Below are positions 1 through 64,000 of a DNA stretch of 64,000 nt, in pieces (the first letter of the stretch is position 1; every line of letters begins with the position of its first letter). This DNA is from Chloroflexota bacterium (GTDB taxonomy: Bacteria; Chloroflexota; Limnocylindria; QHBO01). The translations under genes and the position numbers were made by a program. Location of the stretch: NCBI GenBank assembly GCA_025699005.1, contig JAILWI010000008.1:1-64000 (forward strand), written 5' to 3'. The notes under the pieces are model-generated. The model did no database searches. It saw nothing but the letters and a program-made list of their open reading frames with translations, and had not been told where the DNA came from.

Positions 1-1931
1 GCCGGGCGAGCCTCGCGGTCCCCTGGGCGGTGGCGCGGTGCGCGGGGCTCGCGGCGGGGCGGCCGCCCGGGGCGTCGGCCGCCGAGTACACACTCGATTC
101 GACCGCCGTCTACGACGTGCGACCCGACGAGGGGGAGATCGGGGTCTCGGTCGGGCTCGAGTTCACGAACACGACCCCGGACCCGGCCGGGCAGTTCAGC
201 GTCTTCGACGAGGTGAAGGTCGCCGTGCACGACGGCGTCTCCGAAGTCGCCGCCAGCGATCCCGACGGCGAGCTCGACGTGTCCGTCGCCATCGAGGACG
301 AGGTGAACGTCGCGACGATCCAGCTGCGTGAGGAGCTGCGATTCGAGGAGAGCGTCGAGCTCGAGCTGGACTACGTGCTCGCCGACGGGAGTGACGCCGC
401 CGTTCGGGTGCGGCCGTCGGTCGTCGTCTTCCCGGCATGGAGCTTCGGCACCGCCAGCGAGGTCGAGATCTCCATTCCCGCCGGCTACGAGGTTCGCGTC
501 GACGGCGACCCGTTGACGTCAACGTCGGACGGAACGCTCGAGAGCGGCCCGATCGAGGATCCCTCCCAATGGCTCGCGCTCGTCACGGCGACGCGGCCCG
601 GCGATATGACGTCGTTCAACGCGCACGTCGCCCTGGATGGGGGCACGGCAGCCCTCGAGGTGCGGTCCTTCGCCGATGACGAGGCGTGGGGCGAACGCAC
701 CCTGTCGCTCATCGAGCGGGCCCTGCCGCTGCTCGAGGAGGAGATCGGGCTTCCGTACCCCCGCATCGGAGACCTCGTCGTGATCGAGACGGTCGCCACC
801 GACTCGAGCGGATTCGGGGAGCGCTCGAGCACCGGCACCGAGATCCTCGTGGCGTTCGACCAGCCTCCGTTCACGGCGCTCCACCAGGTGGCCCACGTCT
901 GGCTGTCATCGACGCTCATCGAGGATCGCTGGATCCGCGAGGGGATGGCGAGCGAGATCGCCGCTCGCGTCGCCGCGGAGCTGGATGTCGACCTGCCGTA
1001 CAACCCGGCAGAGGAGGCCGCGGCGCGCGCCGAGGACGCCATCAGGCTGGATGCCTGGGGGACCGCCGAATCGGGCCCGTCCGAGACGTACGCGCACGCG
1101 GCGTCGTGGGCCTTCATCGCCGGGATGGCGGAGACCGTCGGCCCGGATGCGCTGCGCACGACGCTCGAACGAGTCGCGGCATCGGTTGGACCGTATGCAG
1201 CCCGCGAGATCGACGCGACGCCGCCATCTGACGGCTCGCCGCCCACCATGCCGCTCACGAGCCGCAGCCTGCTCGACCACCTCGAGACGGTGAGTGGCGC
1301 GAACTTGGCGGACGCCTTCGGCGAGGACGTCCTGAGTGACGCCGATGTCGCGCTGCTCCCCGCCCGTCGGGACGCGCGCGACGCGTTCGGCGCGCTCGTT
1401 GCCACGGCGAACGGCTGGGGTGCGCCGGACCCCGTCCGCGCCGCCATGGTCGCGTGGCGGTTCGAGGACGCCATCGCCCAGATCGAAGAGGCGCAGGCGT
1501 GGCTCGAGGATCGCGACGCGCTCCACGCCGAGATGCGTGACGCGGGGCTCTCCGCCCCCGATCGGCTCCAGCAGGCGTATCGCTCCTTCGGCGGCGGAGC
1601 CGAGGCACGGAGCGAGCTCGACGCACAGGGCGCGGTCGTCGAGGCCTACGTCGCCACGGCGTCGGACGTCAATGCGCCACGTTCGTTCCTCGAGCGATTG
1701 GGCCTCATCGGCGGTCCCGACCCGGCCCAGCAGCTGACCCTGGCCAACGGGCGATTCGCCGATGGCGACCTGCGAGGGTCGGTGGAGGCGATCACCGAGG
1801 CGCAGCGGATCCTTGCGTCAGCCGAGGCCGGTGGATGGGTGCGCGCCATCAGCATCGGGCTCGTGGTCCTCGTGCTGGCCGCACTCGCCGTTCTGCTCTT
1901 CCGGCGCCGAGCGGCCTACACTGGCCCATGA
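1..1931 (+). CDS. Membrane-anchored M1-like (gluzincin) protein, 5' end possibly outside window
   Basis: The open frame runs in from the window edge without a stop. A GTG at 30 is possible, but the leader there looks like the end of a signal peptide, so the true start may lie upstream. The frame encodes about 630 residues: a secreted beta-rich N-terminal half, a peptidase-M1-like centre and a C-terminal membrane helix followed by Arg residues (last ~30 residues). The centre contains HQVAH (residues ~285-289 counted from 30), then W and RWIREGMAS, which lines up with HELAHQW...LWLNEGFAS of M1 aminopeptidases. The zinc-ligand His, His and Glu are kept, but the catalytic Glu of HEXXH is Gln. A binding or inactive homologue is therefore likely (inference). 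Its stop overlaps the next start (ATGA). Confidence 0.75.
   Translation, partial: RASLAVPWAVARCAGLAAGRPPGASAAEYTLDSTAVYDVRPDEGEIGVSVGLEFTNTTPDPAGQFSVFDEVKVAVHDGVSEVAASDPDGELDVSVAIEDEVNVATIQLREELRFEESVELELDYVLADGSDAAVRVRPSVVVFPAWSFGTASEVEISIPAGYEVRVDGDPLTSTSDGTLESGPIEDPSQWLALVTATRPGDMTSFNAHVALDGGTAALEVRSFADDEAWGERTLSLIERALPLLEEEIGLPYPRIGDLVVIETVATDSSGFGERSSTGTEILVAFDQPPFTALHQVAHVWLSSTLIEDRWIREGMASEIAARVAAELDVDLPYNPAEEAAARAEDAIRLDAWGTAESGPSETYAHAASWAFIAGMAETVGPDALRTTLERVAASVGPYAAREIDATPPSDGSPPTMPLTSRSLLDHLETVSGANLADAFGEDVLSDADVALLPARRDARDAFGALVATANGWGAPDPVRAAMVAWRFEDAIAQIEEAQAWLEDRDALHAEMRDAGLSAPDRLQQAYRSFGGGAEARSELDAQGAVVEAYVATASDVNAPRSFLERLGLIGGPDPAQQLTLANGRFADGDLRGSVEAITEAQRILASAEAGGWVRAISIGLVVLVLAALAVLLFRRRAAYTGP
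1917..1922 (+). promoter_or_regulatory. Putative -10 box of a leaderless start (nicotinate phosphoribosyltransferase)
   Basis: TACACT lies 5 bases before the ATG at 1928, inside the last codons of the upstream gene. Spacing fits transcription starting at or near the start codon. No convincing -35 is visible. Confidence 0.3.
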
Positions 1932-2959
1932 CCGCCGAGCGACCAAGGCCCCACTTTCTGCCTGCCGCCGACGTCCTGTCGGGCGAGACGGCCGACGTGT
2001 ACTTCGAGCGAGCGCGCACGATCCTCGCCGCGGAGCAGATCGATCCGGTCGTCACCATGGAGATCTTCTCCCGGGGTGAGGGCGTCTTGTGCGGCGCGGA
2101 GGAGGCGCTGGCGTACCTGCGCGAGATCTTCGCCGAGGCGAACGGTCACGCCGAGCCGATCGTGGAGTCGCTCCACGACGGTGACCGGTTCGGCTCGAAG
2201 GAGGTCGTGCTTCGCATCCAGGCCCGCTACTCGGCGTTCGGCCTCTATGAGACGGCGCTGCTCGGCATCCTGGCGTCCGGCTCCGGCTGGGCGAGCGCCG
2301 CACGGCGCATCGTGGACGCCGCGGACCCGATCCCGGTCATCGGCTTCGGTGCTCGCCACGTGCACCCCAGCGTCGCGGACCAGATGGACTACGCGAGCGT
2401 GGTCGGCGGCTGCATCGGCGCGTCAACCCCGGCCGGGGCACGGCTGGCCGGCCTGTCGCCGACCGGCACGATGCCGCACGCCCTGGTTCTCGTCTTCGGC
2501 GACACGGTGCGGGCGGCCGAGGCGTTCGACCGGCACATCGACACCGAGGTGCCACGGATCGTCCTCGTCGACACCTTCAAGGACGAGGCGGAGGAGGCGC
2601 TCCGCGTCGCGGAGGCGCTCGGCGACCGGCTGTGGGGCGTGCGCCTCGACACGCCGTCGGAGCGCGGCCGCGTCACGCCGGAGCTCGTCAAGGAGGTGCG
2701 GGCGCGGCTCGACCTCGCCGGCCATCCGAACGTGAAGATCGTCGTCTCGGGCGGGATCGACGTCGACCGCATCGGGGTGTTCAAGGAGGCCGGAGCGCCG
2801 GTCGACTCGTTCGCCGTCGGGAGCTACATCAGCAAGGCCAGCCCGATCGACTTCACCGGCGACCTCAAGGAGATCGACGGCGAGCCCGTCGCGAAGCGAG
2901 GTCGCATCCCGGGACGCACCGAGAACCCACGACTGGAGCGAATCGACCTCCGACGCTAG
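1928..2959 (+). CDS. pncB: Nicotinate phosphoribosyltransferase
   Basis: This enzyme joins nicotinate to PRPP to give nicotinate mononucleotide in the NAD salvage pathway, in the cytoplasm. The 343-residue product begins TAERPRPHFLPAADVLSG. Late in the chain it has the family's phosphate-binding region, with VSGGIDVDRIG and a FAVGSYIS segment. It is shorter than the roughly 400-480 residues of enterobacterial PncB and resembles the compact archaeal/Chloroflexota type. The ATG at 1928 was chosen because the homologous N-terminus begins there and it forms an ATGA overlap with the preceding stop. A longer in-frame extension to 1835 overlaps the upstream gene and is rejected. A quinolinate phosphoribosyltransferase is the main alternative, but the motifs favour NAPRTase. 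Confidence 0.88.
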   Translation: MTAERPRPHFLPAADVLSGETADVYFERARTILAAEQIDPVVTMEIFSRGEGVLCGAEEALAYLREIFAEANGHAEPIVESLHDGDRFGSKEVVLRIQARYSAFGLYETALLGILASGSGWASAARRIVDAADPIPVIGFGARHVHPSVADQMDYASVVGGCIGASTPAGARLAGLSPTGTMPHALVLVFGDTVRAAEAFDRHIDTEVPRIVLVDTFKDEAEEALRVAEALGDRLWGVRLDTPSERGRVTPELVKEVRARLDLAGHPNVKIVVSGGIDVDRIGVFKEAGAPVDSFAVGSYISKASPIDFTGDLKEIDGEPVAKRGRIPGRTENPRLERIDLRR

Positions 2960-2962
2960 GCT
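2957..2962 (+). promoter_or_regulatory. Putative leaderless -10 box (TPR protein)
   Basis: TAGGCT with a 6-base gap to the ATG at 2969. It overlaps the stop codon region of pncB, which ends at 2959. The same hexamer and spacing recur before several genes in this window. Confidence 0.4.
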
Positions 2963-2968
2963 GGGACG

Positions 2969-3352
2969 ATGGAACCCGGCCCCGAGCCGCGGGAGACGGC
3001 GTACGAGCTCTTCCAGCGCGGCTCACGCATGCTGGCCGACCGGCATCCCGGAGCCGCGGCCGTTCTCCTCGAACGGGCGCTGGCCCTCGAGCCCGGCAAG
3101 GCATCGATCCTCGAGGCGTTGGGCCAGGCCTACTTCAACCAGGGCGACCATGCGTCGGCGGCGCGGCGCTTCGCGGCGATCGTCGAGGCCGATCCGGTGG
3201 CCCACTACGCGCATTTCGGCCTCGGCCTGGCGAGCGCGCGAATCGGTGACCGGATGGCCGCGCGGCGTCACCTTCGGATGGCCGTGCTCCTGAAGCCGGA
3301 CAACGACGCGTACCGGCGTGCCCTCGAGCGGCTGGGGGAGGACGCCGCCTGA
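2969..3352 (+). CDS. Tetratricopeptide-repeat protein
   Basis: This small cytoplasmic protein of 127 residues is made almost wholly of TPR-like helix pairs. Visible units include the ELFQRGSRMLADRHPGAA helix pair, then ALALEPGKASILEALGQAYF and the HYAHFGLGLASARIGDR segment, with the usual small residues at the A and F positions. TPR proteins act as protein-protein scaffolds; nothing here identifies a partner. It lies 9 bases after pncB and convergent with the topoisomerase. The start is supported by a TAGGCT box 6 bases upstream rather than by a Shine-Dalgarno sequence. Confidence 0.8.
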   Translation: MEPGPEPRETAYELFQRGSRMLADRHPGAAAVLLERALALEPGKASILEALGQAYFNQGDHASAARRFAAIVEADPVAHYAHFGLGLASARIGDRMAARRHLRMAVLLKPDNDAYRRALERLGEDAA

Positions 3353-3377
3353 TGGGCCGCGGGGCCAGGCCCGGGCG

Positions 3378-4484
3378 CTAGGCGGCGCGCCGGGAGCCCC
3401 GCCGGCGTCGCTGCTCGCGGGCCAGTCGAGCCTGGAGCAGCCCGAGCACGGCCGCCTCCTCGGCCTTGAGGGCATGAGCGCCGCGTCCGATGCCACGCGC
3501 ACGCTCGGCGAGCGCCTCCACCATCGTGCCGTCGAGGTACGACTCGAGCAGGTGGGGATGGACATAGCAGGCACGGCACACGGTCGGCGTGTTCCCGAGC
3601 TGCTCCGCGACCTCCTCGATGGCCTGGACGATCGCCTTCTTTCGGCCCGCCTCGTCGTCGACCTCGAGGAACTCGCGAAGCGCCATGGAAGCGGCCACCG
3701 TCCCGGCCCATGTGCGGAAGTCCTTGGCCGTGAACTCGTCACCGCTGATCTCGCGCAGGTAGTCGTTCACGTCACCGGACGTCACGTCCTGGCGCTTGCC
3801 GTCCTCGTCGAGGTACTGGAACAGCTCCTGCCCGGGGAGGTCCTGGCACGCCTTCACCAGGCGCGCCAGCCGGCGATCCCGGACGTCGATCTCGTGCTCC
3901 TTGCCCGCCTTGCCACGGAACCGGAACGAGATCTCGGATCCGTTGACGTCGACGTGGCGGTCCCGCATCGTCGAGAGGCCATACGACCGGTTCTCGCGGG
4001 CGTACTCGTCGTTCCCGACGCGGATGAGCGTCGCCTCGAGCAGGCGGATGACGAGGGCCAGGACCTTCTCGCGAGGAAGCCCGTGACGGCGGAGATCCTT
4101 CTCGGTCCGGCGGCGGATGCGGGGCAGCGCCCGCGCGAACTCGATGAGACGACCGTACTTCGCCTCGTCGCGAACCTCGCGCCAGCGCGGGTGGTAGCGG
4201 TACTGCTTGCGCCCTCGCGCATCGCGCCCGGTGGCCTGGATGTGACCGCGCTTGATCGGGCAGATCCACACCTCGGTCCAGGCCGGAGGGATGGCCAGCC
4301 GCTTGAACCACGCGATGCGGTCCTCGTCGCGGATGCGCCTCCCGTCCGGCCCGGTGTACGTGAAGCCCTTGCCGGCGCGGCGACGCGTGATGCCGGGCAT
4401 CGTGTCGTTCACGTATCGCAGGCCCGCCTCCTCGGCGGCAACCTGCGGATCGTCGAGATCGAAGGTCATGTCGAGGTCTGCCAT
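3378..4484 (-). CDS. DNA topoisomerase IB
   Basis: A 368-residue poxvirus/eukaryote-type topoisomerase IB, which relaxes supercoils through a 3'-phosphotyrosine intermediate without ATP. The N-terminal domain (to about residue 75) has the AIPPAWTEVWICP motif. The catalytic domain carries GRKQYRYHP (near 95), IRVGNDEYARENRSYGLST (with catalytic Arg) and the CYVHPHLLESY motif near residues 306-316, where Tyr307 is the probable nucleophile. The Arg-rich tail probably contacts DNA. Such enzymes are found in scattered bacteria and are thought to have spread by transfer. It is transcribed towards the TPR gene and lies downstream of the NUDIX gene, with a 36-base gap. Confidence 0.93.
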   Translation of the reverse strand: MADLDMTFDLDDPQVAAEEAGLRYVNDTMPGITRRRAGKGFTYTGPDGRRIRDEDRIAWFKRLAIPPAWTEVWICPIKRGHIQATGRDARGRKQYRYHPRWREVRDEAKYGRLIEFARALPRIRRRTEKDLRRHGLPREKVLALVIRLLEATLIRVGNDEYARENRSYGLSTMRDRHVDVNGSEISFRFRGKAGKEHEIDVRDRRLARLVKACQDLPGQELFQYLDEDGKRQDVTSGDVNDYLREISGDEFTAKDFRTWAGTVAASMALREFLEVDDEAGRKKAIVQAIEEVAEQLGNTPTVCRACYVHPHLLESYLDGTMVEALAERARGIGRGAHALKAEEAAVLGLLQARLAREQRRRRGSRRAA

Positions 4485-4520
4485 GGCAACCGACGTGCCA
4501 GCGACGAAGAAGAGGCCGCC

Positions 4521-5048
4521 TCAGCCGCGAAGGTGGCGCTCCAGCCAGCCCACGGCCGCGATCGTCTTACCGTCCACGATCGCGCCGTCGTCGATCGCCC
4601 CGAGGAGCTCGGACAGCGTCATCCAGGAGGGCTCGAGGATCTCGTCCGCATCGGCGTCACCGGCGGCCTCCGACAGGCCGGTGGCGAGGTACACGTGCAT
4701 GAGCTCGGTGCAGAACCCGGGCGCGGTGTAGAAGCGCGGACCCTCCTCCCAGCGCTCGGCCGCGAGGCCGACCTCTTCCGCGAGCTCGCGGCGCGCGGTC
4801 TCGGCGGGCGGCTCCTCCGGCTCCAGCGTCCCGGCCGGGATCTCCAGCAGGTCGCTTCCGGTTGCGTGCCGCCACTGGCGGACCATGGCCAGGCGCTCGC
4901 CATTCCAGGCGAGGATCGCGACCGCCCCGGGATGCTCGATGACCTCGCGCGTCGTGCGGTGGCCGTCGGCTCGCTCGACCTCGTCCACCCGCACCGTCAC
5001 GCGCCGTCCGCTCCACGGTCGCGTCGTCGACAGCGTTCGCTCCTCCAT
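4521..5048 (-). CDS. NUDIX hydrolase, ADP-ribose pyrophosphatase type
   Basis: 175 residues. It contains the full NUDIX box: G at the start of GTLEPEEPPAETARRELAEE followed by VGL, matching GX5EX7REUXEEXGU with all catalytic Glu present. The N-terminal half has the EVIEHPGAVAILAWNGERL strand typical of ADP-ribose pyrophosphatases, and the protein likely hydrolyses ADP-ribose or similar nucleoside diphosphate sugars. The exact substrate cannot be read from sequence. The start is supported by a TAGGCT box 6 bases upstream on the minus strand; no Shine-Dalgarno is seen. The downstream neighbour is topoisomerase IB on the same strand. Confidence 0.9.
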   Translation of the reverse strand: MEERTLSTTRPWSGRRVTVRVDEVERADGHRTTREVIEHPGAVAILAWNGERLAMVRQWRHATGSDLLEIPAGTLEPEEPPAETARRELAEEVGLAAERWEEGPRFYTAPGFCTELMHVYLATGLSEAAGDADADEILEPSWMTLSELLGAIDDGAIVDGKTIAAVGWLERHLRG

Positions 5049-5054
5049 CCCCGC

Positions 5055-5060
5055 AGCCTA
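5055..5060 (-). promoter_or_regulatory. Putative leaderless -10 box (NUDIX hydrolase)
   Basis: On the minus strand this reads TAGGCT, 6 bases before the ATG at 5048. It is identical in sequence and spacing to the box before 2969. Confidence 0.4.
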
Positions 5061-5137
5061 GTCCACCGGAGCAGCGAGCGAGCCGCCGGATCGTTCCCGG
5101 CGGCCACCCTGAATCCCGGCTAGCATCTGCCACGCCC

Positions 5138-6301
5138 ATGAGCGAAGCCATCAGCAACATCTGGCGCCGGCCGCTGCGCACCGCCCTCACGATCCTCGGG
5201 ATCGTCATCGGCGTGTTCGCCCTCACCGTCATGGGCGCGCTGGCCGAGAAGCTCAACGTCCTCGTGGATGGCGGCGACGAGTACTTCCGCACCCGGATCT
5301 TCGTGTTCGACGACGGTGCCGCCTCGGGCTTCCAGGCCAGCGCGCGGCCGATCACCCGCGACCTCGTGGAGCGCATCGAGGAGCTCGATGGCGTCGACCG
5401 CGCGACGCCGGTGCTCCAGACGCTGCTCAACCCCGACGAGGCGGGAGGCTTCGACATCCCCGAGCTGCTGACCGGCATCGAGCCCGAGACGTGGTACGAC
5501 GAGGCGGTCGAGCTGCGGGTGGACGCCGGCCGGCTGCTCGAGGCGGACGAGCAGGGCGTGACCGTCATCGGCGCCGACCTCGCCGAGCGCTACGACCTTC
5601 GGGTGGGCGATTCGTTCACCATGCGCGAGCGCCCGTTCGAGGTCATCGGCGTGCTCGAGCGGACCCTGACGTTCCCGGACAAGATCGCGTATGTGCCCCT
5701 GTCCGACGCCCAGGCGATCTACGTCGAATCCGTGCCGGCGGCCTTCGAGGAACGGACGGACGAGCTTGCCACCCAGATCGAGGTCTTCCCCGAGGACCTC
5801 ACAGAAGCCGATACGGTCGCCGCCGCCATCGGCGAGACGATCGACGGCGTGCGGGCGGTGACGCCCGAGGAGGTGGCGGACCAGATCGGGCAGGCCAGCA
5901 TCGTGTTCAACCTCATCATCGTCGGGGCCAGCGTGATCGCCGTCATCGTCGGCGGACTGTCGGTCATCAACACGATGGTCATGACCGTCAGCGAGCGGGT
6001 GCGCGAGATCGGCATCAAGAAGGCCGTCGGCGCGCCGACGTCGGCGATCCTTCGCGAGTTCGTGATCGAGGCGACAATGCTCGGGGCCATCGGCGGCGTC
6101 ATCGGTCTCGGGCTCGGGGCCCTGCTCGTCGTCATCCTCAACGCCCAGACCGCCGGGTCCGGCACGAGCGTCTTCCTCCTCACGCCGATGCTGCTGCTGC
6201 GCAGCTTCCTGTTCGCCACGATCCTCGGCGCGCTGGCCGGCATCTATCCGGCCCTGCGGGCCGCGCGCCTGGACCCGGTCACGGCGCTGCGAAGCACGTG
6301 A
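5138..6301 (+). CDS. ABC transporter permease, MacB/FtsX type
   Basis: 387 residues. It has one N-terminal membrane helix (about residues 15-40, ALTILGIVIGVFALTVMG), a roughly 200-residue extracytoplasmic MacB-like core domain, then three C-terminal helices of the FtsX domain. The cytoplasmic loop motif SERVREIGIKKAVGAP, typical of MacB/FtsX permeases, lies between them. It pairs with the ATPase starting at 6301, which overlaps its stop by one base (TGATG). MacB-type systems use mechanotransmission to expel peptides, lipids or antibiotics; the substrate here is unknown. A TAGCAT box lies 11 bases before the ATG. Confidence 0.9.
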   Translation: MSEAISNIWRRPLRTALTILGIVIGVFALTVMGALAEKLNVLVDGGDEYFRTRIFVFDDGAASGFQASARPITRDLVERIEELDGVDRATPVLQTLLNPDEAGGFDIPELLTGIEPETWYDEAVELRVDAGRLLEADEQGVTVIGADLAERYDLRVGDSFTMRERPFEVIGVLERTLTFPDKIAYVPLSDAQAIYVESVPAAFEERTDELATQIEVFPEDLTEADTVAAAIGETIDGVRAVTPEEVADQIGQASIVFNLIIVGASVIAVIVGGLSVINTMVMTVSERVREIGIKKAVGAPTSAILREFVIEATMLGAIGGVIGLGLGALLVVILNAQTAGSGTSVFLLTPMLLLRSFLFATILGALAGIYPALRAARLDPVTALRST

Positions 6302-7092
6302 TGCCGATCCTGGAGGCCGAGGGGCTCACGAAGGTCTACCGTCGCGGTGCGAGCGAGGTCCACGCGGTGGACGGGATCTCGCTGAGCGTGGAGGCGGGGG
6401 AGTTCATGGCGATCATGGGTCGCTCGGGCTCGGGGAAGACGACGCTGCTCGATCTCCTCGGCTGCCTCCTGCGGCCGACCGGCGGCGAGCTCGCGATCGA
6501 CGGGCATGGCGTCATCGGGGCCTCCGATGGCGAGCTTGCGACGATCCGACGGCAGCGGATCGGCTTCGTCTTCCAGGAGTTCAACCTCATCCCGACACTG
6601 ACCGCGCTCGAGAACGTGATGCTCCCGCTGCGCTATGGGCCGCGCCGTCCCGAGGGTCGTCGCGAGGCTCGCGAGCTGCTCGACCTGGTCGGCCTCGGCG
6701 AGCGTGCGGGCCACCGGCCGACCGAGCTGTCGGGCGGCGAGCAGCAGCGGGTGGCGATCGCGCGCGCGCTCGTCAACGAGCCGGCGGTCGTCCTGGCCGA
6801 CGAGCCGACCGGCGAGCTCGACTCGGCGACGTCCGACACGATCATGGCCACCCTGCGCGATCTGAACCGGGAGCGGGGCGTGACGATCATCATCGTGACC
6901 CACGATGCCGGCGTGGCGGGCTCGACGGACCGCGTCGTTCGGCTCTCCGACGGCAAGGTCGTTGCCGACGAGCGGGCCGGGACCCGGGCCTTCCGGCGCG
7001 CGCTGGCCGGGGATCCGACGGCCGAAACGGGAGCCGGTGAGCGCGTATGGGCACGTCTCGGCGGCCTGCTCGAGCGGGCGCGCGGCGCATGA
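6301..7092 (+). CDS. ABC transporter ATPase, MacB/LolD type
   Basis: 263 residues, partner of the upstream FtsX-type permease. It shows Walker A GRSGSGKTT (near residue 41), a Q-loop in FVFQEFNLIPTL, signature LSGGEQQRVAIARAL, Walker B VVLADEPTGELDS and the H-loop IIIVTHD. The EPTGELDS form is typical of the MacB/LolD subfamily. The ATG at 6301 was chosen because it overlaps the permease stop and gives the family N-terminus (PILEAEGLTKVYRRG). The C-terminal ~40 residues after the H-loop are extra and basic. Its stop overlaps the following ATPase start (ATGA), so all four ABC genes 5138-8827 look like one operon. Confidence 0.92.
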   Translation: MPILEAEGLTKVYRRGASEVHAVDGISLSVEAGEFMAIMGRSGSGKTTLLDLLGCLLRPTGGELAIDGHGVIGASDGELATIRRQRIGFVFQEFNLIPTLTALENVMLPLRYGPRRPEGRREARELLDLVGLGERAGHRPTELSGGEQQRVAIARALVNEPAVVLADEPTGELDSATSDTIMATLRDLNRERGVTIIIVTHDAGVAGSTDRVVRLSDGKVVADERAGTRAFRRALAGDPTAETGAGERVWARLGGLLERARGA

Positions 7093-8036
7093 TCGAGTCA
7101 CTCGGCCTCACGAAGCACTTCGGCTCGCTGACCGCGGTCCACGACCTGTCGTTCCGCGTCGGCGATGGCGAGATCTTCGGCATCCTCGGGCCGAACGGCG
7201 CCGGGAAGACGACATCGGTGCGCATGCTCGCGGGTCTCATCGGCCCGTCGCAGGGATCGGCACGGGTCAACGGCCTCGAGCTCGGGCCGGACTCGCAGCG
7301 GATCCGGGCCACGACCGGGGTCCTGACCGAGGCGCCCGGGCTCCACGACAAGCTGACCGCGCGGCAGAACCTCGGCTACTACGGGCGTCTCTACGGGCTT
7401 CGCGGCGCGAACCTGCGCCGGGCCGTGGACCGCTACCTCGGGATCGTCGGCCTGCCCGACGCGGGGGACCGGCGCGTCGGTGGCTTCAGCAAGGGCATGC
7501 GCCAGAAGGTGGCGATCGCTCGGGCCCTGCTCCACGAGCCCGAGGTGGTCTACCTCGACGAACCGACGAGCGCCCTCGACCCGTCGGCTGCCAAGCTCGT
7601 TCGCGACTTCGTGGCCACGCTCCGGGATGCCGGGCGCTCGATCGTCGTGTGCACGCACAACCTCGACGAGGCCGAGCGCCTGTGCGACCGGATCGGGATC
7701 ATGCGCGGCACGCTCCTCCTCGTCGACACGCCGGCCAATCTCCGCCGCCAGGGGCGCTCGGCGCAGGTGCGGGTCGACCTCGTGGGTGCCCGCCGCCCGG
7801 CATCCTTCCTCGACCTGATGGCCGAGCTGCCGTTCGTGGAGGGCGCCCAGGCCGTGGACGGTTCGCTGCGGGTCGAGGTCCAGGATCCGCGTGGCGACAA
7901 CCCCGAGCTCGTCCGCACGCTCGTGGAGGCCGGCGCCCGGATCGTCAGCGTGGCCGAGGAGGTGGCCACGCTCGAGCAGGTGTACCTCGACCTCGTCGGC
8001 GAGGCCGCAACCCGTGACCGCGACGTGGTGGCCTGA
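7089..8036 (+). CDS. ABC-2 type transporter ATPase (DrrA/CcmA-like)
   Basis: 315 residues. Walker A is GPNGAGKTT near residue 36, the signature is GGFSKGMRQKVAIARALL, Walker B is EVVYLDEPTSALDP and the H-loop is IVVCTHNLDEAERL. The GFSKGMRQK signature and a long C-terminal domain (from about residue 220) place it in the ABC-2/drug-exporter ATPase group. The ATG at 7089 (RRM-IESLGLTKHFG) was preferred over an in-frame ATG at 7047 because it forms the ATGA overlap and starts at the family N-terminus. It energises the permease encoded immediately downstream. Confidence 0.92.
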   Translation: MIESLGLTKHFGSLTAVHDLSFRVGDGEIFGILGPNGAGKTTSVRMLAGLIGPSQGSARVNGLELGPDSQRIRATTGVLTEAPGLHDKLTARQNLGYYGRLYGLRGANLRRAVDRYLGIVGLPDAGDRRVGGFSKGMRQKVAIARALLHEPEVVYLDEPTSALDPSAAKLVRDFVATLRDAGRSIVVCTHNLDEAERLCDRIGIMRGTLLLVDTPANLRRQGRSAQVRVDLVGARRPASFLDLMAELPFVEGAQAVDGSLRVEVQDPRGDNPELVRTLVEAGARIVSVAEEVATLEQVYLDLVGEAATRDRDVVA

Positions 8037-8827
8037 TGCGCCTCTCGATGATCGCCGCCGTCCTCGGCAAGGAGGTCCGTGACCTGCTCGCCAACCGGCT
8101 GCTGCTCGGCGCGGTCGTCTTCCCCGCGCTCGTCTTCGCCTCGATCCCGACCGGGATCGTCGCCTTCATCCAGGTGAACGAGCTCGACCCTGCGCAGATG
8201 GGTCAGATCGAGCAGTACATCGGCCAGTTCCCGGACCTCGACCCCAAGCTGGCTGCGCAGGGGTTCATCGTCCTCAACTTCATGGCCTACTTCCTCCTCA
8301 TCCCGGCCATGGTGCCGATGGCGATCGCCACCCAATCGGTCATCGGCGAGAAGGTCGCGCGCTCGCTGGAGCCGCAGCTCGCGACGCCGATGGAGGTGAG
8401 CGAGCTCCTGGTGGGCAAGGCGATCAGCGCAGCCATGCCCGCGGTGCTCGCCACGTGGGGCGTGTTCCTGCTCTACGGCTTCGTGAACGGAGCGATCGCC
8501 GATCCGGTCCTCACCGCCCTGATCTTCAACGACGTCTGGCGGGTCGCCATGCTCACGCTGGTGCCGCTCATCTGCCTGCTCAGCGTCCTGCTCGGCATCA
8601 TCGTGTCGTCGCGCGTGAACGACCCGCGGACGGCGCAGCAGATCGGCGGATTCATCGTGCTGCCGGTGATCGGCGTGGCGGTTGCCGGCTTCTTCAGCGG
8701 CCAGGCGTCGTTCACGATGCAGCAGGTGCTCATCGGCGACCTCGTGGTCGCCGCGCTCATCGGCGTGACGCTCGTCATCGGCAACTGGATCTTCGACCGC
8801 GAGGCGATCCTCACCCGCCTGACCTGA
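8036..8827 (+). CDS. ABC-2 type transporter permease
   Basis: 263 residues with about six membrane helices: one near residues 20-45, a long extracytoplasmic loop, then helices near 80-100, 130-155, 170-195, 205-225 and 235-255. Between helices 2 and 3 is the conserved EKVARSLEPQLATPMEVSEL segment typical of ABC-2 exporters of the NatB/YhaP kind. It starts one base inside the ATPase stop (TGATG) and forms the exporter with it. The substrate is unknown. The stop is followed by a strong inverted repeat at 8836-8862. Confidence 0.9.
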   Translation: MRLSMIAAVLGKEVRDLLANRLLLGAVVFPALVFASIPTGIVAFIQVNELDPAQMGQIEQYIGQFPDLDPKLAAQGFIVLNFMAYFLLIPAMVPMAIATQSVIGEKVARSLEPQLATPMEVSELLVGKAISAAMPAVLATWGVFLLYGFVNGAIADPVLTALIFNDVWRVAMLTLVPLICLLSVLLGIIVSSRVNDPRTAQQIGGFIVLPVIGVAVAGFFSGQASFTMQQVLIGDLVVAALIGVTLVIGNWIFDREAILTRLT

Positions 8828-8835
8828 ACTCCGGC

Positions 8836-8862
8836 GCCGTTCGGCGTGCGCGCCCGAACGGC
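8836..8862. terminator. Inverted repeat between convergent genes, probable bidirectional terminator
   Basis: The arms GCCGTTCGG and CCGAACGGC pair perfectly over 9 bases around a 9-base loop. They lie between the stops of the ABC-2 permease (8827) and the cNMP-binding gene (8912, minus). There is no clear T-tract on either side, which is common in high-GC genomes. Confidence 0.5.
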
Positions 8863-8911
8863 CACGGTCGTGAACACGGGTGGCTGCATGCCGTCGGTCT
8901 CCCCGCCGAGG

Positions 8912-9352
8912 TCAGGCCCCGTGATGCTCCCGCTTGTGGAGACGCGTGATGAGCGCCCGCATGATCGGCACCGCGATCTCGGGGTGCTCGTCGAGCAGTG
9001 CCGTGAACTCCCACGCCGGGAAGAGGAGGCACTCGGTCTCGCTGTCCGCGATGACCGATGCGGAACGCGGGTGCTCCTCGATGAGGGCCAGTTCGCCGAA
9101 GAAGTCGCCGGCCTTCACGCTGCCCAGGCGTTCGCCGTCGCGCTCGACGCGCGCGTTGCCACTCAGCACGATGTAGAGGGCGGTTCCACTCGATCCCTGG
9201 CGGACGATGTCGTCGCCGGCCGCATACGTTCGCCGCTTGCCGGTGTCGGCGAGCCGCTTGCGGATGCGGTTGTTGAGTCCCGCCAGGAGCGGAACGGATG
9301 CCAGTTGCTGCTCCAGCTCCACCGGCGTGATCCTCCGTGCGCTAGCTGCCAT
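8912..9352 (-). CDS. Cyclic-nucleotide-binding domain protein
   Basis: 146 residues comprising essentially one cNMP-binding (CAP_ED) beta-barrel: LASVPLLAGLN, YAAGDDIVRQGSSGTALYIV, LGSVKAGDFFGELALIEEHP and PRSASVIADS. The FFGELALI...RSAS phosphate-binding cassette is intact, with Glu and Arg of the ligand site. There is no HTH, so it is not a complete CRP-type regulator. It may sense cAMP/cGMP or act as a docking module. An ATG at 9370 is also in frame, but a TAGGAT box at 9369-9374 suggests the transcript starts just before 9352. It follows the alpha-mannosidase by 30 bases. Confidence 0.82.
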   Translation of the reverse strand: MAASARRITPVELEQQLASVPLLAGLNNRIRKRLADTGKRRTYAAGDDIVRQGSSGTALYIVLSGNARVERDGERLGSVKAGDFFGELALIEEHPRSASVIADSETECLLFPAWEFTALLDEHPEIAVPIMRALITRLHKREHHGA

Positions 9353-9382
9353 TCGGGGTAGAGCGCCCATCCTACCGCGCAG

Positions 9383-12226
9383 TCAAGCGTTCTGGCGTGG
9401 TCCAGCCGCGTCGAGCAGGTCGCTGCCGGCCAGGGCGGTCTCCTCGCGTCGCAGGTGGATCGTGCGGATCTCGGCCGGTCCGAGCCTCAGCTCGAGCGCA
9501 CCGGCGTCACCCACGGGCAGCGGCTCTCCCGCCGCGCCGAGGAGGTCAGCCTCGCGAGCCTCGAGGATGCCGGGTGTCAGCGTGACCGTCCGCGCGTCGG
9601 AGGCCAGGTTCACGAGGCGCGCCTCCAGCCAGGCGCCGTCGCGGCGGCGGAGGGCGCTGAGGACGACCTGGTCGCCCTGCACCTCGAGAAGCGGCAGGCC
9701 CGCCTGCGCTGGCGGCCAGGTGGCGTCACGGGTGCCACCACCCGGGGCGGTCACGAACGGATGCCGGTACCGGTCGGCAGCCCGAGGGACGTCGCCTTCG
9801 ATCCAGGAGCCGGCATGCGGCAGGCAGGCCAGCTCGTAGCGCCAGCGACCACGCATCTGGGCGGCTGGGATCGCGAGCTCCGGGCCGGCCGGATCCTCGC
9901 GGTACGGGTTGTCGTTGCGGCTGATGAGTCCGGTCGAGCGCAGGAGCGTGACGGCCAGCTCACGAGCCGAGGGCGCTGACGGTGCCTCGAGCAGCTCGTA
10001 CTCGGCCAGGTGGGTCAGCAGGAGACCGAGCCCCCCGGCATCGACCCAGCCGTGCGCCGGATACGTGGCGAGCGGCTCCTCACGGTAGCCACCCTCGCCC
10101 TTCATGCCGCGCTCCACGACCGCGAACTGGCCCTCGGCGTGCGACGCGTCGGCGGGACGTGGCAGGGGCGCGTGGAGTCGAACGCGGTGGTCATCGGACT
10201 GGTTGTCGAAGGCGATGCCGATGCGGACGAACGGCTCGCCGGCTCTGAGCTCCACCTCCATGACGACCTCAGTCGGCACGGAGGCCGATGTTCGCTCGCT
10301 CCCGTCCGCCGTCAGACCGGCGGGCCACGCGTACGACCGCGTCACGACCGTCCGGCCGCGGATCGGGCCACCGAGATCCGCGCGGACCTCCACCGTCTCC
10401 GGATGCTCCACGAGGCGATCGCTCGCGGGCGGGCCGTAGTTGTAGGAGTCGCCGAAGTCGCCGCCCTCGACGATGCGTCCGACCCCCACGGCCTCGGTGC
10501 CGTCGGTGCTGCGGATGCGCAGCGTGCCGTCGTCGTCGACGGTCACCGCGACGAGCCCGTTGTCCAGGGTGCGGCCGTCCGGTGCGACCTGGACGGCGTT
10601 ATCACCGTCGCCCGCGCCTTCCACGGCCCGTGCCGCCGTCCAACCGAGGGCCGGTGCCGGCATGACGGCGGCCAGGGTGCGGCGCGATCGGGCGACGATC
10701 CGAATCTGCCATTCGTCGGCCGGCGCCGAGCGCAGGGCGGCCATGACCTCGGCCCGCAGCTCGTCGACGTCGAGCCACGCCGGATCGGGATCGGAATCGA
10801 CCTCGAGCGTCACCGTGCGGCCGTCGATCCGGTAGCCGTTCCACGAGTGGTCGAAGATCTCGCGACCGTGGAAGCGGCGGAACAGGTCGTCGGCCTCGGC
10901 GCCACGGATCGTGGCGTCGAACAGGAGCGGCTCCTTGCGCGCCAGCTCCTGCGTCGCCACACGGGTGCCGTCGTGAAGCTCGAGGGCGACCTCACCCCAC
11001 TCGTCGGGAACGAGCAGCTCCGCCTCCACCAGGTCGGTGCGTGGTGTCGGCGAGGGATTGAGCGCCAGCAGGGCGCCCGCCGGCACCGAGGTCGCGACCC
11101 CGCCCGCGGCACGTCGCGACAGCGTCCCGGCGACCTGCTCGGCCTCGGCGAAGCGGACGAGGACCTGGCGCGCGACGGGATCCACGCTGCATCCGCAGAT
11201 CGAGTCGTGGGCGCTGTTCTCGACGACCCTGCGCCACGCCAGCGACAGGAACGGCGCGGGCCAGGCATGGGCCGGCAGGTGGATGGCGCTTAGCGGCTCC
11301 GCGTAGCGCTCGAGGAGGTTCTCGGCGCGCCCGGCGGCCTGCTTGATGTCGATGTGGGCGCTGGCCACGCCCATGAGGACGTTGGCCCGGGCGCCGGAGC
11401 GCATCTCACCGCGCCAGCAAGGGTCGCTGTCCCGGAGCGGCGTGGCGGCCGCGACGTAGTCGGCTAGGGTGCTCAGCTTCACGTGGCTCGCCTCGTGGAC
11501 CTCGTTGAGGCGGCCCACGAGCGCGGCGAGCTCCGGGACCGGCGCGGTGTGATCGGTCCCGTACATGGCGAGGACCGGATCGTCGCCGAACCACGGTCGC
11601 GACCACTCCACGAAGCGCGTCGCCGCGGCGTCGAGCCGATCCGGTACGGCGAACATTCCGGCCGCGTTGCCATAGCCCGACGGCAGGTACTCCGCGCGAA
11701 CCCATGACCCGTCGGGACTCTCCCAGCGGAACCCGTGACGGTCGATCGACGCAGGGACGCCGCGCCACACGACAGCGTCGGCGAGGCCGGCGCGACGGAG
11801 GATCTGCGGCATCTGAGCCACGTGGCCGAACATGTCGGGCAGGTAGCCGACGTGCATCGGCTCCCCGAAGTCATGGGCACGAGCCCAGCCCATCTCGAGG
11901 TTGCGGACGAGGGTCTCGCCGCTCACGAGAAACTCGTCCATGAGGATGAGCCACGGGCCGATGGCAAGGCGACCGCTCGCCACGTGGCCGCGCAGGCGCT
12001 CTTCCTGCTCGGGCCGGATCTCGAGGTAGTCGTCCACCGTGGCGAGCTGCCCGTCCAGCGTGAACGTGAAGTCGTCGTCCGCTTCGAGCATGTCGAGCAC
12101 GCGATCGACGAGGTCGACGAGCTGCATCCGGAAGCTCTGGAAGGGCCGATACCACTCACGATCCCAGTGCGTGTGCGGGACGAGATGGATCGTGGTGGGG
12201 GCCCGCGTGGCGGCTTCGCTGGTCAT
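9383..12226 (-). CDS. Glycoside hydrolase family 38 alpha-mannosidase
   Basis: 947 residues. The N-terminal GH38 catalytic domain has HTHWDREW (residues 18-25; His20 and Asp22 are likely zinc ligands) and GYLPDMFGH (128-135; Asp131 is the probable nucleophile). These are followed by the alpha-mannosidase middle helical domain and a large C-terminal beta-sandwich region (about 400-930). It removes alpha-linked mannose from oligosaccharides using bound zinc, probably in the cytoplasm since no signal peptide is seen. Directly upstream on the same strand are a hydrolase and a sugar ABC importer, which suggests imported mannosides are the substrate (inference). A TAGGCT box precedes the ATG by 7 bases, so it can also be expressed on its own. 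Confidence 0.92.
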   Translation of the reverse strand: MTSEAATRAPTTIHLVPHTHWDREWYRPFQSFRMQLVDLVDRVLDMLEADDDFTFTLDGQLATVDDYLEIRPEQEERLRGHVASGRLAIGPWLILMDEFLVSGETLVRNLEMGWARAHDFGEPMHVGYLPDMFGHVAQMPQILRRAGLADAVVWRGVPASIDRHGFRWESPDGSWVRAEYLPSGYGNAAGMFAVPDRLDAAATRFVEWSRPWFGDDPVLAMYGTDHTAPVPELAALVGRLNEVHEASHVKLSTLADYVAAATPLRDSDPCWRGEMRSGARANVLMGVASAHIDIKQAAGRAENLLERYAEPLSAIHLPAHAWPAPFLSLAWRRVVENSAHDSICGCSVDPVARQVLVRFAEAEQVAGTLSRRAAGGVATSVPAGALLALNPSPTPRTDLVEAELLVPDEWGEVALELHDGTRVATQELARKEPLLFDATIRGAEADDLFRRFHGREIFDHSWNGYRIDGRTVTLEVDSDPDPAWLDVDELRAEVMAALRSAPADEWQIRIVARSRRTLAAVMPAPALGWTAARAVEGAGDGDNAVQVAPDGRTLDNGLVAVTVDDDGTLRIRSTDGTEAVGVGRIVEGGDFGDSYNYGPPASDRLVEHPETVEVRADLGGPIRGRTVVTRSYAWPAGLTADGSERTSASVPTEVVMEVELRAGEPFVRIGIAFDNQSDDHRVRLHAPLPRPADASHAEGQFAVVERGMKGEGGYREEPLATYPAHGWVDAGGLGLLLTHLAEYELLEAPSAPSARELAVTLLRSTGLISRNDNPYREDPAGPELAIPAAQMRGRWRYELACLPHAGSWIEGDVPRAADRYRHPFVTAPGGGTRDATWPPAQAGLPLLEVQGDQVVLSALRRRDGAWLEARLVNLASDARTVTLTPGILEAREADLLGAAGEPLPVGDAGALELRLGPAEIRTIHLRREETALAGSDLLDAAGPRQNA

Positions 12227-12233
12227 TCGGGGG

Positions 12234-12239
12234 AGCCTA
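12234..12239 (-). promoter_or_regulatory. Putative leaderless -10 box (alpha-mannosidase)
   Basis: Minus-strand TAGGCT with a 7-base gap to the ATG at 12226. It lies in the 70-base gap after the hydrolase gene. Confidence 0.4.
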
Positions 12240-12296
12240 CCGGGTCACACGCGACCTCGCTCGCGACGATCGACGCAGGCATGGCCGATCAGCCCT

Positions 12297-13115
12297 TCAG
12301 CCGATCTCCAGCTCGGCCACGAGCGGGTAGTGATCGCTCAGCTCGCCCGACTCGCGCACGACGCGGCACTCTCGGACGGTCACGCCGCGCACCAGGACGT
12401 GGTCGATCCGGTACCCGTCGTCGGTCGACACCCGCGCCGCATCGCCCGGAGGCTCGGCGAAGCCGTCCGTCCACCCGGCGAACGGCCCGAGCTCGCGGGA
12501 TTCGATCGATGCGTTGAGGTCGCCGAGCAGGAGGGCGGGGGAGGATCCGTCGAACGCGGCGTCGACCGCCGCAGCCTGGAGTCGCCGCTCCTCCGATCCG
12601 ATGTGGCTGAAGTGCGTCGACCCGGCCAGCAGCCCGTCGACATCGGCGAGCAGCAGGCAGCGGGGCTCGCGGATGGTCGGCGGGGCATCGGCGTAGCGGA
12701 TGCCGGCCGCCGGATGGTCGGCGTCCGCCGGCTCGACGAGCGCGTCCTCGGGGGCCGCGGGCAGCGCTACCGTGCGGGCGTTCTTCATCGGCCGGTGGCT
12801 GAGCAGGGCGTTCCCGAATGCACCGATGCCCGCGAGCCGGTCACCGTCTCGCACCTCGAAGCTGCGCGTGGCGCCGAAGCGGACGTCGGCTCCGAGCTGA
12901 CGCCCGAGGTCGCCGGCGTTGTCGAGGAGGTCCCCGTCGCGCGAGACGAGCGCGACCTCCTGGAGGGCGACGAGGTCGGCTCCGAGCCCGGACAGGGAGT
13001 CGCCGATCGCCCGGAGACGATCGGCGTCGATGCGTGACCACCACCGGTCCGGGAACGGTCCCGGGCCGATGGCGGATCGGATATTCCAGCTGACGACGCG
13101 GAGCGTCGCCGGCAC
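12297..13115 (-). CDS. Endonuclease/exonuclease/phosphatase-fold hydrolase
   Basis: 272 residues. Motifs of the EEP (DNase I-like) superfamily run in order: RVVSWNIR at the N-terminus (catalytic Asn), DLVALQEV near residue 50 (catalytic Glu), LLLGDLNA near 190 (Asp/Asn) and a C-terminal YRIDHVLVRG...SDHYPLVAEL (Asp and His). The complete site suggests an active Mg-dependent phosphodiesterase or phosphatase. Substrate is open: nucleic acid, sphingomyelin-like lipid or inositol phosphate. The GTG at 13115 shares its first G with the TAG stop of the permease gene, so the two are translationally coupled. An open frame continues upstream to 13820 but is antisense/shadow of the permease. Its position inside a sugar-transport operon is unusual. 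Confidence 0.85.
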   Translation of the reverse strand: MPATLRVVSWNIRSAIGPGPFPDRWWSRIDADRLRAIGDSLSGLGADLVALQEVALVSRDGDLLDNAGDLGRQLGADVRFGATRSFEVRDGDRLAGIGAFGNALLSHRPMKNARTVALPAAPEDALVEPADADHPAAGIRYADAPPTIREPRCLLLADVDGLLAGSTHFSHIGSEERRLQAAAVDAAFDGSSPALLLGDLNASIESRELGPFAGWTDGFAEPPGDAARVSTDDGYRIDHVLVRGVTVRECRVVRESGELSDHYPLVAELEIG

Positions 13116-14008
13116 TACTTCACGGAGCCCGCGAGCAGGCCCTGGACGAAGTATCGCTGGAGGCTGATGAACACGATGAGCGGCACGATCATGACGACGA
13201 AGGATGCCGCCGCCAGGAGGCTCCACTCCGTCGCGTACGTGCCGAGCAGCTGCGTGACCTTCACGGTCATCGGCTGGATCGAGTTCCGCTGCGCGTAGAC
13301 CAGCGCCATGAGCAGGTCGTTCCAGACCCACAGGAACTGGAAGATGCCGTAAGCCGCGATGGCCGGCACCGACAGCGGCACCACGATCGTTCGGAAGATC
13401 CCCACGTTCGACGCGCCGTCGATGCGTGCTGCCTCGATGAGGTCCTTCGGCAGCGTGATGAAGAAGTTCCGCAGCAGGAAGATGCCGAACGGAAGCGCGT
13501 ACGCGGTGTGCGCCAGCCAGACCGCACCGTAGTTCGTCAGCAGCCCGGTGCCGCTCTCGCGGAACGCGGTGACCAGCGGGATGAACCCGACCTGCACCGG
13601 CACCATGAGCATCGCGACGATGATGAGGAACGTCGTGTCGCGCAGGGGGAACTTCACCCACGCCAGCGCGTAGGCGGCCATCGAGGCCACCACCAGCGGC
13701 AGGAGCGTCGACGGCAAGGTGATCATCACGCTGTTGATGAACGCCTGGAGCATCCCCTCGCCCTCGAAGACGCGCTCGTAGTTGCCGAGCGTGAAGCGCG
13801 GCTCGACGAGGATCGTCCACCAGCCCGTGGCCCGCATGTCGGCGCTGGGACGGAACGACGTGATCAGGATGCCGATCGTCGGCACGAGCCAGATGAAGCC
13901 GATGAGCCCGAGGATGATGTGCGTCGGGCTCCGCCCAGCGAGGCGTGCCAGCCGCTCGCTGAGCGTCCGCGGCTGGGATCGAACCGTGGTGTCCTGGATC
14001 GCCGTCAT
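13115..14008 (-). CDS. Sugar ABC transporter permease (MalG family)
   Basis: 297 residues with six predicted membrane helices. The EAA loop of binding-protein-dependent permeases (EAARIDGASNVGIFRTIVVP) lies near residue 190 and would contact the ATPase. The N-terminal cytoplasmic stretch of about 30 residues precedes helix 1 (IILGLIGFIWLVPTIGILIT). It forms a heterodimer with the upstream MalF-like permease, whose stop overlaps its start by four bases. Together with the lipoprotein and the ATPase at 16517-17608 it makes a carbohydrate-uptake ABC transporter of the CUT1 class. Confidence 0.93.
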   Translation of the reverse strand: MTAIQDTTVRSQPRTLSERLARLAGRSPTHIILGLIGFIWLVPTIGILITSFRPSADMRATGWWTILVEPRFTLGNYERVFEGEGMLQAFINSVMITLPSTLLPLVVASMAAYALAWVKFPLRDTTFLIIVAMLMVPVQVGFIPLVTAFRESGTGLLTNYGAVWLAHTAYALPFGIFLLRNFFITLPKDLIEAARIDGASNVGIFRTIVVPLSVPAIAAYGIFQFLWVWNDLLMALVYAQRNSIQPMTVKVTQLLGTYATEWSLLAAASFVVMIVPLIVFISLQRYFVQGLLAGSVK

Positions 14009-14955
14009 GACTGCACCGCCTCAGCTCGGAAGCGCCGGATGTTGAAGATCATCACCGGGATGAGGAGCAGCAGCATGACGACCGCGATCGCGGCTCCGTA
14101 GCCGAACTGCCCCTGCGGGAAGGCCTCCTGGTACATCGAGAACGCGATCACGCGGCTCGAGGCCCCGGGTCCGCCGCCGGTCATGACGAAGATGATGTCG
14201 AAGAGCTTGATGACGTTGACCACGAGGGTCACGGCCACCACCGAGATCGGCAGGCTCACCATCGGCACGATGATCCGCCAGAAGATCTGCGTCTCGTTCG
14301 CCCCGTCGACGCGCGCCGCCTCGAGGACCTCGGAGCTGATGCCCTTGATGGCTGCCGACAGGATGACCGTCGCGAATCCGACCGATCCCCAGACGCCGAC
14401 GGCGATGAGTGCCCAGTTCACCGTGTCCGGGCTCCCCAGCACGGACAGGGGACCCACGCCACCTACACCGAGCACCGCGTTCAGCAGGCCGGTCTCCGGG
14501 TCAGGTGCGTAGACGAAGCGCCAGATGATGGCGAGCGAGGTGGCCGCAATGGCCTGCGGCAGGAAGACGATGCCCTTGATCAACGCTTCGTACCGGACGC
14601 GGGTCGCCATGACCGCGAGGATCAGGCCGAGCAGGACCGTGAGGGAGACGTAGAAGACGATCCACAGAACGTTGTTCCACAGGGCGCCCGAGGGCGGGAA
14701 GCCGAGGCGCAGGAAGTTCGGGTCCTGGGTGAAGAGCCGAATCCAGTTGTCGAGGCCGACCCAGTCACTGAACTCGCCACCACGTCCGCGGTTGAAGCTC
14801 AGGAAGAAGGTGTAGACGATCGGGAAGGCAAGGAACACGAGGAGAAGCAGCCCGGCCGGACCGAGGAAAATCAGCGCCGCCCAGGGGAATCCCGCCCCGG
14901 GCCGCTTCGCGTCGTCGGTTCCTGATCCCGTCGCCGGCGGGTTGGCCGCCGTCAT
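14005..14955 (-). CDS. Sugar ABC transporter permease (MalF family)
   Basis: 316 residues, six or so membrane helices, starting with WAALIFLGPAGLLLLVFLAF. The EAA motif (EAARVDGANETQIFWRIIVP) lies about 100 residues from the C-terminus. The ATG at 14955 was chosen over a GTG six bases earlier because the AAAGGAG Shine-Dalgarno is spaced properly for the ATG and too close to the GTG. It is the membrane partner of the next gene. The substrate-binding gene lies 78 bases upstream on the same strand. Confidence 0.93.
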   Translation of the reverse strand: MTAANPPATGSGTDDAKRPGAGFPWAALIFLGPAGLLLLVFLAFPIVYTFFLSFNRGRGGEFSDWVGLDNWIRLFTQDPNFLRLGFPPSGALWNNVLWIVFYVSLTVLLGLILAVMATRVRYEALIKGIVFLPQAIAATSLAIIWRFVYAPDPETGLLNAVLGVGGVGPLSVLGSPDTVNWALIAVGVWGSVGFATVILSAAIKGISSEVLEAARVDGANETQIFWRIIVPMVSLPISVVAVTLVVNVIKLFDIIFVMTGGGPGASSRVIAFSMYQEAFPQGQFGYGAAIAVVMLLLLIPVMIFNIRRFRAEAVQS

Positions 14956-15033
14956 GGACACCGCTCCTTTCGTGATGCCAGGTGACGCGTGCGACCGGGA
15001 AGGAGCCGAAGCCCCTTCCCGGTCGCGGGTTCG

Positions 15034-16356
15034 CTACTCGCTCTCCCAGGCCGCAGAGGTCTGCGTCTGGAACTCCTCGAGGATCGGACCCATGTCCTCG
15101 CCTCGGAGGGCCGACTGGAGCACGGCGCCCAGGTCGGTGCCCGGCAGCAGGTCGGAGCCGTCGAAGCGGACCGCCTCGGCGGAGGTCACCTGCTCGGCCT
15201 CGTTCTGGATGAGCACCGTCGGGTAGACACTGGTGTCCACGTCGACGATCGGCGAGATGATCGTCCCGCCCTCGGCCCACACCTGTCCGGCCTCGGCCGT
15301 GGTGAGGTACTCCATGAAGGCCGCGACATCGGTATCGGCGACCAGCGCCGCCATGACGTCGCCGCCATAGGTCACGAGACCCTCACCGTTGCCGTCGATG
15401 GTCGGGAAGTCGAACCAGGCGATGGCCTCGCCTTCCTGACCGGCGAGATCCGGGTTGACGTCCTGGCCGGTGGCGATGCCGCCGACGAAGCCGCCCTCGT
15501 AGTAGATCTCGGCCGATGGGCTCGTGCCGAACACCTTGGCGATGCCGTCGACGAAGGCGGTGGCGAGCGCGCCATCGATGCCGCCGTCGACGTTCTCGTC
15601 GGTGTACAGCTCGGTCATCTTGTCGATGGTCGCCTGCACCGTCGGGTCGGTCCAGTCGCCATCGGGGCTGAAGAGCGTGTCGTACGCCTCAGGACCGTGC
15701 ATCTTGAGGTACGCCACCTCGAAGAAGTCGGTCAGCGTCCAGCTGTCGGCGGCACCCAGCGACCACGGGGTCGATCCCGCGTCCTTGATGTCCTCGGTCA
15801 GCTGAAGCAGCCCGTCCCAGTCCTCGGCGGGCTCGACACCGAGCTCGCCGAAGCGCTCGGGGCTGTACCACACGGTCGCCTTCGAGTTGAGCTTCACCAT
15901 GATCCCGTACAGCTCGTCGTCGACGACGCCGACGTCGAGGATGCCGGGGGCGTAGTTGCCCTCGATATCTCCCTGGGCGATGCCGAGCTCGCTCATCGGG
16001 ATCAGCGAGCCGTCACGCGCCAGGCTGCGCAGCGTCCCGATACCGGGGATGATCGCCACGTCCGGCGGGTTGCCACCGGTGATGCGGGTGCGGAGCACCG
16101 TCGCGTAGTCGGTGCGGTTCGCCTCGTACTCGGCCTCGATGCCGGTCTTCTCGGTGAACGCGTCGAGGACGGCCACGAAGGCCTCCTCCTCCGCGCCGCC
16201 CCACAGGGACGTCACGATGATGCTGCCGTCGCCTTCGGGCAGATCGGTGTTGCCACCGTCGCCGCTGCCGCCGGTGCCGCCGCCGTCATCGGACGCGCAT
16301 GCGGCAAGCACCAGCATGACGATCATGAATGGTGCTACCAGTCGAAACTTGGACAT
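15034..16356 (-). CDS. Extracellular solute-binding lipoprotein, family 1 (sugar)
   Basis: 440 residues. The signal peptide ends in a lipobox (LVLAAC, Cys20) followed by an acidic/Gly-Ser linker, so the mature protein is a lipid-anchored binding protein outside the membrane. The core has family-1 features: GSIIVTSLWGGAEEEAFVAV at the N-terminus, DVAIIPGIGTLRSLARDG, a Trp-rich central region and AEGGTIISP near the C-terminus. It captures the sugar for the permeases encoded next. A GGAGG Shine-Dalgarno is present 6 bases before the ATG. The 160 bases separating it from the ATPase gene could hold an extra promoter or processing site that boosts expression (inference). Confidence 0.93.
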   Translation of the reverse strand: MSKFRLVAPFMIVMLVLAACASDDGGGTGGSGDGGNTDLPEGDGSIIVTSLWGGAEEEAFVAVLDAFTEKTGIEAEYEANRTDYATVLRTRITGGNPPDVAIIPGIGTLRSLARDGSLIPMSELGIAQGDIEGNYAPGILDVGVVDDELYGIMVKLNSKATVWYSPERFGELGVEPAEDWDGLLQLTEDIKDAGSTPWSLGAADSWTLTDFFEVAYLKMHGPEAYDTLFSPDGDWTDPTVQATIDKMTELYTDENVDGGIDGALATAFVDGIAKVFGTSPSAEIYYEGGFVGGIATGQDVNPDLAGQEGEAIAWFDFPTIDGNGEGLVTYGGDVMAALVADTDVAAFMEYLTTAEAGQVWAEGGTIISPIVDVDTSVYPTVLIQNEAEQVTSAEAVRFDGSDLLPGTDLGAVLQSALRGEDMGPILEEFQTQTSAAWESE

Positions 16357-16516
16357 CCGTTTCCTCCACCTGTCTCAGGGTTGCGTGGCCGCGCCACGGT
16401 CGTTCTGATTTCCCATTTGCGGCTTGGTGCCATCTGCACCGGGTCAGCGCCGCGGATGAGGCGTTCCCTCCTCTGTTTCCGTACGGGGGTCGTTTCAGTC
16501 GGGACGGTTCGTGGCA

Positions 16517-17608
16517 TCAGCCGACGAGCGTCTTCTCCGACTCGGGATCGAAGATGTGGAGCTTCTCCATCGGCACCGCCAGGTCGACGCTGTCGCCGAC
16601 CGCGACCTTGCGGTCGGACGGCAGGAGAGCGACGATCTCGTTCCCCTCCGCCTGGGCGTGGATGAGCTCTTCGTTGCCGAGGTATTCCACGACATCGACC
16701 TTGGCCGGGAAGCGCACCGCGCTCCCGCCCTGGCCGTTCGCGATCTCGATGTGCTCGGGTCGGAAGCCGATGAGGACCTCGGCGCCGGCCGGTCGGGACT
16801 CGGCGGCCCGCGCCTGGGCACCGGTGAGCTCCAGCTTCGCGCCGCCGAACATGAGGTCCTTGCCCTCGGCCTTGGTGGCGGCGAAGTTCATCGACGGTGA
16901 GCCGATGAAGCCGGCGACGAAGATGTTGACCGGGTTGTCGTATAGGTCCTGCGGTGAGCCGACCTGCTGGAGCAGTCCGTCACGCATGACGCAGATGCGG
17001 TCGCCCATGGTCATCGCCTCGACCTGGTCGTGGGTCACGTAGATCGTCGTCGTACCCAGGCGCTGGTGGAGCCGCGCGATCTCGGCGCGGGTCTGGACGC
17101 GGAGCTTCGCATCGAGGTTCGAGAGCGGCTCGTCCATGAGGAACACGGACGGCTCGCGCACGATGGCGCGGCCGAGGGCCACGCGCTGCCGCTGGCCGCC
17201 GGACAGCGCCTTCGGCTTGCGGTCGAGGAAGCGCTCGAGGCCCAGGATCCCAGCGGCCTCCTTTACGCGCTTGTCGATATCGGACTTGTTGATCTTCCGC
17301 AGCTTGAGCCCGAACGCCAGGTTGTCGTACACCGTCATGTGCGGGTAGAGCGCGTAGCTCTGGAAGACCATGGCGATGTCGCGATCCTTCGGAGCCACGT
17401 TGTTGACCACCCGGTCGCCGATGAGCAGGCGGCCGTCGCTGATGTCCTCCAGCCCGGCCACACAGCGCAACGCCGTGGTCTTGCCGCATCCGGATGGACC
17501 CACGAGGACGAGGAACTCGCCGTCGGCGATCTCGAGGTTGAGATCGTTGACGGCGATCACGTCGTCGCCGTAGCGCTTGTACATGTGGTCGAACGTGACG
17601 GTAGCCAT
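16517..17608 (-). CDS. Sugar ABC transporter ATPase (MalK/UgpC/MsmK type)
   Basis: 363 residues. The ATPase domain has Walker A GPSGCGKTT (near 38), Q-loop AMVFQSYALYPHMTV, signature LSGGQRQRVALGRAIV, Walker B VFLMDEPLSNLDA and H-loop TIYVTHDQVEAMT. The C-terminal ~120 residues form the TOBE/regulatory domain typical of MalK-like proteins (IGFRPEHIE, LGNEELIHAQ). The start ATVTFDHMYKRYGDD is the family N-terminus; an upstream in-frame extension to 17779 is rejected. Such ATPases can serve several sugar importers. It is the first gene of the minus-strand locus, in the order ATPase, binding protein, two permeases, hydrolase, mannosidase. Confidence 0.94.
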   Translation of the reverse strand: MATVTFDHMYKRYGDDVIAVNDLNLEIADGEFLVLVGPSGCGKTTALRCVAGLEDISDGRLLIGDRVVNNVAPKDRDIAMVFQSYALYPHMTVYDNLAFGLKLRKINKSDIDKRVKEAAGILGLERFLDRKPKALSGGQRQRVALGRAIVREPSVFLMDEPLSNLDAKLRVQTRAEIARLHQRLGTTTIYVTHDQVEAMTMGDRICVMRDGLLQQVGSPQDLYDNPVNIFVAGFIGSPSMNFAATKAEGKDLMFGGAKLELTGAQARAAESRPAGAEVLIGFRPEHIEIANGQGGSAVRFPAKVDVVEYLGNEELIHAQAEGNEIVALLPSDRKVAVGDSVDLAVPMEKLHIFDPESEKTLVG

Positions 17609-17678
17609 CGAGTTGCTCGCTCCCTGTCTCTCCCAACGGCAGGCCGGTGGCGGCCTGATGGCCCATGCTCGGGAAGGC

Positions 17679-17684
17679 ATCATA
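17679..17684 (-). promoter_or_regulatory. Candidate -10 box for the sugar-transport operon
   Basis: Minus-strand TATGAT, about 70 bases before the ATG at 17608, is the most AT-rich hexamer in the gap. A -35 is not clear. A GGGAG stretch 11 bases before the ATG may be the Shine-Dalgarno. Confidence 0.35.
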
Positions 17685-17735
17685 GTACGGAGTGCAACCC
17701 GCAACGCCCGCTGTTGGAACCCCCCGCTGCAACGT

Positions 17736-18404
17736 ATGAAGACCTTTCTGCGCCGCTCTCTCGGCCGCCTGACCCTCATCCTGGTCCTGGCCGCCGTGTT
17801 CGATCGTGCCCGGAATGCGCTCCGTGGCCGTCACGATCGGCGTCCCACCGAGCCGCATCGCCGCGCCGAACGCGGCACGCTCGCGTCACTCACCGAGGCC
17901 CATCCCGCCGCGCGCACGGCGCCCCGCCGGCGGCTGGGTGTCCGCAGCGTCCCGCTCGACCAGATCGTGGGGACGGTCCGCAACCCCAGCCAGAACAGCG
18001 CCGACTTCCGCCCCCTGCCGCGGCTGCGCGGAGAGAACTGGCGTGCGCGCTGGCAGCGGATCACGAAGGCGATGGACAAGCTCGAGGTGCTGCCGCCGAT
18101 CGAGGTGCTGCAGGTCGGGGAGGAGTACTACGTCGTCGACGGGCACAACCGCGTGGCGGCGGCGCTCATGATCGGCGGGGTCGAGATCGACGCCGATGTT
18201 ACCCAGCTCCTCATCCCCGGCCTCACCCAGCCGGGCCAGGCACGGCTCGATGCCGGCTCGCTCATCGGCGCGAACGAGGTGCGGCAGGCGGGCCAGGGCC
18301 GCCAGTCGCGGATGGTCGAGCAGCGCGGCCTGACGGAAGACGTCTCCAGGCGTGACCTCGCCGGACCACCGCGTGGCGATGCGCCTTCGGAACCGACCGA
18401 GTGA
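17736..18404 (+). CDS. ParB/Srx-fold nuclease-domain protein
   Basis: 222 residues. After a short hydrophobic N-terminal stretch (LGRLTLILVLAAVF) and a basic linker, residues about 65-160 resemble the ParB N-terminal domain: VRSVPLDQIVGTVRN, LPPIEVLQVGEEYYVVDGHN and RVAAALMIG. The GHNR box corresponds to the nucleotide-contacting motif of ParB-like proteins. No HTH is seen, so plasmid-partition function is not implied; free-standing ParB-domain proteins often have unknown roles. The ATG at 17736 gives MKTFLRRSLGR; an open frame extends upstream into the promoter region of the ATPase. The following gene starts inside its stop (GTGA). Confidence 0.7.
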   Translation: MKTFLRRSLGRLTLILVLAAVFDRARNALRGRHDRRPTEPHRRAERGTLASLTEAHPAARTAPRRRLGVRSVPLDQIVGTVRNPSQNSADFRPLPRLRGENWRARWQRITKAMDKLEVLPPIEVLQVGEEYYVVDGHNRVAAALMIGGVEIDADVTQLLIPGLTQPGQARLDAGSLIGANEVRQAGQGRQSRMVEQRGLTEDVSRRDLAGPPRGDAPSEPTE

Positions 18405-19084
18405 CCGATCGCCTGCGACTCCGATGGCCGGATCCTGCCCCCTTCGTAGGGCGAGATGGCGCGCCGATTCGCCTCCTCGCGATCTCAGACGAACCGGATC
18501 CGACGCTCGACTCGCCGGTGACGCGCGAGGGGATCGGCAGGGTCGACCTGGTGGTCGGCGCCGGCGACCTGGAGCCCGAGTACCTCTCGTTCGTCGCCGA
18601 TGCGTTTCACGCGCCGCTGCGGTACATCAGGGGCAACCACGACGTCGGGCCGGCCTGGAGCGCCAGCGGTCGCACGCTCCTCCCCGAGCCGATGGTGGAC
18701 GGCCGCCTCGTCGAGGAGGCCGGACTCCGGCTCCTGGGCTTCTCGGGATCGCCCGTCTACAACGAGCGCGGCATGCAGGTGACGTCGATCGGGATGTGGT
18801 GGCGCGTGCTCCGCGCCACGTTCGCGGCGAGTCGCGCCCGGCCGGTGATCCTGGTGACCCATGCCCCGCCACGTGACGTGAACGACGACCACGACCTCGC
18901 GCACCGGGGTTTCACCGCCTTCCGCTGGCTTGCGGACCGGGTCGCCCCGCCGCTGTGGCTCCACGGGCACACGGCGCTCGTGCGACGGGGAATCGACGAC
19001 CGCACGGCCCGGCACAACAGCACGCTGTTCTACAACTGCACGGGCTCGACGCTCATCGAGCTGACGCCGCATGACGCCGCATGA
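18401..19084 (+). CDS. Calcineurin-like metallophosphoesterase
   Basis: 227 residues. The dimetal phosphoesterase motifs appear in order: ISDEPD near residue 28, GAGDLEPEYL near 52, RGNHDVG near 77, VTHAPP near 155 and LHGHT near 188. The first motif is normally D-x-H; here the His position is replaced (D-E-P), so one metal ligand may be missing or supplied elsewhere. The others are complete. GTG start, coupled to the ParB-like gene by a GTGA overlap, and its stop overlaps the next ATG. The substrate is unknown. Confidence 0.85.
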   Translation: MTDRLRLRWPDPAPFVGRDGAPIRLLAISDEPDPTLDSPVTREGIGRVDLVVGAGDLEPEYLSFVADAFHAPLRYIRGNHDVGPAWSASGRTLLPEPMVDGRLVEEAGLRLLGFSGSPVYNERGMQVTSIGMWWRVLRATFAASRARPVILVTHAPPRDVNDDHDLAHRGFTAFRWLADRVAPPLWLHGHTALVRRGIDDRTARHNSTLFYNCTGSTLIELTPHDAA

Positions 19085-19572
19085 CGCCGATGCATGAGCC
19101 GGTTCCAGTCCGCCGAGCGGCCGTCGGCTGCCTCGTCGTTGCGCTGGTGGTCGTGGGCCTTGCGCTCCTCGTTCGTCCGGCGATCTTCAGCGTCGCCCCG
19201 CCGCGTGACGATTCGGTCGTGACGGTGGCCACGGTGACCGAGGTGACGGCCGGGCCGATCCGCCGCGATCTTGTCCTGGCAACTTCCCACGGGTGGAGCG
19301 GCGAGCGGGACGCGGGATCCGGACGCGTCCAGGTCTCGGTGATCGTGGCGCCATCGGTGGCGGGTGGCTTCTCGGCGGTGAACGCGGCCTCGCCCGTCGA
19401 GGACGACTGTGCGGTGACCATCGCCGCCGATCGCCTCACGGACTGCGACGGGCGAGCGTGGGACCTCGGTGGCTTCCCGCTCGATCCCGAGGACCCGCCC
19501 CTCGAGCGCATCCCGGCCACCGTCGAGGCGGGGAGCGTCGTTCTCGATCTGACCCGGCGCACCGCGCCCTGA
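19081..19572 (+). CDS. Small membrane-anchored extracytoplasmic protein, unknown function
   Basis: 163 residues, family not recognised. A single N-terminal membrane helix (about residues 13-33, VGCLVVALVVVGLALLV) is followed by a soluble, beta-rich outer domain with two Cys (DDCAV and TDCDG) about 15 residues apart that could form a disulfide. The start overlaps the phosphoesterase stop (ATGA), so the ParB-like, phosphoesterase and this gene form a three-gene coupled unit. Confidence 0.65.
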   Translation: MTPMHEPVPVRRAAVGCLVVALVVVGLALLVRPAIFSVAPPRDDSVVTVATVTEVTAGPIRRDLVLATSHGWSGERDAGSGRVQVSVIVAPSVAGGFSAVNAASPVEDDCAVTIAADRLTDCDGRAWDLGGFPLDPEDPPLERIPATVEAGSVVLDLTRRTAP

Positions 19573-19892
19573 CCGGCGCCCGGCGCCCGGCGTGGGTTGC
19601 CCTCCGCCGGAACCAGCGGCCAAGAACAGACCCTTGCGTGGCTGCGAGGCTCCCCCGAGTGCAATTCTCGGCCATCCAGGGGCTCGGGAGGCGCTGAACG
19701 TGGCTGTTAGCTCCGCTCCACGGCAACCCGGCGGCCGGCGATCTCAACCAGGGCTCCTGGCTCCGCTCCACGGCAACTCCCGCCGCCGTGCGATCCGACC
19801 GACCACGTGGGAACGGAGAGCGGCACACTGCGTGCTAACGGTGTCTCACCAACCATGCAAGCTGACGGCTTTGCTTCACGCAAGGAGGAACC
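19573..19892. other. 320-base gap without a clear gene; holds an 18-base direct repeat
   Basis: No convincing ORF is seen on either strand. It contains two copies of an 18-base repeat (see next entry) and ends in a strong AAGGAGG Shine-Dalgarno for the following gene. GGGAACGG and GTGCTAACGG stretches about 60-85 bases before the start could be promoter elements, but this is weak. An unannotated small RNA cannot be excluded. Confidence 0.4.
19710..19777. repeat. Pair of 18-base direct repeats
   Basis: GCTCCGCTCCACGGCAAC occurs at 19710-19727 and 19760-19777, exactly 50 bases apart, upstream of the stress-type membrane protein gene. The flanks differ, so it is not simply a longer duplication. 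Confidence 0.7.
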
Positions 19893-20159
19893 ATGCCTGA
19901 TCTCGGAATCTTCGGATGGATGATCATCGGCCTCATCGCGGGCGCGCTGGCGGGCTTCTTCGTCCCCGGTCGGGAGCGGATGGGGTGCATCGGCACGATG
20001 ATCGTCGGCGTCATCGGCGGCCTCATCGGCGGTTTCCTGTGGGTGAACGTCCTCGGCCAGGGCGAGGCCTCGGGCTGGCTCGGCGCGCTCGTGATCGCCA
20101 CCATCGGCTCGGTGCTCGTGCTCTTCGTCATCCGCTCGATGGGTGGCAACCGCGGCTGA
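19893..20159 (+). CDS. GlsB/YeaQ/YmgE-family small membrane protein
   Basis: 88 residues with three membrane helices. It shows the family pattern GWMIIGLIAGALAGFFVPG, then GTMIVGVIGGLIGGFLW, then GALVIATIGSVLVLFVIR, with Gly-rich helix faces. Members were once called transglycosylase-associated proteins and are linked to envelope or general stress in several bacteria; the molecular role is unclear. AAGGAGG stands 5 bases before the ATG, the strongest ribosome-binding site nearby, which suggests high expression. Confidence 0.88.
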   Translation: MPDLGIFGWMIIGLIAGALAGFFVPGRERMGCIGTMIVGVIGGLIGGFLWVNVLGQGEASGWLGALVIATIGSVLVLFVIRSMGGNRG

Positions 20160-20199
20160 CCCGCTCTGATTGCGCCGATGGGCGACCATAGGGCCGCAC

Positions 20200-20559
20200 A
20201 TGGAAGCGGTCACCTGGTTGCACGGGACGGCGGGGATGGTGCTGCTCGGCGCCCTCGTGGCGCTGGCGGTGGCGGCGGTCCTCGCACTTCGAGTTCCGGC
20301 TGCGAGGCGATGGGCTGATGCGGCCCGTCGCCTCCTCCTCGGCGCCCTCGTCGCGGAGGCGGCCCTCGGCCTCGTGATCGCGCTTCGCGGCGCGGCCCCG
20401 GCCGAGACGATCCACTGGCTCTACGGCGCGGCGGTGATCGTCGCGCTCCTCGTTCCCGGCGCGCTCGCCGAGTCGATGGCCCACCGCCGCGCGGCCGTCG
20501 CTGCCGGTGCCGCGGTGCTCGCCACCGTCTTCGCCTGGCGCCTGTGGGGAAGCGGATGA
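20200..20559 (+). CDS. Four-helix membrane protein upstream of qcrC
   Basis: 119 residues with four hydrophobic helices: HGTAGMVLLGALVALAVAAV, then LLLGALVAEAALGLVIAL, HWLYGAAVIVALLVPGAL and a shorter fourth. Family not recognised. The pattern resembles small heme/quinone-associated membrane proteins, and His8/His72-like residues lie at helix starts, but no motif proves this. An ATG at 20200 was chosen; a TTG at 20170 is in frame. The qcrC start overlaps its stop (ATGA), so it is probably co-expressed with the cytochrome bc complex and may be an accessory subunit. Confidence 0.6.
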   Translation: MEAVTWLHGTAGMVLLGALVALAVAAVLALRVPAARRWADAARRLLLGALVAEAALGLVIALRGAAPAETIHWLYGAAVIVALLVPGALAESMAHRRAAVAAGAAVLATVFAWRLWGSG

Positions 20560-21323
20560 GGCGCACCCTCCTCGCCGCCCTGGGCGCCGTGGCGGTCCTG
20601 CTCCTCGTGGTGCTCGCGTCGCTGGCGCCGCCCGCCCGAGGTGATGACGCGTCCCTCGAGCCAGGCTCGGTCGAGCGCGGCGAGGTTCTCTACCGCGCGG
20701 GCTGCCAGACCTGCCACGGTCCGGCAGGTGGCGGGGTCGATCCGTGGCCGGCCATCGCGAATGCCGGTGAGGCATCCGCCGATTTCCAGCTGCGGACCGG
20801 CCGCATGCCGCACGCCGGCGAGCCGGACGACCAGGCGCAGCCGAAGCCGCCGGCCTACGACGAGCAGTCGATCCGCGACCTCGTCGCCTTCGTCGGCAGC
20901 CTCGGCGACGGTCCCGCCATCCCAGACCCGGTCATCGACGAGTCGCTCCTGCAGCGCGGCCAGCAGCTCTTCGCCGTGAACTGCGCTCCGTGCCACGGCG
21001 CCACCGGAAACGGCGGTGCGGTGGGTGGCGGAGCCATCGCGTGGCCGCTCACCGATGCCTCGCCGCGCATCGTGGCCGAGGCGATGCTCGCCGGCCCGGG
21101 CCAGATGCCCGTCTTCGCCCTGCCCGATGACGACCTCTCCGCCGTTGCCACCTACGTCCAGTACCTCCAGGAGGCGCCGAACCCCGGAGGGTTCGCGATC
21201 GGCGGGATCGGTCCGGTGCCCGAGGGTTTCGTGGCCTGGGTCGTGGGTGCCGGCCTGCTGATCGCCATCGCCTGGCTCATCGGCCGTCGATGGTCGAAGC
21301 CCGAAGGTGACGAGCCGGCATGA
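20556..21323 (+). CDS. qcrC: Diheme cytochrome c subunit of the bc complex
   Basis: 255 residues. An N-terminal signal/anchor helix is followed by two cytochrome c domains, each with one heme-attachment motif: CQTCH (near residue 50) and CAPCH (near 145). A C-terminal membrane helix (about 220-240, FVAWVVGAGLLIAIAWLIG) follows. This architecture matches actinobacterial QcrC, which carries electrons from the Rieske protein straight to aa3 oxidase without a soluble cytochrome c. Methionine axial ligands are likely in RMPHA and QMPVF. Coupled by ATGA overlaps to the gene before and to qcrA after. Confidence 0.93.
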   Translation: MRRTLLAALGAVAVLLLVVLASLAPPARGDDASLEPGSVERGEVLYRAGCQTCHGPAGGGVDPWPAIANAGEASADFQLRTGRMPHAGEPDDQAQPKPPAYDEQSIRDLVAFVGSLGDGPAIPDPVIDESLLQRGQQLFAVNCAPCHGATGNGGAVGGGAIAWPLTDASPRIVAEAMLAGPGQMPVFALPDDDLSAVATYVQYLQEAPNPGGFAIGGIGPVPEGFVAWVVGAGLLIAIAWLIGRRWSKPEGDEPA

Positions 21324-22171
21324 CGCCGACCCGCATCGTCGCCGCGGCCTTCGCGCTGAGCGCGCTGGCATCCATCGGCCTCATCGTCGTCTACGTCCTG
21401 GGCGGACAGCCGCAGGCCGAGGGGATCCTGCTGGCCACGGCCCTCGGCGCGATGGGCGGCGGCATCGTGCTGTGGGCGATTCGGCTGCTCGACGCCCCGA
21501 CGATCGCCAAGGATCGGCCCTCGCTCGCCTCGAGTGAGGAGGAGCGGGCGCAGACGGCCGGGGCCGCCGAGCTGGAGCAGATCACGCGCCGCACCCTCCT
21601 CGTCCGGATGCTCCTCGGCGCCGGGGCCGCGATCACCGCCGCGTTGGCCATCCCGGTGCTGTCGCTCGGGCCACAGCCGGGGCGCGAGCTGTTCCGCACG
21701 CCCTGGCGAGCCGGCGCACGGCTGGTGACCGATGACGGCCTTCCGCTGCGGCCCGCCGACCTCGCCCTGGGCAGCGTCCGCACCGTCTTCCCGGAGGGCG
21801 CCATCGGATCGGCCGATGCGGTGACCCTGCTGATCAAGGTCCGCCCCTCGGAGCTCCAGCTGGATGGCGACCGCGCCGGCTGGGCGCCCGAGGGATGCGT
21901 CGGCTACTCGAAGATCTGCACCCACGCCGGATGTCCGGTCGGGCTGTATCGGGCCGAGGATCACGTCCTGCTCTGCCCGTGCCACCAGTCGACCTTCGAC
22001 GTGCTGCGCGGGGCAGTGCCGACCTTCGGCCCGGCGGCGCGCCCACTGCCCCAGCTGCCGATGGAGATCGACGACGAGGGCTACCTGGTCGCCGCCGGCG
22101 ACTTCCCCGAGCCGGTGGGGCCGTCGTTCTGGAACCTCACCCACGAGGGCAACCGCGAGGCGGGCGAGTAA
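21320..22171 (+). CDS. qcrA: Rieske iron-sulfur subunit of the bc complex
   Basis: 283 residues. Three N-terminal membrane helices (about 5-28, 33-55, 92-112) precede the Rieske domain, as in actinobacterial QcrA and unlike the single helix of proteobacterial PetA. The [2Fe-2S] site is present as CTHAGC (near 195) and CPCHQS (near 215), giving the two Cys and two His ligands. A Gly-Pro loop (FGPAARPLPQLP) follows, as the family expects. It passes electrons from quinol to the c hemes of QcrC. qcrB starts two bases after its stop. Confidence 0.95.
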   Translation: MTPTRIVAAAFALSALASIGLIVVYVLGGQPQAEGILLATALGAMGGGIVLWAIRLLDAPTIAKDRPSLASSEEERAQTAGAAELEQITRRTLLVRMLLGAGAAITAALAIPVLSLGPQPGRELFRTPWRAGARLVTDDGLPLRPADLALGSVRTVFPEGAIGSADAVTLLIKVRPSELQLDGDRAGWAPEGCVGYSKICTHAGCPVGLYRAEDHVLLCPCHQSTFDVLRGAVPTFGPAARPLPQLPMEIDDEGYLVAAGDFPEPVGPSFWNLTHEGNREAGE

Positions 22172-22173
22172 CG

Positions 22174-23532
22174 ATGTTCCGCTGGTTCGACGACCGACTC
22201 GGGATCGCGGGATGGACCCGGGGCGGCCTGCGCAAGGTCTTCCCCGATCACTGGAGCTTCCTGTTCGGGGAGGTGGCGCTGTTCTGCCTCGTCGTCCTCG
22301 TGGCCACCGGAGTCTTCCTCACGCTCTTCTACGTCCCCGATGCGACGCTCGTGACGTACGAGGGCTCGTACCTCCCGCTCCACGGACAGAGAATGTCGGC
22401 CGCGTACGAATCCGTGCTCGACCTCTCGTTCGACGTGCAGGCCGGGCTCGTGATGCGCCAGGTCCACCACTGGGCCGCGCTCGTGTTCGTGGCGGTCATC
22501 GTCGTGCACCAGCTGCGCGTCTTCTTCACCGGCGCCTACCGCAAGCCGCGTGAGCTCAACTGGCTCATCGGCATCGGCCTGCTGGTCTTCGCGCTGGCGA
22601 TGGGGATCACCGGGTACTCGCTGCCGGACGACCTGCTTTCGGGCACCGGCCTGCGGATCATCTACTCGGCCGTGATCAGTATCCCGTTCATCGGGCCGTG
22701 GGCCGCATTCCTCCTCTTCGGCGGTGAGTTCCCGACCGAGGCGATCGTCAGCCGCCTCTTCGTCTTCCACATCATGCTGCTGCCGGCGCTGCTGCTCGGT
22801 GCGGTCGGGCTGCACCTCGCCATCCTGTGGCGCCAGACCCACACCCAGTTCGCGGGGGAGGGCGCGCGCGAGGACCGGATCGTCGGCAAGGCGTTCTGGC
22901 CGTCCCAGGTCTTCAAGTCGACCGGGCTCATGCTCCTGACCGCCGCGGTGCTGGCGCTCATGGGCGGCCTGATCCAGATCAACCCGGTCTGGACGTACGG
23001 GCCGTTCGACCCGACTCGCGTCTCCGCGCCGTCCCAGCCCGACTGGTACGTCGGCTGGCTGGACGGGGCGCTGCGCCTCTTCCCGCCGATCGAGTTCACC
23101 CTCGTCGGCGTCACCATCCCGTCGCCCTTCCTGCCCGGTGTGCTGCTCCCCGGGCTCGCGTTCGGGATCATGACCCTGTGGCCGTTCCTGGAGTCGTGGG
23201 TCACGGGTGACCACCGCGAGCACCACATCCTCGAGCGACCGCGCGATGCTCCCGTCCGGACGGCGATCGGCGTGGCGGCGCTCACCGTCTTCGTGGTGCT
23301 GACGCTCTCGGCCGGGAACGACGTCGCGTCCCTGATCCTGCGCATCCCGGTGGAGGAGACGACGAACCTGCTGCGGTTCGCCGTCGTCGTGCTCCCGGTG
23401 GTCTTCGCGGTGATCACCTACCGCATCTGCCGCGAGCTCCAGCGCCGCGAGCTTGCCTCGCTGGCCGGTCGGCCGGTGGCTGTGCGGCTCGAGCGGAACG
23501 AGGCCGGCGGCTTCACACCCGAGGACGAGTAG
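22174..23532 (+). CDS. qcrB: Cytochrome b subunit of the bc complex
   Basis: 452 residues with about eight membrane helices. Heme-ligand His pairs lie in helix B (VHHWAALVFVAVIVVHQLRV) and helix D (FHIMLLPALLLGAVGLHLAI). The quinol-site region NPVWTYGPFDP differs from the PEWY of mitochondrial cytochrome b. It oxidises menaquinol and splits electrons between the Rieske centre and the b hemes. The ATG at 22174 gives the family N-terminus FRWFDDRLG; an open frame upstream is a shadow of qcrA. It ends facing ctaF with a 89-base gap. Confidence 0.95.
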   Translation: MFRWFDDRLGIAGWTRGGLRKVFPDHWSFLFGEVALFCLVVLVATGVFLTLFYVPDATLVTYEGSYLPLHGQRMSAAYESVLDLSFDVQAGLVMRQVHHWAALVFVAVIVVHQLRVFFTGAYRKPRELNWLIGIGLLVFALAMGITGYSLPDDLLSGTGLRIIYSAVISIPFIGPWAAFLLFGGEFPTEAIVSRLFVFHIMLLPALLLGAVGLHLAILWRQTHTQFAGEGAREDRIVGKAFWPSQVFKSTGLMLLTAAVLALMGGLIQINPVWTYGPFDPTRVSAPSQPDWYVGWLDGALRLFPPIEFTLVGVTIPSPFLPGVLLPGLAFGIMTLWPFLESWVTGDHREHHILERPRDAPVRTAIGVAALTVFVVLTLSAGNDVASLILRIPVEETTNLLRFAVVVLPVVFAVITYRICRELQRRELASLAGRPVAVRLERNEAGGFTPEDE

Positions 23533-23621
23533 CGCAGGCCCGCTCCAATGGCGATCCGTCAGGCAGCCGGCCGCTGCGGTGAAACACGTCCAATGCAGTG
23601 GACGCCACCGCGCGCAACCAC

Positions 23622-24062
23622 TTACCCCATTCGATCCAGCTGGGTGAGCCATCCAACGGCGCCCCAGACCACCAGGCCGATGCCCGGCAGCGACAGCCAG
23701 GCCCCGAAGATCAGGCCCAGGCCGATGACCACCATCCCGAGCGCCGTGATGATCGGCCAGGCACTCCCGAGCGGCACGAGCTCCGGCCCGCTCTCGAGCG
23801 GGGGCGCCGCGTCCACGGGCTCGTGGAAGCCGATGTACCGGTTGAGGAGGCCGAGCACCCCGGAGCGGCCCTCCGCGCCGGCACCTCGCGGCGCCAGGAA
23901 GATGGCCATCCCGACGAACGCCAGCAGCGCGAGCGTCAGCGCCACGAGCAGCACGGTCCCGGGCGCATCCAGGCTGACCAGCCAGTAGACGAGGCCGGCT
24001 CCGCCGACGTAGAGCGCCGTCCGGAAGAAGAGGCGGAACTCCTCAGCCACGGCCGCCCCCAT
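23622..24062 (-). CDS. ctaF: Cytochrome c oxidase subunit IV (CtaF-like)
   Basis: 146 residues with four membrane helices in two pairs (about 15-55 and 105-140), separated by a soluble loop containing NRYIGFHEPVD. Size, topology and position after ctaD fit the small fourth subunit of actinobacterial-type aa3 oxidases. The ATG at 24062 (GAAVAEEFRLFF) overlaps the end of ctaD by 20 bases; a longer in-frame start at 24110 would overlap more and is less likely. Sequence similarity within this family is weak, so the call rests largely on context. Confidence 0.75.
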   Translation of the reverse strand: MGAAVAEEFRLFFRTALYVGGAGLVYWLVSLDAPGTVLLVALTLALLAFVGMAIFLAPRGAGAEGRSGVLGLLNRYIGFHEPVDAAPPLESGPELVPLGSAWPIITALGMVVIGLGLIFGAWLSLPGIGLVVWGAVGWLTQLDRMG

Positions 24063-25749
24063 CGTCAGCGCCCGCGCGCTCGTCCTCCGACGGACCCACC
24101 GGCTCGCCACCCTGTCGGACGGGACCGCGCACTCGCAGATCGAGCAGTGGCCGGTCCGAGGTGATCGGCGGCAGGGAGGTGAAGTTGTGATGCGGCGGGG
24201 GAGAGCTCGTGGCCCACTCGAGGGTGTGGCCGCCCCACGGGTCGTCGCCGGCCGGCAGCCCGAGCGACCGCGACGTCCAGAAGTTCCACAGGAAGAGGAG
24301 CACCGCCACGGCGATCAGCACGCTGCCGCCGGACGCCAGCAGGTTCAGGTCGTTCCAACCGCGCTCCGCCGCGTAGTCACCGATGCGCCGTGGCATGCCG
24401 TCGATCCCCAGCTGGTGCATCGGGAAGAAGGTGACGTTGAAGCCGACGAACAGGAGCCAGAACTGGACCTTGCCCAGCCGCTCGTCGAGCATCCGTCCGG
24501 TGAATTTCGGGAACCAGTAGAAGAGGCCGCCGAACATCGCGAAGACCGAGGTCCCGAACAGGACGTAGTGCATGTGCGCCACGACGTAGTAGGTGTCGTG
24601 CACGGCGTAGTCGATCGGCGGTGACGCGAGGAAGACCCCCGTGATCCCGCCGATCAGGAACATCGCCATCATCCCGACCACGTAGAGCATCGGCGTGGCG
24701 AACCACAGGGAACCCCGCCACATCGTGGCGATCCAGCCGAAGAATTTCACGCCGGTGGGGATGGCGATGAGGAACGACGTGATCGCGAAGTACACCGTGC
24801 TGACCGCACCGGTCGTGAACATGTGGTGCGCCCAGACGCTGAACGAGTAGGCGCCGATGAGGATCGTGGCGAAGACGAACGCCTTGTACCCGAACAGCGG
24901 CTTGCGGCTGAAGACCGGCACGATCTCTGTGACGACTCCGAAGAACGGGAGCGCGATGATGTAAACCTCGGGGTGGCCGAAGAACCAGAACAGGTGCTGG
25001 TACACGAGCGGGTCTCCCGCCGTGGTGAACACACTGCCGCCGAAGTTGCGGTCGATGAACAGCAGGGCCAGCGCCGCCCCGAGCACGGGGAAGCTGAACA
25101 GGATGAGGATCGAGGTCACCAGGATGTTCCAGGTGAAGAGCGGCAGCCGGAACATCGTCATGCCGGGCGCGCGCAGGGCGAAGATCGTGGCCAGGATGTT
25201 GACCGAGCCCAGGATCGAGGCGACGCCGGAGAGCAGCAGGCCGACGACCCACAGGTCCGCGCCGACGCTCGGCGAGAAGGTCTTCGTCGACAGCGGGGGA
25301 TAGCCGTACCAGCCGAACGCGGCGGCGCCGGCAGTCACGAAGAACCCGCCGAACACGATGAGCGCGGAGAAGATGAAGAGCCAGTACGTGAACGCGTTGA
25401 GGCGCGGGAAGGCGACGTCCGGTGCGCCGATCTGGAGCGGGATGAGGTAGTTGGCCAGGCCGATCACCATCGGCGTCGCGAAGAAGAAGATCATCGCGGT
25501 GCCGTGCATGGTGAACAGCTGGTTGTAGGTCTGGAGGTCCAGGAGCTGGAGCTCGGGGATCGCCAGCTCGGCGCGCATGACCAGGCTCATCAGGCCCGCG
25601 ACCAGGAAGAAGATGAACGCCGAGACCATGTAGAGGATGCCGATGCGCTTGTGGTCGGTCGTCGTCAGCCAGCCGATGAGCCCGTCATCGGCGTGCTTGA
25701 GGACGTGGCGGCGCTGCGCGTCCGGCATCGGCTGTTCGACGGTCGTCAT
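24043..25749 (-). CDS. ctaD: Cytochrome c oxidase subunit I
   Basis: 568 residues, about 12 membrane helices. It contains the heme-copper motifs FGHPEVYII (CuB His and cross-linked Tyr, helix VI), VWAHHMFT (CuB His-His, helix VII) and AHMHYVLFG (heme a3/a His, helix X), so the binuclear centre is complete. It reduces oxygen to water and pumps protons. The start TTVEQPMPDAQRRH follows the CtaC stop with an ATGA overlap. Subunit III (ctaE) is not found beside it, in contrast to many bacterial clusters. Confidence 0.96.
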   Translation of the reverse strand: MTTVEQPMPDAQRRHVLKHADDGLIGWLTTTDHKRIGILYMVSAFIFFLVAGLMSLVMRAELAIPELQLLDLQTYNQLFTMHGTAMIFFFATPMVIGLANYLIPLQIGAPDVAFPRLNAFTYWLFIFSALIVFGGFFVTAGAAAFGWYGYPPLSTKTFSPSVGADLWVVGLLLSGVASILGSVNILATIFALRAPGMTMFRLPLFTWNILVTSILILFSFPVLGAALALLFIDRNFGGSVFTTAGDPLVYQHLFWFFGHPEVYIIALPFFGVVTEIVPVFSRKPLFGYKAFVFATILIGAYSFSVWAHHMFTTGAVSTVYFAITSFLIAIPTGVKFFGWIATMWRGSLWFATPMLYVVGMMAMFLIGGITGVFLASPPIDYAVHDTYYVVAHMHYVLFGTSVFAMFGGLFYWFPKFTGRMLDERLGKVQFWLLFVGFNVTFFPMHQLGIDGMPRRIGDYAAERGWNDLNLLASGGSVLIAVAVLLFLWNFWTSRSLGLPAGDDPWGGHTLEWATSSPPPHHNFTSLPPITSDRPLLDLRVRGPVRQGGEPVGPSEDERAGADDGGGRG

Positions 25750-26471
25750 GGTGTCGCCGCTTCCTGGTCGGCCAGCCAGCGGTCGAACCGGTCGGGCGAC
25801 ACGGCCCGGATCTCGAACACCTGGCGCGAGTGGAGAAGGCCGCAGAACTCGCCGCACTGCCCGCTGTAGGTGCCCTCGTCCTCGATGAGCACGTCGAAGC
25901 GGTTGTCGCGGCTCGGGATCGCGTCGCGCTTGATGAGGAAGTTCGGGATGCTGAACGAATGGACGACGTCGCGGGAGCTGATCATGAAGGCGACGGTGCG
26001 GTCGACCGGCAGCTCGATCGTCGCCGGATCGGCGGCTGTGCCGTTCACGACGACGCCGCTGTCGCGGTACGTGAACTCCCAGCCCCATTGGTAGCCCGCG
26101 ACGTCGACGACGAGATCCGGTTCCTCCGCGCGGGCGTCGACCTGGTTGAGCACGCCGATGGTGAGCACGGCAAGCACCGCCACGAGGAGCGTCGGCACCG
26201 TCCACCACACGACCTCGAAGATGAGCTTCGCGCTCGTCTGGGCGGGAAGCTGGGCGTCGCGCCCGGGCGCACCGCGGTAGCGCAGGATCGTCCAGGCCAG
26301 CAGGCCGATGACGATGACGAACACCCCGGCCGCGGCGATCATGAAGAGGTCGTACAGGCTGGCGACGTCGCGGCCCTGCTCGGTCACCGGGACCGGCAGG
26401 CAGCCGCTGGCGACCAGGGCCAGCGCGCCGAGCAGCACCGTCCGCGAGACTCGCGATGCTCGGTGGCTCAT
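25746..26471 (-). CDS. ctaC: Cytochrome c oxidase subunit II
   Basis: 241 residues. A lipobox-like end of the signal sequence (VASGC, Cys24) suggests a lipidated N-terminus, followed by two membrane helices (about 45-65 and 90-110) and a cupredoxin domain. The CuA site is intact: VVHSFSIPNF (His) and GQCGEFCGLLH (two Cys, Glu, His), plus Met-less end RQVFEI. The aromatic stretch YQWGWEF is the usual electron-entry patch. It accepts electrons, here probably directly from QcrC, and passes them to CtaD. It overlaps ctaD by four bases. Confidence 0.95.
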   Translation of the reverse strand: MSHRASRVSRTVLLGALALVASGCLPVPVTEQGRDVASLYDLFMIAAAGVFVIVIGLLAWTILRYRGAPGRDAQLPAQTSAKLIFEVVWWTVPTLLVAVLAVLTIGVLNQVDARAEEPDLVVDVAGYQWGWEFTYRDSGVVVNGTAADPATIELPVDRTVAFMISSRDVVHSFSIPNFLIKRDAIPSRDNRFDVLIEDEGTYSGQCGEFCGLLHSRQVFEIRAVSPDRFDRWLADQEAATP

Positions 26472-26651
26472 GGCGCCCGCTTCAGCATCCGTGGTGCCAG
26501 TGCATGGTGCGCCGCTCCGGTCGTCGCGTCATGGACCGACGATACCCCCGCGGTGCCAGCCCATGAGCCGCGCGTCGCGCCGGCGGTTGCGCGGCGCATC
26601 GGTTTCGGCGACGATAGCGCCCGCCGCGCTGCGACCACGCGCGGCCTTCGT

Positions 26652-26728
26652 GGTGGCCTTAGCTCAATCGGCAGAGCATCGGATTGTGGCTCCGAAGGTT
26701 ACGGGTTCAAGCCCCGTAGGCCACCCCA
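26652..26728 (+). tRNA. tRNA-His (anticodon GTG)
   Basis: Cloverleaf: acceptor GTGGCCT pairs with AGGCCAC, D arm GCTC/GAGC, anticodon stem TCGGA/TCCGA with loop TTGTGGC, T arm ACGGG-TTCAAGC-CCCGT. The genome supplies the histidine identity pair G-1 (26652) opposite C73 (26725), and the CCA end is encoded (26726-26728). Confidence 0.97.
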
Positions 26729-26772
26729 ACCCTCGCTTCGGACTGGACGGTTCGAGTTTCGAGCCGCCCGAG

Positions 26773-26979
26773 TCAGGGCGTGCTTGTCAGCGCGGTGATG
26801 AGCCAACCTCCGAGAACCACGGCGAGCAGCGCGAACCCGATCCATCGGCCGATCGAGCCGGACCGTGGCCACCCGGGCGACCCTTCGGGCCGCGGGCGAG
26901 CCGACAGCCGTTCGGCCTCGCGTGCCTCGGTCAGGCCGATGATCTCGGACGACGTGTCGCTCCGGCTGTTCCAGGACAT
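26773..26979 (-). CDS. Small single-helix membrane protein
   Basis: 68 residues, unknown function. A polar, Arg/Glu-rich N-terminal half (SEIIGLTEAREAERLSARP) leads to one C-terminal membrane helix (about 45-64, RWIGFALLAVVLGGWLITAL), so it looks like a tail-anchored protein. It is downstream of rhlE on the same strand, with a 164-base gap that holds the open extension described among the findings. Codon usage fits the neighbours. No ribosome-binding site is obvious. Confidence 0.5.
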   Translation of the reverse strand: MSWNSRSDTSSEIIGLTEAREAERLSARPRPEGSPGWPRSGSIGRWIGFALLAVVLGGWLITALTSTP

Positions 26980-27143
26980 GCGGCGATCGTGGGCCAGGTC
27001 ACTGCGCGGGTCAATAGCATCACGAGCCGCTACGGCGTCCAGTCGCGGTCGCGTGGATCGTCGAGAACGCCGCACTCCGGACAGGCGGTCGCCAGGAATC
27101 GGAACCACTCTTCGAGGGCGTGCGCGATGGAAGCTCCGCCGAG

Positions 27144-28478
27144 TCAGCTGCCGGACGTGCGCTCGCCGGGGAGGGCGGTCCAGGAGCCTCGTCCCGATCC
27201 CGTCGACCGCGTCTGGCGCGGGCCGCTTGATCGGTGCGCCGGTCCGGTCCGTCGGTTCGTCGACTGGCGGCTGGCATATCGGGATCCTACTGCGGTCTCG
27301 CCACGGCCATTCGCGGGCGATCGGCCCTCGGCGCGCGGGCGCGGTGCGCTCACGAAGCCGGGGACCTGCTCCACCGGGATCGGCTTGCCGATGAGCTGCT
27401 CGATGTCGCGAAGGTAGGGCAGCTCGCTCTCGGACACGAGCGAGATCGCGACGCCGTCGACGCCGGCACGCCCCGTTCGGCCGATGCGGTGGACGTAGTC
27501 CTCGGCCGATCGCGGCAGGTCGTAGTTCACGACATAGGGGAGGGCGTCGATGTCGATGCCGCGGGCCGCAACCTCGGTCGCCACGAGCACGTGAATCCGT
27601 CCGTCCTTGAAGTCCTCGAGCGCCGCGATGCGCTGGGACTGGGCCCGGTCGCCGTGGATCGCCGCGACGCGGATGCCGTCGCGTGCGAGCTGGTTCGTCA
27701 GCCGATCGGCCCCGTGCTTCGTGCGTACGAAGACGAGCGCCGACGTGACGTGGCCATTCGAGATCAGGTGGCTCAGCGTGGCCTTCTTGTGGGAGTCCTC
27801 GACGCGAAGGACGACGTGATCGACGAGCGCGGTCGTCGAGTTCGGCGGCGTGACCTGCACCGTCGCCGGCTCGCGCAGCAGCGTCTTCGTCAGCCGCTTG
27901 ATCGCCTCGGGGAAGGTCGCGGAGAAGAGGAGGCTCTGTCGCTCCTTCGGCAGCAGCGAGATGATCATTCGGATGTCGTCGATGAAGCCCATGTCGAGCA
28001 TCCGATCGGCCTCGTCGAGGACCAGGAACTCGACCGCGCCGAAGTCGATCGAGCCGCGCCACACGAGATCGAGCAGGCGGCCGGGGGTGGCGACGACGAT
28101 CTCTGCACCCGCATCGAGCTCGCGGAGCTGATCGGGCAGGCTCGCGCCACCGTAGACCGCGACGGAGCGCAGCGGTGCGTGCTTGCCGTAGGTCTGGACG
28201 CTCTCCTCGACCTGGATCGCCAGCTCGCGGGTGGGGACCAGGATCAGGGCGCGGACGGCCCGCCGATCGAGCTCGACGGGTGACTCGTGCAGCCGCTGGA
28301 GAATCGGCAGCACGAAGGCCGCCGTCTTGCCGGTGCCGGTCTGGGCGCCGGCCATGAGGTCGCGTCCGGCCAGGACGATCGGGATCGCCTCGGTCTGGAC
28401 CGGGGTGGGCGTGTCGTAGCCGGAATCGGCGATGGCACGCAGCAGTTCGGGACGCAGCCCGAGCTCGGAAAAGGACAT
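27144..28478 (-). CDS. rhlE: DEAD-box RNA helicase, RhlE type
   Basis: 444 residues. All DEAD-box motifs are visible: Q motif (FSELGLRPELLRAI...PTPVQTEAIP), I AQTGTGKT, Ia PTRELAIQ, GG, Ib TPGRLLD, II DEAD, III SAT, IV ALVFVRTK, V VATEVAARGIDID and VI HRIGRTGRAG. The first ~375 residues are the two RecA domains; the tail is basic and Ser/Arg-rich, probably for RNA binding. RhlE proteins help ribosome assembly, RNA decay and cold growth. A CAGGAG Shine-Dalgarno lies 5 bases before the ATG. The TGA stop is followed by C and an unusually coding-like extension. Confidence 0.94.
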   Translation of the reverse strand: MSFSELGLRPELLRAIADSGYDTPTPVQTEAIPIVLAGRDLMAGAQTGTGKTAAFVLPILQRLHESPVELDRRAVRALILVPTRELAIQVEESVQTYGKHAPLRSVAVYGGASLPDQLRELDAGAEIVVATPGRLLDLVWRGSIDFGAVEFLVLDEADRMLDMGFIDDIRMIISLLPKERQSLLFSATFPEAIKRLTKTLLREPATVQVTPPNSTTALVDHVVLRVEDSHKKATLSHLISNGHVTSALVFVRTKHGADRLTNQLARDGIRVAAIHGDRAQSQRIAALEDFKDGRIHVLVATEVAARGIDIDALPYVVNYDLPRSAEDYVHRIGRTGRAGVDGVAISLVSESELPYLRDIEQLIGKPIPVEQVPGFVSAPRPRAEGRSPANGRGETAVGSRYASRQSTNRRTGPAHRSSGPRQTRSTGSGRGSWTALPGERTSGS

Positions 28479-28724
28479 GAATCTCCTGACGTCGACGCAC
28501 CCGCCGCAGCGGGCCCGGTCAGGCGAAGTGGTACGAAGGGTGCGGCCAGCCCGGCGAAACCTTGACGCTGACCGGAGTGTCAGTCGAGCCGGGCATGTGA
28601 GAGCCGCGTAGAACGAATGGAATTGGGTCTGCGCTCCCGGTGTCCGGGCATTTCGCCCCGAGACAGGTGTGCAGCAGCCACGCCAGTGTCCGTTGGCTGG
28701 ATCAGCCTGTCAACCGGACCTCTG

Positions 28725-29096
28725 TCAGTTCGCTTCGGCGACCTCGCAGATGCCAGGATCGGCGTGCGCCTGCTTCGCGGCGTCTCGTTCGGCGTCCAGG
28801 GCTGCTTTGACCTCGGGATGCGCGTCGGAAAGGCAGCAGGAACACGACTCGTACCAGAGTCGCATGCCCTGGTCGATCACGATCGGCGCATCGGTGGGGG
28901 TCGGTGCGTCGTGATGCGACGTGATGAATCGACCTGGATCGGCGGTGAAGTCGTCCATGCAACCACGCCGGCAGAAGAAGTAGCTGTGGCCGTCATGCTC
29001 TGCGACGAGACCATCCTCGATCGCCACGTCGGTGCGGACCAACATGCCACAGACCGGATCTCGGGGCCGTTCGCTCGTCGAGCTATGGGAGTTCAT
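28725..29096 (-). CDS. YHS/TRASH-like metal-binding protein
   Basis: 123 residues. The N-terminal half is a YHS domain: RPRDPVCGMLV near residue 11, HDGHSYFFCRRGC near 40 and DDFTADPGRFI. The DPVCGM and FC...GC cysteines form a metal site usually linked to copper handling. The second half has a further Cys set (ESCSCCLSD, GICEV) not typical of a plain YHS protein. It lies about 2 kb from a CopB-type P-ATPase, so a copper chaperone or sensor role is plausible (inference). The start is supported by a TAGCAT box 7 bases upstream on the minus strand. Confidence 0.8.
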   Translation of the reverse strand: MNSHSSTSERPRDPVCGMLVRTDVAIEDGLVAEHDGHSYFFCRRGCMDDFTADPGRFITSHHDAPTPTDAPIVIDQGMRLWYESCSCCLSDAHPEVKAALDAERDAAKQAHADPGICEVAEAN

Positions 29097-29103
29097 GCGG
29101 ACG

Positions 29104-29109
29104 ATGCTA
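29104..29109 (-). promoter_or_regulatory. Putative leaderless -10 box (YHS protein)
   Basis: Minus-strand TAGCAT, 7 bases before the ATG at 29096, with no Shine-Dalgarno in between. Confidence 0.4.
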
Positions 29110-29159
29110 GCGTCTCGGCGCGACCTGCAGGCGTCTCGGCCGATGTAGAGGTCGACCCG

Positions 29160-29342
29160 CTATCGGCCACTCAGGAAGACGCGGACCAGACCACGCAGCG
29201 CGGCGTCCTCGCTGGAGCGGCGCTCGGCCTCGGAGCGTCGTCGCGCCACCCGCCGCTGGATCACCTCGATGTACTCGATGGTGCCCGCGATGAGCGCGAT
29301 GACGACGAGGGCCTGCGCCAACGTGTGGTGGTCGATTCCCAT
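29160..29342 (-). CDS. Small membrane protein, unknown
   Basis: 60 residues. One N-terminal membrane helix (about 8-28, ALVVIALIAGTIEYIEVI) is followed by a highly charged Arg/Glu helix (RRVARRRSEAERRSSED). Such small membrane proteins with a basic cytoplasmic helix are often missed or left unnamed. The ATG at 29342 was chosen; another ATG lies 9 bases upstream in frame. There is no clear ribosome-binding site, so existence is moderately supported by composition only. Confidence 0.45.
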   Translation of the reverse strand: MGIDHHTLAQALVVIALIAGTIEYIEVIQRRVARRRSEAERRSSEDAALRGLVRVFLSGR

Positions 29343-29415
29343 GCATCGCACGGTCGCAGAGGGGCGGTATTCGGGCCATGACCCGATAGTCCGTCAGTAC
29401 ACCCCGTGAGGCGGA

Positions 29416-30273
29416 TCAGCCCGATGCCACCATTGCTACGGCGGCCACTGCCATCGCGAGGCCAAGCGCCTGGGATCGATGCACCCGCTCGTGAAGCACG
29501 ATCGCGGCGAGCAGCACGGTGAAGGCCGGATAGAGCGAGGACAGCACCGAGGCCACCGTCAGCAGGCCCGCCTGCGTCGCGAACAGGAACATCACGGCGG
29601 CCGCGGCGGCCGTCCCGCCCACCACGATCCCCCCGATGCTGGCGCGGTCGCGCGGCACCCACGGCTGCCGGAACACGATCGCCAGGCCGATGATGATCGG
29701 GATCGAGATCGCCTCGGCCGCGGCGAGGGGTGCGAGACCGGCGGCGTCCGGGACCTGGCCGAGCGCGGAGAACATCAGGCCGAACCCGAGCCCGGCGAGC
29801 AGGCCGTCGACCGTGCCCGGCGGGATGCCGGTTCGTGCAGGCTCCTCGGCATCGGGTTCGGCGTGCTCGCCTCCCGTGGTGATGAGCCAGATCGCCGGAA
29901 AGGCCAGCGCGATGCCCGCCCACACGATGAGCGGCGGTCGCTCTCCGGTCGCGACACCCACGGCCACCGGCAGCAGCGCCGCCCCGACCGCGGACAGGGG
30001 AGCCACGACGCCCATCCGCCCGCTCGACAGGCCGCGGTAGAGGAACGCCGTGCCGCTGCCGGTGCCGATCCCGGCGAATGCGCCCCAGGCCAGATCGGCA
30101 GCGGTCGGCTCGCCACCGAGGATGAGGGTCGTCGCGCCGATGGCGACCAGGGCCGTGATCTGGGTCACGATCGCGACCGCCCACGCCGATGAGCGGCGCG
30201 ACAGCAGACCGCCGATGAAATCGGACACGCCATACATGAGCGCGGAGCCGAGAGCGAGGGCGACGGTCAGCAT
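29416..30273 (-). CDS. EamA/DMT-family transporter
   Basis: 285 residues, ten predicted membrane helices arranged as two EamA repeats (about 1-135 and 155-285), separated by an acidic loop (HAEPDAEEPA). The repeat signatures include GSALMYGVSDFIGGLL and SSLYPAFTVLLAAIVLHERV, where the LHE-R segment near helix 9-10 is typical. It likely exports or exchanges a metabolite; the substrate is unknown. The ATG at 30273 is preceded by a TAGACT box at 8 bases. Divergent from the LysR gene 66 bases away, so LysR may control it (inference). Confidence 0.85.
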   Translation of the reverse strand: MLTVALALGSALMYGVSDFIGGLLSRRSSAWAVAIVTQITALVAIGATTLILGGEPTAADLAWGAFAGIGTGSGTAFLYRGLSSGRMGVVAPLSAVGAALLPVAVGVATGERPPLIVWAGIALAFPAIWLITTGGEHAEPDAEEPARTGIPPGTVDGLLAGLGFGLMFSALGQVPDAAGLAPLAAAEAISIPIIIGLAIVFRQPWVPRDRASIGGIVVGGTAAAAAVMFLFATQAGLLTVASVLSSLYPAFTVLLAAIVLHERVHRSQALGLAMAVAAVAMVASG

Positions 30274-30281
30274 GCCGGCGC

Positions 30282-30331
30282 AGTCTACCGAGCCCCGCGC
30301 AGCGGGGACGTGGCCATGCCCCATCTACAAT
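30282..30331. promoter_or_regulatory. Divergent promoter pair of DMT transporter and LysR regulator
   Basis: Minus strand: TAGACT (30282-30287), 8 bases before the ATG at 30273. Plus strand: TACAAT (30326-30331), 8 bases before the GTG at 30340. A LysR regulator bound here could control both genes. Confidence 0.45.
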
Positions 30332-30339
30332 CTGGAGTT

Positions 30340-31260
30340 GTGGGTCGAAACGTGACGAGTCGTCAGCCTCCCGACTGGCTGGAGCTGCGAGACTTGCGCT
30401 ACTTCGTGGCGGTCGCGGAGGAGCTGAACTTCACGCGTGCCGCGGAGCGTCTGCACCTCGCGCAGCAGGCGTTGAGCTCGGCGATTCGCAACCTCGAGCA
30501 GGATCTCGGTACGCGCCTGTTCACGCGCAGCACGCGGCACGTGGCGCTCACCACGGCGGGAGAGGCATTCCTGGCCGGCGCTCGTCGAGCTCTCGACAGT
30601 GCCGCGGAAGCGGTGGAGCTCGTCGAGCGCGTCGGATCGGGCAGGTCGGGCCGGCTGGTCATCGGCTTCTCGACCGGTGCCGGCTCGGTTCCCGAGGTGC
30701 GGGACGTCATCCGCCGGTTCAGCACCATGGCTCCGGATGTCGACATCCGGCTCATCGAGCACGACTTCGGCGATCCCATGGCCGGGCTCTCCGATGGCAG
30801 CTCGCAGCTGGCATTCGTGTTCGCGCCGCTGGCCGACGATCGGCTCGAGGCGCTCACGATCTTCGCGGACACGCGCCATGCCGCCCTTCCGATGGACCAT
30901 GCGCTGGCCGCTCGCACGGAGCTCCGCGCCGAAGACCTGACCGGCCTCGCCTGGCTTCGGGTTCCGGCGCCCGACTCGGCGTGGACACGCTTTTGGTTCC
31001 GACACCCGCTCGGCGAGTCGCAGCCCGGCGCCGAGATCCGCACGGCCGACGAGTGGGTCTCCGCCATCGAGTCCGGCCGGGGTGTCGCGTTCACGATGCC
31101 GACGGTCATGGCCAACTTCCCGAACACCCGCATCGTGACGCGGCCGGTCATCGACCTCGAGCCCGGCGGCGTCGTTCTTGCGTGGGTCGGGGACGACGAC
31201 GATCCGATTGTGCGGTCATTCGTCGCGTCGGCTCGTGCGTTCGTCGCCGCCCGAGATTGA
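30340..31260 (+). CDS. LysR-family transcriptional regulator
   Basis: 306 residues. The N-terminal winged HTH is textbook: ELRDLRYFVAVAEELNFTRA, AERLHLAQQALSSAIRNLEQ, LGTRLFTRSTRHVALTTAGE. It is followed by a linker helix and a substrate-binding effector domain (from about residue 95). The effector is unknown; LysR proteins usually bind a small molecule and act on a divergent gene, here the DMT transporter. The GTG at 30340 was preferred because TACAAT lies 8 bases upstream. A GTG at 30310 is possible, but it would start before that promoter. Confidence 0.9.
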   Translation: MGRNVTSRQPPDWLELRDLRYFVAVAEELNFTRAAERLHLAQQALSSAIRNLEQDLGTRLFTRSTRHVALTTAGEAFLAGARRALDSAAEAVELVERVGSGRSGRLVIGFSTGAGSVPEVRDVIRRFSTMAPDVDIRLIEHDFGDPMAGLSDGSSQLAFVFAPLADDRLEALTIFADTRHAALPMDHALAARTELRAEDLTGLAWLRVPAPDSAWTRFWFRHPLGESQPGAEIRTADEWVSAIESGRGVAFTMPTVMANFPNTRIVTRPVIDLEPGGVVLAWVGDDDDPIVRSFVASARAFVAARD

Positions 31261-31359
31261 CAAGTGGCAATGGTGATCCCAGCCACGACAGGTGTTTCAC
31301 AGCGGAGCCGGCTCGGGCGAGAGTCAGGGCAATGACCAGCCCGCCCAGGAGCCGATCCG

Positions 31360-33477
31360 ATGACCACCGACACGATTGCACCAGGATCTCAGCACAGGAA
31401 CGAACCGATGGACCATTCAACCCACGCTGACTCGGCCCCGGCGACGGGCCACGCCGACCACGCGAAGCACGACAAGCACGCCGGACACGACCCCGATGCC
31501 TTCCGGCGTCAGTTCTGGCTCGTCGCGCTGCTGACCATCCCGATCGTGATCTGGAGCCACGAGGTCCAGATGTGGCTCGGCTTCACGGCGCCGGAGTTCC
31601 CCGGTTCCGACTGGATCGCGCCGATCCTCGGCACCATCGTCTTCCTCTACGGCGGCCGGGTATTCCTCGAAGGAGCTCGGACCGAGATCGGCGATCGGCA
31701 GCCGGGAATGATGACGCTCATCAGCATGGCCATCGTCGTCGCCTTCGTGACCAGCTGGGCGGCGACCCTCGGCGTCTTCGAGATCGACGTATGGTGGGAG
31801 CTCGCGACCCTGATCACGGTCATGAGCCTGGGTCACTGGATCGAGATGCGCTCGATCATGCAGGCGCGCGGCGCGCTGAGCGCGCTGGCCGAGCTCCTCC
31901 CCGATGAGGCGGAGCGCGTGACCGATGGGGGACTCGAGACCGTGAAGACGGCCGAGCTTGGCATCGGCGACGTGGTCCTCGTTCGACCCGGAGCCCGAGT
32001 ACCTGCCGATGGAGAGGTCGTCGACGGCGTCGCCGATGTCGACGAGTCGATGATCAGCGGCGAATCGCGGCCCGTGACCAAGGAGCCGGGTGATCCGGCG
32101 GTGGCGGGGACGGTGGCGGCCGGCGGCAGCCTGCGTATCCGGATCACGGCCGTGGGCGAGGGGACCGCACTGTCTGGAATCATGCGCCTCGTGGCCGAGG
32201 CCCAGGCCTCGAACAGCCGTGCGCAGGCGCTCGCCGACCGGGCGGCGGCGATCCTCTTCTACGTGGCCCTCGTAGCCGGGGTGCTCACGCTCGGAATCTG
32301 GACGCTGCTCGGCAACCCCGAGGAGGCGCTGATCCGAACCGCGACGGTCCTCGTCATCGCGTGCCCGCATGCCCTGGGCCTCGCGATCCCGCTCGTCATC
32401 GCGATCAGCACGACGCTGGGGGCGCGGAACGGCCTGCTGGTGAAGGACCGCCTGGCCCTCGAGCGAGCGAAGGACATCCGCACCGTGATCTTCGACAAGA
32501 CCGGCACGCTGACGCGCGGTGAGCCGGTGCTGTCCGCCGTGGCATCCGCCCCGGGCGTGGAGGACGGCGAGGTGCTGGCGCTCGCGGCCGGCGTCGAGGC
32601 GGACAGCGAGCATCCCCTGGCTCGGGCGATCGTCGCCGGCGCAAACGACCGGGACGTGGAACCAAGAACTGCCAGCGGATTCGAAAATCTTGCCGGCCGC
32701 GGGGCGAAGGCGACCGTCGGCGGTGAGGTCGTCCATGTCGGGGGGCCGCGCCTTCTCGAGGAGCTGGGGATGACGTCACCATCGGCGCTCGAGGGCGTGA
32801 CCGCCGGCTGGGCGGGGGCGGGCCGCACCGTCATGAGCGTCATCCGGGGCGACCGGGTCATCGGCGCCATCAGCGTCGAGGACGAGATCCGGCCGGAGTC
32901 GGTGGAGGCCGTGAAGCGGCTCCACGAGCTGGGCGTTCGCGTAGCGATGATCACGGGCGACTCGCAGGCCGTCGCCGATTCGGTTGCCCAGCGCATCGGG
33001 ATCGACGAGGTGGCGGCGCAGGTGCTCCCGGCAGACAAGGCTGCGGCGGTGCGTCGGTTCCAGTCCGGCGGCGAGAAGGTGGCGATGGTGGGTGACGGCG
33101 TGAACGACGCGCCTGCCCTGGCCCAGGCCGATGTCGGCATCGCCATCGGCGCGGGGACCGACGTTGCCGTCGAGTCTGCGGGCATCGTGCTCGTCAGCGA
33201 CGACCCGCGGGACGTCGTCGGCGCCATCGAGCTGTCGCGCGCCAGCTATCGGAAGATGGTTCAGAACCTCATCTGGGCGACGGGATACAACGCCCTGGCG
33301 ATCCCCGTCGCGGCAGGGCTCTTCGCGCCCTGGGGCTTCATCCTGCCGATGAGCGTCGGCGCCCTGGCGATGAGCATCTCGACCATCGTCGTCGCGGCGA
33401 ACGCACAGCTGCTGCGCGGTCTGAGGCTGCGGGCTCGGCCCGCGGCCCCGGCCGGTAGTCCGGTCGCCGCCACCTAG
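31360..33477 (+). CDS. copB: Copper-exporting P1B-type ATPase, CopB (CPH) class
   Basis: 705 residues. There is no N-terminal MXCXXC domain; instead a His/Asp-rich region (residues 20-50, with HADHAKHDKHAGHD) precedes eight membrane helices. The transmembrane metal site is ACPHALGL (Cys335-Pro-His337), the hallmark of the P1B-3/CopB class. The actuator motif is SGESRPV, the phosphorylation site DKTGTL (Asp379), the nucleotide-domain HP is in SEHPLARA and the hinge is GDGVNDAPAL. It pumps copper or silver out of the cytoplasm. An in-frame ATG at residue 17 could be the actual start; a CAGGAG lies 8 bases before the chosen ATG. Confidence 0.94.
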   Translation: MTTDTIAPGSQHRNEPMDHSTHADSAPATGHADHAKHDKHAGHDPDAFRRQFWLVALLTIPIVIWSHEVQMWLGFTAPEFPGSDWIAPILGTIVFLYGGRVFLEGARTEIGDRQPGMMTLISMAIVVAFVTSWAATLGVFEIDVWWELATLITVMSLGHWIEMRSIMQARGALSALAELLPDEAERVTDGGLETVKTAELGIGDVVLVRPGARVPADGEVVDGVADVDESMISGESRPVTKEPGDPAVAGTVAAGGSLRIRITAVGEGTALSGIMRLVAEAQASNSRAQALADRAAAILFYVALVAGVLTLGIWTLLGNPEEALIRTATVLVIACPHALGLAIPLVIAISTTLGARNGLLVKDRLALERAKDIRTVIFDKTGTLTRGEPVLSAVASAPGVEDGEVLALAAGVEADSEHPLARAIVAGANDRDVEPRTASGFENLAGRGAKATVGGEVVHVGGPRLLEELGMTSPSALEGVTAGWAGAGRTVMSVIRGDRVIGAISVEDEIRPESVEAVKRLHELGVRVAMITGDSQAVADSVAQRIGIDEVAAQVLPADKAAAVRRFQSGGEKVAMVGDGVNDAPALAQADVGIAIGAGTDVAVESAGIVLVSDDPRDVVGAIELSRASYRKMVQNLIWATGYNALAIPVAAGLFAPWGFILPMSVGALAMSISTIVVAANAQLLRGLRLRARPAAPAGSPVAAT

Positions 33478-33478
33478 A

Positions 33479-33496
33479 TAGTTGCATGTGCAACTA
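33479..33496. promoter_or_regulatory. Palindromic operator, MarR type, overlapping the -35 of the LLM duo operon
   Basis: TAGTTGCATGTGCAACTA: two perfect 8-base arms around TG. It covers the -35 (TTGCAT, 33482-33487). This form of palindrome is common for MarR-family repressors. Binding would block RNA polymerase. Confidence 0.65.
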
Positions 33497-33510
33497 GTGT
33501 GCGGTAGCAT
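33482..33510 (+). promoter_or_regulatory. Promoter of the LLM monooxygenase/FMN reductase operon
   Basis: -35 TTGCAT (33482-33487), 17-base spacer, -10 TAGCAT (33505-33510). The leader to the ATG at 33554 is roughly 37 bases and holds CCAGGAA before the start. Confidence 0.55.
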
Positions 33511-33553
33511 GACGGCACCGTCCACCCGAGATACAGGAAAGCCCAGGAACAAC

Positions 33554-34675
33554 ATGCAGTTCGGAGTGTTCACCGTCGGCGACGTGACGCCGGATCCCAC
33601 GACCGGTCGTGCGCCGACCGAGGCGGAGCGGATCCAGGCCATGGTCGCGATCGCGCTCAAGGCCGAGGAGGTCGGCCTCGACGTGTTCGCCACCGGGGAG
33701 CATCACAACCCGCCGTTCGTCCCGTCGTCGCCGACCACGATGCTCGGCTTCATCGCGGCGAAGACCGACCGGATCATCCTGTCCACGGCCACGACCCTCA
33801 TCACCACGAACGACCCGGTGAAGATCGCCGAGGACTACGCGATGCTGCAGCACCTCGCCGGCGGGCGCGTCGACCTCATGATGGGCCGCGGCAACACCGG
33901 GCCGGTGTACCCGTGGTTCGGGCAGGACATCCGCAACGGCATCCCGCTGGCCATCGAGAACTACGCGCTCCTGCATCGGCTCTGGCGCGAGGATGTCGTC
34001 GATTGGCAGGGCCAGTTCCGCACGCCGCTCACCGGGTTCACCTCGACGCCCCGTCCACTCGACGGCGTCCCGCCGTTCGTGTGGCACGGCTCGATCCGCA
34101 GCCCCGAGATCGCCGAGCAGGCCGCGTACTACGGCGACGGCTTCTTCCAGAACAACATCTTCTGGCCGATGTCCCACGTGCGGAGGATCGTCGAGCTCTA
34201 TCGGCGCCGCTTCGAGCACTACGGCCATGGCCGGGCCGACCAGGCCATCGTCGGGCTGGGCGGACAGGTCTTCATGCGCCCGAACTCCCAGGACGCCATC
34301 CGCGAGTTCAGGCCGTACTTCGACCATGCGCCGGTCTACGGCGGCGGGCCGTCGCTCGAGGACTACATGGCGCAGACGCCGCTCACCGTGGGCAGTCCGC
34401 AGCAGGTGATCGAGCGCACGCTCGAGTTCCGCGAAGGCGTCGGCGACTACCAGCGCCAGCTGTTCCTCATGGACCACGCCGGCCTCCCCCTCGACACCGT
34501 CCTCGAGCAGCTGGAGATCCTCGGCAGCGAGGTCATCCCGGTGCTCCGTCGCGAGTTCGAGCGACTGCGCCCGGCGCACGTGCCCCACGCGCCGACGCAC
34601 GCGAGCCTCCTGGCGGCCCGACAGGCAGCCGATGCGCCTCGTCCGCAGCTGGCCGTGGCCGGAGTGGGGGAGTAG
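33554..34675 (+). CDS. Luciferase-like flavin-dependent monooxygenase (CE1758-like)
   Basis: 373 residues, TIM-barrel LLM fold. The N-terminus is QFGVFTVGDVTPDPTTGR. Family features include VFATGEHHNPPFVPSSPTT near residue 55, LSTATTLITTNDPVKIAED, LDMMG-like RVDLMMGRGNTGPVYPWFG and a C-terminal GVGDYQRQLFLMDHAGLP. It uses reduced FMN and oxygen. Three bases downstream is an FMN reductase, matching the actinobacterial CE1758/CE1759 LLM duo in which the two are always paired. The substrate of such duos is unknown. The ATG at 33554 was preferred to an in-frame ATG at 33482, which lies within the operator. Confidence 0.9.
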   Translation: MQFGVFTVGDVTPDPTTGRAPTEAERIQAMVAIALKAEEVGLDVFATGEHHNPPFVPSSPTTMLGFIAAKTDRIILSTATTLITTNDPVKIAEDYAMLQHLAGGRVDLMMGRGNTGPVYPWFGQDIRNGIPLAIENYALLHRLWREDVVDWQGQFRTPLTGFTSTPRPLDGVPPFVWHGSIRSPEIAEQAAYYGDGFFQNNIFWPMSHVRRIVELYRRRFEHYGHGRADQAIVGLGGQVFMRPNSQDAIREFRPYFDHAPVYGGGPSLEDYMAQTPLTVGSPQQVIERTLEFREGVGDYQRQLFLMDHAGLPLDTVLEQLEILGSEVIPVLRREFERLRPAHVPHAPTHASLLAARQAADAPRPQLAVAGVGE

Positions 34676-34678
34676 CCG

Positions 34679-35314
34679 ATGGATTCTCGCGAGCGATCGC
34701 TCGTCGTCGTCAGCGCGGGGCTCCAGCAACCGAGCTCCACGCGCCTCCTGGCCGACCGGCTCGCCGCCGCAACCGGCGCCGCCCTCGCCGATGCGGGCGT
34801 GCCCCTGCGCGTCGAGACCATCGAGCTGCGCGACCACGCGCAGGACCTCGTCAACCACCTCCTCACCGGGTTCCCTTCGCCGAAGCTCGAGGCGGCTCTC
34901 CGCTCCGTCGTGGATGCCGATGGGCTCATCGCCGTGACGCCGATCTTCAGCGCGTCGTACAGCGGGCTCTTCAAGCTCTTCTTCGACGTCCTCGAGCGCG
35001 ATCGGCTGGACGGCATGCCCGTGCTCATCGGCGCCACCGGTGGAACGCCACGCCACTCGCTCGCGCTGGAGCATGCCGTCCGTCCGCTCCTCGCCTACCT
35101 CAACGCGGCCGTCGTGCCGACCGCGGTGTATGCCGCGTCCGAGGACTGGGGGCAGTCGGAGCGCCCGGCCGATGACTCCCTCGGCGACCGAATCGAGCGC
35201 GCGGCCGGCGAGCTGGTGCGGGCGATGGCCGTGCGGGAGCGCGTGGCCACGGTCGACGGGTTCGCGGAGCCGGTGCCGTTCGACCAGCTCCTGCGGTCCG
35301 GCTCCGGCGATTAG
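34679..35314 (+). CDS. NAD(P)H-dependent FMN reductase (CE1759-like)
   Basis: 211 residues of flavodoxin-like fold. It begins SLVVVSAGLQQPSSTRLLAD, whose Ser/Thr loop binds the FMN phosphate, and has TPIFSASYSGLFKLFFDVL near residue 90 and LIGATGGTPRHSLALEHAVRP near 120, both typical of the family. It would supply reduced flavin to the upstream monooxygenase. It follows by three bases and is certainly co-transcribed. Its stop overlaps the stop of the convergent NUDIX gene by four bases. Confidence 0.9.
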   Translation: MDSRERSLVVVSAGLQQPSSTRLLADRLAAATGAALADAGVPLRVETIELRDHAQDLVNHLLTGFPSPKLEAALRSVVDADGLIAVTPIFSASYSGLFKLFFDVLERDRLDGMPVLIGATGGTPRHSLALEHAVRPLLAYLNAAVVPTAVYAASEDWGQSERPADDSLGDRIERAAGELVRAMAVRERVATVDGFAEPVPFDQLLRSGSGD

Positions 35315-35832
35315 TCCTCGCCGACGGTCTCGGCCACCGTTCGAAGCGCGGCGCCGCGGCGGCCCGTGAGCCGATAGCGCCACGCCCGCCCCTCCGGCTC
35401 GCGCTCCTCCAGGTAGGCCCGCAGCGGCTCGGCGTCGTACCACTCCACGGCCGCAAGGCGCTCGACGGCGTCGTCGATCTCGATCCATTCGGCGGTTCGG
35501 ATGAGGCCCTCGGGGTCGGCCGGCTCGATGGTCCCGCTCGCCTCGCAGGCGTAGGTGAGCGCTCGCCAGCGTCCGACGAGGTCATCGAGCTGCGAGTCGA
35601 TCTCGACGCTGAACGCCAGGGTCGGCGTGCCCTCGATCGTCAGTCCGGTCTCTTCCCGGATCTCCCGGCGCAGGGCGACGTCCGCGCTTTCGCCGTACTC
35701 GACGCGCCCGCCGGGGAGCATCCAGGTCGGCTCGCGGTTGTCGATGCCCTGCTCCTGCACGAGAAGCAGTCGCGAGCCATCGCGGATGATGGCGGCGACG
35801 GTCTGGGGGAGTGCGGCGGCGGCTGAGCTCAT
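35311..35832 (-). CDS. NUDIX hydrolase
   Basis: 173 residues. The NUDIX box is complete: G in GGRVEYGESADVALRREI followed by REETGL. It is preceded by AAIIRDGSRLLLVQEQGID. The C-terminal third has Trp- and acidic-rich strands (EGLIRTAEWIEIDDA). It probably hydrolyses a nucleotide derivative; the box alone does not tell which. The ATG at 35832 (SSAAAALPQTVAA) was chosen because an upstream extension is Pro/Ala-rich and non-conserved in appearance. Confidence 0.87.
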   Translation of the reverse strand: MSSAAAALPQTVAAIIRDGSRLLLVQEQGIDNREPTWMLPGGRVEYGESADVALRREIREETGLTIEGTPTLAFSVEIDSQLDDLVGRWRALTYACEASGTIEPADPEGLIRTAEWIEIDDAVERLAAVEWYDAEPLRAYLEEREPEGRAWRYRLTGRRGAALRTVAETVGED

Positions 35833-35892
35833 GCGGGGGATTGTCCCACCCGCGGCCGGGGGCGGCGCCACGCCGCGCAGCTCCGTGGGGCG

Positions 35893-37032
35893 CTACGCGG
35901 AGAAGCGGTCGAGCCGGAAGAGGCCGATGTCGTGGCGGGTCGCCCCGTCGGTCGCGAGGTCGGCCATGATCTCGCCGATGACGCTGCAGAACTTGTAGCC
36001 GTGGCCGCTGAACCCGGCGGCGATGCTCACCTGCGGCGCATCGGGAAGGCGGTCGACGATGAAGTGCTCGTCGGGCGAGTTCGTGAAGATGCAGGCACCG
36101 AGCATCACGGTCGGCCCGGCGCCATCGGGGAAGTAGCGGGTGGCGAAGGCGCGGAGGAGCGCCTCGTCCTCCGCGTTCGCCGAGCGATCGAGGTCGTCGG
36201 GATCCATCGGCTCACCGCGGTGGTGGTACCGCGCGAACTTGAAGCCGGGGACGTCGTGGACCGGGAAGCCGTACCAGCTGCCATCCTCCACGTCGAGCAG
36301 GAAGACCGGGAAGCGATCGACCGTGAACAGCTCGGGACGGGTCGGCTGCAGCCAGCCCACGACCTGGCGCTCCGGCACGGCCAGGGCCCCGAGCCGCGGG
36401 ACGAGCGTGCGCGCCCAGGGCCCCGCGGTGATGACGAGCCGATCGGCCTCGAAGGTGCCGGCGTCGGTCGTGACGCGCACCCCGCCATCGGCCGTCGGCT
36501 CCCACGAGCGGACCGGCTGCCGGAACCGAAGGTCGGCACCGGCGGCCAGGGCGCCGCGGACGTGGGCCAGGATGGCTCGTTCGGAGAGGAGGAAGCCTCC
36601 GTCCGCCTGCCACACGACCCGGGTCGACGGCTCGAACCCCGCGAACGCCGGGTGGCGACGGCGAAGCTCGTTCGCATCGAGGACCTCGTGCGGGATGTCG
36701 TGGAGGAGGGCGGCCTCGAGCGCGCCGCGGAACGTCGGGCCGTTCTCGTCGCCCCCTTCGACGCTGCCGGTCGTGATCAGCAGCTGCTCCCCGGCATCGG
36801 CCGACAGGGCGTGCCACAGCTCGTAGCTGCGGCGGAGCAGCGGCACGTACGACGGATGCTCGTGATACGCGAGGCGGATGATGCGCGTCAGCCCGTGCGA
36901 TGACCCGTATCGATGAAGGAGGTCGTGCTGCTCGAGCCCCAGCACGCTGCGGCCACGTCGGGCGAGGTGATAGGCCGATGCCGACCCCATCCCGCCGAGG
37001 CCGATGACGATCGTGTCGAACCGCTCGGTCAC
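35893..37032 (-). CDS. solA: FAD-dependent amine oxidase (monomeric sarcosine oxidase / N-methyltryptophan oxidase)
   Basis: 379 residues. An N-terminal Rossmann motif (IVIGLGGMGSASAYHLARRG, GLEQ) binds FAD. GSSHGLTRIIRLAY near residue 45 matches the sarcosine oxidase family. The C-terminal part has MLGACIFTNSPDEHF, whose Cys corresponds to the covalent flavin attachment site, and SIAAGFSGHGYKF. It oxidises a secondary N-methyl amine to an amine, formaldehyde and hydrogen peroxide; MSOX and SolA cannot be told apart here. GTG at 37032 preferred over TTG at 37041 because GAGG is spaced properly for the GTG. Confidence 0.88.
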   Translation of the reverse strand: MTERFDTIVIGLGGMGSASAYHLARRGRSVLGLEQHDLLHRYGSSHGLTRIIRLAYHEHPSYVPLLRRSYELWHALSADAGEQLLITTGSVEGGDENGPTFRGALEAALLHDIPHEVLDANELRRRHPAFAGFEPSTRVVWQADGGFLLSERAILAHVRGALAAGADLRFRQPVRSWEPTADGGVRVTTDAGTFEADRLVITAGPWARTLVPRLGALAVPERQVVGWLQPTRPELFTVDRFPVFLLDVEDGSWYGFPVHDVPGFKFARYHHRGEPMDPDDLDRSANAEDEALLRAFATRYFPDGAGPTVMLGACIFTNSPDEHFIVDRLPDAPQVSIAAGFSGHGYKFCSVIGEIMADLATDGATRHDIGLFRLDRFSA

Positions 37033-37060
37033 GGTCGGCAATCCTCGAATGCCGAGCCGA

Positions 37061-37513
37061 TCACCCCGGCTTCACGACCATGAGCACGATGATCACGACG
37101 ACGATCACCGCCAGCACGATTCCCAGCGTCCGGCTCCTGGCGCTGAGCGATCGGAACTCGTCGGTATCGGCGCCGCCGGTCTCGTAGCTGGTGATGAGCT
37201 TCGACAATGTCGGCGAATAGAGGATGAACGCGACCGCGCCCATGACGACGTAGAGCGCGAGCGCGGCGGCGACCCAGAGCTGCTCGAACTCCCACGGCCC
37301 GCCGAGCACGAGCAGGATGCCGAGGACGAGGAGCCCGATGTACGCCGGGTTCGCGATCCGGTCGTCGATGAACTTGATCCCGCGCAGCGCGTATCCGGCG
37401 TGCTGCGGCTCCTTCGCGGCGCGCGCCATCCAGACCCCGTACGTGATGTTCGCCCCCACCGCCACGATGGCGAAGAAGACATGGAGCGTCTTGATCCACG
37501 GATAGAACTCCAC
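37061..37513 (-). CDS. DUF2269-family membrane protein
   Basis: 150 residues with four membrane helices: WIKTLHVFFAIVAVGANITY near the N-terminus, then about 50-72, 78-100 and 125-148. The LHVFFAIVAVGANITYGVWM start is typical of DUF2269, a family of unknown function, sometimes near oxidases. The GTG at 37513 (VEFYPWIKTLH) is preceded by GAGGGA at 6 bases. A longer open frame upstream runs into the next gene and is rejected. Upstream lies a hexanucleotide repeat (37528-37550). Confidence 0.8.
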   Translation of the reverse strand: MEFYPWIKTLHVFFAIVAVGANITYGVWMARAAKEPQHAGYALRGIKFIDDRIANPAYIGLLVLGILLVLGGPWEFEQLWVAAALALYVVMGAVAFILYSPTLSKLITSYETGGADTDEFRSLSARSRTLGIVLAVIVVVIIVLMVVKPG

Positions 37514-37527
37514 CGCGATTCCCTCGT

Positions 37528-37550
37528 GCGTCTGCGTCTGCGTCTGCGTC
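37528..37550. repeat. Hexanucleotide microsatellite
   Basis: (GCGTCT) in three full copies plus GCGTC, in the 50-base gap before the DUF2269 gene. On its transcript this sits just upstream of the ribosome-binding site. Confidence 0.85.
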
Positions 37551-37563
37551 GACGTCGTGCAGC

Positions 37564-37887
37564 CTACTCCTCCGCCGGGACCGCGATGACCCGGGGAAGG
37601 CCGGCCCGCAGGAGGCCCGGCGAATCGCGTCCGGCGGGCGTGGAATCGGGCGCCGGCTGCAGGGTGTGGATCACCTCGATCACGCGGTACGAGCGCTGAG
37701 CCGCGCCCTCGCCGATGAAGTCGATCCGCTCGCCGACACGCGGGATCGGCGCCGCGTGCTCGAGGTCGGCGCTCCATCCATCGTCGCCGTCGACCTGGAG
37801 CGTCCACGGCGTGCCGGTCGGCGGTCCTCCACCCTCCTCGGGAGGCGGCTCCGCGCTGGCTCTGGTGTCCTCGCGGTCAGCTTCCAT
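37564..37887 (-). CDS. Small acidic protein of unknown function
   Basis: 107 residues. An acidic, Pro/Gly-rich N-terminal 35 residues (ADREDTRASAEPPPEEGGG) precedes a compact domain with WTLQVDGDDGW, RVGERIDFIGEGA and SYRVIEVIHTL. This could be a small beta-barrel, reminiscent of OB/Sm-like folds, but no family is recognised. The start is supported by a TATCTT box 7 bases before the ATG. It lies upstream of the DUF2269 gene on the same strand. Confidence 0.6.
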   Translation of the reverse strand: MEADREDTRASAEPPPEEGGGPPTGTPWTLQVDGDDGWSADLEHAAPIPRVGERIDFIGEGAAQRSYRVIEVIHTLQPAPDSTPAGRDSPGLLRAGLPRVIAVPAEE

Positions 37888-37894
37888 GGTCTCG

Positions 37895-37900
37895 AAGATA
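37895..37900 (-). promoter_or_regulatory. Putative leaderless -10 box (acidic protein)
   Basis: Minus-strand TATCTT, 7 bases before the ATG at 37887. Confidence 0.35.
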
Positions 37901-38026
37901 CCGCACCTCCGGCGCCCGCCTGGACGGAATTTTCCTTGACGCCCGATCAATCGCTCCGGATGCTCCGCGCGCGGGCACGGGCCGTGCAATGAGGGCTTGC
38001 CCGGGGGATTGCCGAGCGGAGGCGGA

Positions 38027-39421
38027 ATGAACACGTTCGAGAACGAGGAGACGCGCGGGAAGCGCGAGCGCTGGTGGCGTTCAACGTTCCTCATCGTCGC
38101 GACGATCTACGTCACGCTCCTGCTCCTCGGCCTGCTCCTCCAGATCCTGGGCGGCTTCACCCAGATCGTCCTGATCCTGTTCGTGGCGTGGCTCCTCGCC
38201 TTCGTCCTCTCCCCGGTCGTGGGATGGGTGGTGGAACGCGGATGGCTGCCGCGCGGCGCCGCAATCGGCGTCGTCTACGCCGCGACGCTGCTCGTGAGCG
38301 GGTTCGTCCTCTTCTACGCCGCGTCCTCGATCGGCGCATCCATGGGCGAGATGGCCGCCGACTTCCCGCTCACCAAGGCACGGATCGAGGGATTCCTCAA
38401 CGACTGGGAGCGCGCGATCGCGTTCGGCCGCTTCAACCCCGATCTCGTGGGTCTCTACCGCGATGTCGAGGCAACCGTTGGACGCATCGGCGTCGAGATC
38501 GTCGGCGACGTCCCGTCGGTCACGGTGGCCGTGCTCGGCGCCCTGGTGCTGGTCATCATCCTCAGCCTCTACATGCTGGCCGACAGCAAGAGCCTCCTGG
38601 CGAAGCTCGGGCGGATCATCCCGTCACGCTACGAGGACGAGTACGAGATTCTCCAGCGCACCGTCGCCAACGCCTTCGGTGGGTTCTTGCGCGCCCAGGT
38701 CATCCTCGCCGGCGTCCAGACGGGCCTGACCATCGCGGTCGTGCTGCTGGCCGACCTGCCGTACCCGTTCCTCATCGTCGCGATCTCGGGCATCGCCATG
38801 CTCATCCCATTCTTCGGACCGCCGCTGGCCCTCGTGCCGCCGATCCTGGCGACCGCCATCTTCAACCCGGACGTGCTCCTCTTCGTCGCGCCGATCCTGC
38901 TCGTGGTGCAGACCGTGCTCGTCAACTACCTCCAGCCGCGGCTCATGCGCGAGGCGCTCGGCATGCATCCGATCCTCGTCCTCGTCGGCCTGCTCATCGG
39001 CGCGCAGGTCGCCGGCCTGTGGGGCGCGCTGTTCGGCATCCCGGTCCTCGCCGTCCTCAACGTGTTCTTCAACTACGCCGTGAACCTGCGGACCATCGAG
39101 GAGACCCCGGCGGTGGAGATGGACGAGGTGCTCGACGAGGTGCGACGGGAGGCACCGGACGCAACACACGAAGAGGTCGTGGCCATTGCCGCGGACCGCG
39201 TGGAGGAGGAGCACGCCGACGACGCGGTGGAGGACGCAGCCGAGGCCGCGGACGAGGCGTCAGGCGAGCTGCGGGACGCGGCGGGAGACCTCCGCGAGGC
39301 GGCAGGCGACCAGCGCGCCGCGGCATCCGAGATCCGGACCTCGGCGACCGATCTGCGCAGGACTGTCGACGAGGTCAAGAACGTCGACGAGGCGGGGGAG
39401 CGCCGGCCCAGCGAGGGCTGA
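38027..39421 (+). CDS. AI-2E family (PerM/TqsA-like) transporter with extended tail
   Basis: 464 residues. About seven or eight membrane helices occupy residues 20-365, with the family pattern LFVAWLLAFVLSPVVGWV and the LVNYLQPRLMREALGMHPI motif near residue 300. Proteins of this family transport small hydrophobic or signalling molecules; autoinducer-2 export is shown only for TqsA. The C-terminal ~95 residues are an Ala/Glu/Arg/Asp-rich helix with repeats such as GELRDAAGDLREAAGDQRAA, likely an amphipathic coiled coil. The ATG at 38027 is preceded by GGAGG. An ATG at 37997 is in frame but less well placed. Confidence 0.88.
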   Translation: MNTFENEETRGKRERWWRSTFLIVATIYVTLLLLGLLLQILGGFTQIVLILFVAWLLAFVLSPVVGWVVERGWLPRGAAIGVVYAATLLVSGFVLFYAASSIGASMGEMAADFPLTKARIEGFLNDWERAIAFGRFNPDLVGLYRDVEATVGRIGVEIVGDVPSVTVAVLGALVLVIILSLYMLADSKSLLAKLGRIIPSRYEDEYEILQRTVANAFGGFLRAQVILAGVQTGLTIAVVLLADLPYPFLIVAISGIAMLIPFFGPPLALVPPILATAIFNPDVLLFVAPILLVVQTVLVNYLQPRLMREALGMHPILVLVGLLIGAQVAGLWGALFGIPVLAVLNVFFNYAVNLRTIEETPAVEMDEVLDEVRREAPDATHEEVVAIAADRVEEEHADDAVEDAAEAADEASGELRDAAGDLREAAGDQRAAASEIRTSATDLRRTVDEVKNVDEAGERRPSEG

Positions 39422-39435
39422 GCGAATCGTCGGGC

Positions 39436-39831
39436 CTAGCGGCGTCCGCCACCGGTGCGGTGCAGCGAGCAGGAGCGCTGGACCATGGCGTCGAGCTCCG
39501 ACGGTGACCACGGCTTGTCCCGTGCCGGAGAGGTGAAGGAGAGCACCTTGTCGCCCGTGACGACGACGACGGGAATGCTCGCGAGCTGCGGATCCTTGGC
39601 GACGGCCCGCGACAGCTCCCATCCGTCCATGCGCGGCATCCGGAGGTCGGTGAGCACGACGCACGGCGCCGTCCCGCCCTGCAGCCGCTCGAGGGCATCG
39701 GCGCCGTCGACCGCGGTCGCCACCGAGTGGCCTGACTCGGTGAGGGCGTCGACGAAGAAGGATCGAACGTTGTCGTCGTCGTCGACCACCAGGACCGAAT
39801 GCTGCCGCGTCTCCGCGGTTCCCCGCTTCAT
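39436..39831 (-). CDS. Single-domain response regulator (CheY-like)
   Basis: 131 residues, receiver domain only. The acidic pocket DDDD near residue 17, phosphoacceptor Asp in VVLTDLRMPRMDG, Thr in VVTGDK and Lys of that same motif are all present. There is no output domain, so it may act through protein interaction or as a phosphate sink. No cognate kinase is found in the window. An ATG at 39831 is preceded by GGAGCAGG. It ends 14 bases from the stop of the AI-2E gene. Confidence 0.88.
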   Translation of the reverse strand: MKRGTAETRQHSVLVVDDDDNVRSFFVDALTESGHSVATAVDGADALERLQGGTAPCVVLTDLRMPRMDGWELSRAVAKDPQLASIPVVVVTGDKVLSFTSPARDKPWSPSELDAMVQRSCSLHRTGGGRR

Positions 39832-40021
39832 ACCTGCTCCAACAGCACGGTCCGTGCCGAGCACGGGATGGGCCGATGGTCCGGGGTCGGACCCGGACCC
39901 GGACGGCCCTGGGTCATGGGCCTCAGCGGGACCACTCGGCTACTGACCTCTCACGCGGTTGCCCATACGGTGTCGATGGGCGACCGAGCCGCCCGCGTCA
40001 CCACGCTTTCACGAGGTCTGC

Positions 40022-41023
40022 ATGTCTCTCCCCGCGGCAGGGCACCGCCCGCGACGGATCATCGCCCGGACCATGGCGTTCGGCTTCAGCGCGCTCGTGG
40101 CGGCAGGCCTTCTGGCCTGGAGCCCGGCATCGACGACCGGCTGGAACCAGGGCTCGGCCGAGGCCACCCTGTGGCAGCTCATGAACGGTGCGCGGACCAA
40201 CAACGGCATGGCGCCGGTCCAGCAGCACGGCACGCTCGTGAGCCTCGCCCGATGGCGCAGCCAGGACATGCTGAATCGCGACTACTTCAGCCACACGATC
40301 GCCGGCTGTGGCTGCCTGGTCTACCGCTACTACGACTCGAACGGCCTCAAGTACGACTGGGCCGGCGAGAACATCGGGTGGAACTCGGGCCTCGACGACT
40401 CCTACTCGCCCGTTCGCGTCCACGAGCGCTTCATGGCGTCGCCGGGGCACCGCGCCAACGTCCTCGACGCGCGCTTCACGCACGGTGGCGTGGGCGCCGC
40501 GGCGGCGGACAACAAGATGTTCCAGGGCCACGTCCAGAACACCCGCATGTACACCGAGCTCTTCCTCCAGGCGCCACGCACCACGGCTCCGCCTCCCAGC
40601 GGCGGGGGCGGAGGGGGCGGCTCTGGCTCCGGTGGCTCGGGTGGTGGCGGGTCCGCGAGCGGATCGGGCGGCGCCGGCACCGGCTACTCCGCGCCGGCGG
40701 CACCCGCTGCGACCGCGAAGCCGGAGCCGAAGCCGAAGCCGATGAGCGTCGAGCGGCCTTCGCGGCCGACCTCCAAGGCCGGGCTGGACGGCGTGGCCAC
40801 GCTCGTCGTCGAGCGGCATCGGGTCGATGTCGCCGCCCGCCTGGCCGCGGATGACGCGCTCGGCGTGCCGCGCTCCTCGGCGCCGTCCGAGGTCGCTGAG
40901 GCCGATGCCGCCGTGGCCGTTGCGGCGGACCCGCAGGGTCTCGAAGTCGCCGCGGCCGATGCCCAGCCCGAAGGGTTCTTCGACGACATCGTGGGATCCC
41001 TGCTCGGATTCCTCTTCGGGTAG
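40022..41023 (+). CDS. Secreted CAP-domain (SCP/PR-1) protein
   Basis: 333 residues. An N-terminal hydrophobic segment (RTMAFGFSALVAAGLLAW) looks like a signal/anchor. Residues about 45-180 form the CAP domain: LWQLMNGARTNNGMAP, ARWRSQDMLNRDYFSHT, AGENIGWNSG and HERFMASPGHRANVLD, with the family His/Glu pair. Then come a Gly/Ser-rich linker (nearly 40 residues) and an Ala-rich region ending in an unusual hydrophobic tail (FFDDIVGSLLGFLFG). CAP proteins are secreted and often bind lipids. The ATG at 40022 was chosen for the signal sequence. Confidence 0.85.
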   Translation: MSLPAAGHRPRRIIARTMAFGFSALVAAGLLAWSPASTTGWNQGSAEATLWQLMNGARTNNGMAPVQQHGTLVSLARWRSQDMLNRDYFSHTIAGCGCLVYRYYDSNGLKYDWAGENIGWNSGLDDSYSPVRVHERFMASPGHRANVLDARFTHGGVGAAAADNKMFQGHVQNTRMYTELFLQAPRTTAPPPSGGGGGGGSGSGGSGGGGSASGSGGAGTGYSAPAAPAATAKPEPKPKPMSVERPSRPTSKAGLDGVATLVVERHRVDVAARLAADDALGVPRSSAPSEVAEADAAVAVAADPQGLEVAAADAQPEGFFDDIVGSLLGFLFG

Positions 41024-41098
41024 GTCGCGCCTTCCGCCCGCGCGCACCCGTGCAATCGGCGCGGCGCAAACGCTCCCAACGGAGTGCCGCCACGAACG

Positions 41099-41104
41099 TA
41101 GACT
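41099..41104 (+). promoter_or_regulatory. Putative leaderless -10 box (MacB-like ATPase)
   Basis: TAGACT, 7 bases before the ATG at 41112. The same arrangement occurs before 63255. Confidence 0.45.
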
Positions 41105-41111
41105 GCCGCAC

Positions 41112-41858
41112 ATGACGGTGATCCTCGAGGCCCGTGACCTCGTCAAGCGCTACCCGGTCGCCGATGGCGAGGTCGAGGCCCTCCGCGGCGTCTCGCTCCA
41201 GGTCAACGCCGGCGAGTTCGTCGCGATCATGGGAACCTCCGGCTCCGGCAAGAGCACGATGCTTCACCTCCTCGGTGGGCTCGACTCGCCGACCTCGGGC
41301 GAGGTGGTGATCGACGGCATCGTGATCTCGAGCCTGGACGAGGAGCGCCGCACGCTCACGCGCCGCGACAAGACCGGCTTCGTCTTCCAGTTCTTCAACC
41401 TCATCCCGCTGCTCAGCGTGGCGGAGAACGTGGCCCTCCCGTTCCTCATCGCCGGCGACTCCACGAACCGCCACACGGAGCGCGTCGGGGATCTGCTGGC
41501 CATGGTGGGACTCGCCGACAAGGCGGACCATCGGCCGGACCAGCTGTCGGCCGGGGAGCAGCAGCGCGTCGCGCTTGCCCGGGCGCTCGCCACGAAGCCG
41601 GCCATCCTCCTCGCCGATGAGCCGACGGGCAACCTCGACTACACGACCGGCGCCGAGATCCTGGACCTGCTGTGGGACTCCGCCGATCGGCTCGGCCAGA
41701 CGGTCGTGCTGGTGACCCACGACGCGCGCGCCGCCGCCTACGCCGATCGCGTCCTCGTCGTGCGGGATGGCCAGGTTCGCGACGAGATCGCCCTCGGCCG
41801 CCGCCGCGACCACCAGGCCGGGCCGCTCATCGCGCGGTTGGCCGAGCTGGGGCTCTAG
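41112..41858 (+). CDS. ABC transporter ATPase, LolD/MacB type
   Basis: 248 residues. Walker A GTSGSGKST (near 43), Q-loop FVFQFFNLIPLLSV, signature LSAGEQQRVALARAL (Ala instead of the usual Gly in LSGGE), Walker B AILLADEPTGNLDY and H-loop VVLVTHDARAAAYAD. It pairs with the 847-residue FtsX-type permease that starts six bases later. A TAGACT box stands 7 bases before the ATG. Likely part of an exporter or lipoprotein/cell-wall-related system; the substrate is not evident. Confidence 0.92.
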   Translation: MTVILEARDLVKRYPVADGEVEALRGVSLQVNAGEFVAIMGTSGSGKSTMLHLLGGLDSPTSGEVVIDGIVISSLDEERRTLTRRDKTGFVFQFFNLIPLLSVAENVALPFLIAGDSTNRHTERVGDLLAMVGLADKADHRPDQLSAGEQQRVALARALATKPAILLADEPTGNLDYTTGAEILDLLWDSADRLGQTVVLVTHDARAAAYADRVLVVRDGQVRDEIALGRRRDHQAGPLIARLAELGL

Positions 41859-41864
41859 CCGCCG

Positions 41865-44408
41865 ATGCGCCTGTCCGGCATCGCCTGGCGGGGACTGCTG
41901 GCCCGCCCGCTGCGCACCTCGCTGGCCGTCATCGGCGTGGCGCTGGGCGTGGCGATCGTGGCCGCCACGATGATCACCGGTGCCTCCGCCGACGCGGCGC
42001 TGCGCGGCGCGACGACCGACCTGCTGGGCTCGGCCGACGTCCGGCTGCGCGCATTCAGCGACGCGGGCTTCACCCCTCGCACCGTCCAGGCACTGCGGGC
42101 CGTCCCGGAGGTCATCACGGCCGCTCCGGTGAGCGAGCGGCGCCTGGTCGTCCACACGGCGCCCGGCGACGACGAGCGGGTCTTCACGCTTCAGGTCATC
42201 GGCGTCGACGCCGACGTCGAGTACCGCATCAGGCAGCCGCGCCTCGTGGAGGGCGTGGCGCTGTCACCGGACAGCCCGACCGACGCGCTCGTGCCGGCGA
42301 CGTGGGCCGCGCGGCAGGGACTCCGTCTCGGCGACGAGCTGCGGCTGGACGGCCGAGGTGAGGGCGTGCCGCCGCTGCGAATCATCGGCCTCATGGCGGA
42401 CACGGGCTTCGCGGCGCTCGACCGCGGTGAGGTGATGGTCGTCTCGCGCAGCACGCTCGACGAGTCGTTCACCGTGCCGGCGCCGATCCGCTACCTCGAC
42501 CTGGACCTCGGCCAGGAGCCGGACGAGATCGCCGCGGGGCTGGAGATCGTCCGCGGTCAGCTCGAGGAGCCGTTCATCGTCGAGACGGCGGCGGATGCGT
42601 CGGAGCGCCTGGCGTCGGCGCAGGCCAGCTTCGGAGCGGTGGCGTTCCTCTTCGGCCTGGTCGCGATGGTGGTCGGTGCCTTTCTCGTCGGCAACACGCT
42701 CGCGATGTCGGTGGGGGAGCGCACCCGCGAGTTCGGGCTCCTGCGCGCGGCCGGCACGACGAGCCGGCAGGTCATCGGCCTCGTCCTGCGCCAGGGTGCG
42801 GCGATCGGCGTGGCCGGGAGCGTGCTCGGCATTCTCGGCGGCATCGCCCTCGCCGGCGCCATGGTCGGCTTCCTGTCATCGACGCGGGCCGCCCTCGTGG
42901 CGGGGCTCCCGCTGCCGATCGGTGGAATGCTCCTCGCCTTCGTCCTCGGCCTTGGAGTGACCCTGGCCGGAGCCGTCGTCCCGGCGCTCCGGTCCGCGCG
43001 GCTGTCGCCGGTCGCCGCCCTGCGCCCATCGCGACGGAGTGGCACGGGCCTCGGCGATCGGCTGCGAACGCTGCTCGTCGTGGAGCTTCTCGTCGTGGGG
43101 GCGGGGATCCTCCTCTTCCCGATCGATCGCGCCGGGACGCCGCTCCTGCCGCTCGTGCTGTCGCTCGCGCTCCTGCTGGGTGGTGCCGTGATCACCGCGT
43201 ACCTGCTCGAGCCGCTGGGCCGCGTCATCGGCCGGCCGTTCGAATGGTTCTTCGGGGCGCAGGGCCTGCTCGGCCGCGCGAACCTGTCGCGGGACCGGGT
43301 TCGGACCGGCCTCACGGTCGGCGCGATGATGATCGCCCTGGCCGCCGTCGTCGCCCTGGGCACGGTGGCCGAGTCGGCGCGCGCCGGCGCCGAGCGCTGG
43401 GTGGCCTCGATCCTCCCCGGCGGGAACGCGATTCGCAGCAGCGTGCCGCTCGACGTCGAGTCGTTCCGCCCGACGTTCGAGGGGACCGACGGCCTCCAGG
43501 TCGCGAGCGCGGTGCTGGAGGTGCCGGCCGTCTACGTCACCGATGACTCCCAGGAGGAGGTGAGCCTCGCCGGCATCGATCCCAACGTGTTCCAGGATGC
43601 CGGGTCGCTCATCGTGTCCGGCGCCGATCGTGCCGACGCCTACTTCGCGCTGCGGAACCGAGAGGCGGTGCTCGTGCCCGAGGCGTTCGCCGATCGTCAC
43701 GGCGTGGGCGTCGGGGACACGATCACCCTCGGTCAGCCCGGCGCCACTTCCGCGAACTTCGGCGTGGCGGGCATCGTCGATTACACGATCCCGGGCCGGA
43801 CGCCGGACGGCGCCCTGATCATCAACGCCGCCGATGCGCGGGACCTGTTCGGCGTGACCGCCGCATCGCTGTGGGTCATGATCCCGCAGGCTGACATCGC
43901 GCCATCGGTGTTCGCATCGGCGGTGCGGGACACCGCGAACCAGCTGGCGGCACAGCCGCTGACGGCGCGCGATCTTGCCGGGGACCTCGCCGGATCACTG
44001 GATCGGCTGGTGGGTCTCTTCGACGTCCTGGCGCTCATCGCCGTCGTCATCGGCGCACTGGGCATCGTGAACACGCTCGGGATCGGCATCAGCGAGCGGG
44101 TGCGCGAGATCGCCATCCTGCGCTCGCACGGCATGACCGTCGGGCAGGTGCAGGCCATGGTCGTGGCCGAGGCGGCGATCATGGGGGCGATCGCCGGCGT
44201 GCTGGCCATCGTGACCGGGCTGCTCGTCGCGTTCGCCCTGGTCGGCGGCGGGGCATCGGCGGATCTGGCAGCCGGCGTGCGGCTGCCGTGGGGGCTCCTC
44301 GTGGCGGTCATCCTGGTCGGGACCGGGGTCGCCGCACTCGCGGGCCTGTATCCGGCTCGCGTCGCCGCCTCCCTCCCGATCGTCCGACACCTCAAGCAGT
44401 TCGAATAG
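41865..44408 (+). CDS. ABC transporter permease with two FtsX domains
   Basis: 847 residues: helix 1 (SLAVIGVALGVAIVAATMIT), a large extracytoplasmic domain, three helices with the GERTREFGLLRAAGTTSRQV loop near residue 290, two further central helices near 405-450, a second extracytoplasmic domain, and three final helices with SERVREIAILRSHGMTVGQV near 745. The two FtsX repeats in one chain mark the large MacB/YtrF-like permease type, which works as a monomer with two ATPase copies. It is co-transcribed with the ATPase at 41112. The function of such systems ranges from antimicrobial peptide resistance to lipid transport. Confidence 0.92.
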   Translation: MRLSGIAWRGLLARPLRTSLAVIGVALGVAIVAATMITGASADAALRGATTDLLGSADVRLRAFSDAGFTPRTVQALRAVPEVITAAPVSERRLVVHTAPGDDERVFTLQVIGVDADVEYRIRQPRLVEGVALSPDSPTDALVPATWAARQGLRLGDELRLDGRGEGVPPLRIIGLMADTGFAALDRGEVMVVSRSTLDESFTVPAPIRYLDLDLGQEPDEIAAGLEIVRGQLEEPFIVETAADASERLASAQASFGAVAFLFGLVAMVVGAFLVGNTLAMSVGERTREFGLLRAAGTTSRQVIGLVLRQGAAIGVAGSVLGILGGIALAGAMVGFLSSTRAALVAGLPLPIGGMLLAFVLGLGVTLAGAVVPALRSARLSPVAALRPSRRSGTGLGDRLRTLLVVELLVVGAGILLFPIDRAGTPLLPLVLSLALLLGGAVITAYLLEPLGRVIGRPFEWFFGAQGLLGRANLSRDRVRTGLTVGAMMIALAAVVALGTVAESARAGAERWVASILPGGNAIRSSVPLDVESFRPTFEGTDGLQVASAVLEVPAVYVTDDSQEEVSLAGIDPNVFQDAGSLIVSGADRADAYFALRNREAVLVPEAFADRHGVGVGDTITLGQPGATSANFGVAGIVDYTIPGRTPDGALIINAADARDLFGVTAASLWVMIPQADIAPSVFASAVRDTANQLAAQPLTARDLAGDLAGSLDRLVGLFDVLALIAVVIGALGIVNTLGIGISERVREIAILRSHGMTVGQVQAMVVAEAAIMGAIAGVLAIVTGLLVAFALVGGGASADLAAGVRLPWGLLVAVILVGTGVAALAGLYPARVAASLPIVRHLKQFE

Positions 44409-44417
44409 GAGGAGCCG

Positions 44418-44846
44418 ATGCCAGCCGGTCTATCCGAGATCTCCGCCGGACGCGGCTTCGTCGGACGTCTCGAGACGGGGAGCGACCTCGTCGAGGAGAT
44501 CGAGCGCTTCTGCACCGAGCACGGCGTGGTCGCCGCGCAGGTCACGGTCATCGGCGCGGTGCGTCGCGCTGCCTACGCGTACTACGAGCAGCACGACCGT
44601 CGCTACCGGGAGCTCGAGTCCCGGACGCATCACGAGATCGTCGGCTTCACCGGCAACATCAGCCTGCGCGACGACAAGCCGTTCCTCCACGCGCACGCCA
44701 CCTTCGCCGATGCCGACGGCGCCACCGTCGGGGGTCACCTGCTGCGTGGCTGCGAGGTCTTCGCTGCCGAGATCATGATTCGCGAGTTCACCGGCGTCTC
44801 CCTCGTCCGCATCCACGACGACGAGACCGGCCTCGCCCTCTGGTGA
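44418..44846 (+). CDS. PPC (DUF296) domain protein
   Basis: 142 residues, a single PPC domain: GRGFVGRLETGSDLVEEIER, VTVIGAVRRAAYAYYEQ, then the His-rich core HHEIVGFTGNISLRD, FLHAHATFADADG and VGGHLLRGCEVFAAEIMI. The His cluster corresponds to the metal site of bacterial PPC trimers. Plant relatives carry an AT-hook; none is seen here. Role unknown; possibly small-molecule or DNA binding. A strong AGGAGG lies 6 bases before the ATG, and a small ORF overlaps its stop (GTGA). Confidence 0.88.
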   Translation: MPAGLSEISAGRGFVGRLETGSDLVEEIERFCTEHGVVAAQVTVIGAVRRAAYAYYEQHDRRYRELESRTHHEIVGFTGNISLRDDKPFLHAHATFADADGATVGGHLLRGCEVFAAEIMIREFTGVSLVRIHDDETGLALW

Positions 44847-44962
44847 TCAGGATCACCGTCGATGACGATGGCCTGGTGATGGACTACGAGGGCTTCGCCG
44901 AATGGATTCGTCAGGGATCAGACGTGAGCGAGAGCCCGTCCGCGTCCCAGCGCCATCAGTGA
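44843..44962 (+). CDS. Possible coupled small ORF, or C-terminal remnant
   Basis: 39 residues: GTG overlapping the PPC stop as GTGA, then IRITVDDDGLVMDYEGFAEW followed by a Ser-rich tail. The VDDDGLVMDYEGF stretch looks like the C-terminus of a folded enzyme family, so this may be a remnant of a larger gene. Its last 45 bases overlap the end of the convergent MFS gene. Too short to assign. Confidence 0.3.
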   Translation: MIRITVDDDGLVMDYEGFAEWIRQGSDVSESPSASQRHQ

Positions 44963-46111
44963 ACCGAGCGCTCCGAGGAGCGCCACTCCCGCACCGGCCA
45001 GGAAGGCTGCGGGAATCCCGCCGGCTGCCGCCACCAGCCCCAGGACCATGGGTCCGGCGCCGAACGCGAGATCGATGGAGACCGACATCGTTCCCATGGC
45101 TGCCCCGCGCTCGTGCGGCGCCACTCGGGTCAGCACCGCGGAGAAGAACGCCGGGGTCGTGAACGCGACACCGACGGCGAGGATCCCCGCCCCGAGGAGA
45201 AGGCCCACGGCGTTGGGCACCAGCGCGACGACCGCGATCCCGGCGGCGGTCAGCGCGAGTGCCGCCGAGCCCAGTCGGTACGGGGCGACGCGATCGGGGA
45301 GCTTGGCGAAGAGGAGCCGCGTGCCGACCACGATGACTCCGAACTCGAGGAGGGCGAGGCTCCAGTCGGCAAACCCGATCCCCTCGGCGTAGAGAGCAAC
45401 GAACGCGAAGAACCCGGCCATGGCCGCGATGCCGCTGAGAAGGCCGAGGCCAGGACCGATGGCCGCCCGATGGATGAGCGGCACGACCGGCAGGTCGGCG
45501 TCGGCAACGGCTGCTCGAGTCTCAGGCATGCGCAGCGCGAGAACGGCGGCAAGGAGCGCAAGCCCGGCTGCTCCGAGCCACGCTAGGGTGAAACCGCCGA
45601 TGCCGAGAAGGCCCTGGCCGATCAGCGGCCCGAGCCCGATTCCGAGATAGAGCGAGAGCGAGTTGTAGCTCAGTGCCTCACCGGTCCGGCCGGGCGGCGC
45701 GAGGTCCGCGAGCGCTGCGAATCCGGCGACGAAGAAGAACGCCTCGGCGACCCCGAGGACGAGCCGGAGACCGACCATCACGCTCAGGTCGGGGGCGATG
45801 GCATGGGCGGCGGTCGCGGCCGCGTAGAGGAGCGCACCGCCGACGAGCAGGGGTCGACGACCTCGTCGATCGGAGGTGCGGCCGGCGATCGGGCGGAGGA
45901 ACAGTGCCGTGAGCGCCAGGGCGCCGACGGCGATGCCCACGCCCACCTCGTCGGCACCGAGCACGCGTGCCGCGAACAGCGGGGCGAGTGGAATCTCCAT
46001 TCCTGCGGCCGTGAAGTACGCAAGCTCGGCAAGGAGGAGCACGATGAACGCGCGGGTGAAGAGCCGAGCCTCGATCGTCTCGGTCGGAGACGCAACGGGT
46101 CGTCGCTTCAT
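44918..46111 (-). CDS. Major facilitator superfamily transporter
   Basis: 397 residues with 12 membrane helices. The MFS motif A appears between helices 2 and 3 as GRTSDRRGRRPLLVGG, and the second half has the related LPDRVAPYRLG segment. It looks like a drug/multidrug or sugar-efflux type carrier, but the substrate is unknown. The ATG at 46111 (KRRPVASPTETIEA) has ACAGGAG 6 bases upstream; a longer open frame to 46303 is non-coding in appearance. It is convergent with the PPC gene. Confidence 0.9.
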   Translation of the reverse strand: MKRRPVASPTETIEARLFTRAFIVLLLAELAYFTAAGMEIPLAPLFAARVLGADEVGVGIAVGALALTALFLRPIAGRTSDRRGRRPLLVGGALLYAAATAAHAIAPDLSVMVGLRLVLGVAEAFFFVAGFAALADLAPPGRTGEALSYNSLSLYLGIGLGPLIGQGLLGIGGFTLAWLGAAGLALLAAVLALRMPETRAAVADADLPVVPLIHRAAIGPGLGLLSGIAAMAGFFAFVALYAEGIGFADWSLALLEFGVIVVGTRLLFAKLPDRVAPYRLGSAALALTAAGIAVVALVPNAVGLLLGAGILAVGVAFTTPAFFSAVLTRVAPHERGAAMGTMSVSIDLAFGAGPMVLGLVAAAGGIPAAFLAGAGVALLGALGSLMALGRGRALAHV

Positions 46112-46303
46112 GTCGACTCCTGTCCGCCCCGTACGAGGGCGGCGCGGTCGAACCGAGTGTCGCACCGCTGTCCAGAGCCCAGCGGAGCCGGACGCCCGCG
46201 CCATGCGTGACCTCCTCGTGCGTTTGCGCGAAGGAGGAGGTGAGGACCAGGCTGCTTGGTCGTGTGCCGCGCTCGCCCTGCTCGACGGGCTCGCGTCGAT
46301 CAC

Positions 46304-47638
46304 TCAGCGGGGGGTCGGATCGAGGGCGTCGGGAATCCCGTCGTTGTCGTCGTCCGGATCGCAGGCGTCGCCGAGGGCATCTCCGTCCGCGTTCTCCTGG
46401 CCAGGGTTCGGCACGAGGGGGCAGTTGTCCGGCCCCAGGCCGACGGCGACGTCCGGGACCCCGTCGCCATCGGTGTCAACCACGAGGATCGGCGTCGGCG
46501 CTGGGGTCGACGACGGGGGCGGAGGCAGCGTCGGGAGTGGAGTCGGATGTGGCGTCGGCGCAACCGTCGGCGGCGCCGTGGGAGAGGGGGATGGAAGGCC
46601 CGGGGGAGGCGGCGTGGGCCAGTCGGGGGGCCGCGGCGTCACCATCGTCACCGGCGGGTTGGTCGGGATCGGGCCGTTCGCGCCACCGCCTTGCGGACCG
46701 GACCACGAGGCGCGGGTGGCGGTCAAGCTCCCGTCCGCGGGCGCGCCCCGCGTGTCGTCTGCCACCTCATCTCCCAGCGCCGAGGAGGTCGGCCGCGGAG
46801 TGGACTCAGGCGAGGCGTCGGTCGGCGGCGCCGCCGCGAGCACGCGCTCCCGAACCGATCCGCCCCCGGCCACTTCCGGTCCGGACGACGGCGGTGCGTC
46901 GGTGTCGATCGGGCCGAGGACCCCGTTGAGGCCGGCCGCGAGGACGATGGCCGCCGCCGCCGCCCGCAACAGGCTGCTGCGGCGATTTGCGGAGGCAGCG
47001 ATTGGCGCCACAGCCTTCCGCCGCGGGGGAGGGCCAGCATCGGCCCTGGCTGGGTGCAGCGGCACGACTGCTGCCGATGGACGGACCCTCTTGATCTCGG
47101 ACTCTCGGAGAATTGCCTGCGATCGCTCCAGCGCCGCCATGGCCGCGAGGCCGTGACGGCGGATCCTCCGCTCGAGGGGGGCCGCTCGGAGCGCCCGCGA
47201 GCCGCGAAGGCGTCGTAGCGCACGAAGGCCGACGGCCTCGGCCCCATGACCGCGGATGGATAGGGACGTGTGCTCGACCCAGGCATCGCCGTGGAGGCGC
47301 CGCAGGAGGCGGAGGCCGACCCCTGCATCGGCTCCCTGCGAGGGCGCCGGTTCGGGGTGGCCCGCGCTGCGGAGGGGACCCTCGGGTGATCGCGAGGCTG
47401 CGGCAGCCATCCTGACCGCGTTGCGGGTGACCTCTCGCAGCCGTCGATCGGCCCGACGAGCGAGGCGGATGCTCGAAGTGGTGGTAGTAGACGCGCAGGC
47501 TTCGCAGCGGTCGTGCCGGGCGCTCCAGCACGCGGCGCAGATGCACCGGTCGCACTCGACGCAGTACCGATGATCGGGGGCCGCGGCGATGATGGGGGTG
47601 CCGCAGGCGTCGCAGGGAATCCGAGGATGACGGGCCAC
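46304..47638 (-). CDS. Zinc-finger / membrane / Pro-rich stalk / calcium-repeat protein
   Basis: 444 residues from a GTG at 47638. Residues 9-48 hold nine Cys (9,12,26,29,32,34,37,45,48) with His in between, like a B-box/RING-type zinc finger. Residues 55-220 are Arg-rich and helical. One membrane helix lies at 222-241 ([20 protein letters not shown]). Beyond it are an acidic region, a Pro/Thr stalk (330-384) and thrombospondin type 3-like calcium loops (388-444: [31 protein letters not shown]). The expected topology is zinc domain inside, calcium loops outside. It is encoded back to back with a sigma-70-like factor, so an anti-sigma or sensor role is possible but unproven. Confidence 0.7.
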
Positions 47639-47675
47639 GCCGTCAGGCGTGCACGATCGGTACCATCGGAAGCCG

Positions 47676-48653
47676 ATGGGCAGCGTGGCCACATCGGCCT
47701 TGTCCGCGGCGATTCCTCGCTCGATACTGGCTCGTGAACATGCGGGCGAGAACGTGCTGAGCATTGCGCAGGCCCACGAGCGACAGGAGTACGCAGCCTT
47801 CTTCGAAGCTGAGTTCGCCCCGACCGTTCGGACCCTCCGGGCCATCGCTGGCGACGCCGCCGAGGACATTGCGCAGGAGGCATTCCTCGTCGCCTTCCAG
47901 CAGTGGAACCACGTTGGCGCGCTCGAGGCACCCGGTGCGTGGCTGCGGCTCGTCGGTCGGCGCATGGCGTGGCGCAGGAGAAGCCGCGAGATCCGCCGCT
48001 CCGCGCTGGAAGCCGCAGCCGAGGAGCCATTCACCGGGATGGCCATCCCAGGGCTCGACCCAGATCTGATTCATGCGCTCCACACGCTGGCGGCGCGCGA
48101 CCGGCTCGCGGTGGTACTACATCACCTTGCCGGCCACACGGTCGCCGAGGTCGCATCGATCCTCGAGACGACGGAGGGAGGGACACGGGTCCTCCTGATG
48201 CGCGCGCGCGAGCGCGTCGGAGCGGTCCTCACCGGGCACGCAGGCAGATGGGTGTCCACGCGGAGATGGCGAACGGACGACATGGTGCCGTTGCTGCGCA
48301 CTATCGCAACCCCTCCGCAGCTCGAAGCCGTGATCGCCGATCTGCAACCGCGCGGAAGCCGATGGGTTCTCGAGCTCGAGCGGGGTCGGTATCTGCTCCA
48401 CACGGACGACGACGAGCGTCTCGACTGGGGCACGTTCCGCTCGCGCGGTCGCCGGCTCGAGCTCACGCCGTGGGACAAGTCCGGTGTGGTGCTCCTGGCG
48501 ACGAACGCTCACGGTGACCGCCGCCGATTCACGGTGCTCAGCGATACGTCGGGGCCGACGCACGGTGTCCCGGACGCCGTCTTCATGCGCCTCCTGCTCG
48601 GTGCCGACGAGTTCCGCTTCGTGAGGCCGGACGTACCGCTTCCGCCGATGTAA
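47676..48653 (+). CDS. ECF-like sigma-70 family factor with C-terminal extension
   Basis: 325 residues. Region 2 is around residues 40-105 ([40 protein letters not shown], with the DIAQEAF core), and region 4 is around 130-180 ([40 protein letters not shown]). The last ~125 residues are an extra domain ([36 protein letters not shown]) of unknown fold. C-terminally extended ECF factors often carry sensor or self-regulating domains. The start is uncertain: GTG 47649, ATG 47676 and GTG 47754 are in frame. It diverges from the zinc-finger membrane protein. Confidence 0.78.
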
Positions 48654-48710
48654 CGCCGAGGTGGGTTCGGGTCAGTCGTAGGTGATCGTTCCGCATGGGA
48701 GGTCGACACC

Positions 48711-49583
48711 TTGACTCGACGTACGCCTGGCATCCTTGCAGTTCTCGCGCTCGCCGGGACCGCATGCGGTGGGGCACCCCCGGCATCGACCGATGCGCCA
48801 CCGACCGCCAGTCCGCAGGCAACCTCCTCCGCGTCGCTCGCGCCATCGTCTCCGACACCGGGACCGATCGGCGGGACCTACGAGGTCGACGGTCGCGAGC
48901 TGACGATCTCGTGCGAGGGATCGGGATCTCCCACCTTCATCATCGAAGGGGGCGAGGGCATGTCGATGAGCGACTTCGGTGGGCTGCGCGCCGAGCTGGC
49001 CACACGGGGTACCGCCTGCACCTACAGTCGAGCACTCGCTTCCGGGGGGACAATCGATGGCGAGCAGGTCGTGGCTGACCTCCACGCGCTCCTCGACGCG
49101 GCCGACATAGCCCGACCTGTGGTTCTCGTTGGGCACTCGGCGGGTGGGATGTTCGTTCAGCTGTACGCCCGCGTGCATCCGGACGACGTTCTCGGTGTCC
49201 TGGCGATGAACCCGGTACCTCCGTGGGGCCCATGGCAAACCGAGGCGTTCGCGGTCATGACCGAGGAGGAACGCGCTGCGGAGACGGCGTACTTTTCGGG
49301 CGACAACGGCGAGTCGATTGACTACGCGACGACCAGTGAGCAGCTCGATCAGGCCCCGGGCCCCCCGGAACTCCCGTTCCACCTCGTCATCTCCGACGGA
49401 ACCCAGTGTGAAGGCAGCGACATTTGCCAACGTGTCTCGCAAGTGGCCGAGAGCATCATGCAGAACGTGGCCGAGTCTTGGCCTCGCGGAGAATTCGAAG
49501 TCGTCTCGGCAAGCCACGACATCTTCCGTGATGACCTCCAGACAGTTCTCGATGCCGTGGATCGCATCCTTGCAGATGGGTGA
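48711..49583 (+). CDS. Lipoprotein alpha/beta-hydrolase
   Basis: 290 residues. A lipobox (LAGTAC, Cys19) is followed by a Ser/Thr/Pro linker and an alpha/beta-hydrolase domain. The nucleophile elbow is VVLVGHSAGGMFVQLYARVH (Ser in GHSAG, near residue 145), the oxyanion region is FIIEGGEG and the catalytic His is probably in VVSASHDIF near the C-terminus. The acid is unclear. Two Cys pairs (SCEG/TACTYS, QCEGSDICQ) suggest disulfides outside the cell. TTG start at 48711, supported by GGGAGG 8 bases upstream. It follows the sigma factor gene by 57 bases and could be a target or partner. Confidence 0.85.
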   Translation: MTRRTPGILAVLALAGTACGGAPPASTDAPPTASPQATSSASLAPSSPTPGPIGGTYEVDGRELTISCEGSGSPTFIIEGGEGMSMSDFGGLRAELATRGTACTYSRALASGGTIDGEQVVADLHALLDAADIARPVVLVGHSAGGMFVQLYARVHPDDVLGVLAMNPVPPWGPWQTEAFAVMTEEERAAETAYFSGDNGESIDYATTSEQLDQAPGPPELPFHLVISDGTQCEGSDICQRVSQVAESIMQNVAESWPRGEFEVVSASHDIFRDDLQTVLDAVDRILADG

Positions 49584-49777
49584 CAGCCCTGAGAGGCAGC
49601 GGAACAAGAGCCGAGGCGTAGGAGTTCTCGGCCCGTGCCGGTTCAGTCAGCGACGCGACGATGCGGGGCGACGGGGGACTGGACGCATACCGATCCTGGA
49701 CGGCGGTCGGGCGCCGTCGGCGCGCTGTGGCACAATGCGCAATCGAGTCATCCGCTCTCTTTGAGCGTGAAAATGTT

Positions 49778-49854
49778 GCGCCCGTAGCTCAGCGGATCAG
49801 AGCAGCTGACTTCGGATCAGCAGGTCGGGGGTTCGAATCCCTCCGGGCGCGCCA
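49778..49854 (+). tRNA. tRNA-Arg (anticodon TCG)
   Basis: Acceptor GCGCCCG pairs with CGGGCGC, D arm GCTC/GAGC, anticodon stem GCTGA/TCAGC with loop CTTCGGA, T loop TTCGAAT. Discriminator G and an encoded CCA at 49852-49854. It reads CGA. Confidence 0.95.
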
Positions 49855-49857
49855 ATC

Positions 49858-50415
49858 TCACGGATTCACGTAGAACGACGGAACGGGGCGCGCCTCCGCC
49901 TCGGCCGCGGTGGTCGCCTCGCCGTTCTCGGCGATGTCGGCGAGCAGCCACTCCATCTCCGCGATCTCACGCCGCTGCGCCGCGATGATCTCGTCGGCCA
50001 GCTCTCGCACACGGACGTCCTGAATGTTGGCGCGATCGCTGGTCAGTATCGCGATCGAGTGGTGCGGGATCATGCCGCGCATGTAGTTGCCGTCGCCGAC
50101 CAGGGCCTGCGACTGCGAGAGGAACGTCGCCACGGCGCCGATGAGGACCGCCCCGACCACCACGCCGATGTTCCATCGGCGGTTCGGATACATGCCCCAC
50201 ATCCAGGCCATCATGACGACGCCCATGGCGCCGCCCATGGTGAGCGCCATGTACACGCGCTCCTCACTGAAGTGGATGTGCGAGACGTCGACCACGTTCA
50301 GGTACGTCACGAGGTACATCACGAGCACCGAGCTCGCGATCATCGCGCCGAAGCGCAGGTACATCGATCGGTCGTGGGTCGCCTTGCCTTCTCGCGCTCG
50401 GTCGGCTTTCGCCAT
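49858..50415 (-). CDS. DUF305 family membrane protein
   Basis: 185 residues. Three membrane helices fill about residues 22-110 (FGAMIASSVLVMYLVTYLNV, MGGAMGVVMMAWMWGMY, then VVVGAVLIGAVATFL). The DUF305 ferritin-like part follows, with YMRGMIPHHSIAILTSDRA (the hallmark M-x-x-HH) and REIAEMEWLLADI. Members are often near copper or other metal resistance genes; a metal-binding role is likely but not shown. The ATG at 50415 is preceded by GAGGAG 4 bases upstream. The upstream open frame to 50751 is a shadow. Its stop is four bases from the tRNA-Arg end. Confidence 0.87.
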   Translation of the reverse strand: MAKADRAREGKATHDRSMYLRFGAMIASSVLVMYLVTYLNVVDVSHIHFSEERVYMALTMGGAMGVVMMAWMWGMYPNRRWNIGVVVGAVLIGAVATFLSQSQALVGDGNYMRGMIPHHSIAILTSDRANIQDVRVRELADEIIAAQRREIAEMEWLLADIAENGEATTAAEAEARPVPSFYVNP

Positions 50416-50621
50416 CGGTCTCCTCCACGTGTGTTCGGCCTGTCCGTCTTCGAGAGCGGGCAGGAACCCTGCCACCCAGAGCGCGCGCTCCGCCGCCGTC
50501 CGGATCTCCGGTACATCGGTCCCATCGGCGGATAGGCGGTCTGGGTGATCCGATTGCGCGGCCCACGCACGTATGGTTCCGGCACCAATCGCGATGTCCG
50601 CGTGATGCATCGAGGGGAGCC

Positions 50622-51059
50622 ATGTCCACACGGACGTTCGAGGTCGATCTCTACACCCACCTGAACATCGATCCCGGCGCGCCCGCGTCGGCGATCCGAT
50701 CCGCGTACCGAACCCTCGCGCATCGGCTCCATCCGGACCGCAACGCGGCACCGGACGCCCATCGGGAGATGGTCCGCATCAACAAGGCGTACCAGACGCT
50801 TCGCGACCCGGCGCTCCGCCAGGCGTACGACGCGACGCGGTCCGCCCCGCCCCCGGTCGCGCCCCCCAAACCGGCCCCGACCCGGTTCGACGCCGCCGGC
50901 CGGCTGATCCTGACCTTCGGACGCTACCAGGGGTGGGCCCTGACCGAGGTGATGCGGCAGGAGCCGGAATACCTCGAGTGGCTCAGCCGTCACTCGTCGG
51001 GCATCGGGTACCGACGCGAGATCCAGCGCCTGTTCGACGAGCGCCGCGCCCGACGCTGA
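50622..51059 (+). CDS. J-domain protein with an RYQG-type C-terminal domain
   Basis: 145 residues. Residues 5-70 form a J domain: DLYTHLNIDPGAPASAIRSA, RTLAHRLHPDRN (HPD motif intact) and KAYQTLRDPALRQAYD. It would stimulate an Hsp70 ATPase. After a Pro-rich linker, residues 92-140 hold FGRYQGWALTEVMRQEPEYLEW, similar to the small exonuclease-X/DUF3820-type module that follows some nucleases (inference). GAGGGGAG 6 bases before the ATG. The combination is unusual. Confidence 0.8.
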   Translation: MSTRTFEVDLYTHLNIDPGAPASAIRSAYRTLAHRLHPDRNAAPDAHREMVRINKAYQTLRDPALRQAYDATRSAPPPVAPPKPAPTRFDAAGRLILTFGRYQGWALTEVMRQEPEYLEWLSRHSSGIGYRREIQRLFDERRARR

Positions 51060-51324
51060 ACGGGCGGGTCGGTCATTTCGTCGGTACCATGGAGGCATCT
51101 CGTCTCGTCCGGTGCTACGGACGTTGCGAGCCAGGCGCCGGAGAGGTGGATTGCACACCACTCCGGCGTCGTTCGTTGTCCGCTGTCCGACGGCCCGGTC
51201 GTGGTGCATCCGGTCACCGCTGGACGGCTTCGCCGATGTCGGGCGCTGGCGCCGGGTGGGATGATCGTTCTCCACAGCCGAATCGGCAGCTTCTCCCATG
51301 CCCGCTCGAGCGGAAGCCCCGCCG

Positions 51325-52221
51325 ATGGCCAGGCCCGGTCATCGGTCCGCGCTCACGTTCGCCGTCGCGGTCGTCGCGATCGGCGGACTCTGGCTGAGCG
51401 CTGCCACTCCCGCGCGCGCCGCCGCGAGCCTCAGCCAGGCAACGGTATCCCCCGGAACGGGGACGACGGCGACGAGCTTCACCTTCAGCGTCCGCTTCAC
51501 CAGTGACCAGGGGTTCCGGGCCAGCTCGGTGACCGCGCTCGTGGCCGGCGGGCAGGTTGACCTCACCCACGCGAGCGGTGACCCCGACGATGCGGTCTGG
51601 TCAGGTGCATCCCTCCTGCCCGAAGGAACCTGGACGGTCACCTTCACTGCCGATGCGGCCAACGGCCCCGACCCGGCCCCGTTGGTCGGTCCCGCCGTCA
51701 CTGTGACGGCACCCACGCCCACGCCGACGCCGATGCCGACACCGGTGCCCCCGACCCCCATGCCCACTCCGAATCCGACGACCACGCCTGCTCCGACTCC
51801 GCCCACCCCGGCTCCGTCCGCGACGTCGCCCCCGGGGCCGCCGGTGCCGCAGCCGACGCCTCGACCGACGGCCGACCCGCCCCGGACGCCGCCCCCGACA
51901 CCGACCGCCGAGCCGGGTCCGGGTGGTGGGACGATCGCGCCGACCTCGACGCCGGCGCCCTCGGTCTCGGGCGACCCGACGCGCAGCCCGGGCCCGAGCC
52001 CGGGCGCCGGTGCATCGATCGGGACGGCGACCCGTTCGCCCGCAGCGGCTTCGGCTGCCCCATCGGCGTCGTTCCGCGAGGCCGAGCTGTCCGGGTCGCC
52101 GAACGGCGATGGGGGACTCGGAGCGATGCCGTGGGTCCTCATCGGCGGTGGGGTCTCGCTGTCCGGCGCGGCCCTGCTCGGATGGCAGTACCGCATCCGG
52201 CGAGCTCGACTGCATCACTGA
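51325..52221 (+). CDS. Secreted Pro/Thr-rich cell-surface protein
   Basis: 298 residues. A signal peptide (SALTFAVAVVAIGGLWLSAA...ARA) is followed by a compact Ig-like beta domain (about 40-130, with ATVSPGTGTTATSFTFSVRF and GTWTVTFTADAA), then a ~95-residue TP-rich stalk (TPTPTPMPTPVPPTP...), then a C-terminal membrane helix (MPWVLIGGGVSLSGAALLGW) and Arg-rich tail. This is a surface-anchored protein; the sorting motif LPXTG is absent. An ATG at 51298 is also in frame but lacks a ribosome-binding site. Confidence 0.75.
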   Translation: MARPGHRSALTFAVAVVAIGGLWLSAATPARAAASLSQATVSPGTGTTATSFTFSVRFTSDQGFRASSVTALVAGGQVDLTHASGDPDDAVWSGASLLPEGTWTVTFTADAANGPDPAPLVGPAVTVTAPTPTPTPMPTPVPPTPMPTPNPTTTPAPTPPTPAPSATSPPGPPVPQPTPRPTADPPRTPPPTPTAEPGPGGGTIAPTSTPAPSVSGDPTRSPGPSPGAGASIGTATRSPAAASAAPSASFREAELSGSPNGDGGLGAMPWVLIGGGVSLSGAALLGWQYRIRRARLHH

Positions 52222-52264
52222 TGCGCCGGGAAATACGGCACGCCTTCTGCGCCGTATCGCTCTC

Positions 52265-52711
52265 GTGGAACCGCAACGCTCGACAGGCTGGAACCTCGCG
52301 TTCCGTGCCGCTTATGCCTTCATTCGCATCATCGATCCGCTGCTGCGCTGGACGTGGTTCAGCGTCGGCCTCGGGATCACGTCCAGGCTGAGCGTCCGCG
52401 GCCGGCGGACCGGCAGGGAGCGAAGCGTGCTCGTCGGTCTGATCCGGGTCGACCGCACGTGGTACGTCGGCCATCCGAACGGGGAGGTGGCGTGGACCGC
52501 GAACCTGCGCACCGTGGGCCGGGCAGTCGTTGCGCCGCGTCCGGAGGCGTCGATCGACGTCGCGGCGGAGCCGTTGCCGCCCGGGCCGGAGCGGGATGCC
52601 GTGATCCTCGCCACGGCCGAGCAGCAGCCGTTCCCAGCCAACCTGCTGTATCGCGGCGCCCGTCGTCACATCCTCAGCGAGGGGCGGTACTTCCGCCTGC
52701 GTCCGGACTGA
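52265..52711 (+). CDS. Deazaflavin (F420)-dependent nitroreductase-family protein
   Basis: 148 residues. The split-barrel pattern of the DDN family is visible: RGRRTGRERSVLVGLIRVDR, TWYVGHPNGEVAWTANLRTVG and PFPANLLYRGARRHILSEGR. Such proteins reduce substrates with F420H2 in Actinobacteria and Chloroflexota; the real cofactor here is inferred, and FMN is an alternative. GTG at 52265 (VEPQRSTGWNL) was taken as start; a long upstream frame is antisense/shadow of the surface protein gene. It is followed by a strong terminator hairpin. Confidence 0.8.
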   Translation: MEPQRSTGWNLAFRAAYAFIRIIDPLLRWTWFSVGLGITSRLSVRGRRTGRERSVLVGLIRVDRTWYVGHPNGEVAWTANLRTVGRAVVAPRPEASIDVAAEPLPPGPERDAVILATAEQQPFPANLLYRGARRHILSEGRYFRLRPD

Positions 52712-52736
52712 GTGTTCCGCGGGGGACGCGCAGAAC

Positions 52737-52765
52737 GGCGGCCCCGGGACCGTCCCGGGGCCGCC
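52737..52765. terminator. Strong hairpin between convergent genes
   Basis: Arms GGCGGCCCCGGGA and TCCCGGGGCCGCC (13 bases, perfect) around a CCG loop. Lies between the stops of the deazaflavin protein (52711) and the CHRD protein (52796, minus). A bidirectional terminator is the natural reading, though no T-tract follows. Confidence 0.6.
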
Positions 52766-52795
52766 GCCGCGTGAGAGGCAGATGAACGGCGAGCG

Positions 52796-53362
52796 TCAGC
52801 CGCGGACGACGAGCGGACGCCACGCGCGGAGCGCGATCCCTGCCGCCAGGGCCACGAGCAGCCCGCCGAGCAGGCTCGTCGAAGCATCGGCTGCCGGCAG
52901 CGCCGTGTCGGGCTGCTCGGTGCCGCCCGCGAGCTGGCCGCGGATCGCCCCGCCGGGGAACTCCTCGGTGTGGACGTTCACGTAGTAGCCGGCCGGGTCG
53001 TCGATGATGGACTGGAGCGCCTCGCCGTCCTGGTCGGACACGCAGCCTTCGCTGGTGCCGTCGAAGCCATCGACGTCGAGCGGGACCGCGACGTCGCCGG
53101 ACTCACCCTCGGCGCCCACGTGGATGTGGGACTGCACCACCGCGCCGATGCCCTCGACGCTCAGCTCCCAGCAGGCCTCGCCGGTGTCGGGATCCAGGGT
53201 GACGGTCGCGGTGCCGGTGCCGTCTGCGGCCGTTTCCGCGTCGCCGGCCAGGTCGGCGGTCAGCGTCGTCTCGGCGGCCTGGACCACGCCGGCCAGGGCG
53301 AGCGTGGCGACCAGGCCGAGGCTCACGGCGAGCGGCAGGACCGCTCGTGATCGGTTGCGCAT
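52796..53362 (-). CDS. CHRD-domain secreted protein
   Basis: 188 residues. A signal peptide (LPLAVSLGLVATLALAGVVQ) is followed by the CHRD domain (about 30-145): TADLAGDAETAADGTGTATV, GEACWELSVEGIGAVVQSHI, HVGAEGESGDVAVPLD and YYVNVHTEEFPGGAIRGQL, the classic end motif. It finishes with a membrane helix and RPLVVRG, so it is likely anchored at the surface. Bacterial CHRD proteins are of unknown role. AAGGAGG is spaced 8 bases before the ATG at 53362, supporting this start over 53383. Confidence 0.9.
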   Translation of the reverse strand: MRNRSRAVLPLAVSLGLVATLALAGVVQAAETTLTADLAGDAETAADGTGTATVTLDPDTGEACWELSVEGIGAVVQSHIHVGAEGESGDVAVPLDVDGFDGTSEGCVSDQDGEALQSIIDDPAGYYVNVHTEEFPGGAIRGQLAGGTEQPDTALPAADASTSLLGGLLVALAAGIALRAWRPLVVRG

Positions 53363-53465
53363 GGGGGTTCCTCCTTGTGCCACGGCCGAAGGCCGAGCCC
53401 GGCCTCGGTCCGCGCTGTCACCCGGTTCGTTCGCCGACGGTTACGAACGGGATGCCGGAGGTGGC

Positions 53466-55100
53466 TCAGAGCCGGAGGGCCACCCCTTCACCGGGGCCGA
53501 GCACGAGGTCGCCGAGGCTGACCCGCCCCGAGCGGTCGGAGGTCGCGACGAGGACCTCGCCCGCATCGGCGGCCACGGCGGACAGGTCGCAGTCCGCGGC
53601 GGTGTCGCCGATGTTGACCAGGCACAGCACGCGCTGATCGTCAGCCTGGCGCAGGTAGCAGAGGACCTCGGGAGCGACGTCGAAGAACGATCGGTGGTGG
53701 CCACGCGCCAGCGCAGGGGACTCGTGGCGTGCTTTGATCAGCCGCCGATAGAGATGGAGCAGCGAGTCCGGGTCGCCCGACTGATCGGCGACGTTGCGCG
53801 ACTCGTGATCGACGAGCGGCAGCCACGGGTCGCCGTTCGTGAAGCCGCCGCCCGGCTCGGCGTTCCACTGCATCGGCGTGCGGCAGGCATCACGCCCGGC
53901 ACGGTCGAACGGCGGATCGGGGAGGATGCGCTCGGGTGCGTCGATCATCCCGATCTCCTCGCCGGCGTAGAGGACCGCGACGCCGCGCAGCGTCAGGAGC
54001 AGGAACGCCGCGGCGCGGGCTCGTTCGGATCCCCAGCGGGTCGCGTGGCGCGGGTTGTCGTGGTTGCTGATCGCGTACGTGGGCTGGACGTCGGGCGGGT
54101 GGAGCGCCTCCGACCGTTCGATCGCGAGTGTCAGGTGGCGGTGCTCCCATGGCGACCGCAGGAGCTCGAAGTTGAAGGCGAGATGGAACTCGTCGCCGCG
54201 CCCGTTGCCGAGGTAGCTGACGAGCTCTTCCATCGGCACATAGGCCTCGCCGACGAGGACGCGGCCGGGAAACTCGTCCGCGACCGCGCGGAGGTGCCGG
54301 ATGACGTCGTGAACGTCCGGCCGGTTCATGCTCCACAGCGGGTCCTGGCCCGCCTCCCCGCCGATTCCGGGGATGACGTGCGGACGCCGATCCGGCGGGT
54401 TGTCGCGGAGCAGGGCGTCCTTGATGGCGGCGAAGATCGCGTCCACCCGGAAGCCATCGACGCCGCGGCGGAACCAGAAGCGCATGACGTCGGCCATGGC
54501 CTCCGCGACGGCAGGGTTGCGCCAGTTCAGGTCCGGCTGCTCGGGGTAGAACGAGTGGAGGTAGAACTGGCCGGTCGCCTCGTCCCACTCCCAGGTCGAG
54601 CCGCCGAATGCCGCCTCCCAGTTCGACGGCGCTCCGCCGTCGTGCTCGGGATCGGCCCAGATGTACCAATCGCGCTTCGGGTTGTCGCGGGACGATCGCG
54701 CCTCCACGAACCAGGGATGCTCGATCGACGTGTGGCACGGGACGAGGTCCATGAGCAGCCGCAGGTCGCGGGCGTGGCATGCCTCGACGAGCGCGTCGAA
54801 GTCGTCGAGCGTCCCGTATTCGGGGGCGATGTCGGTGTAGTCGCTGATGTCGTACCCGAAATCGTAGAGCGGGCTCGGGTAGATCGGCGAGAGCCAGAGG
54901 GCGTCGACGCCGAGCGAGCGGTCGCTCCCGGCAAGGTGGTCGAGGCGGTTCGCGATCCCGGCGAGATCGCCGACTCCGTCGCCGTCGGCATCGGCGAAGC
55001 TGCGTGGATAGACCTGGTAGATGGCGGCGCCGTCCCACCACCGGTCCGGCTTGGGGGTCACGCGGAACAATTCTAGAGAGGTGAGCCCGGCCGTGCTCAC
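53466..55100 (-). CDS. GH13 alpha-glucosidase
   Basis: 544 residues. The (beta/alpha)8 barrel has the four GH13 regions: DLVPCHT (118-124, usual DxVxNH region), GFRVDAI with nucleophile Asp220, VGEAYV with acid/base Glu285, and SNHDN with Asp348. The active site is therefore complete. The QPDLNWRNP segment marks the oligo-1,6-glucosidase/alpha-glucosidase group. A C-terminal beta domain closes the chain. It splits terminal alpha-glucose from oligosaccharides; exact linkage is open. GTG at 55100 is coupled to the upstream gene (GTGA). It is the last gene of the operon that starts with DUF2089. Confidence 0.92.
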   Translation of the reverse strand: MSTAGLTSLELFRVTPKPDRWWDGAAIYQVYPRSFADADGDGVGDLAGIANRLDHLAGSDRSLGVDALWLSPIYPSPLYDFGYDISDYTDIAPEYGTLDDFDALVEACHARDLRLLMDLVPCHTSIEHPWFVEARSSRDNPKRDWYIWADPEHDGGAPSNWEAAFGGSTWEWDEATGQFYLHSFYPEQPDLNWRNPAVAEAMADVMRFWFRRGVDGFRVDAIFAAIKDALLRDNPPDRRPHVIPGIGGEAGQDPLWSMNRPDVHDVIRHLRAVADEFPGRVLVGEAYVPMEELVSYLGNGRGDEFHLAFNFELLRSPWEHRHLTLAIERSEALHPPDVQPTYAISNHDNPRHATRWGSERARAAAFLLLTLRGVAVLYAGEEIGMIDAPERILPDPPFDRAGRDACRTPMQWNAEPGGGFTNGDPWLPLVDHESRNVADQSGDPDSLLHLYRRLIKARHESPALARGHHRSFFDVAPEVLCYLRQADDQRVLCLVNIGDTAADCDLSAVAADAGEVLVATSDRSGRVSLGDLVLGPGEGVALRL

Positions 55101-55534
55101 TCCACGCTGATGAGGACGCTGTCGCCGTCGGGGCTCTCGACGTCGATGATCGGACCCAGCACGCCGGCGTCGACCGCCTCCCGGATCCGCTCGCTCTGGT
55201 CCCCGCCGATGCCCGGCACGAACTTGAGGGCGGTGTCGACGAAGCCGATCGGGATGCGCAGGTTCACGACCTGGCGTCCATGCTCGGTGACCCGGATGCG
55301 GAGCTGACGACCGCCGGCACGTCCCGCATGCTCGGCCATCGTGGCCTGCGCATCCTGGAGTCGCCGATGTGCCCGATCGAGGCCGCGAGCCACCCGGTCG
55401 GGGATGTCGAACGCCGGCTCCCGGCGGTCCTTCTGCTCGGCCCGGGTCAGCGCGTCGATGATCGGCGCGGCCTGCTCGGGTGTCAGCGTGCCGTCGGCAA
55501 CGAGCCGCAGGACGGTCTCGAGCTCCTCAGACAT
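55097..55534 (-). CDS. SHOCT-like protein
   Basis: 145 residues. The N-terminal 30 residues (SEELETVLRLVADGTLTPEQ AAPIIDAL) form a SHOCT-like helix pair, a short module of unknown function often next to DUF2089/DUF4097. The rest is beta-rich with LRIRVTEHGRQVVNLRIPI and VLGPIIDVESPDGDSVLISV. It overlaps DUF4097 by eight bases and the glucosidase by four, so it is tightly coupled. The ATG at 55534 was preferred over an upstream in-frame start that would overlap further. Confidence 0.75.
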   Translation of the reverse strand: MSEELETVLRLVADGTLTPEQAAPIIDALTRAEQKDRREPAFDIPDRVARGLDRAHRRLQDAQATMAEHAGRAGGRQLRIRVTEHGRQVVNLRIPIGFVDTALKFVPGIGGDQSERIREAVDAGVLGPIIDVESPDGDSVLISVE

Positions 55535-56543
55535 CGGTCGCGCCTCCTGCCAGGCGTCGTGCGGCCTCGTCCACGTCGATCTCGCCACGCTCGAGCGCTC
55601 GCAGGACGGCCAGGTCATCGGCGGGGGCGGCGGGTTCCACGGGCGGGGACGGCGGAGTCGGCGGCGACGGCGCGGCCGGAGGCTGCGGCAGCCCGGAGAG
55701 CCGGCGCGGGGCGCGAACCTCGACGTCCCCGGACATCGAGCTGAACAGCAGCCGCGGCCGGCCGTTGCCGATGACGTAGCGCCGGCGGTCTCGCGCGCCC
55801 TCGGAGCGATGGGGGACCCGGATGTCGGCGTCGCTCGAGAGGCCGCGAACCTCGACGGTGAGGTCCTGGTCGACGCCGAGCGACAGGTCGCCGCTCACCG
55901 TCTCCACCTTGTGCTCCGGACCGTCGTCGAGCAGCCCCTCGACCTCGATGTCACCGCTGATCGTCACGGCGCGCAGGAGCCCGATGCGGGGAGCGACCGC
56001 GGAGACATCGCCACTCACCGTGTTCACGTCGAGGCGCGAGAGCGGGGCTTCGGCCCGGATGCTGATGTCGCTCGACACGCCGCGCAGCCGAAGATCGCCG
56101 CCCGACTGGTCGAGCACGATGTCGCCCGAGACGGTCCGGTACTCCTGGGTGCCGCCGAGTCCGGTCACCGTGAGCTCGGCGCTGACGCCGTCGTAGCGCA
56201 GGTCGCACCCGGCCGGGGCCGACACGTCGACCGACGTCTCGATGCGCCCGCTGCCGCCGCCGAAGAGACGCGCCAGGGAGCCGATGCCCGAGAGGTGGCT
56301 CGTGTGCTCCGGCGCCGAGACCTCGAGCGATCCGCGACCGTCGCTCACGCGGTACCTCGATCGCTCGAAAATCTCGTCGGCGGCAGCATCCGAGTCGGCG
56401 CGGATCTCGAACGTGATGCGCACCGTGGCCAGCCCGCCCTCGGCACCGCGCATCGCGACGTCGGGATCCGTGACGCGCAGCGCCAGCCGGCCCCGCGGGC
56501 CGATCTCGTGCTCGATCTCCTGGGTGCGGGTGTAGGTCGCCAT
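55527..56543 (-). CDS. DUF4097 beta-strand repeat protein
   Basis: 338 residues. The centre (about 110-270) consists of repeating short strands with the VSGDI/VSSDI pattern (SGDIVLDQSGGDLRLRGVSS, SGDVSAVAPRIGLLRAVTIS), typical of DUF4097, which probably folds as a beta-helix. The tail holds a Pro-rich linker and another SHOCT-like segment (ERGEIDVDEAARRLAGG). No membrane helix or signal is seen. Its start overlaps the DUF2089 stop by one base (TGATG). Function unknown; in other bacteria such proteins accompany envelope-stress or transcriptional modules. Confidence 0.85.
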   Translation of the reverse strand: MATYTRTQEIEHEIGPRGRLALRVTDPDVAMRGAEGGLATVRITFEIRADSDAAADEIFERSRYRVSDGRGSLEVSAPEHTSHLSGIGSLARLFGGGSGRIETSVDVSAPAGCDLRYDGVSAELTVTGLGGTQEYRTVSGDIVLDQSGGDLRLRGVSSDISIRAEAPLSRLDVNTVSGDVSAVAPRIGLLRAVTISGDIEVEGLLDDGPEHKVETVSGDLSLGVDQDLTVEVRGLSSDADIRVPHRSEGARDRRRYVIGNGRPRLLFSSMSGDVEVRAPRRLSGLPQPPAAPSPPTPPSPPVEPAAPADDLAVLRALERGEIDVDEAARRLAGGATDV

Positions 56544-56983
56544 CAGCGATCGGCTCCGAGCCTTCGAAGCTCGGCCGCCGCCTCATCGGCGCCGATCTCG
56601 CGGCGCGCCAAGCGCTCGAGGACGTCGCGTCGCATCGCAGCCGGATCGGTGCCGGCGGCTGCATCGGCGCCATCGGCCTCCGCCTCGGTGTCGAGGTCGC
56701 CGTCAGCAGCATCGCCGTCCGGGAGGCCGAGCGAGCGGATGAGGGCGTCGACGCGCGCGCGGACGGTGGGGTAGCTGATGCCGAGCTCGCGCTCCATCTC
56801 CTTGAGGTTGCCGCGGGAGCGGAGGAAGGACTCGAGCAGGCTCATCTGCTCGCGGTCCAGGCGGCCGAAGCGGCCGACGCTGAACTCGCCCTCGAGCGCG
56901 GTGCCGCAGCTTCGGCAGTGGAGCCGCGCGACGCTGAGCTCACCGGAGCAGACGGGGCAGGTGGCGATGACGTCGTGACCCAT
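56543..56983 (-). CDS. DUF2089-family zinc-ribbon/HTH regulator
   Basis: 146 residues. A zinc ribbon (CPVCSGELSVARLHCRSCG, residues 8-26) is followed by a helix-turn-helix (MSLLESFLRSRGNLKEMERE, LGISYPTVRARVDAL) and an acidic linker. A C-terminal SHOCT-like helix pair (LERLARREIGADEAAAELRR) ends the chain. This is the DUF2089 arrangement and likely a DNA-binding regulator, possibly of its own operon. The ATG at 56983 has GGGAG upstream. The longer frame to 57196 crosses the promoter and is rejected. Confidence 0.87.
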   Translation of the reverse strand: MGHDVIATCPVCSGELSVARLHCRSCGTALEGEFSVGRFGRLDREQMSLLESFLRSRGNLKEMERELGISYPTVRARVDALIRSLGLPDGDAADGDLDTEAEADGADAAAGTDPAAMRRDVLERLARREIGADEAAAELRRLGADR

Positions 56984-56987
56984 GAGG

Positions 56988-57128
56988 CTAGCGGCGCTCC
57001 CGGCGCTGGTCGCGACGCTCGGCCGCCTGGCGCACGACGCGCTTCGCATGGTGACCGACGTGGGGTCGGCGCGGCGCCTCAGCCCCGTCGAGGGTCGAGC
57101 TGGGAAAGAAGAGGCGATAGTCAAACAT
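56988..57128 (-). CDS. Small basic ORF at the head of the DUF2089 operon
   Basis: 46 residues, too short for routine gene callers. It starts FDYRLFFPSSTLDGAEA and ends in a strongly basic stretch (HAKRVVRQAAERRDQRRERR). TAGGAG precedes the ATG by about 9 bases, and the ORF stops 4 bases before the DUF2089 start. With the promoter at 57187-57215 the leader is about 50 bases. Its role is unknown; it could be a small protein or a leader peptide. Confidence 0.45.
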   Translation of the reverse strand: MFDYRLFFPSSTLDGAEAPRRPHVGHHAKRVVRQAAERRDQRRERR

Positions 57129-57186
57129 CGGGGCTGGCTCCTACCAGTTGCGGACTCGGCGCGCCTCGTTGGCATCCGATGCGAGC

Positions 57187-57215
57187 AAATTAGCAATGAG
57201 GACTCAGATTGTCAA
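57187..57215 (-). promoter_or_regulatory. Sigma-70 promoter of the DUF2089-GH13 operon
   Basis: On the minus strand: -35 TTGACA (57210-57215), 17-base spacer, -10 TAATTT (57187-57192). This is the best consensus promoter seen in the window, in an unusually AT-rich stretch. Transcription would start near 57180. Confidence 0.8.
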
Positions 57216-57334
57216 GTCTGGATGCCAGAATGGAAAGGAAGGAGCTCAAACATGGAACTGTAGTTGCGTCGGTCGGTGCCTGCCGACACCGCCTGCGGGT
57301 GACGGCTCGAGCCGCTACCATGTGCCGCGGACCC

Positions 57335-57811
57335 ATGACTCCGCGCCTGCTGCCGTACACCCCCGAGCGAGACATCTATCAGCTGCTCGGCATCCCCGCG
57401 ACGTCCTCCCTGGACGAGATCAACGCCGCATGCCGGCGTCTTGCGCGCACGTTCCATCCCGACATCAATCGGTCGGGCCGTGCCACCGAGGAGATGCAGG
57501 TCGTGAACACCGTCCGCGAGGTGCTCACCGATCCGGAGTGGCGCGCCATCTACGACCGCGAGCGGTATCGCTTCCACGCGGCGATGTCACGCCCGACCGA
57601 GGGGATGATCCACTCCTGGCCGCCGATGGAGCACTCGCGGACGCACCGCCGATCGCGGCCGGTCGCACGCTACCTGCGCGCCGCGGTGGTCGGGGTCGGG
57701 GCGGCGATCCTCAGCCTGGCGCCGCCGCGCTGCCGTGGCTGCCGTGCGGTCGTGGCGAACGGTGACGCCTACTGCATCACCTGCGGAACGCCGCTGCTCG
57801 GCGGAGGCTGA
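57335..57811 (+). CDS. J-domain protein with C-terminal zinc ribbon
   Basis: 158 residues. Residues 9-75 are a J domain: RDIYQLLGIPATSSLDEINA, RRLARTFHPDINRSG (HPD intact) and VREVLTDPEWRAIYD. A basic middle region and a short hydrophobic stretch (YLRAAVVGVGAAILSLAP) follow, then a C-terminal Cys4 ribbon (CRGC...CITCG). The hydrophobic stretch may anchor it to the membrane. The ATG at 57335 is 13 bases after a TACCAT box; ATG 57320 is an alternative. It is convergent with aceE, 8 bases apart. Confidence 0.8.
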   Translation: MTPRLLPYTPERDIYQLLGIPATSSLDEINAACRRLARTFHPDINRSGRATEEMQVVNTVREVLTDPEWRAIYDRERYRFHAAMSRPTEGMIHSWPPMEHSRTHRRSRPVARYLRAAVVGVGAAILSLAPPRCRGCRAVVANGDAYCITCGTPLLGGG

Positions 57812-57819
57812 GCCGGCTC

Positions 57820-60513
57820 TCAGGCGAAGAGCGGGTTTCCCCGGTCCGGGTCGATCTCAAGCTCGGCGATGGCCCGCTTCAGCTCGTCCGGCGTCGACTT
57901 GCCGTCCAGGCACAGCGCGTGGAGCGCCGCGTACGCGATGTGCTCCGCGTTGACCTCGAAGTGGGCGCGCAGCGCCTCCCGCGTGTCGGATCGGCCGAAC
58001 CCGTCGGTCCCGAGCACGGCATAGGGCCGATCGACCCAGCGCGTGATCATGTCCGGCACTGCCTTCATGTAGTCGGTGGCGGCGACGATCGGCCCCTCGG
58101 TCGGATCCAGGCACTGGCGGACGTAGGGGACTCGCTGCTCGGCGTCGGGATGGAGACGGTTCCAGCGCTCGACATCGAGGGCCTCGTTCCGCAGCTGCTG
58201 GAAGCTCGTGGCGGACCACACGTCGGCGGCGACGTCGTAGCGCTCGCGGAGGATGTCGCGGGCCTTCAGGGCCTGCAGCAGGATCGGGCCTGACGCGAGG
58301 AGCTGGACGCGGCGCTGGCCGCCATCGGCGGTGCTGAAACGATAGAGCCCGCGCAGCACGCCCTCGTCGGCGCCCTCGGGCTTGGGCGGCATCGGCCAGT
58401 TCTCGTTGTAGAGCGTGACGTAGTAGAAGACGTCGTCGGCCCGCTCGCCGTACATGCGGTCGATGCCCTCGCGCACGATGGTCGCGAGCTCGTAGGCGAA
58501 CGCCGGGTCGTAGGCCAGGATGTTCGGCACCGTGCTGGCGAGCACGTGCGAGTGGCCGTCATCGTGCTGGAGGCCCTCGCCGGTCAGCGTCGTGCGACCG
58601 GCCGTGGCGCCCATCATGAAGCCGCGGCCGCGCGCGTCGCCGAATGCCCACACCTGGTCGCCGGTGCGCTGCATCCCGAACATCGAGTAGAACGTGTAGA
58701 ACGGGACGACCGGCTCGCTCCACGTTGCGTACGACGTCCCGGCCGCCTGGAAGCTGGCCATCGAGCCGGCCTCGGTGATGCCCTCCTCGAGGAGCTGCCC
58801 GTCGGTCTTCTCGATGTAGCTGAGCAGCAGCTCCTTGTCGACCGGCGTGTAGTTCTGCCCGAGCGGGTTGTAGATCCCGACCTCCTTGAAGAGGGGATCC
58901 ATGCCGAACGTGCGGGCCTCGTCGGGGATGATCGGGACGATTCGCGAGCCGATCTCGGGGTCGCGCACGAGGTTGCGGACGAGCCGGCTGAAGGCCATCG
59001 TCGTGCTGGCGGGTCGGTCGGATCCGGCATCGAACTCTTTGAACGATGCGGCCTTCGGCGCCGGGAGCGGCTTCGGCACGTAGCGTCGCTGGGGGGTCGC
59101 CCCGCCCAGCTGCGCACGGCGCTCGAGCATGTACTGGATCTCCGGCGCGTCCTTGCCGGGGTGGTAGTACGGCGCCTCCTTGAGCTTGTCGTCGGGGATC
59201 GGCAGCTCGAGGCGGTCGCGGAAGACCTTCAGCTCATCGGCGGTGAGCTTCTTCGCCTGGTGGGTGACGTTGCGGCCCTCGATACCCGGGCCGAGCGTCC
59301 AGCCCTTGACCGTCTTGGCCAGGATCACGGTGGGCGCGCCCTTGTGCTCGACGGCCGATGCATACGCCGCGTAGACCTTGCGGTAGTCGTGACCGCCGCG
59401 CCGCAGGCGGGCCAGGTCCTCGTCCGGAAGGTGCTCGACGAGCGCCCGCAGTCGTGGGTCGCCGCCGAAGAACTGCTCGCGGATCGTGGCTCCGTCGCTG
59501 ACCGCCATGCGCTGGTAGTCGCCGTCGAGCGTCTCGTTCATGCGGTTGAGGAGCACGCCGTCCGTGTCGCGGGCCAGCAGCTCGTCCCACTCGCGGGCCC
59601 AGATGACCTTGATGACGTTCCACCCGGCGCCGCGGAAGACAGCCTCGAGCTCCTGGATGATCTTTCCGTTGCCGCGAACCGGGCCATCGAGCCGCTGGAG
59701 GTTGCAGTTCACGACGAACGTGAGGTTGTCCAGTCCTTCGCGTCCGGCAAGCGACAGCGCGCCGACCGACTCCGGCTCGTCCATCTCGCCGTCGCCGAGG
59801 AAGGCCCAGACGCGTGCGTTGGATGTGTCCGCCAGGCCGCGCGCCGCGAGATAGCGGTTGAAGCGCGCCTGGTAGACCGCCGCGATCGGGCCGAGGCCCA
59901 TGCTCACGGTCGGGAACTGCCAGAAGTCGGGCATGAGCCGCGGGTGCGGATAGCTCGACAGGCCGACGTCCGGCGTGAGTGCCTCGCGCCGGAAGTGGTC
60001 GAGGTTCTCCTCCGTCAGGCGTCCCTCGAGGAAGGCACGGGCGTAGATGCCGGGGGCCGCGTGGCCCTGGTAGTAGATCTGGTCGCCGGGACCGGCGTCC
60101 GATCCACGGAAGAAGTGGTTGAAGCCGACCTCGTACAGGCTCGCGGCGCTGGCGTAGGTGGAGAGGTGGCCGCCGATGCCCTCGAACTTCGTGTTCGCGC
60201 GCAGCACCATGGCCAGGGCGTTCCAGCGGATGAGGCGCCGGATCTTCAGCTCCATCGCTTCGTCGCCGGGGAAGTACGGCTCCTGCTCGGGGCTGATCGT
60301 GTTGATGTACCGCGTCTGGGTCAGCGTGGGCAGGCCGACCTGCAGCTGCCGCGCGCGCTTGAGGAGCTTGAAGACGACGTATCGCGCGCGCTCGGGCCCG
60401 GCGGCCTCGACGAGCGCCTCGAGCGACTCGAGCCACTCCTGCGTCTCGACCGGATCGATGTCCGGGAGCTGCTGCTTGAACTGGTCGAAGATCTCGTGGA
60501 TCGGCTGCTGCAT
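57820..60513 (-). CDS. aceE: Pyruvate dehydrogenase E1 component (homodimeric)
   Basis: 897 residues, the usual length for homodimeric E1. It decarboxylates pyruvate with thiamine diphosphate and passes acetyl to E2. The ThDP motif GDGEMDEPES...NCNLQ (GDG-x-NN type) is near residue 250-280, and HDDGHSHVLASTVPN with active-site His is near 660. Other family stretches are YINTISPEQEPYFPGDE and MVRRFVQNQ-like regions. No aceF or lpd is found near it, so E2/E3 must lie elsewhere. The ATG at 60513 (QQPIHEIFDQF) is preceded by a TACGAT box at 9 bases. It is divergent from the flavin monooxygenase. Confidence 0.95.
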   Translation of the reverse strand: MQQPIHEIFDQFKQQLPDIDPVETQEWLESLEALVEAAGPERARYVVFKLLKRARQLQVGLPTLTQTRYINTISPEQEPYFPGDEAMELKIRRLIRWNALAMVLRANTKFEGIGGHLSTYASAASLYEVGFNHFFRGSDAGPGDQIYYQGHAAPGIYARAFLEGRLTEENLDHFRREALTPDVGLSSYPHPRLMPDFWQFPTVSMGLGPIAAVYQARFNRYLAARGLADTSNARVWAFLGDGEMDEPESVGALSLAGREGLDNLTFVVNCNLQRLDGPVRGNGKIIQELEAVFRGAGWNVIKVIWAREWDELLARDTDGVLLNRMNETLDGDYQRMAVSDGATIREQFFGGDPRLRALVEHLPDEDLARLRRGGHDYRKVYAAYASAVEHKGAPTVILAKTVKGWTLGPGIEGRNVTHQAKKLTADELKVFRDRLELPIPDDKLKEAPYYHPGKDAPEIQYMLERRAQLGGATPQRRYVPKPLPAPKAASFKEFDAGSDRPASTTMAFSRLVRNLVRDPEIGSRIVPIIPDEARTFGMDPLFKEVGIYNPLGQNYTPVDKELLLSYIEKTDGQLLEEGITEAGSMASFQAAGTSYATWSEPVVPFYTFYSMFGMQRTGDQVWAFGDARGRGFMMGATAGRTTLTGEGLQHDDGHSHVLASTVPNILAYDPAFAYELATIVREGIDRMYGERADDVFYYVTLYNENWPMPPKPEGADEGVLRGLYRFSTADGGQRRVQLLASGPILLQALKARDILRERYDVAADVWSATSFQQLRNEALDVERWNRLHPDAEQRVPYVRQCLDPTEGPIVAATDYMKAVPDMITRWVDRPYAVLGTDGFGRSDTREALRAHFEVNAEHIAYAALHALCLDGKSTPDELKRAIAELEIDPDRGNPLFA

Positions 60514-60522
60514 GTCTGGCCT

Positions 60523-60606
60523 ATCGTAGCCGCGAACGTCGGTCGGTGGCGAGCCGCCACCTGCCGGTCCGCGGCGGCCGCCGGCGAACAGGCCGCGAAG
60601 TATGCT
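60523..60606. promoter_or_regulatory. Divergent promoter region of aceE and the flavin monooxygenase
   Basis: Minus strand TACGAT (60523-60528), 9 bases before the aceE ATG. Plus strand TATGCT (60601-60606), 9 bases before the GTG at 60616. Both fit short or absent leaders. Confidence 0.4.
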
Positions 60607-60615
60607 ACGCCGGCC

Positions 60616-61824
60616 GTGGAACACCTTCGGGTCACCATCATCGGAGCCGGCCAGGCCGGCCTGTCGCTGAGCCGAGAGCTCACGCGTCGCGATGTCGAGC
60701 ACGTGGTCCTCGAGCGGGGCCGAACCGGCCAGTCCTGGCGCGACCGATGGGACAGCTTCTGCCTCGTGACGCCGAACTGGACGGTCCAGCTGCCCGACGG
60801 GGCATACGACGGTCCCGACCCCGACGGCTACCTCGACCGCGACGAGATCGTCACCTTCCTCGAGCGCTACGCGGACGCCATCGATGCGCCGGTGCGTGAA
60901 GGCGTCGAGGTGCGCTCGATCGACCCATCGCCGGACGGGGGCTTCACACTGGGCACCTCCGCCGGCGAGGTTCGGACCGAGCGCGTCGCGATCGCGTCGG
61001 GCGCCTACCAGCACGCGATCCACCCGCATGCCGAGACCCTGCCCGGTTCGATCACGCAGATGGACGTTGCCGACTATCGACATCCGGGGAGCCTGCCGGA
61101 CGGTGGTGTCCTCGTGGTCGGCAGTGGCCAGTCCGGTCTGCAAATCGCCGAGGAGCTGAGCCGGGCGGGACGCGACGTCGCCATGGCCTGTGGCCGCGCC
61201 CCCTGGATGCCGCGCCGTGTGGGCGGGCGCGACTTCGTGTGGTGGCTCGTCCACTGCGGGTTCCTCGACCAACCGGTCTCGGCGCTCCCGTCGCCGGCGG
61301 ACAGGCTGACCGCCAACGTCCAGAACTCGGGCGCCCGTGGCGGCCACGACCTGAACTACCGGGTGCTCCGCGACGCGGGCGTGGAGCTGGTCGGTCGCTT
61401 CCTCGGGGCGTCAGGCGATGAGCTGCGATTCGCCCCGGACCTCGGAGCCAGCGTCGCGTGGGGCGACGAGCGATACCGGATGCTCGCGACCCTCTTCCGG
61501 CGCCACGCAGCCGAACAGGGGATCCCCGCGCCGGACATGCCCGAGCCCGAGCCGTTCGACGGCCAGACTGCCGAGTCGCTGCCGCTCGACCGGTTCCGCT
61601 CCGTCCTGTACGCGGGGGGCTACCGGCCCGGCTACCGGGCCCTCGTGCCATGGGCCGATGCATTCGACGACCTCGGGTTTCCGATCCACGTCGACGGCGA
61701 GAGCGAGGCCGTGCCGGGGCTCCACTTCATCGGTGTCCACTTCCTCCGCACGCGCAAGTCTTCGCTGCTGCTCGGCGTCGGCGAGGATGCCGCGATCGTC
61801 GCCGACCGCATCGCCGCGGGCTGA
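60616..61824 (+). CDS. FAD-dependent monooxygenase (FMO/CzcO-like)
   Basis: 402 residues. The FAD-binding motif is IIGAGQAGLSLSRELTRRDV at residue 7, followed by GQSWRDRWDSFCLVTPN. The NADPH motif is VLVVGSGQSGLQIAEELSRAG near 165. The C-terminal region has VLYAGGYRPGYRALVPWADA and GLHFIGVHFLRTRKSSLLLG. It would oxygenate a soft nucleophile such as an amine, or act as a Baeyer-Villiger-type enzyme; the substrate is unknown. A GTG start at 60616, immediately after a TATGCT box. A large open frame upstream is antisense to aceE. Confidence 0.88.
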   Translation: MEHLRVTIIGAGQAGLSLSRELTRRDVEHVVLERGRTGQSWRDRWDSFCLVTPNWTVQLPDGAYDGPDPDGYLDRDEIVTFLERYADAIDAPVREGVEVRSIDPSPDGGFTLGTSAGEVRTERVAIASGAYQHAIHPHAETLPGSITQMDVADYRHPGSLPDGGVLVVGSGQSGLQIAEELSRAGRDVAMACGRAPWMPRRVGGRDFVWWLVHCGFLDQPVSALPSPADRLTANVQNSGARGGHDLNYRVLRDAGVELVGRFLGASGDELRFAPDLGASVAWGDERYRMLATLFRRHAAEQGIPAPDMPEPEPFDGQTAESLPLDRFRSVLYAGGYRPGYRALVPWADAFDDLGFPIHVDGESEAVPGLHFIGVHFLRTRKSSLLLGVGEDAAIVADRIAAG

Positions 61825-61858
61825 GCTCAGCGGCACGCCGCTTGCGATCATCTGACCG

Positions 61859-63235
61859 ATGCGCACGATCTATCGATCCGAGCCGCCCTGGCCGCACCGC
61901 GTCCTCATCCTGGGCGGGGGCTTCGCCGGCGTCGAGACCGCCCGGCATCTCGAGAAGCTGACGAAGCGTCGCGACGACATCGAGATCTGGCTCGTCAGCC
62001 GCGAGAACTTCACGCTTTTCACGCCGCTCCTTCCCGAGGTCTGCTCCGGGATGCTCGAAGCGCGGCACTCCGTGACCGCGCTCCGCGCGCAGCTGAAGCG
62101 TCCGTCGAGCTGGGCGGTCACGGCGGTCGTGGAGCGGATCGACCTCGACGCGAAGCAGGTGACCGTCACCGGCGGTGACGGAGATCCGCATCGGCTCAAC
62201 TACGACACGCTGGTGATTGCGCTCGGTGGAGAGACGGCCACGTTCGGGATCAAGGGCATCCCCGAGTACACGGCCGGCATGAAGACGCTGGCCGATGCCT
62301 TCGCCCTCCGCAACCGGATGATCGAGATGCTCGAGCGGGCCGAGCTCGAAGACGATCCGGAGGAGCGACGGGCGCAGCTCACGTTCGTCGTCGGCGGCGG
62401 CGGGTTCTCCGGCGTGGAGACGGCCGGGGAGATCGAGGACTTCGTTCGCCGCGTCCGCAAGCGCTACTACGCCAAGATCGACCCCGAAGAGCCGCGCGGG
62501 CACATCGTCGAGCTCGGCCCGCGGCTACTCGCCGAGATGCCGGAAGGCATGGGTGAGTACGCCGCCGAGAAGCTGGCGAGGCGCGGCTATACGATCCATA
62601 CCGACACCGCCATCAAGGAGGTCCGGGTCGACGGCGTCGTCGTCGGGGACGACAACGAGTTCATCCCGTCGAAGACCGTGATCTGGACCGGCGGGGTGCG
62701 GCCCTCTCCGGTGGTGCGCGAGTCGGGGATCGAGGTCGACAAGGGCGGTCGCGCCGTCGTGTCGGGCTCGATGGAGACGAGCCACCCCGGCGTGTGGGCG
62801 ATCGGCGACTGCGCGCTGGTGCCGAAGCTCGACCAGGAGGGCGCGTACCACGCGCCCACCGCCCAGAACGCGGTACGCGAGGCGAAGCGACTGGCGAAGA
62901 ACATCCTGGCCTCGATCGACGGGCGGAAGCGAGACATCGAGCCGTTCGAGTACCGCACCATCGGCACCCTGGCCAGCATCGGCCATCACACGGGCGTCGG
63001 GGTCGTGTTCGGCGTCCGCGTGCGGGGCTGGCTGGCGTGGTTCATGTGGCGCGGCTACTACTGGAGCCGCGTGCCGGGAATCGGCGGCAAGGCCCGCGTC
63101 GGCCTCGAATGGTTCCTGAATGCGATCTTCGGCTCGGATCCCGTCCAGCTCAAGGTCGACTACCCGGGGACCGCGGGCATGGGGCCGTCCGGGACGCGCC
63201 GATCGCGTCCTCGCTCGACTGATCCGCGGGCCTGA
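61859..63235 (+). CDS. ndh: Type II NADH dehydrogenase (NDH-2)
   Basis: 458 residues. The FAD motif HRVLILGGGFAGVETARHLE at the N-terminus, ENFTLFTPLLPEVCSG (quinone-side conserved), the NADH motif LTFVVGGGGFSGVETAGEIE near 180, IWTGGVRPSPVV, and GVWAIGDCA near 310 are all present. The C-terminal part has the amphipathic helical region WLAWFMWRGYYWSRVPG for peripheral membrane attachment. It passes electrons from NADH to menaquinone without proton pumping, feeding the qcr/cta branch encoded earlier in the window. The ATG follows the monooxygenase by 34 bases. Confidence 0.93.
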   Translation: MRTIYRSEPPWPHRVLILGGGFAGVETARHLEKLTKRRDDIEIWLVSRENFTLFTPLLPEVCSGMLEARHSVTALRAQLKRPSSWAVTAVVERIDLDAKQVTVTGGDGDPHRLNYDTLVIALGGETATFGIKGIPEYTAGMKTLADAFALRNRMIEMLERAELEDDPEERRAQLTFVVGGGGFSGVETAGEIEDFVRRVRKRYYAKIDPEEPRGHIVELGPRLLAEMPEGMGEYAAEKLARRGYTIHTDTAIKEVRVDGVVVGDDNEFIPSKTVIWTGGVRPSPVVRESGIEVDKGGRAVVSGSMETSHPGVWAIGDCALVPKLDQEGAYHAPTAQNAVREAKRLAKNILASIDGRKRDIEPFEYRTIGTLASIGHHTGVGVVFGVRVRGWLAWFMWRGYYWSRVPGIGGKARVGLEWFLNAIFGSDPVQLKVDYPGTAGMGPSGTRRSRPRSTDPRA

Positions 63236-63241
63236 TCTCGC

Positions 63242-63247
63242 TAGACT
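63242..63247 (+). promoter_or_regulatory. Putative leaderless -10 box
   Basis: TAGACT, 7 bases before the ATG at 63255; the same hexamer and spacing as before 41112. Confidence 0.45.
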
Positions 63248-63254
63248 GCCAGCC

Positions 63255-63596
63255 ATGTCGCGCGAGGAACGGCGCCAGTACGAGCGCCAGATGAAGAGCA
63301 TGGAGCGGGGCGTCTCGCTTCCACCCGCAGCCCGCCAGCGGGCCGAGCGCAACGCGGCTCGCCGTGCCCGCCGCGCCTCCGCCGAGGGCGTGCCGTCGCC
63401 GCGCCGCTTCTGGATCCGGAACGGGCTTGTGTCGCTCGCCGCCGGCTTCCTTGCCTTCAGCCTCCAGTGGCCGAACATGCCGTTCGCGCTCTACGTGGGC
63501 ATCGCCGTGACCATCGTCGTCGCGGCCGTGATCTTCGGCATCCGGCTGGTCGTGCGACGCGGACAGCCGCGCGGAGCAGGCCCGCCCCGCAGTTGA
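63255..63596 (+). CDS. Small two-helix membrane protein with basic N-terminus
   Basis: 113 residues. The first ~55 residues are strongly basic and helical (SREERRQYERQMKSMERG, ARRARRASAEG). Two membrane helices follow: NGLVSLAAGFLAFSLQWP and FALYVGIAVTIVVAAVIFGI. The protein ends in a basic tail. No family recognised. The start is set by the leaderless box; an open frame upstream lies within ndh. Confidence 0.7.
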   Translation: MSREERRQYERQMKSMERGVSLPPAARQRAERNAARRARRASAEGVPSPRRFWIRNGLVSLAAGFLAFSLQWPNMPFALYVGIAVTIVVAAVIFGIRLVVRRGQPRGAGPPRS

Positions 63597-63644
63597 CCGC
63601 GGAGGCACAATGGCCCGGTCAGATATCGCTGGGAGACCCGGGCA

Positions 63645-63959
63645 TTGGGCGATCATTCCCACGACGACCACGGCCACGACCATGACCACGAAGGTCATGA
63701 CCACGCCGATCACGACCACGCCGATCATGACCACGCCGATCATGACCACGGCAGGTTCTCCGTCGGCCAGGAGGAGGCGGGCGAGACTCCCGAGAAGGAG
63801 CATCGGGGAGACTTCGCCGAGGGCCAGCAGGCTGGCCATTTGACCGTCGACGACCGGCGCGGCGATTTCGCCGAGGGCCAGGAGCGCGAAGCCGGTCATG
63901 GTCACGCCACGGAAGACGGCCCTGACTACGCTCGCGGCCACGAGCACGATCCCGAGTGA
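63645..63959 (+). CDS. Histidine-rich repeat protein
   Basis: 104 residues. The N-terminal ~35 residues are mostly His and Asp (HDHADHDHADHDHADHDHG), a likely metal-binding tail encoded by a 15-base DNA repeat (63696-63750). The second half contains two copies of RGDFAEGQ separated by 15 residues (63810-63890 region), which may be a second repeat module. A TTG start is supported by GGGAG nine bases upstream. No known enzyme domain; possible nickel, zinc or copper storage (inference). Confidence 0.6.
   Translation: MGDHSHDDHGHDHDHEGHDHADHDHADHDHADHDHGRFSVGQEEAGETPEKEHRGDFAEGQQAGHLTVDDRRGDFAEGQEREAGHGHATEDGPDYARGHEHDPE
63696..63750. repeat. 15-base tandem repeat coding for the His/Asp tail
   Basis: Unit CATGACCACGCCGAT in about 3.7 copies; the second copy has one substitution (CACGACC...). 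Each unit encodes one HDHAD pentapeptide. Confidence 0.85.
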
Positions 63960-63979
63960 GCGGTCCCGGACGGACCGCT
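63959..63979 (+). terminator. Hairpin after the His-rich gene
   Basis: AGCGGTCC and GGACCGCT pair over 8 bases around CGGAC, starting at the last base of the stop codon. Possible terminator. Confidence 0.5.
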
Positions 63980-64000
63980 GACGACCTCGTCCGGAGCGCG

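Follow-up and report, generated by a model that had tools for sequence, protein, structure and literature searches.

A putative RosR-like MarR operator over the promoter of a luciferase-like monooxygenase/FMN reductase operon in Chloroflexota

The window (the whole 64,000-nt stretch of DNA that was analysed) contains a luciferase-like (LLM) monooxygenase gene with an adjacent FMN reductase gene, a pair that we call the duo. The two proteins scored above the cut-offs of models TIGR04036 and TIGR04037, which places them in the CE1758 and CE1759 families; we know of no substrate for any pair of this type. The features of the locus are as follows.

30310-31260, same strand as the duo, about 2.2 kb upstream of the operator: LysR gene (profile match)
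31360-33477, plus strand: heavy-metal P-type ATPase gene, given for context only, ending 1 bp before the operator (profile match)
33479-33496, strandless: putative operator palindrome, TAGTTGCA-TG-TGCAACTA (inverted-repeat search and conservation)
33482-33487, plus strand: putative -35 element TTGCAT, within the operator (left arm and centre; from sequence, register conserved in five LLM promoters)
33505-33510, plus strand: putative -10 element TAGCAT, after a 17-bp spacer (from sequence, TAnnnT register in five of five site-bearing LLM promoters)
33554-34675, plus strand: CE1758-family FMN-dependent LLM monooxygenase, TIGR04036 (709.8 bits, cut-off 479.1; Pfam Bac_luciferase)
34679-35314, plus strand: CE1759-family FMN reductase, partner of the monooxygenase, TIGR04037 (277.1 bits, cut-off 175.9)

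Our genome collection yielded at least 582 confirmed relatives of the monooxygenase; nearly all of the best 80 were actinobacterial, and a reductase was detected downstream of the monooxygenase in 66 of these best 80 loci. A mechanical list of open reading frames starts the monooxygenase gene at TTG 33482, by which the operator would fall inside the gene. We place the start at ATG 33554 instead, because the alignment to TIGR04036 runs from the first residue of that protein and MQFG opens most orthologues; the operator then begins 1 base past the ATPase stop codon and lies 57 bp upstream of the ATG.

The palindrome that the earlier note had described as a perfect operator is confirmed: the plus strand reads TAGTTGCATGTGCAACTA at 33479-33496. 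Perfection holds for the two 8-bp arms, which are 100% complementary, but not for the 2-nt TG centre, leaving 16 of 18 positions palindromic. Palindromy by itself is weak evidence, since this GC-rich window has 22 inverted repeats with spacers of 0-6 nt and perfectly matched arms of at least 8 bp; the case for an operator is carried by conservation and location. With up to two mismatches allowed, the window has a single TAGTTG-N6-CAACTA match, where 0.06 would be expected, and the window site is the only exact copy of TAGTTGCATGTGCAACTA in the 2.57-Mb genome. A genome search with a TTGC-core pattern at two mismatches was uninformative (36 matches, with 291 for a control pattern). Elsewhere in the window, a perfect 15-bp inverted repeat with a 1-nt centre, CGGCGGCCCCGGGACCGTCCCGGGGCCGCCG, lies at 52736-52766.

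The earlier note had also placed the operator over the -35 element, with the -10 element TAGCAT following at 17 bases, and here the coordinates fit. TTGCAT, the 17 bases and TAGCAT would form a weak sigma-70-type promoter: the hexamers match consensus at only 3 of 6 (-35) and 4 of 6 (-10) positions, which is why a strict sigma-70 scan called no promoter at 33482-33510. The arrangement recurs nonetheless, a TAnnnT hexamer starting 8-9 nt past the palindrome in all five site-bearing LLM promoters that were examined (TAGCAT in the window; TAGGCT, TAAGGT, TATCCT and TATGAT among relatives G003, G045, G111 and Chloroflexi bacterium RBG_16_72_14), which favours the note's placing of the operator over the -35. 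The duo may also receive some read-through transcription, because the ATPase gene ends directly upstream and no terminator was detected between the two.

Conservation upstream of orthologous duos, which the earlier note had put forward as a check, was assessed in the 120-bp stretches that precede orthologous monooxygenase genes, 74 of them after redundancy was removed. Fifty-two carried TAGTTG-N6-CAACTA at nine or more of its 12 arm positions, where dinucleotide-preserving shuffles gave a mean of 0.9 and a maximum of 3, and this argues that the conservation is not due to chance; intragenic and distal control stretches had no site at that threshold. Individual duo sites read TAGTTGACGATGCAACTA (G003), TAGTTGCGTACGCAACGA (G045), TAGTTGACGACGCAACTA (G111) and TGGTTGACTGTGCAACTA (RBG_16_72_14), of which that of G111 was located through the site itself and hence is not an independent count. 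The site is not universal at the duo, since two of the seven relatives examined within the class, G033 and G051, lack it there, though they have the MarR gene treated below. The arrangement is conserved across two bacterial phyla. A chance repeat, or a structural feature such as a hairpin or the terminator of the ATPase gene, might likewise begin 1 bp after the ATPase stop codon, and the window has no shortage of perfect 8-bp arms; the strong, sequence-specific conservation at duo promoters in unrelated genomic contexts speaks against any such origin, which we hold to be extremely improbable. The terminator reading in particular was rejected, as none was detected, the loop would have 2 nt and there is no T-run.

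All MarR_2 matches of the genome lie on other contigs, in keeping with the earlier note's remark that the window holds no repressor gene, and a MarR gene near the duo was absent from all four related loci and present in just 3-4 of the best 80 homologous loci. In Streptomonospora and Actinopolyspora (L120 3060-3818 and L122 3264-3800) a MarR gene does immediately precede the LLM duo and is read in the same direction, and a TAGTTAAAATTTGAA-type site separates the two, a cis-encoded version of such control. The LysR gene of the window is well placed in that it lies some 2.2 kb upstream on the same strand, but the palindrome lacks the T-N11-A spacing that marks LysR boxes, no LysR orthologue accompanies the duo in the four related loci, and the sites track MarR genes instead; we rejected it as the regulator, a role that it has scarcely any chance of filling.

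A genome scan for further copies of the palindrome and for a MarR gene with the same site, both proposed in the earlier note, led outside the window. Allowing one mismatch, TAGTTG-N6-CAACTA occurs at only three sites in the whole 2.57-Mb assembly, all in promoter positions: at the duo, in an intergenic region between a MarR and a YceI gene, and upstream of a class-III aminotransferase gene. The MarR gene (contig C1, about 206.2-206.7 kb; hereafter C1 MarR) includes the best MarR_2 match of the genome (C1:206398-206580) and is divergent from the YceI gene, the region between them holding TAGTTGCGTCAGCAACCA and TTGTTGCACAGGCAATCA. The third site, TAGTTGCACACGCAACGA at C1:763484-763501 (L005 1500-1517), stands 28 bp before the ATG of the aminotransferase gene, a probable extra regulon member. 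Two further matches with two mismatches were set aside as probable chance, that at C26:144.9 kb because no plausible ORF start adjoins it and that at C1:558.9 kb because it lies inside a long reading frame. Since one of only three sites in the genome lies in the MarR/YceI intergenic region, the regulator missing from the window has probably been found at C1 near 206 kb.

C1 MarR, a protein of 150 aa, belongs to the MarR family by its domain models (PF12802, 56 bits, cut-off 27; PF01047, 42 bits, cut-off 24.6) and by the inverted repeats of 16-20 bp present at its own promoter and at those of its targets. We compared 25 orthologues across the class, counting C1 MarR itself. Of these, 22 carry the site once or more upstream of their own gene; 11 carry it twice, and in nine of the 11 the copies stand 27-28 bp apart, a pairing that suggests a fixed helical phase between two bound dimers. 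Loci at which operator pairs 27-28 bp apart, start to start, accompany MarR genes are L167, L170, L175, L178, L181, L185, L188, L190 and L191. Divergence from a YceI gene is seen in 11 of the 25. C1 MarR has two cysteines, and the one in the wing, typically within LVxRxxCxxDxRG, is kept in all 25 orthologues as the only invariant cysteine. The nearest solved structures by sequence are PDB 3zmd (E 5.5e-27) and 3zpl (E 2.6e-25), which we take to be AbsC-like and SCO3205-like MarR proteins of Streptomyces; the wing cysteine is common to them and to our family (CESDRRG / CPSDKRG), the comparison being by sequence only.

A genuine MarR operator might instead be bound by another paralogue, such as those at C1:493 kb and C1:657 kb, or by a regulator in the unassembled 5% of the genome. 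There are several further MarR_2 matches to choose from, sites of similar form differ between clades only in their centre, and G003 has the duo site and no clear orthologue of C1 MarR, in an assembly that is only 83% complete. We nonetheless consider this unlikely, given that across the genome a matching site is found at the 206-kb MarR gene and at no other MarR gene, and that MarR orthologues throughout the class keep this site for their predicted autoregulation. The proposal of a MarR-type operator whose regulator is encoded elsewhere is thus supported, by a MarR gene bearing the site and by conserved sites of autoregulatory type.

To gauge the reach of the site, 177 genomes of the class were searched for exact copies of TAGTTGCNNNNGCAACTA and TAGTTGANNNNGCAACTA. 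These preceded genes for pirin (11 loci), LUD-domain proteins (five loci, making them recurrent targets), MarR (four), the LLM duo (three), and YceI, DoxX and F420H2-dependent quinone reductase (two each); representative members of these families were domain-checked and the remainder assigned by eye from translations. At L160 and L161, in genus g17 of the class, MarR and LUD genes diverge with one or two exact operators between them. The trans-acting regulon that the earlier note had allowed for is supported, and its pirin, LUD, DoxX, YceI and quinone reductase members look like a coherent redox or electrophile-stress set rather than a catabolic pathway. This bears on the nature of the signal. 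Many MarR proteins sense ligands, and among LLM/FMN-reductase pairs there are catabolic monooxygenases of sulfonates or chelates; by that token the operator could be real and the duo catabolic, with a small ligand (an aromatic compound or the enzyme's substrate) as the signal in place of oxidation. Against this possibility, to which we give some weight though well short of an even chance, stand the co-regulated genes, which make up no pathway, and the invariant wing cysteine together with the precedent of RosR (PMC7764795, PMC5401885).

The regulon can further be identified as RosR-like. RosR (Cg1324) of Corynebacterium glutamicum is said, in work of Bussmann and colleagues from 2010, to have as its consensus an 18-bp inverted repeat, TTGTTGAYRYRTCAACWA, and its targets reportedly include monooxygenases and FMN reductases. 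The window site has its arms in common with this reported consensus and differs in the A at position 2 and the C/G at positions 7 and 12, its own arms and centre being TAGTTGC-N4-GCAACTA. In Mycobacteriaceae genomes of 2.3-3.4 Mb, most of which are probably from Corynebacterium, 20 of 25 non-redundant duo promoters matched TTGTTGAYRYRTCAACWA at 14 or more of 18 positions, against 0.2 in shuffles (e.g., TTGTTGACATATCACCAA and GTGTTGACATGTCAACAA). Sites of one form were likewise found at both MarR genes and duos in other actinobacteria: TAGTTGAGCGTTCAACTA at MarR and TAGTTGACGCGTCAACTA at the duo in Micromonospora, TAGTTGAATGTTCAACAT at MarR/pirin and TAGTTGAAATTTCCACTA at the duo in Actinomadura craniellae, and TAGTTGACGAAGCAAGTA at MarR/YceI and TAGTTGCATAGGCAATTA at the duo in Virgisporangium. 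The many other MarR paralogues of those genomes had no such site.

Further likenesses concern gene order. RosR, a MarR regulator that responds to H2O2 and acts in oxidative stress, is encoded divergently from a regulated neighbouring gene, as is C1 MarR; the gene adjoining rosR, cg1322, is proposed to specify a secreted protein that binds octaprenyl pyrophosphate (PMC5401885) and is likely YceI-like, and a YceI (polyisoprenoid-binding) gene adjoins the regulator here, in this genome and in 11 of the 25 orthologues. The rosR gene carries two sites for RosR itself (PMC7764795), matching the double sites of C1 MarR in this genome and in 11 of 25 orthologues, and RosR represses a thiol transferase gene (PMC6815410). 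An operator at an LLM monooxygenase and FMN reductase is a further point in common, given the targets reported for RosR of C. glutamicum. As to differences, RosR has three cysteines (Cys64, Cys92 and Cys151) where C1 MarR has two, the targets in sister genomes here include pirin, LUD, DoxX and F420H2-quinone reductase, and the host is a member of the Chloroflexota (inferred from its close kinship to RBG_16_72_14) and not an actinobacterium. From the neighbouring gene, the double sites and the type of target, C1 MarR is probably a relative of RosR that works like it, and by the same analogy the regulon would be a RosR-like oxidative or electrophile-stress regulon of an already known kind; in this lineage it is apparently not described in the open-access literature that we searched. 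MhqR of Staphylococcus aureus, a MarR repressor of redox enzymes against quinones, is also similar and has a different gene set from the regulon here, a comparison by description only (PMC12893000).

Our favoured reading, at a probability of roughly 0.75, is that a RosR-like MarR dimer, whose gene lies in trans at about C1 206.2-206.7 kb, has the palindrome as its operator, represses the duo and is released by oxidation or alkylation. The sequences support the site, its -35 register, the candidate repressor and the common regulon; MarR binding, repression and a redox or electrophile signal are what we infer from them. The dimer would bind over the -35 element and block RNA polymerase, keeping the monooxygenase/FMN reductase operon repressed; its oxidation or alkylation, most likely at the wing cysteine, would release it and so induce the duo, the YceI gene, the repressor gene itself and the class-III aminotransferase gene. 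Points that weigh against it are the MarR genes without a duo site in G033 and G051, the other MarR proteins of the genome, the site without a clear MarR orthologue in G003, possible read-through from the ATPase gene, and the two cysteines rather than three.

More tentatively, and at somewhat less than even odds, these observations may reflect an ancient RosR-like redox MarR regulon common to Actinobacteria and this second phylum, a single programme of quinone/electrophile detoxification made up of the duo, pirin, YceI, DoxX, LUD proteins and F420H2-quinone reductases. If that is true, the substrate of the orphan duo would be an oxidized quinone-like or isoprenoid-derived metabolite. Pairs of the CE1758/CE1759 type are very widespread in actinobacteria, and a conserved redox-stress operator in two lineages, together with a named candidate repressor and a set of co-regulated genes, gives a testable stress-response hypothesis for this orphan monooxygenase and would extend the RosR type of circuit beyond Corynebacterium.
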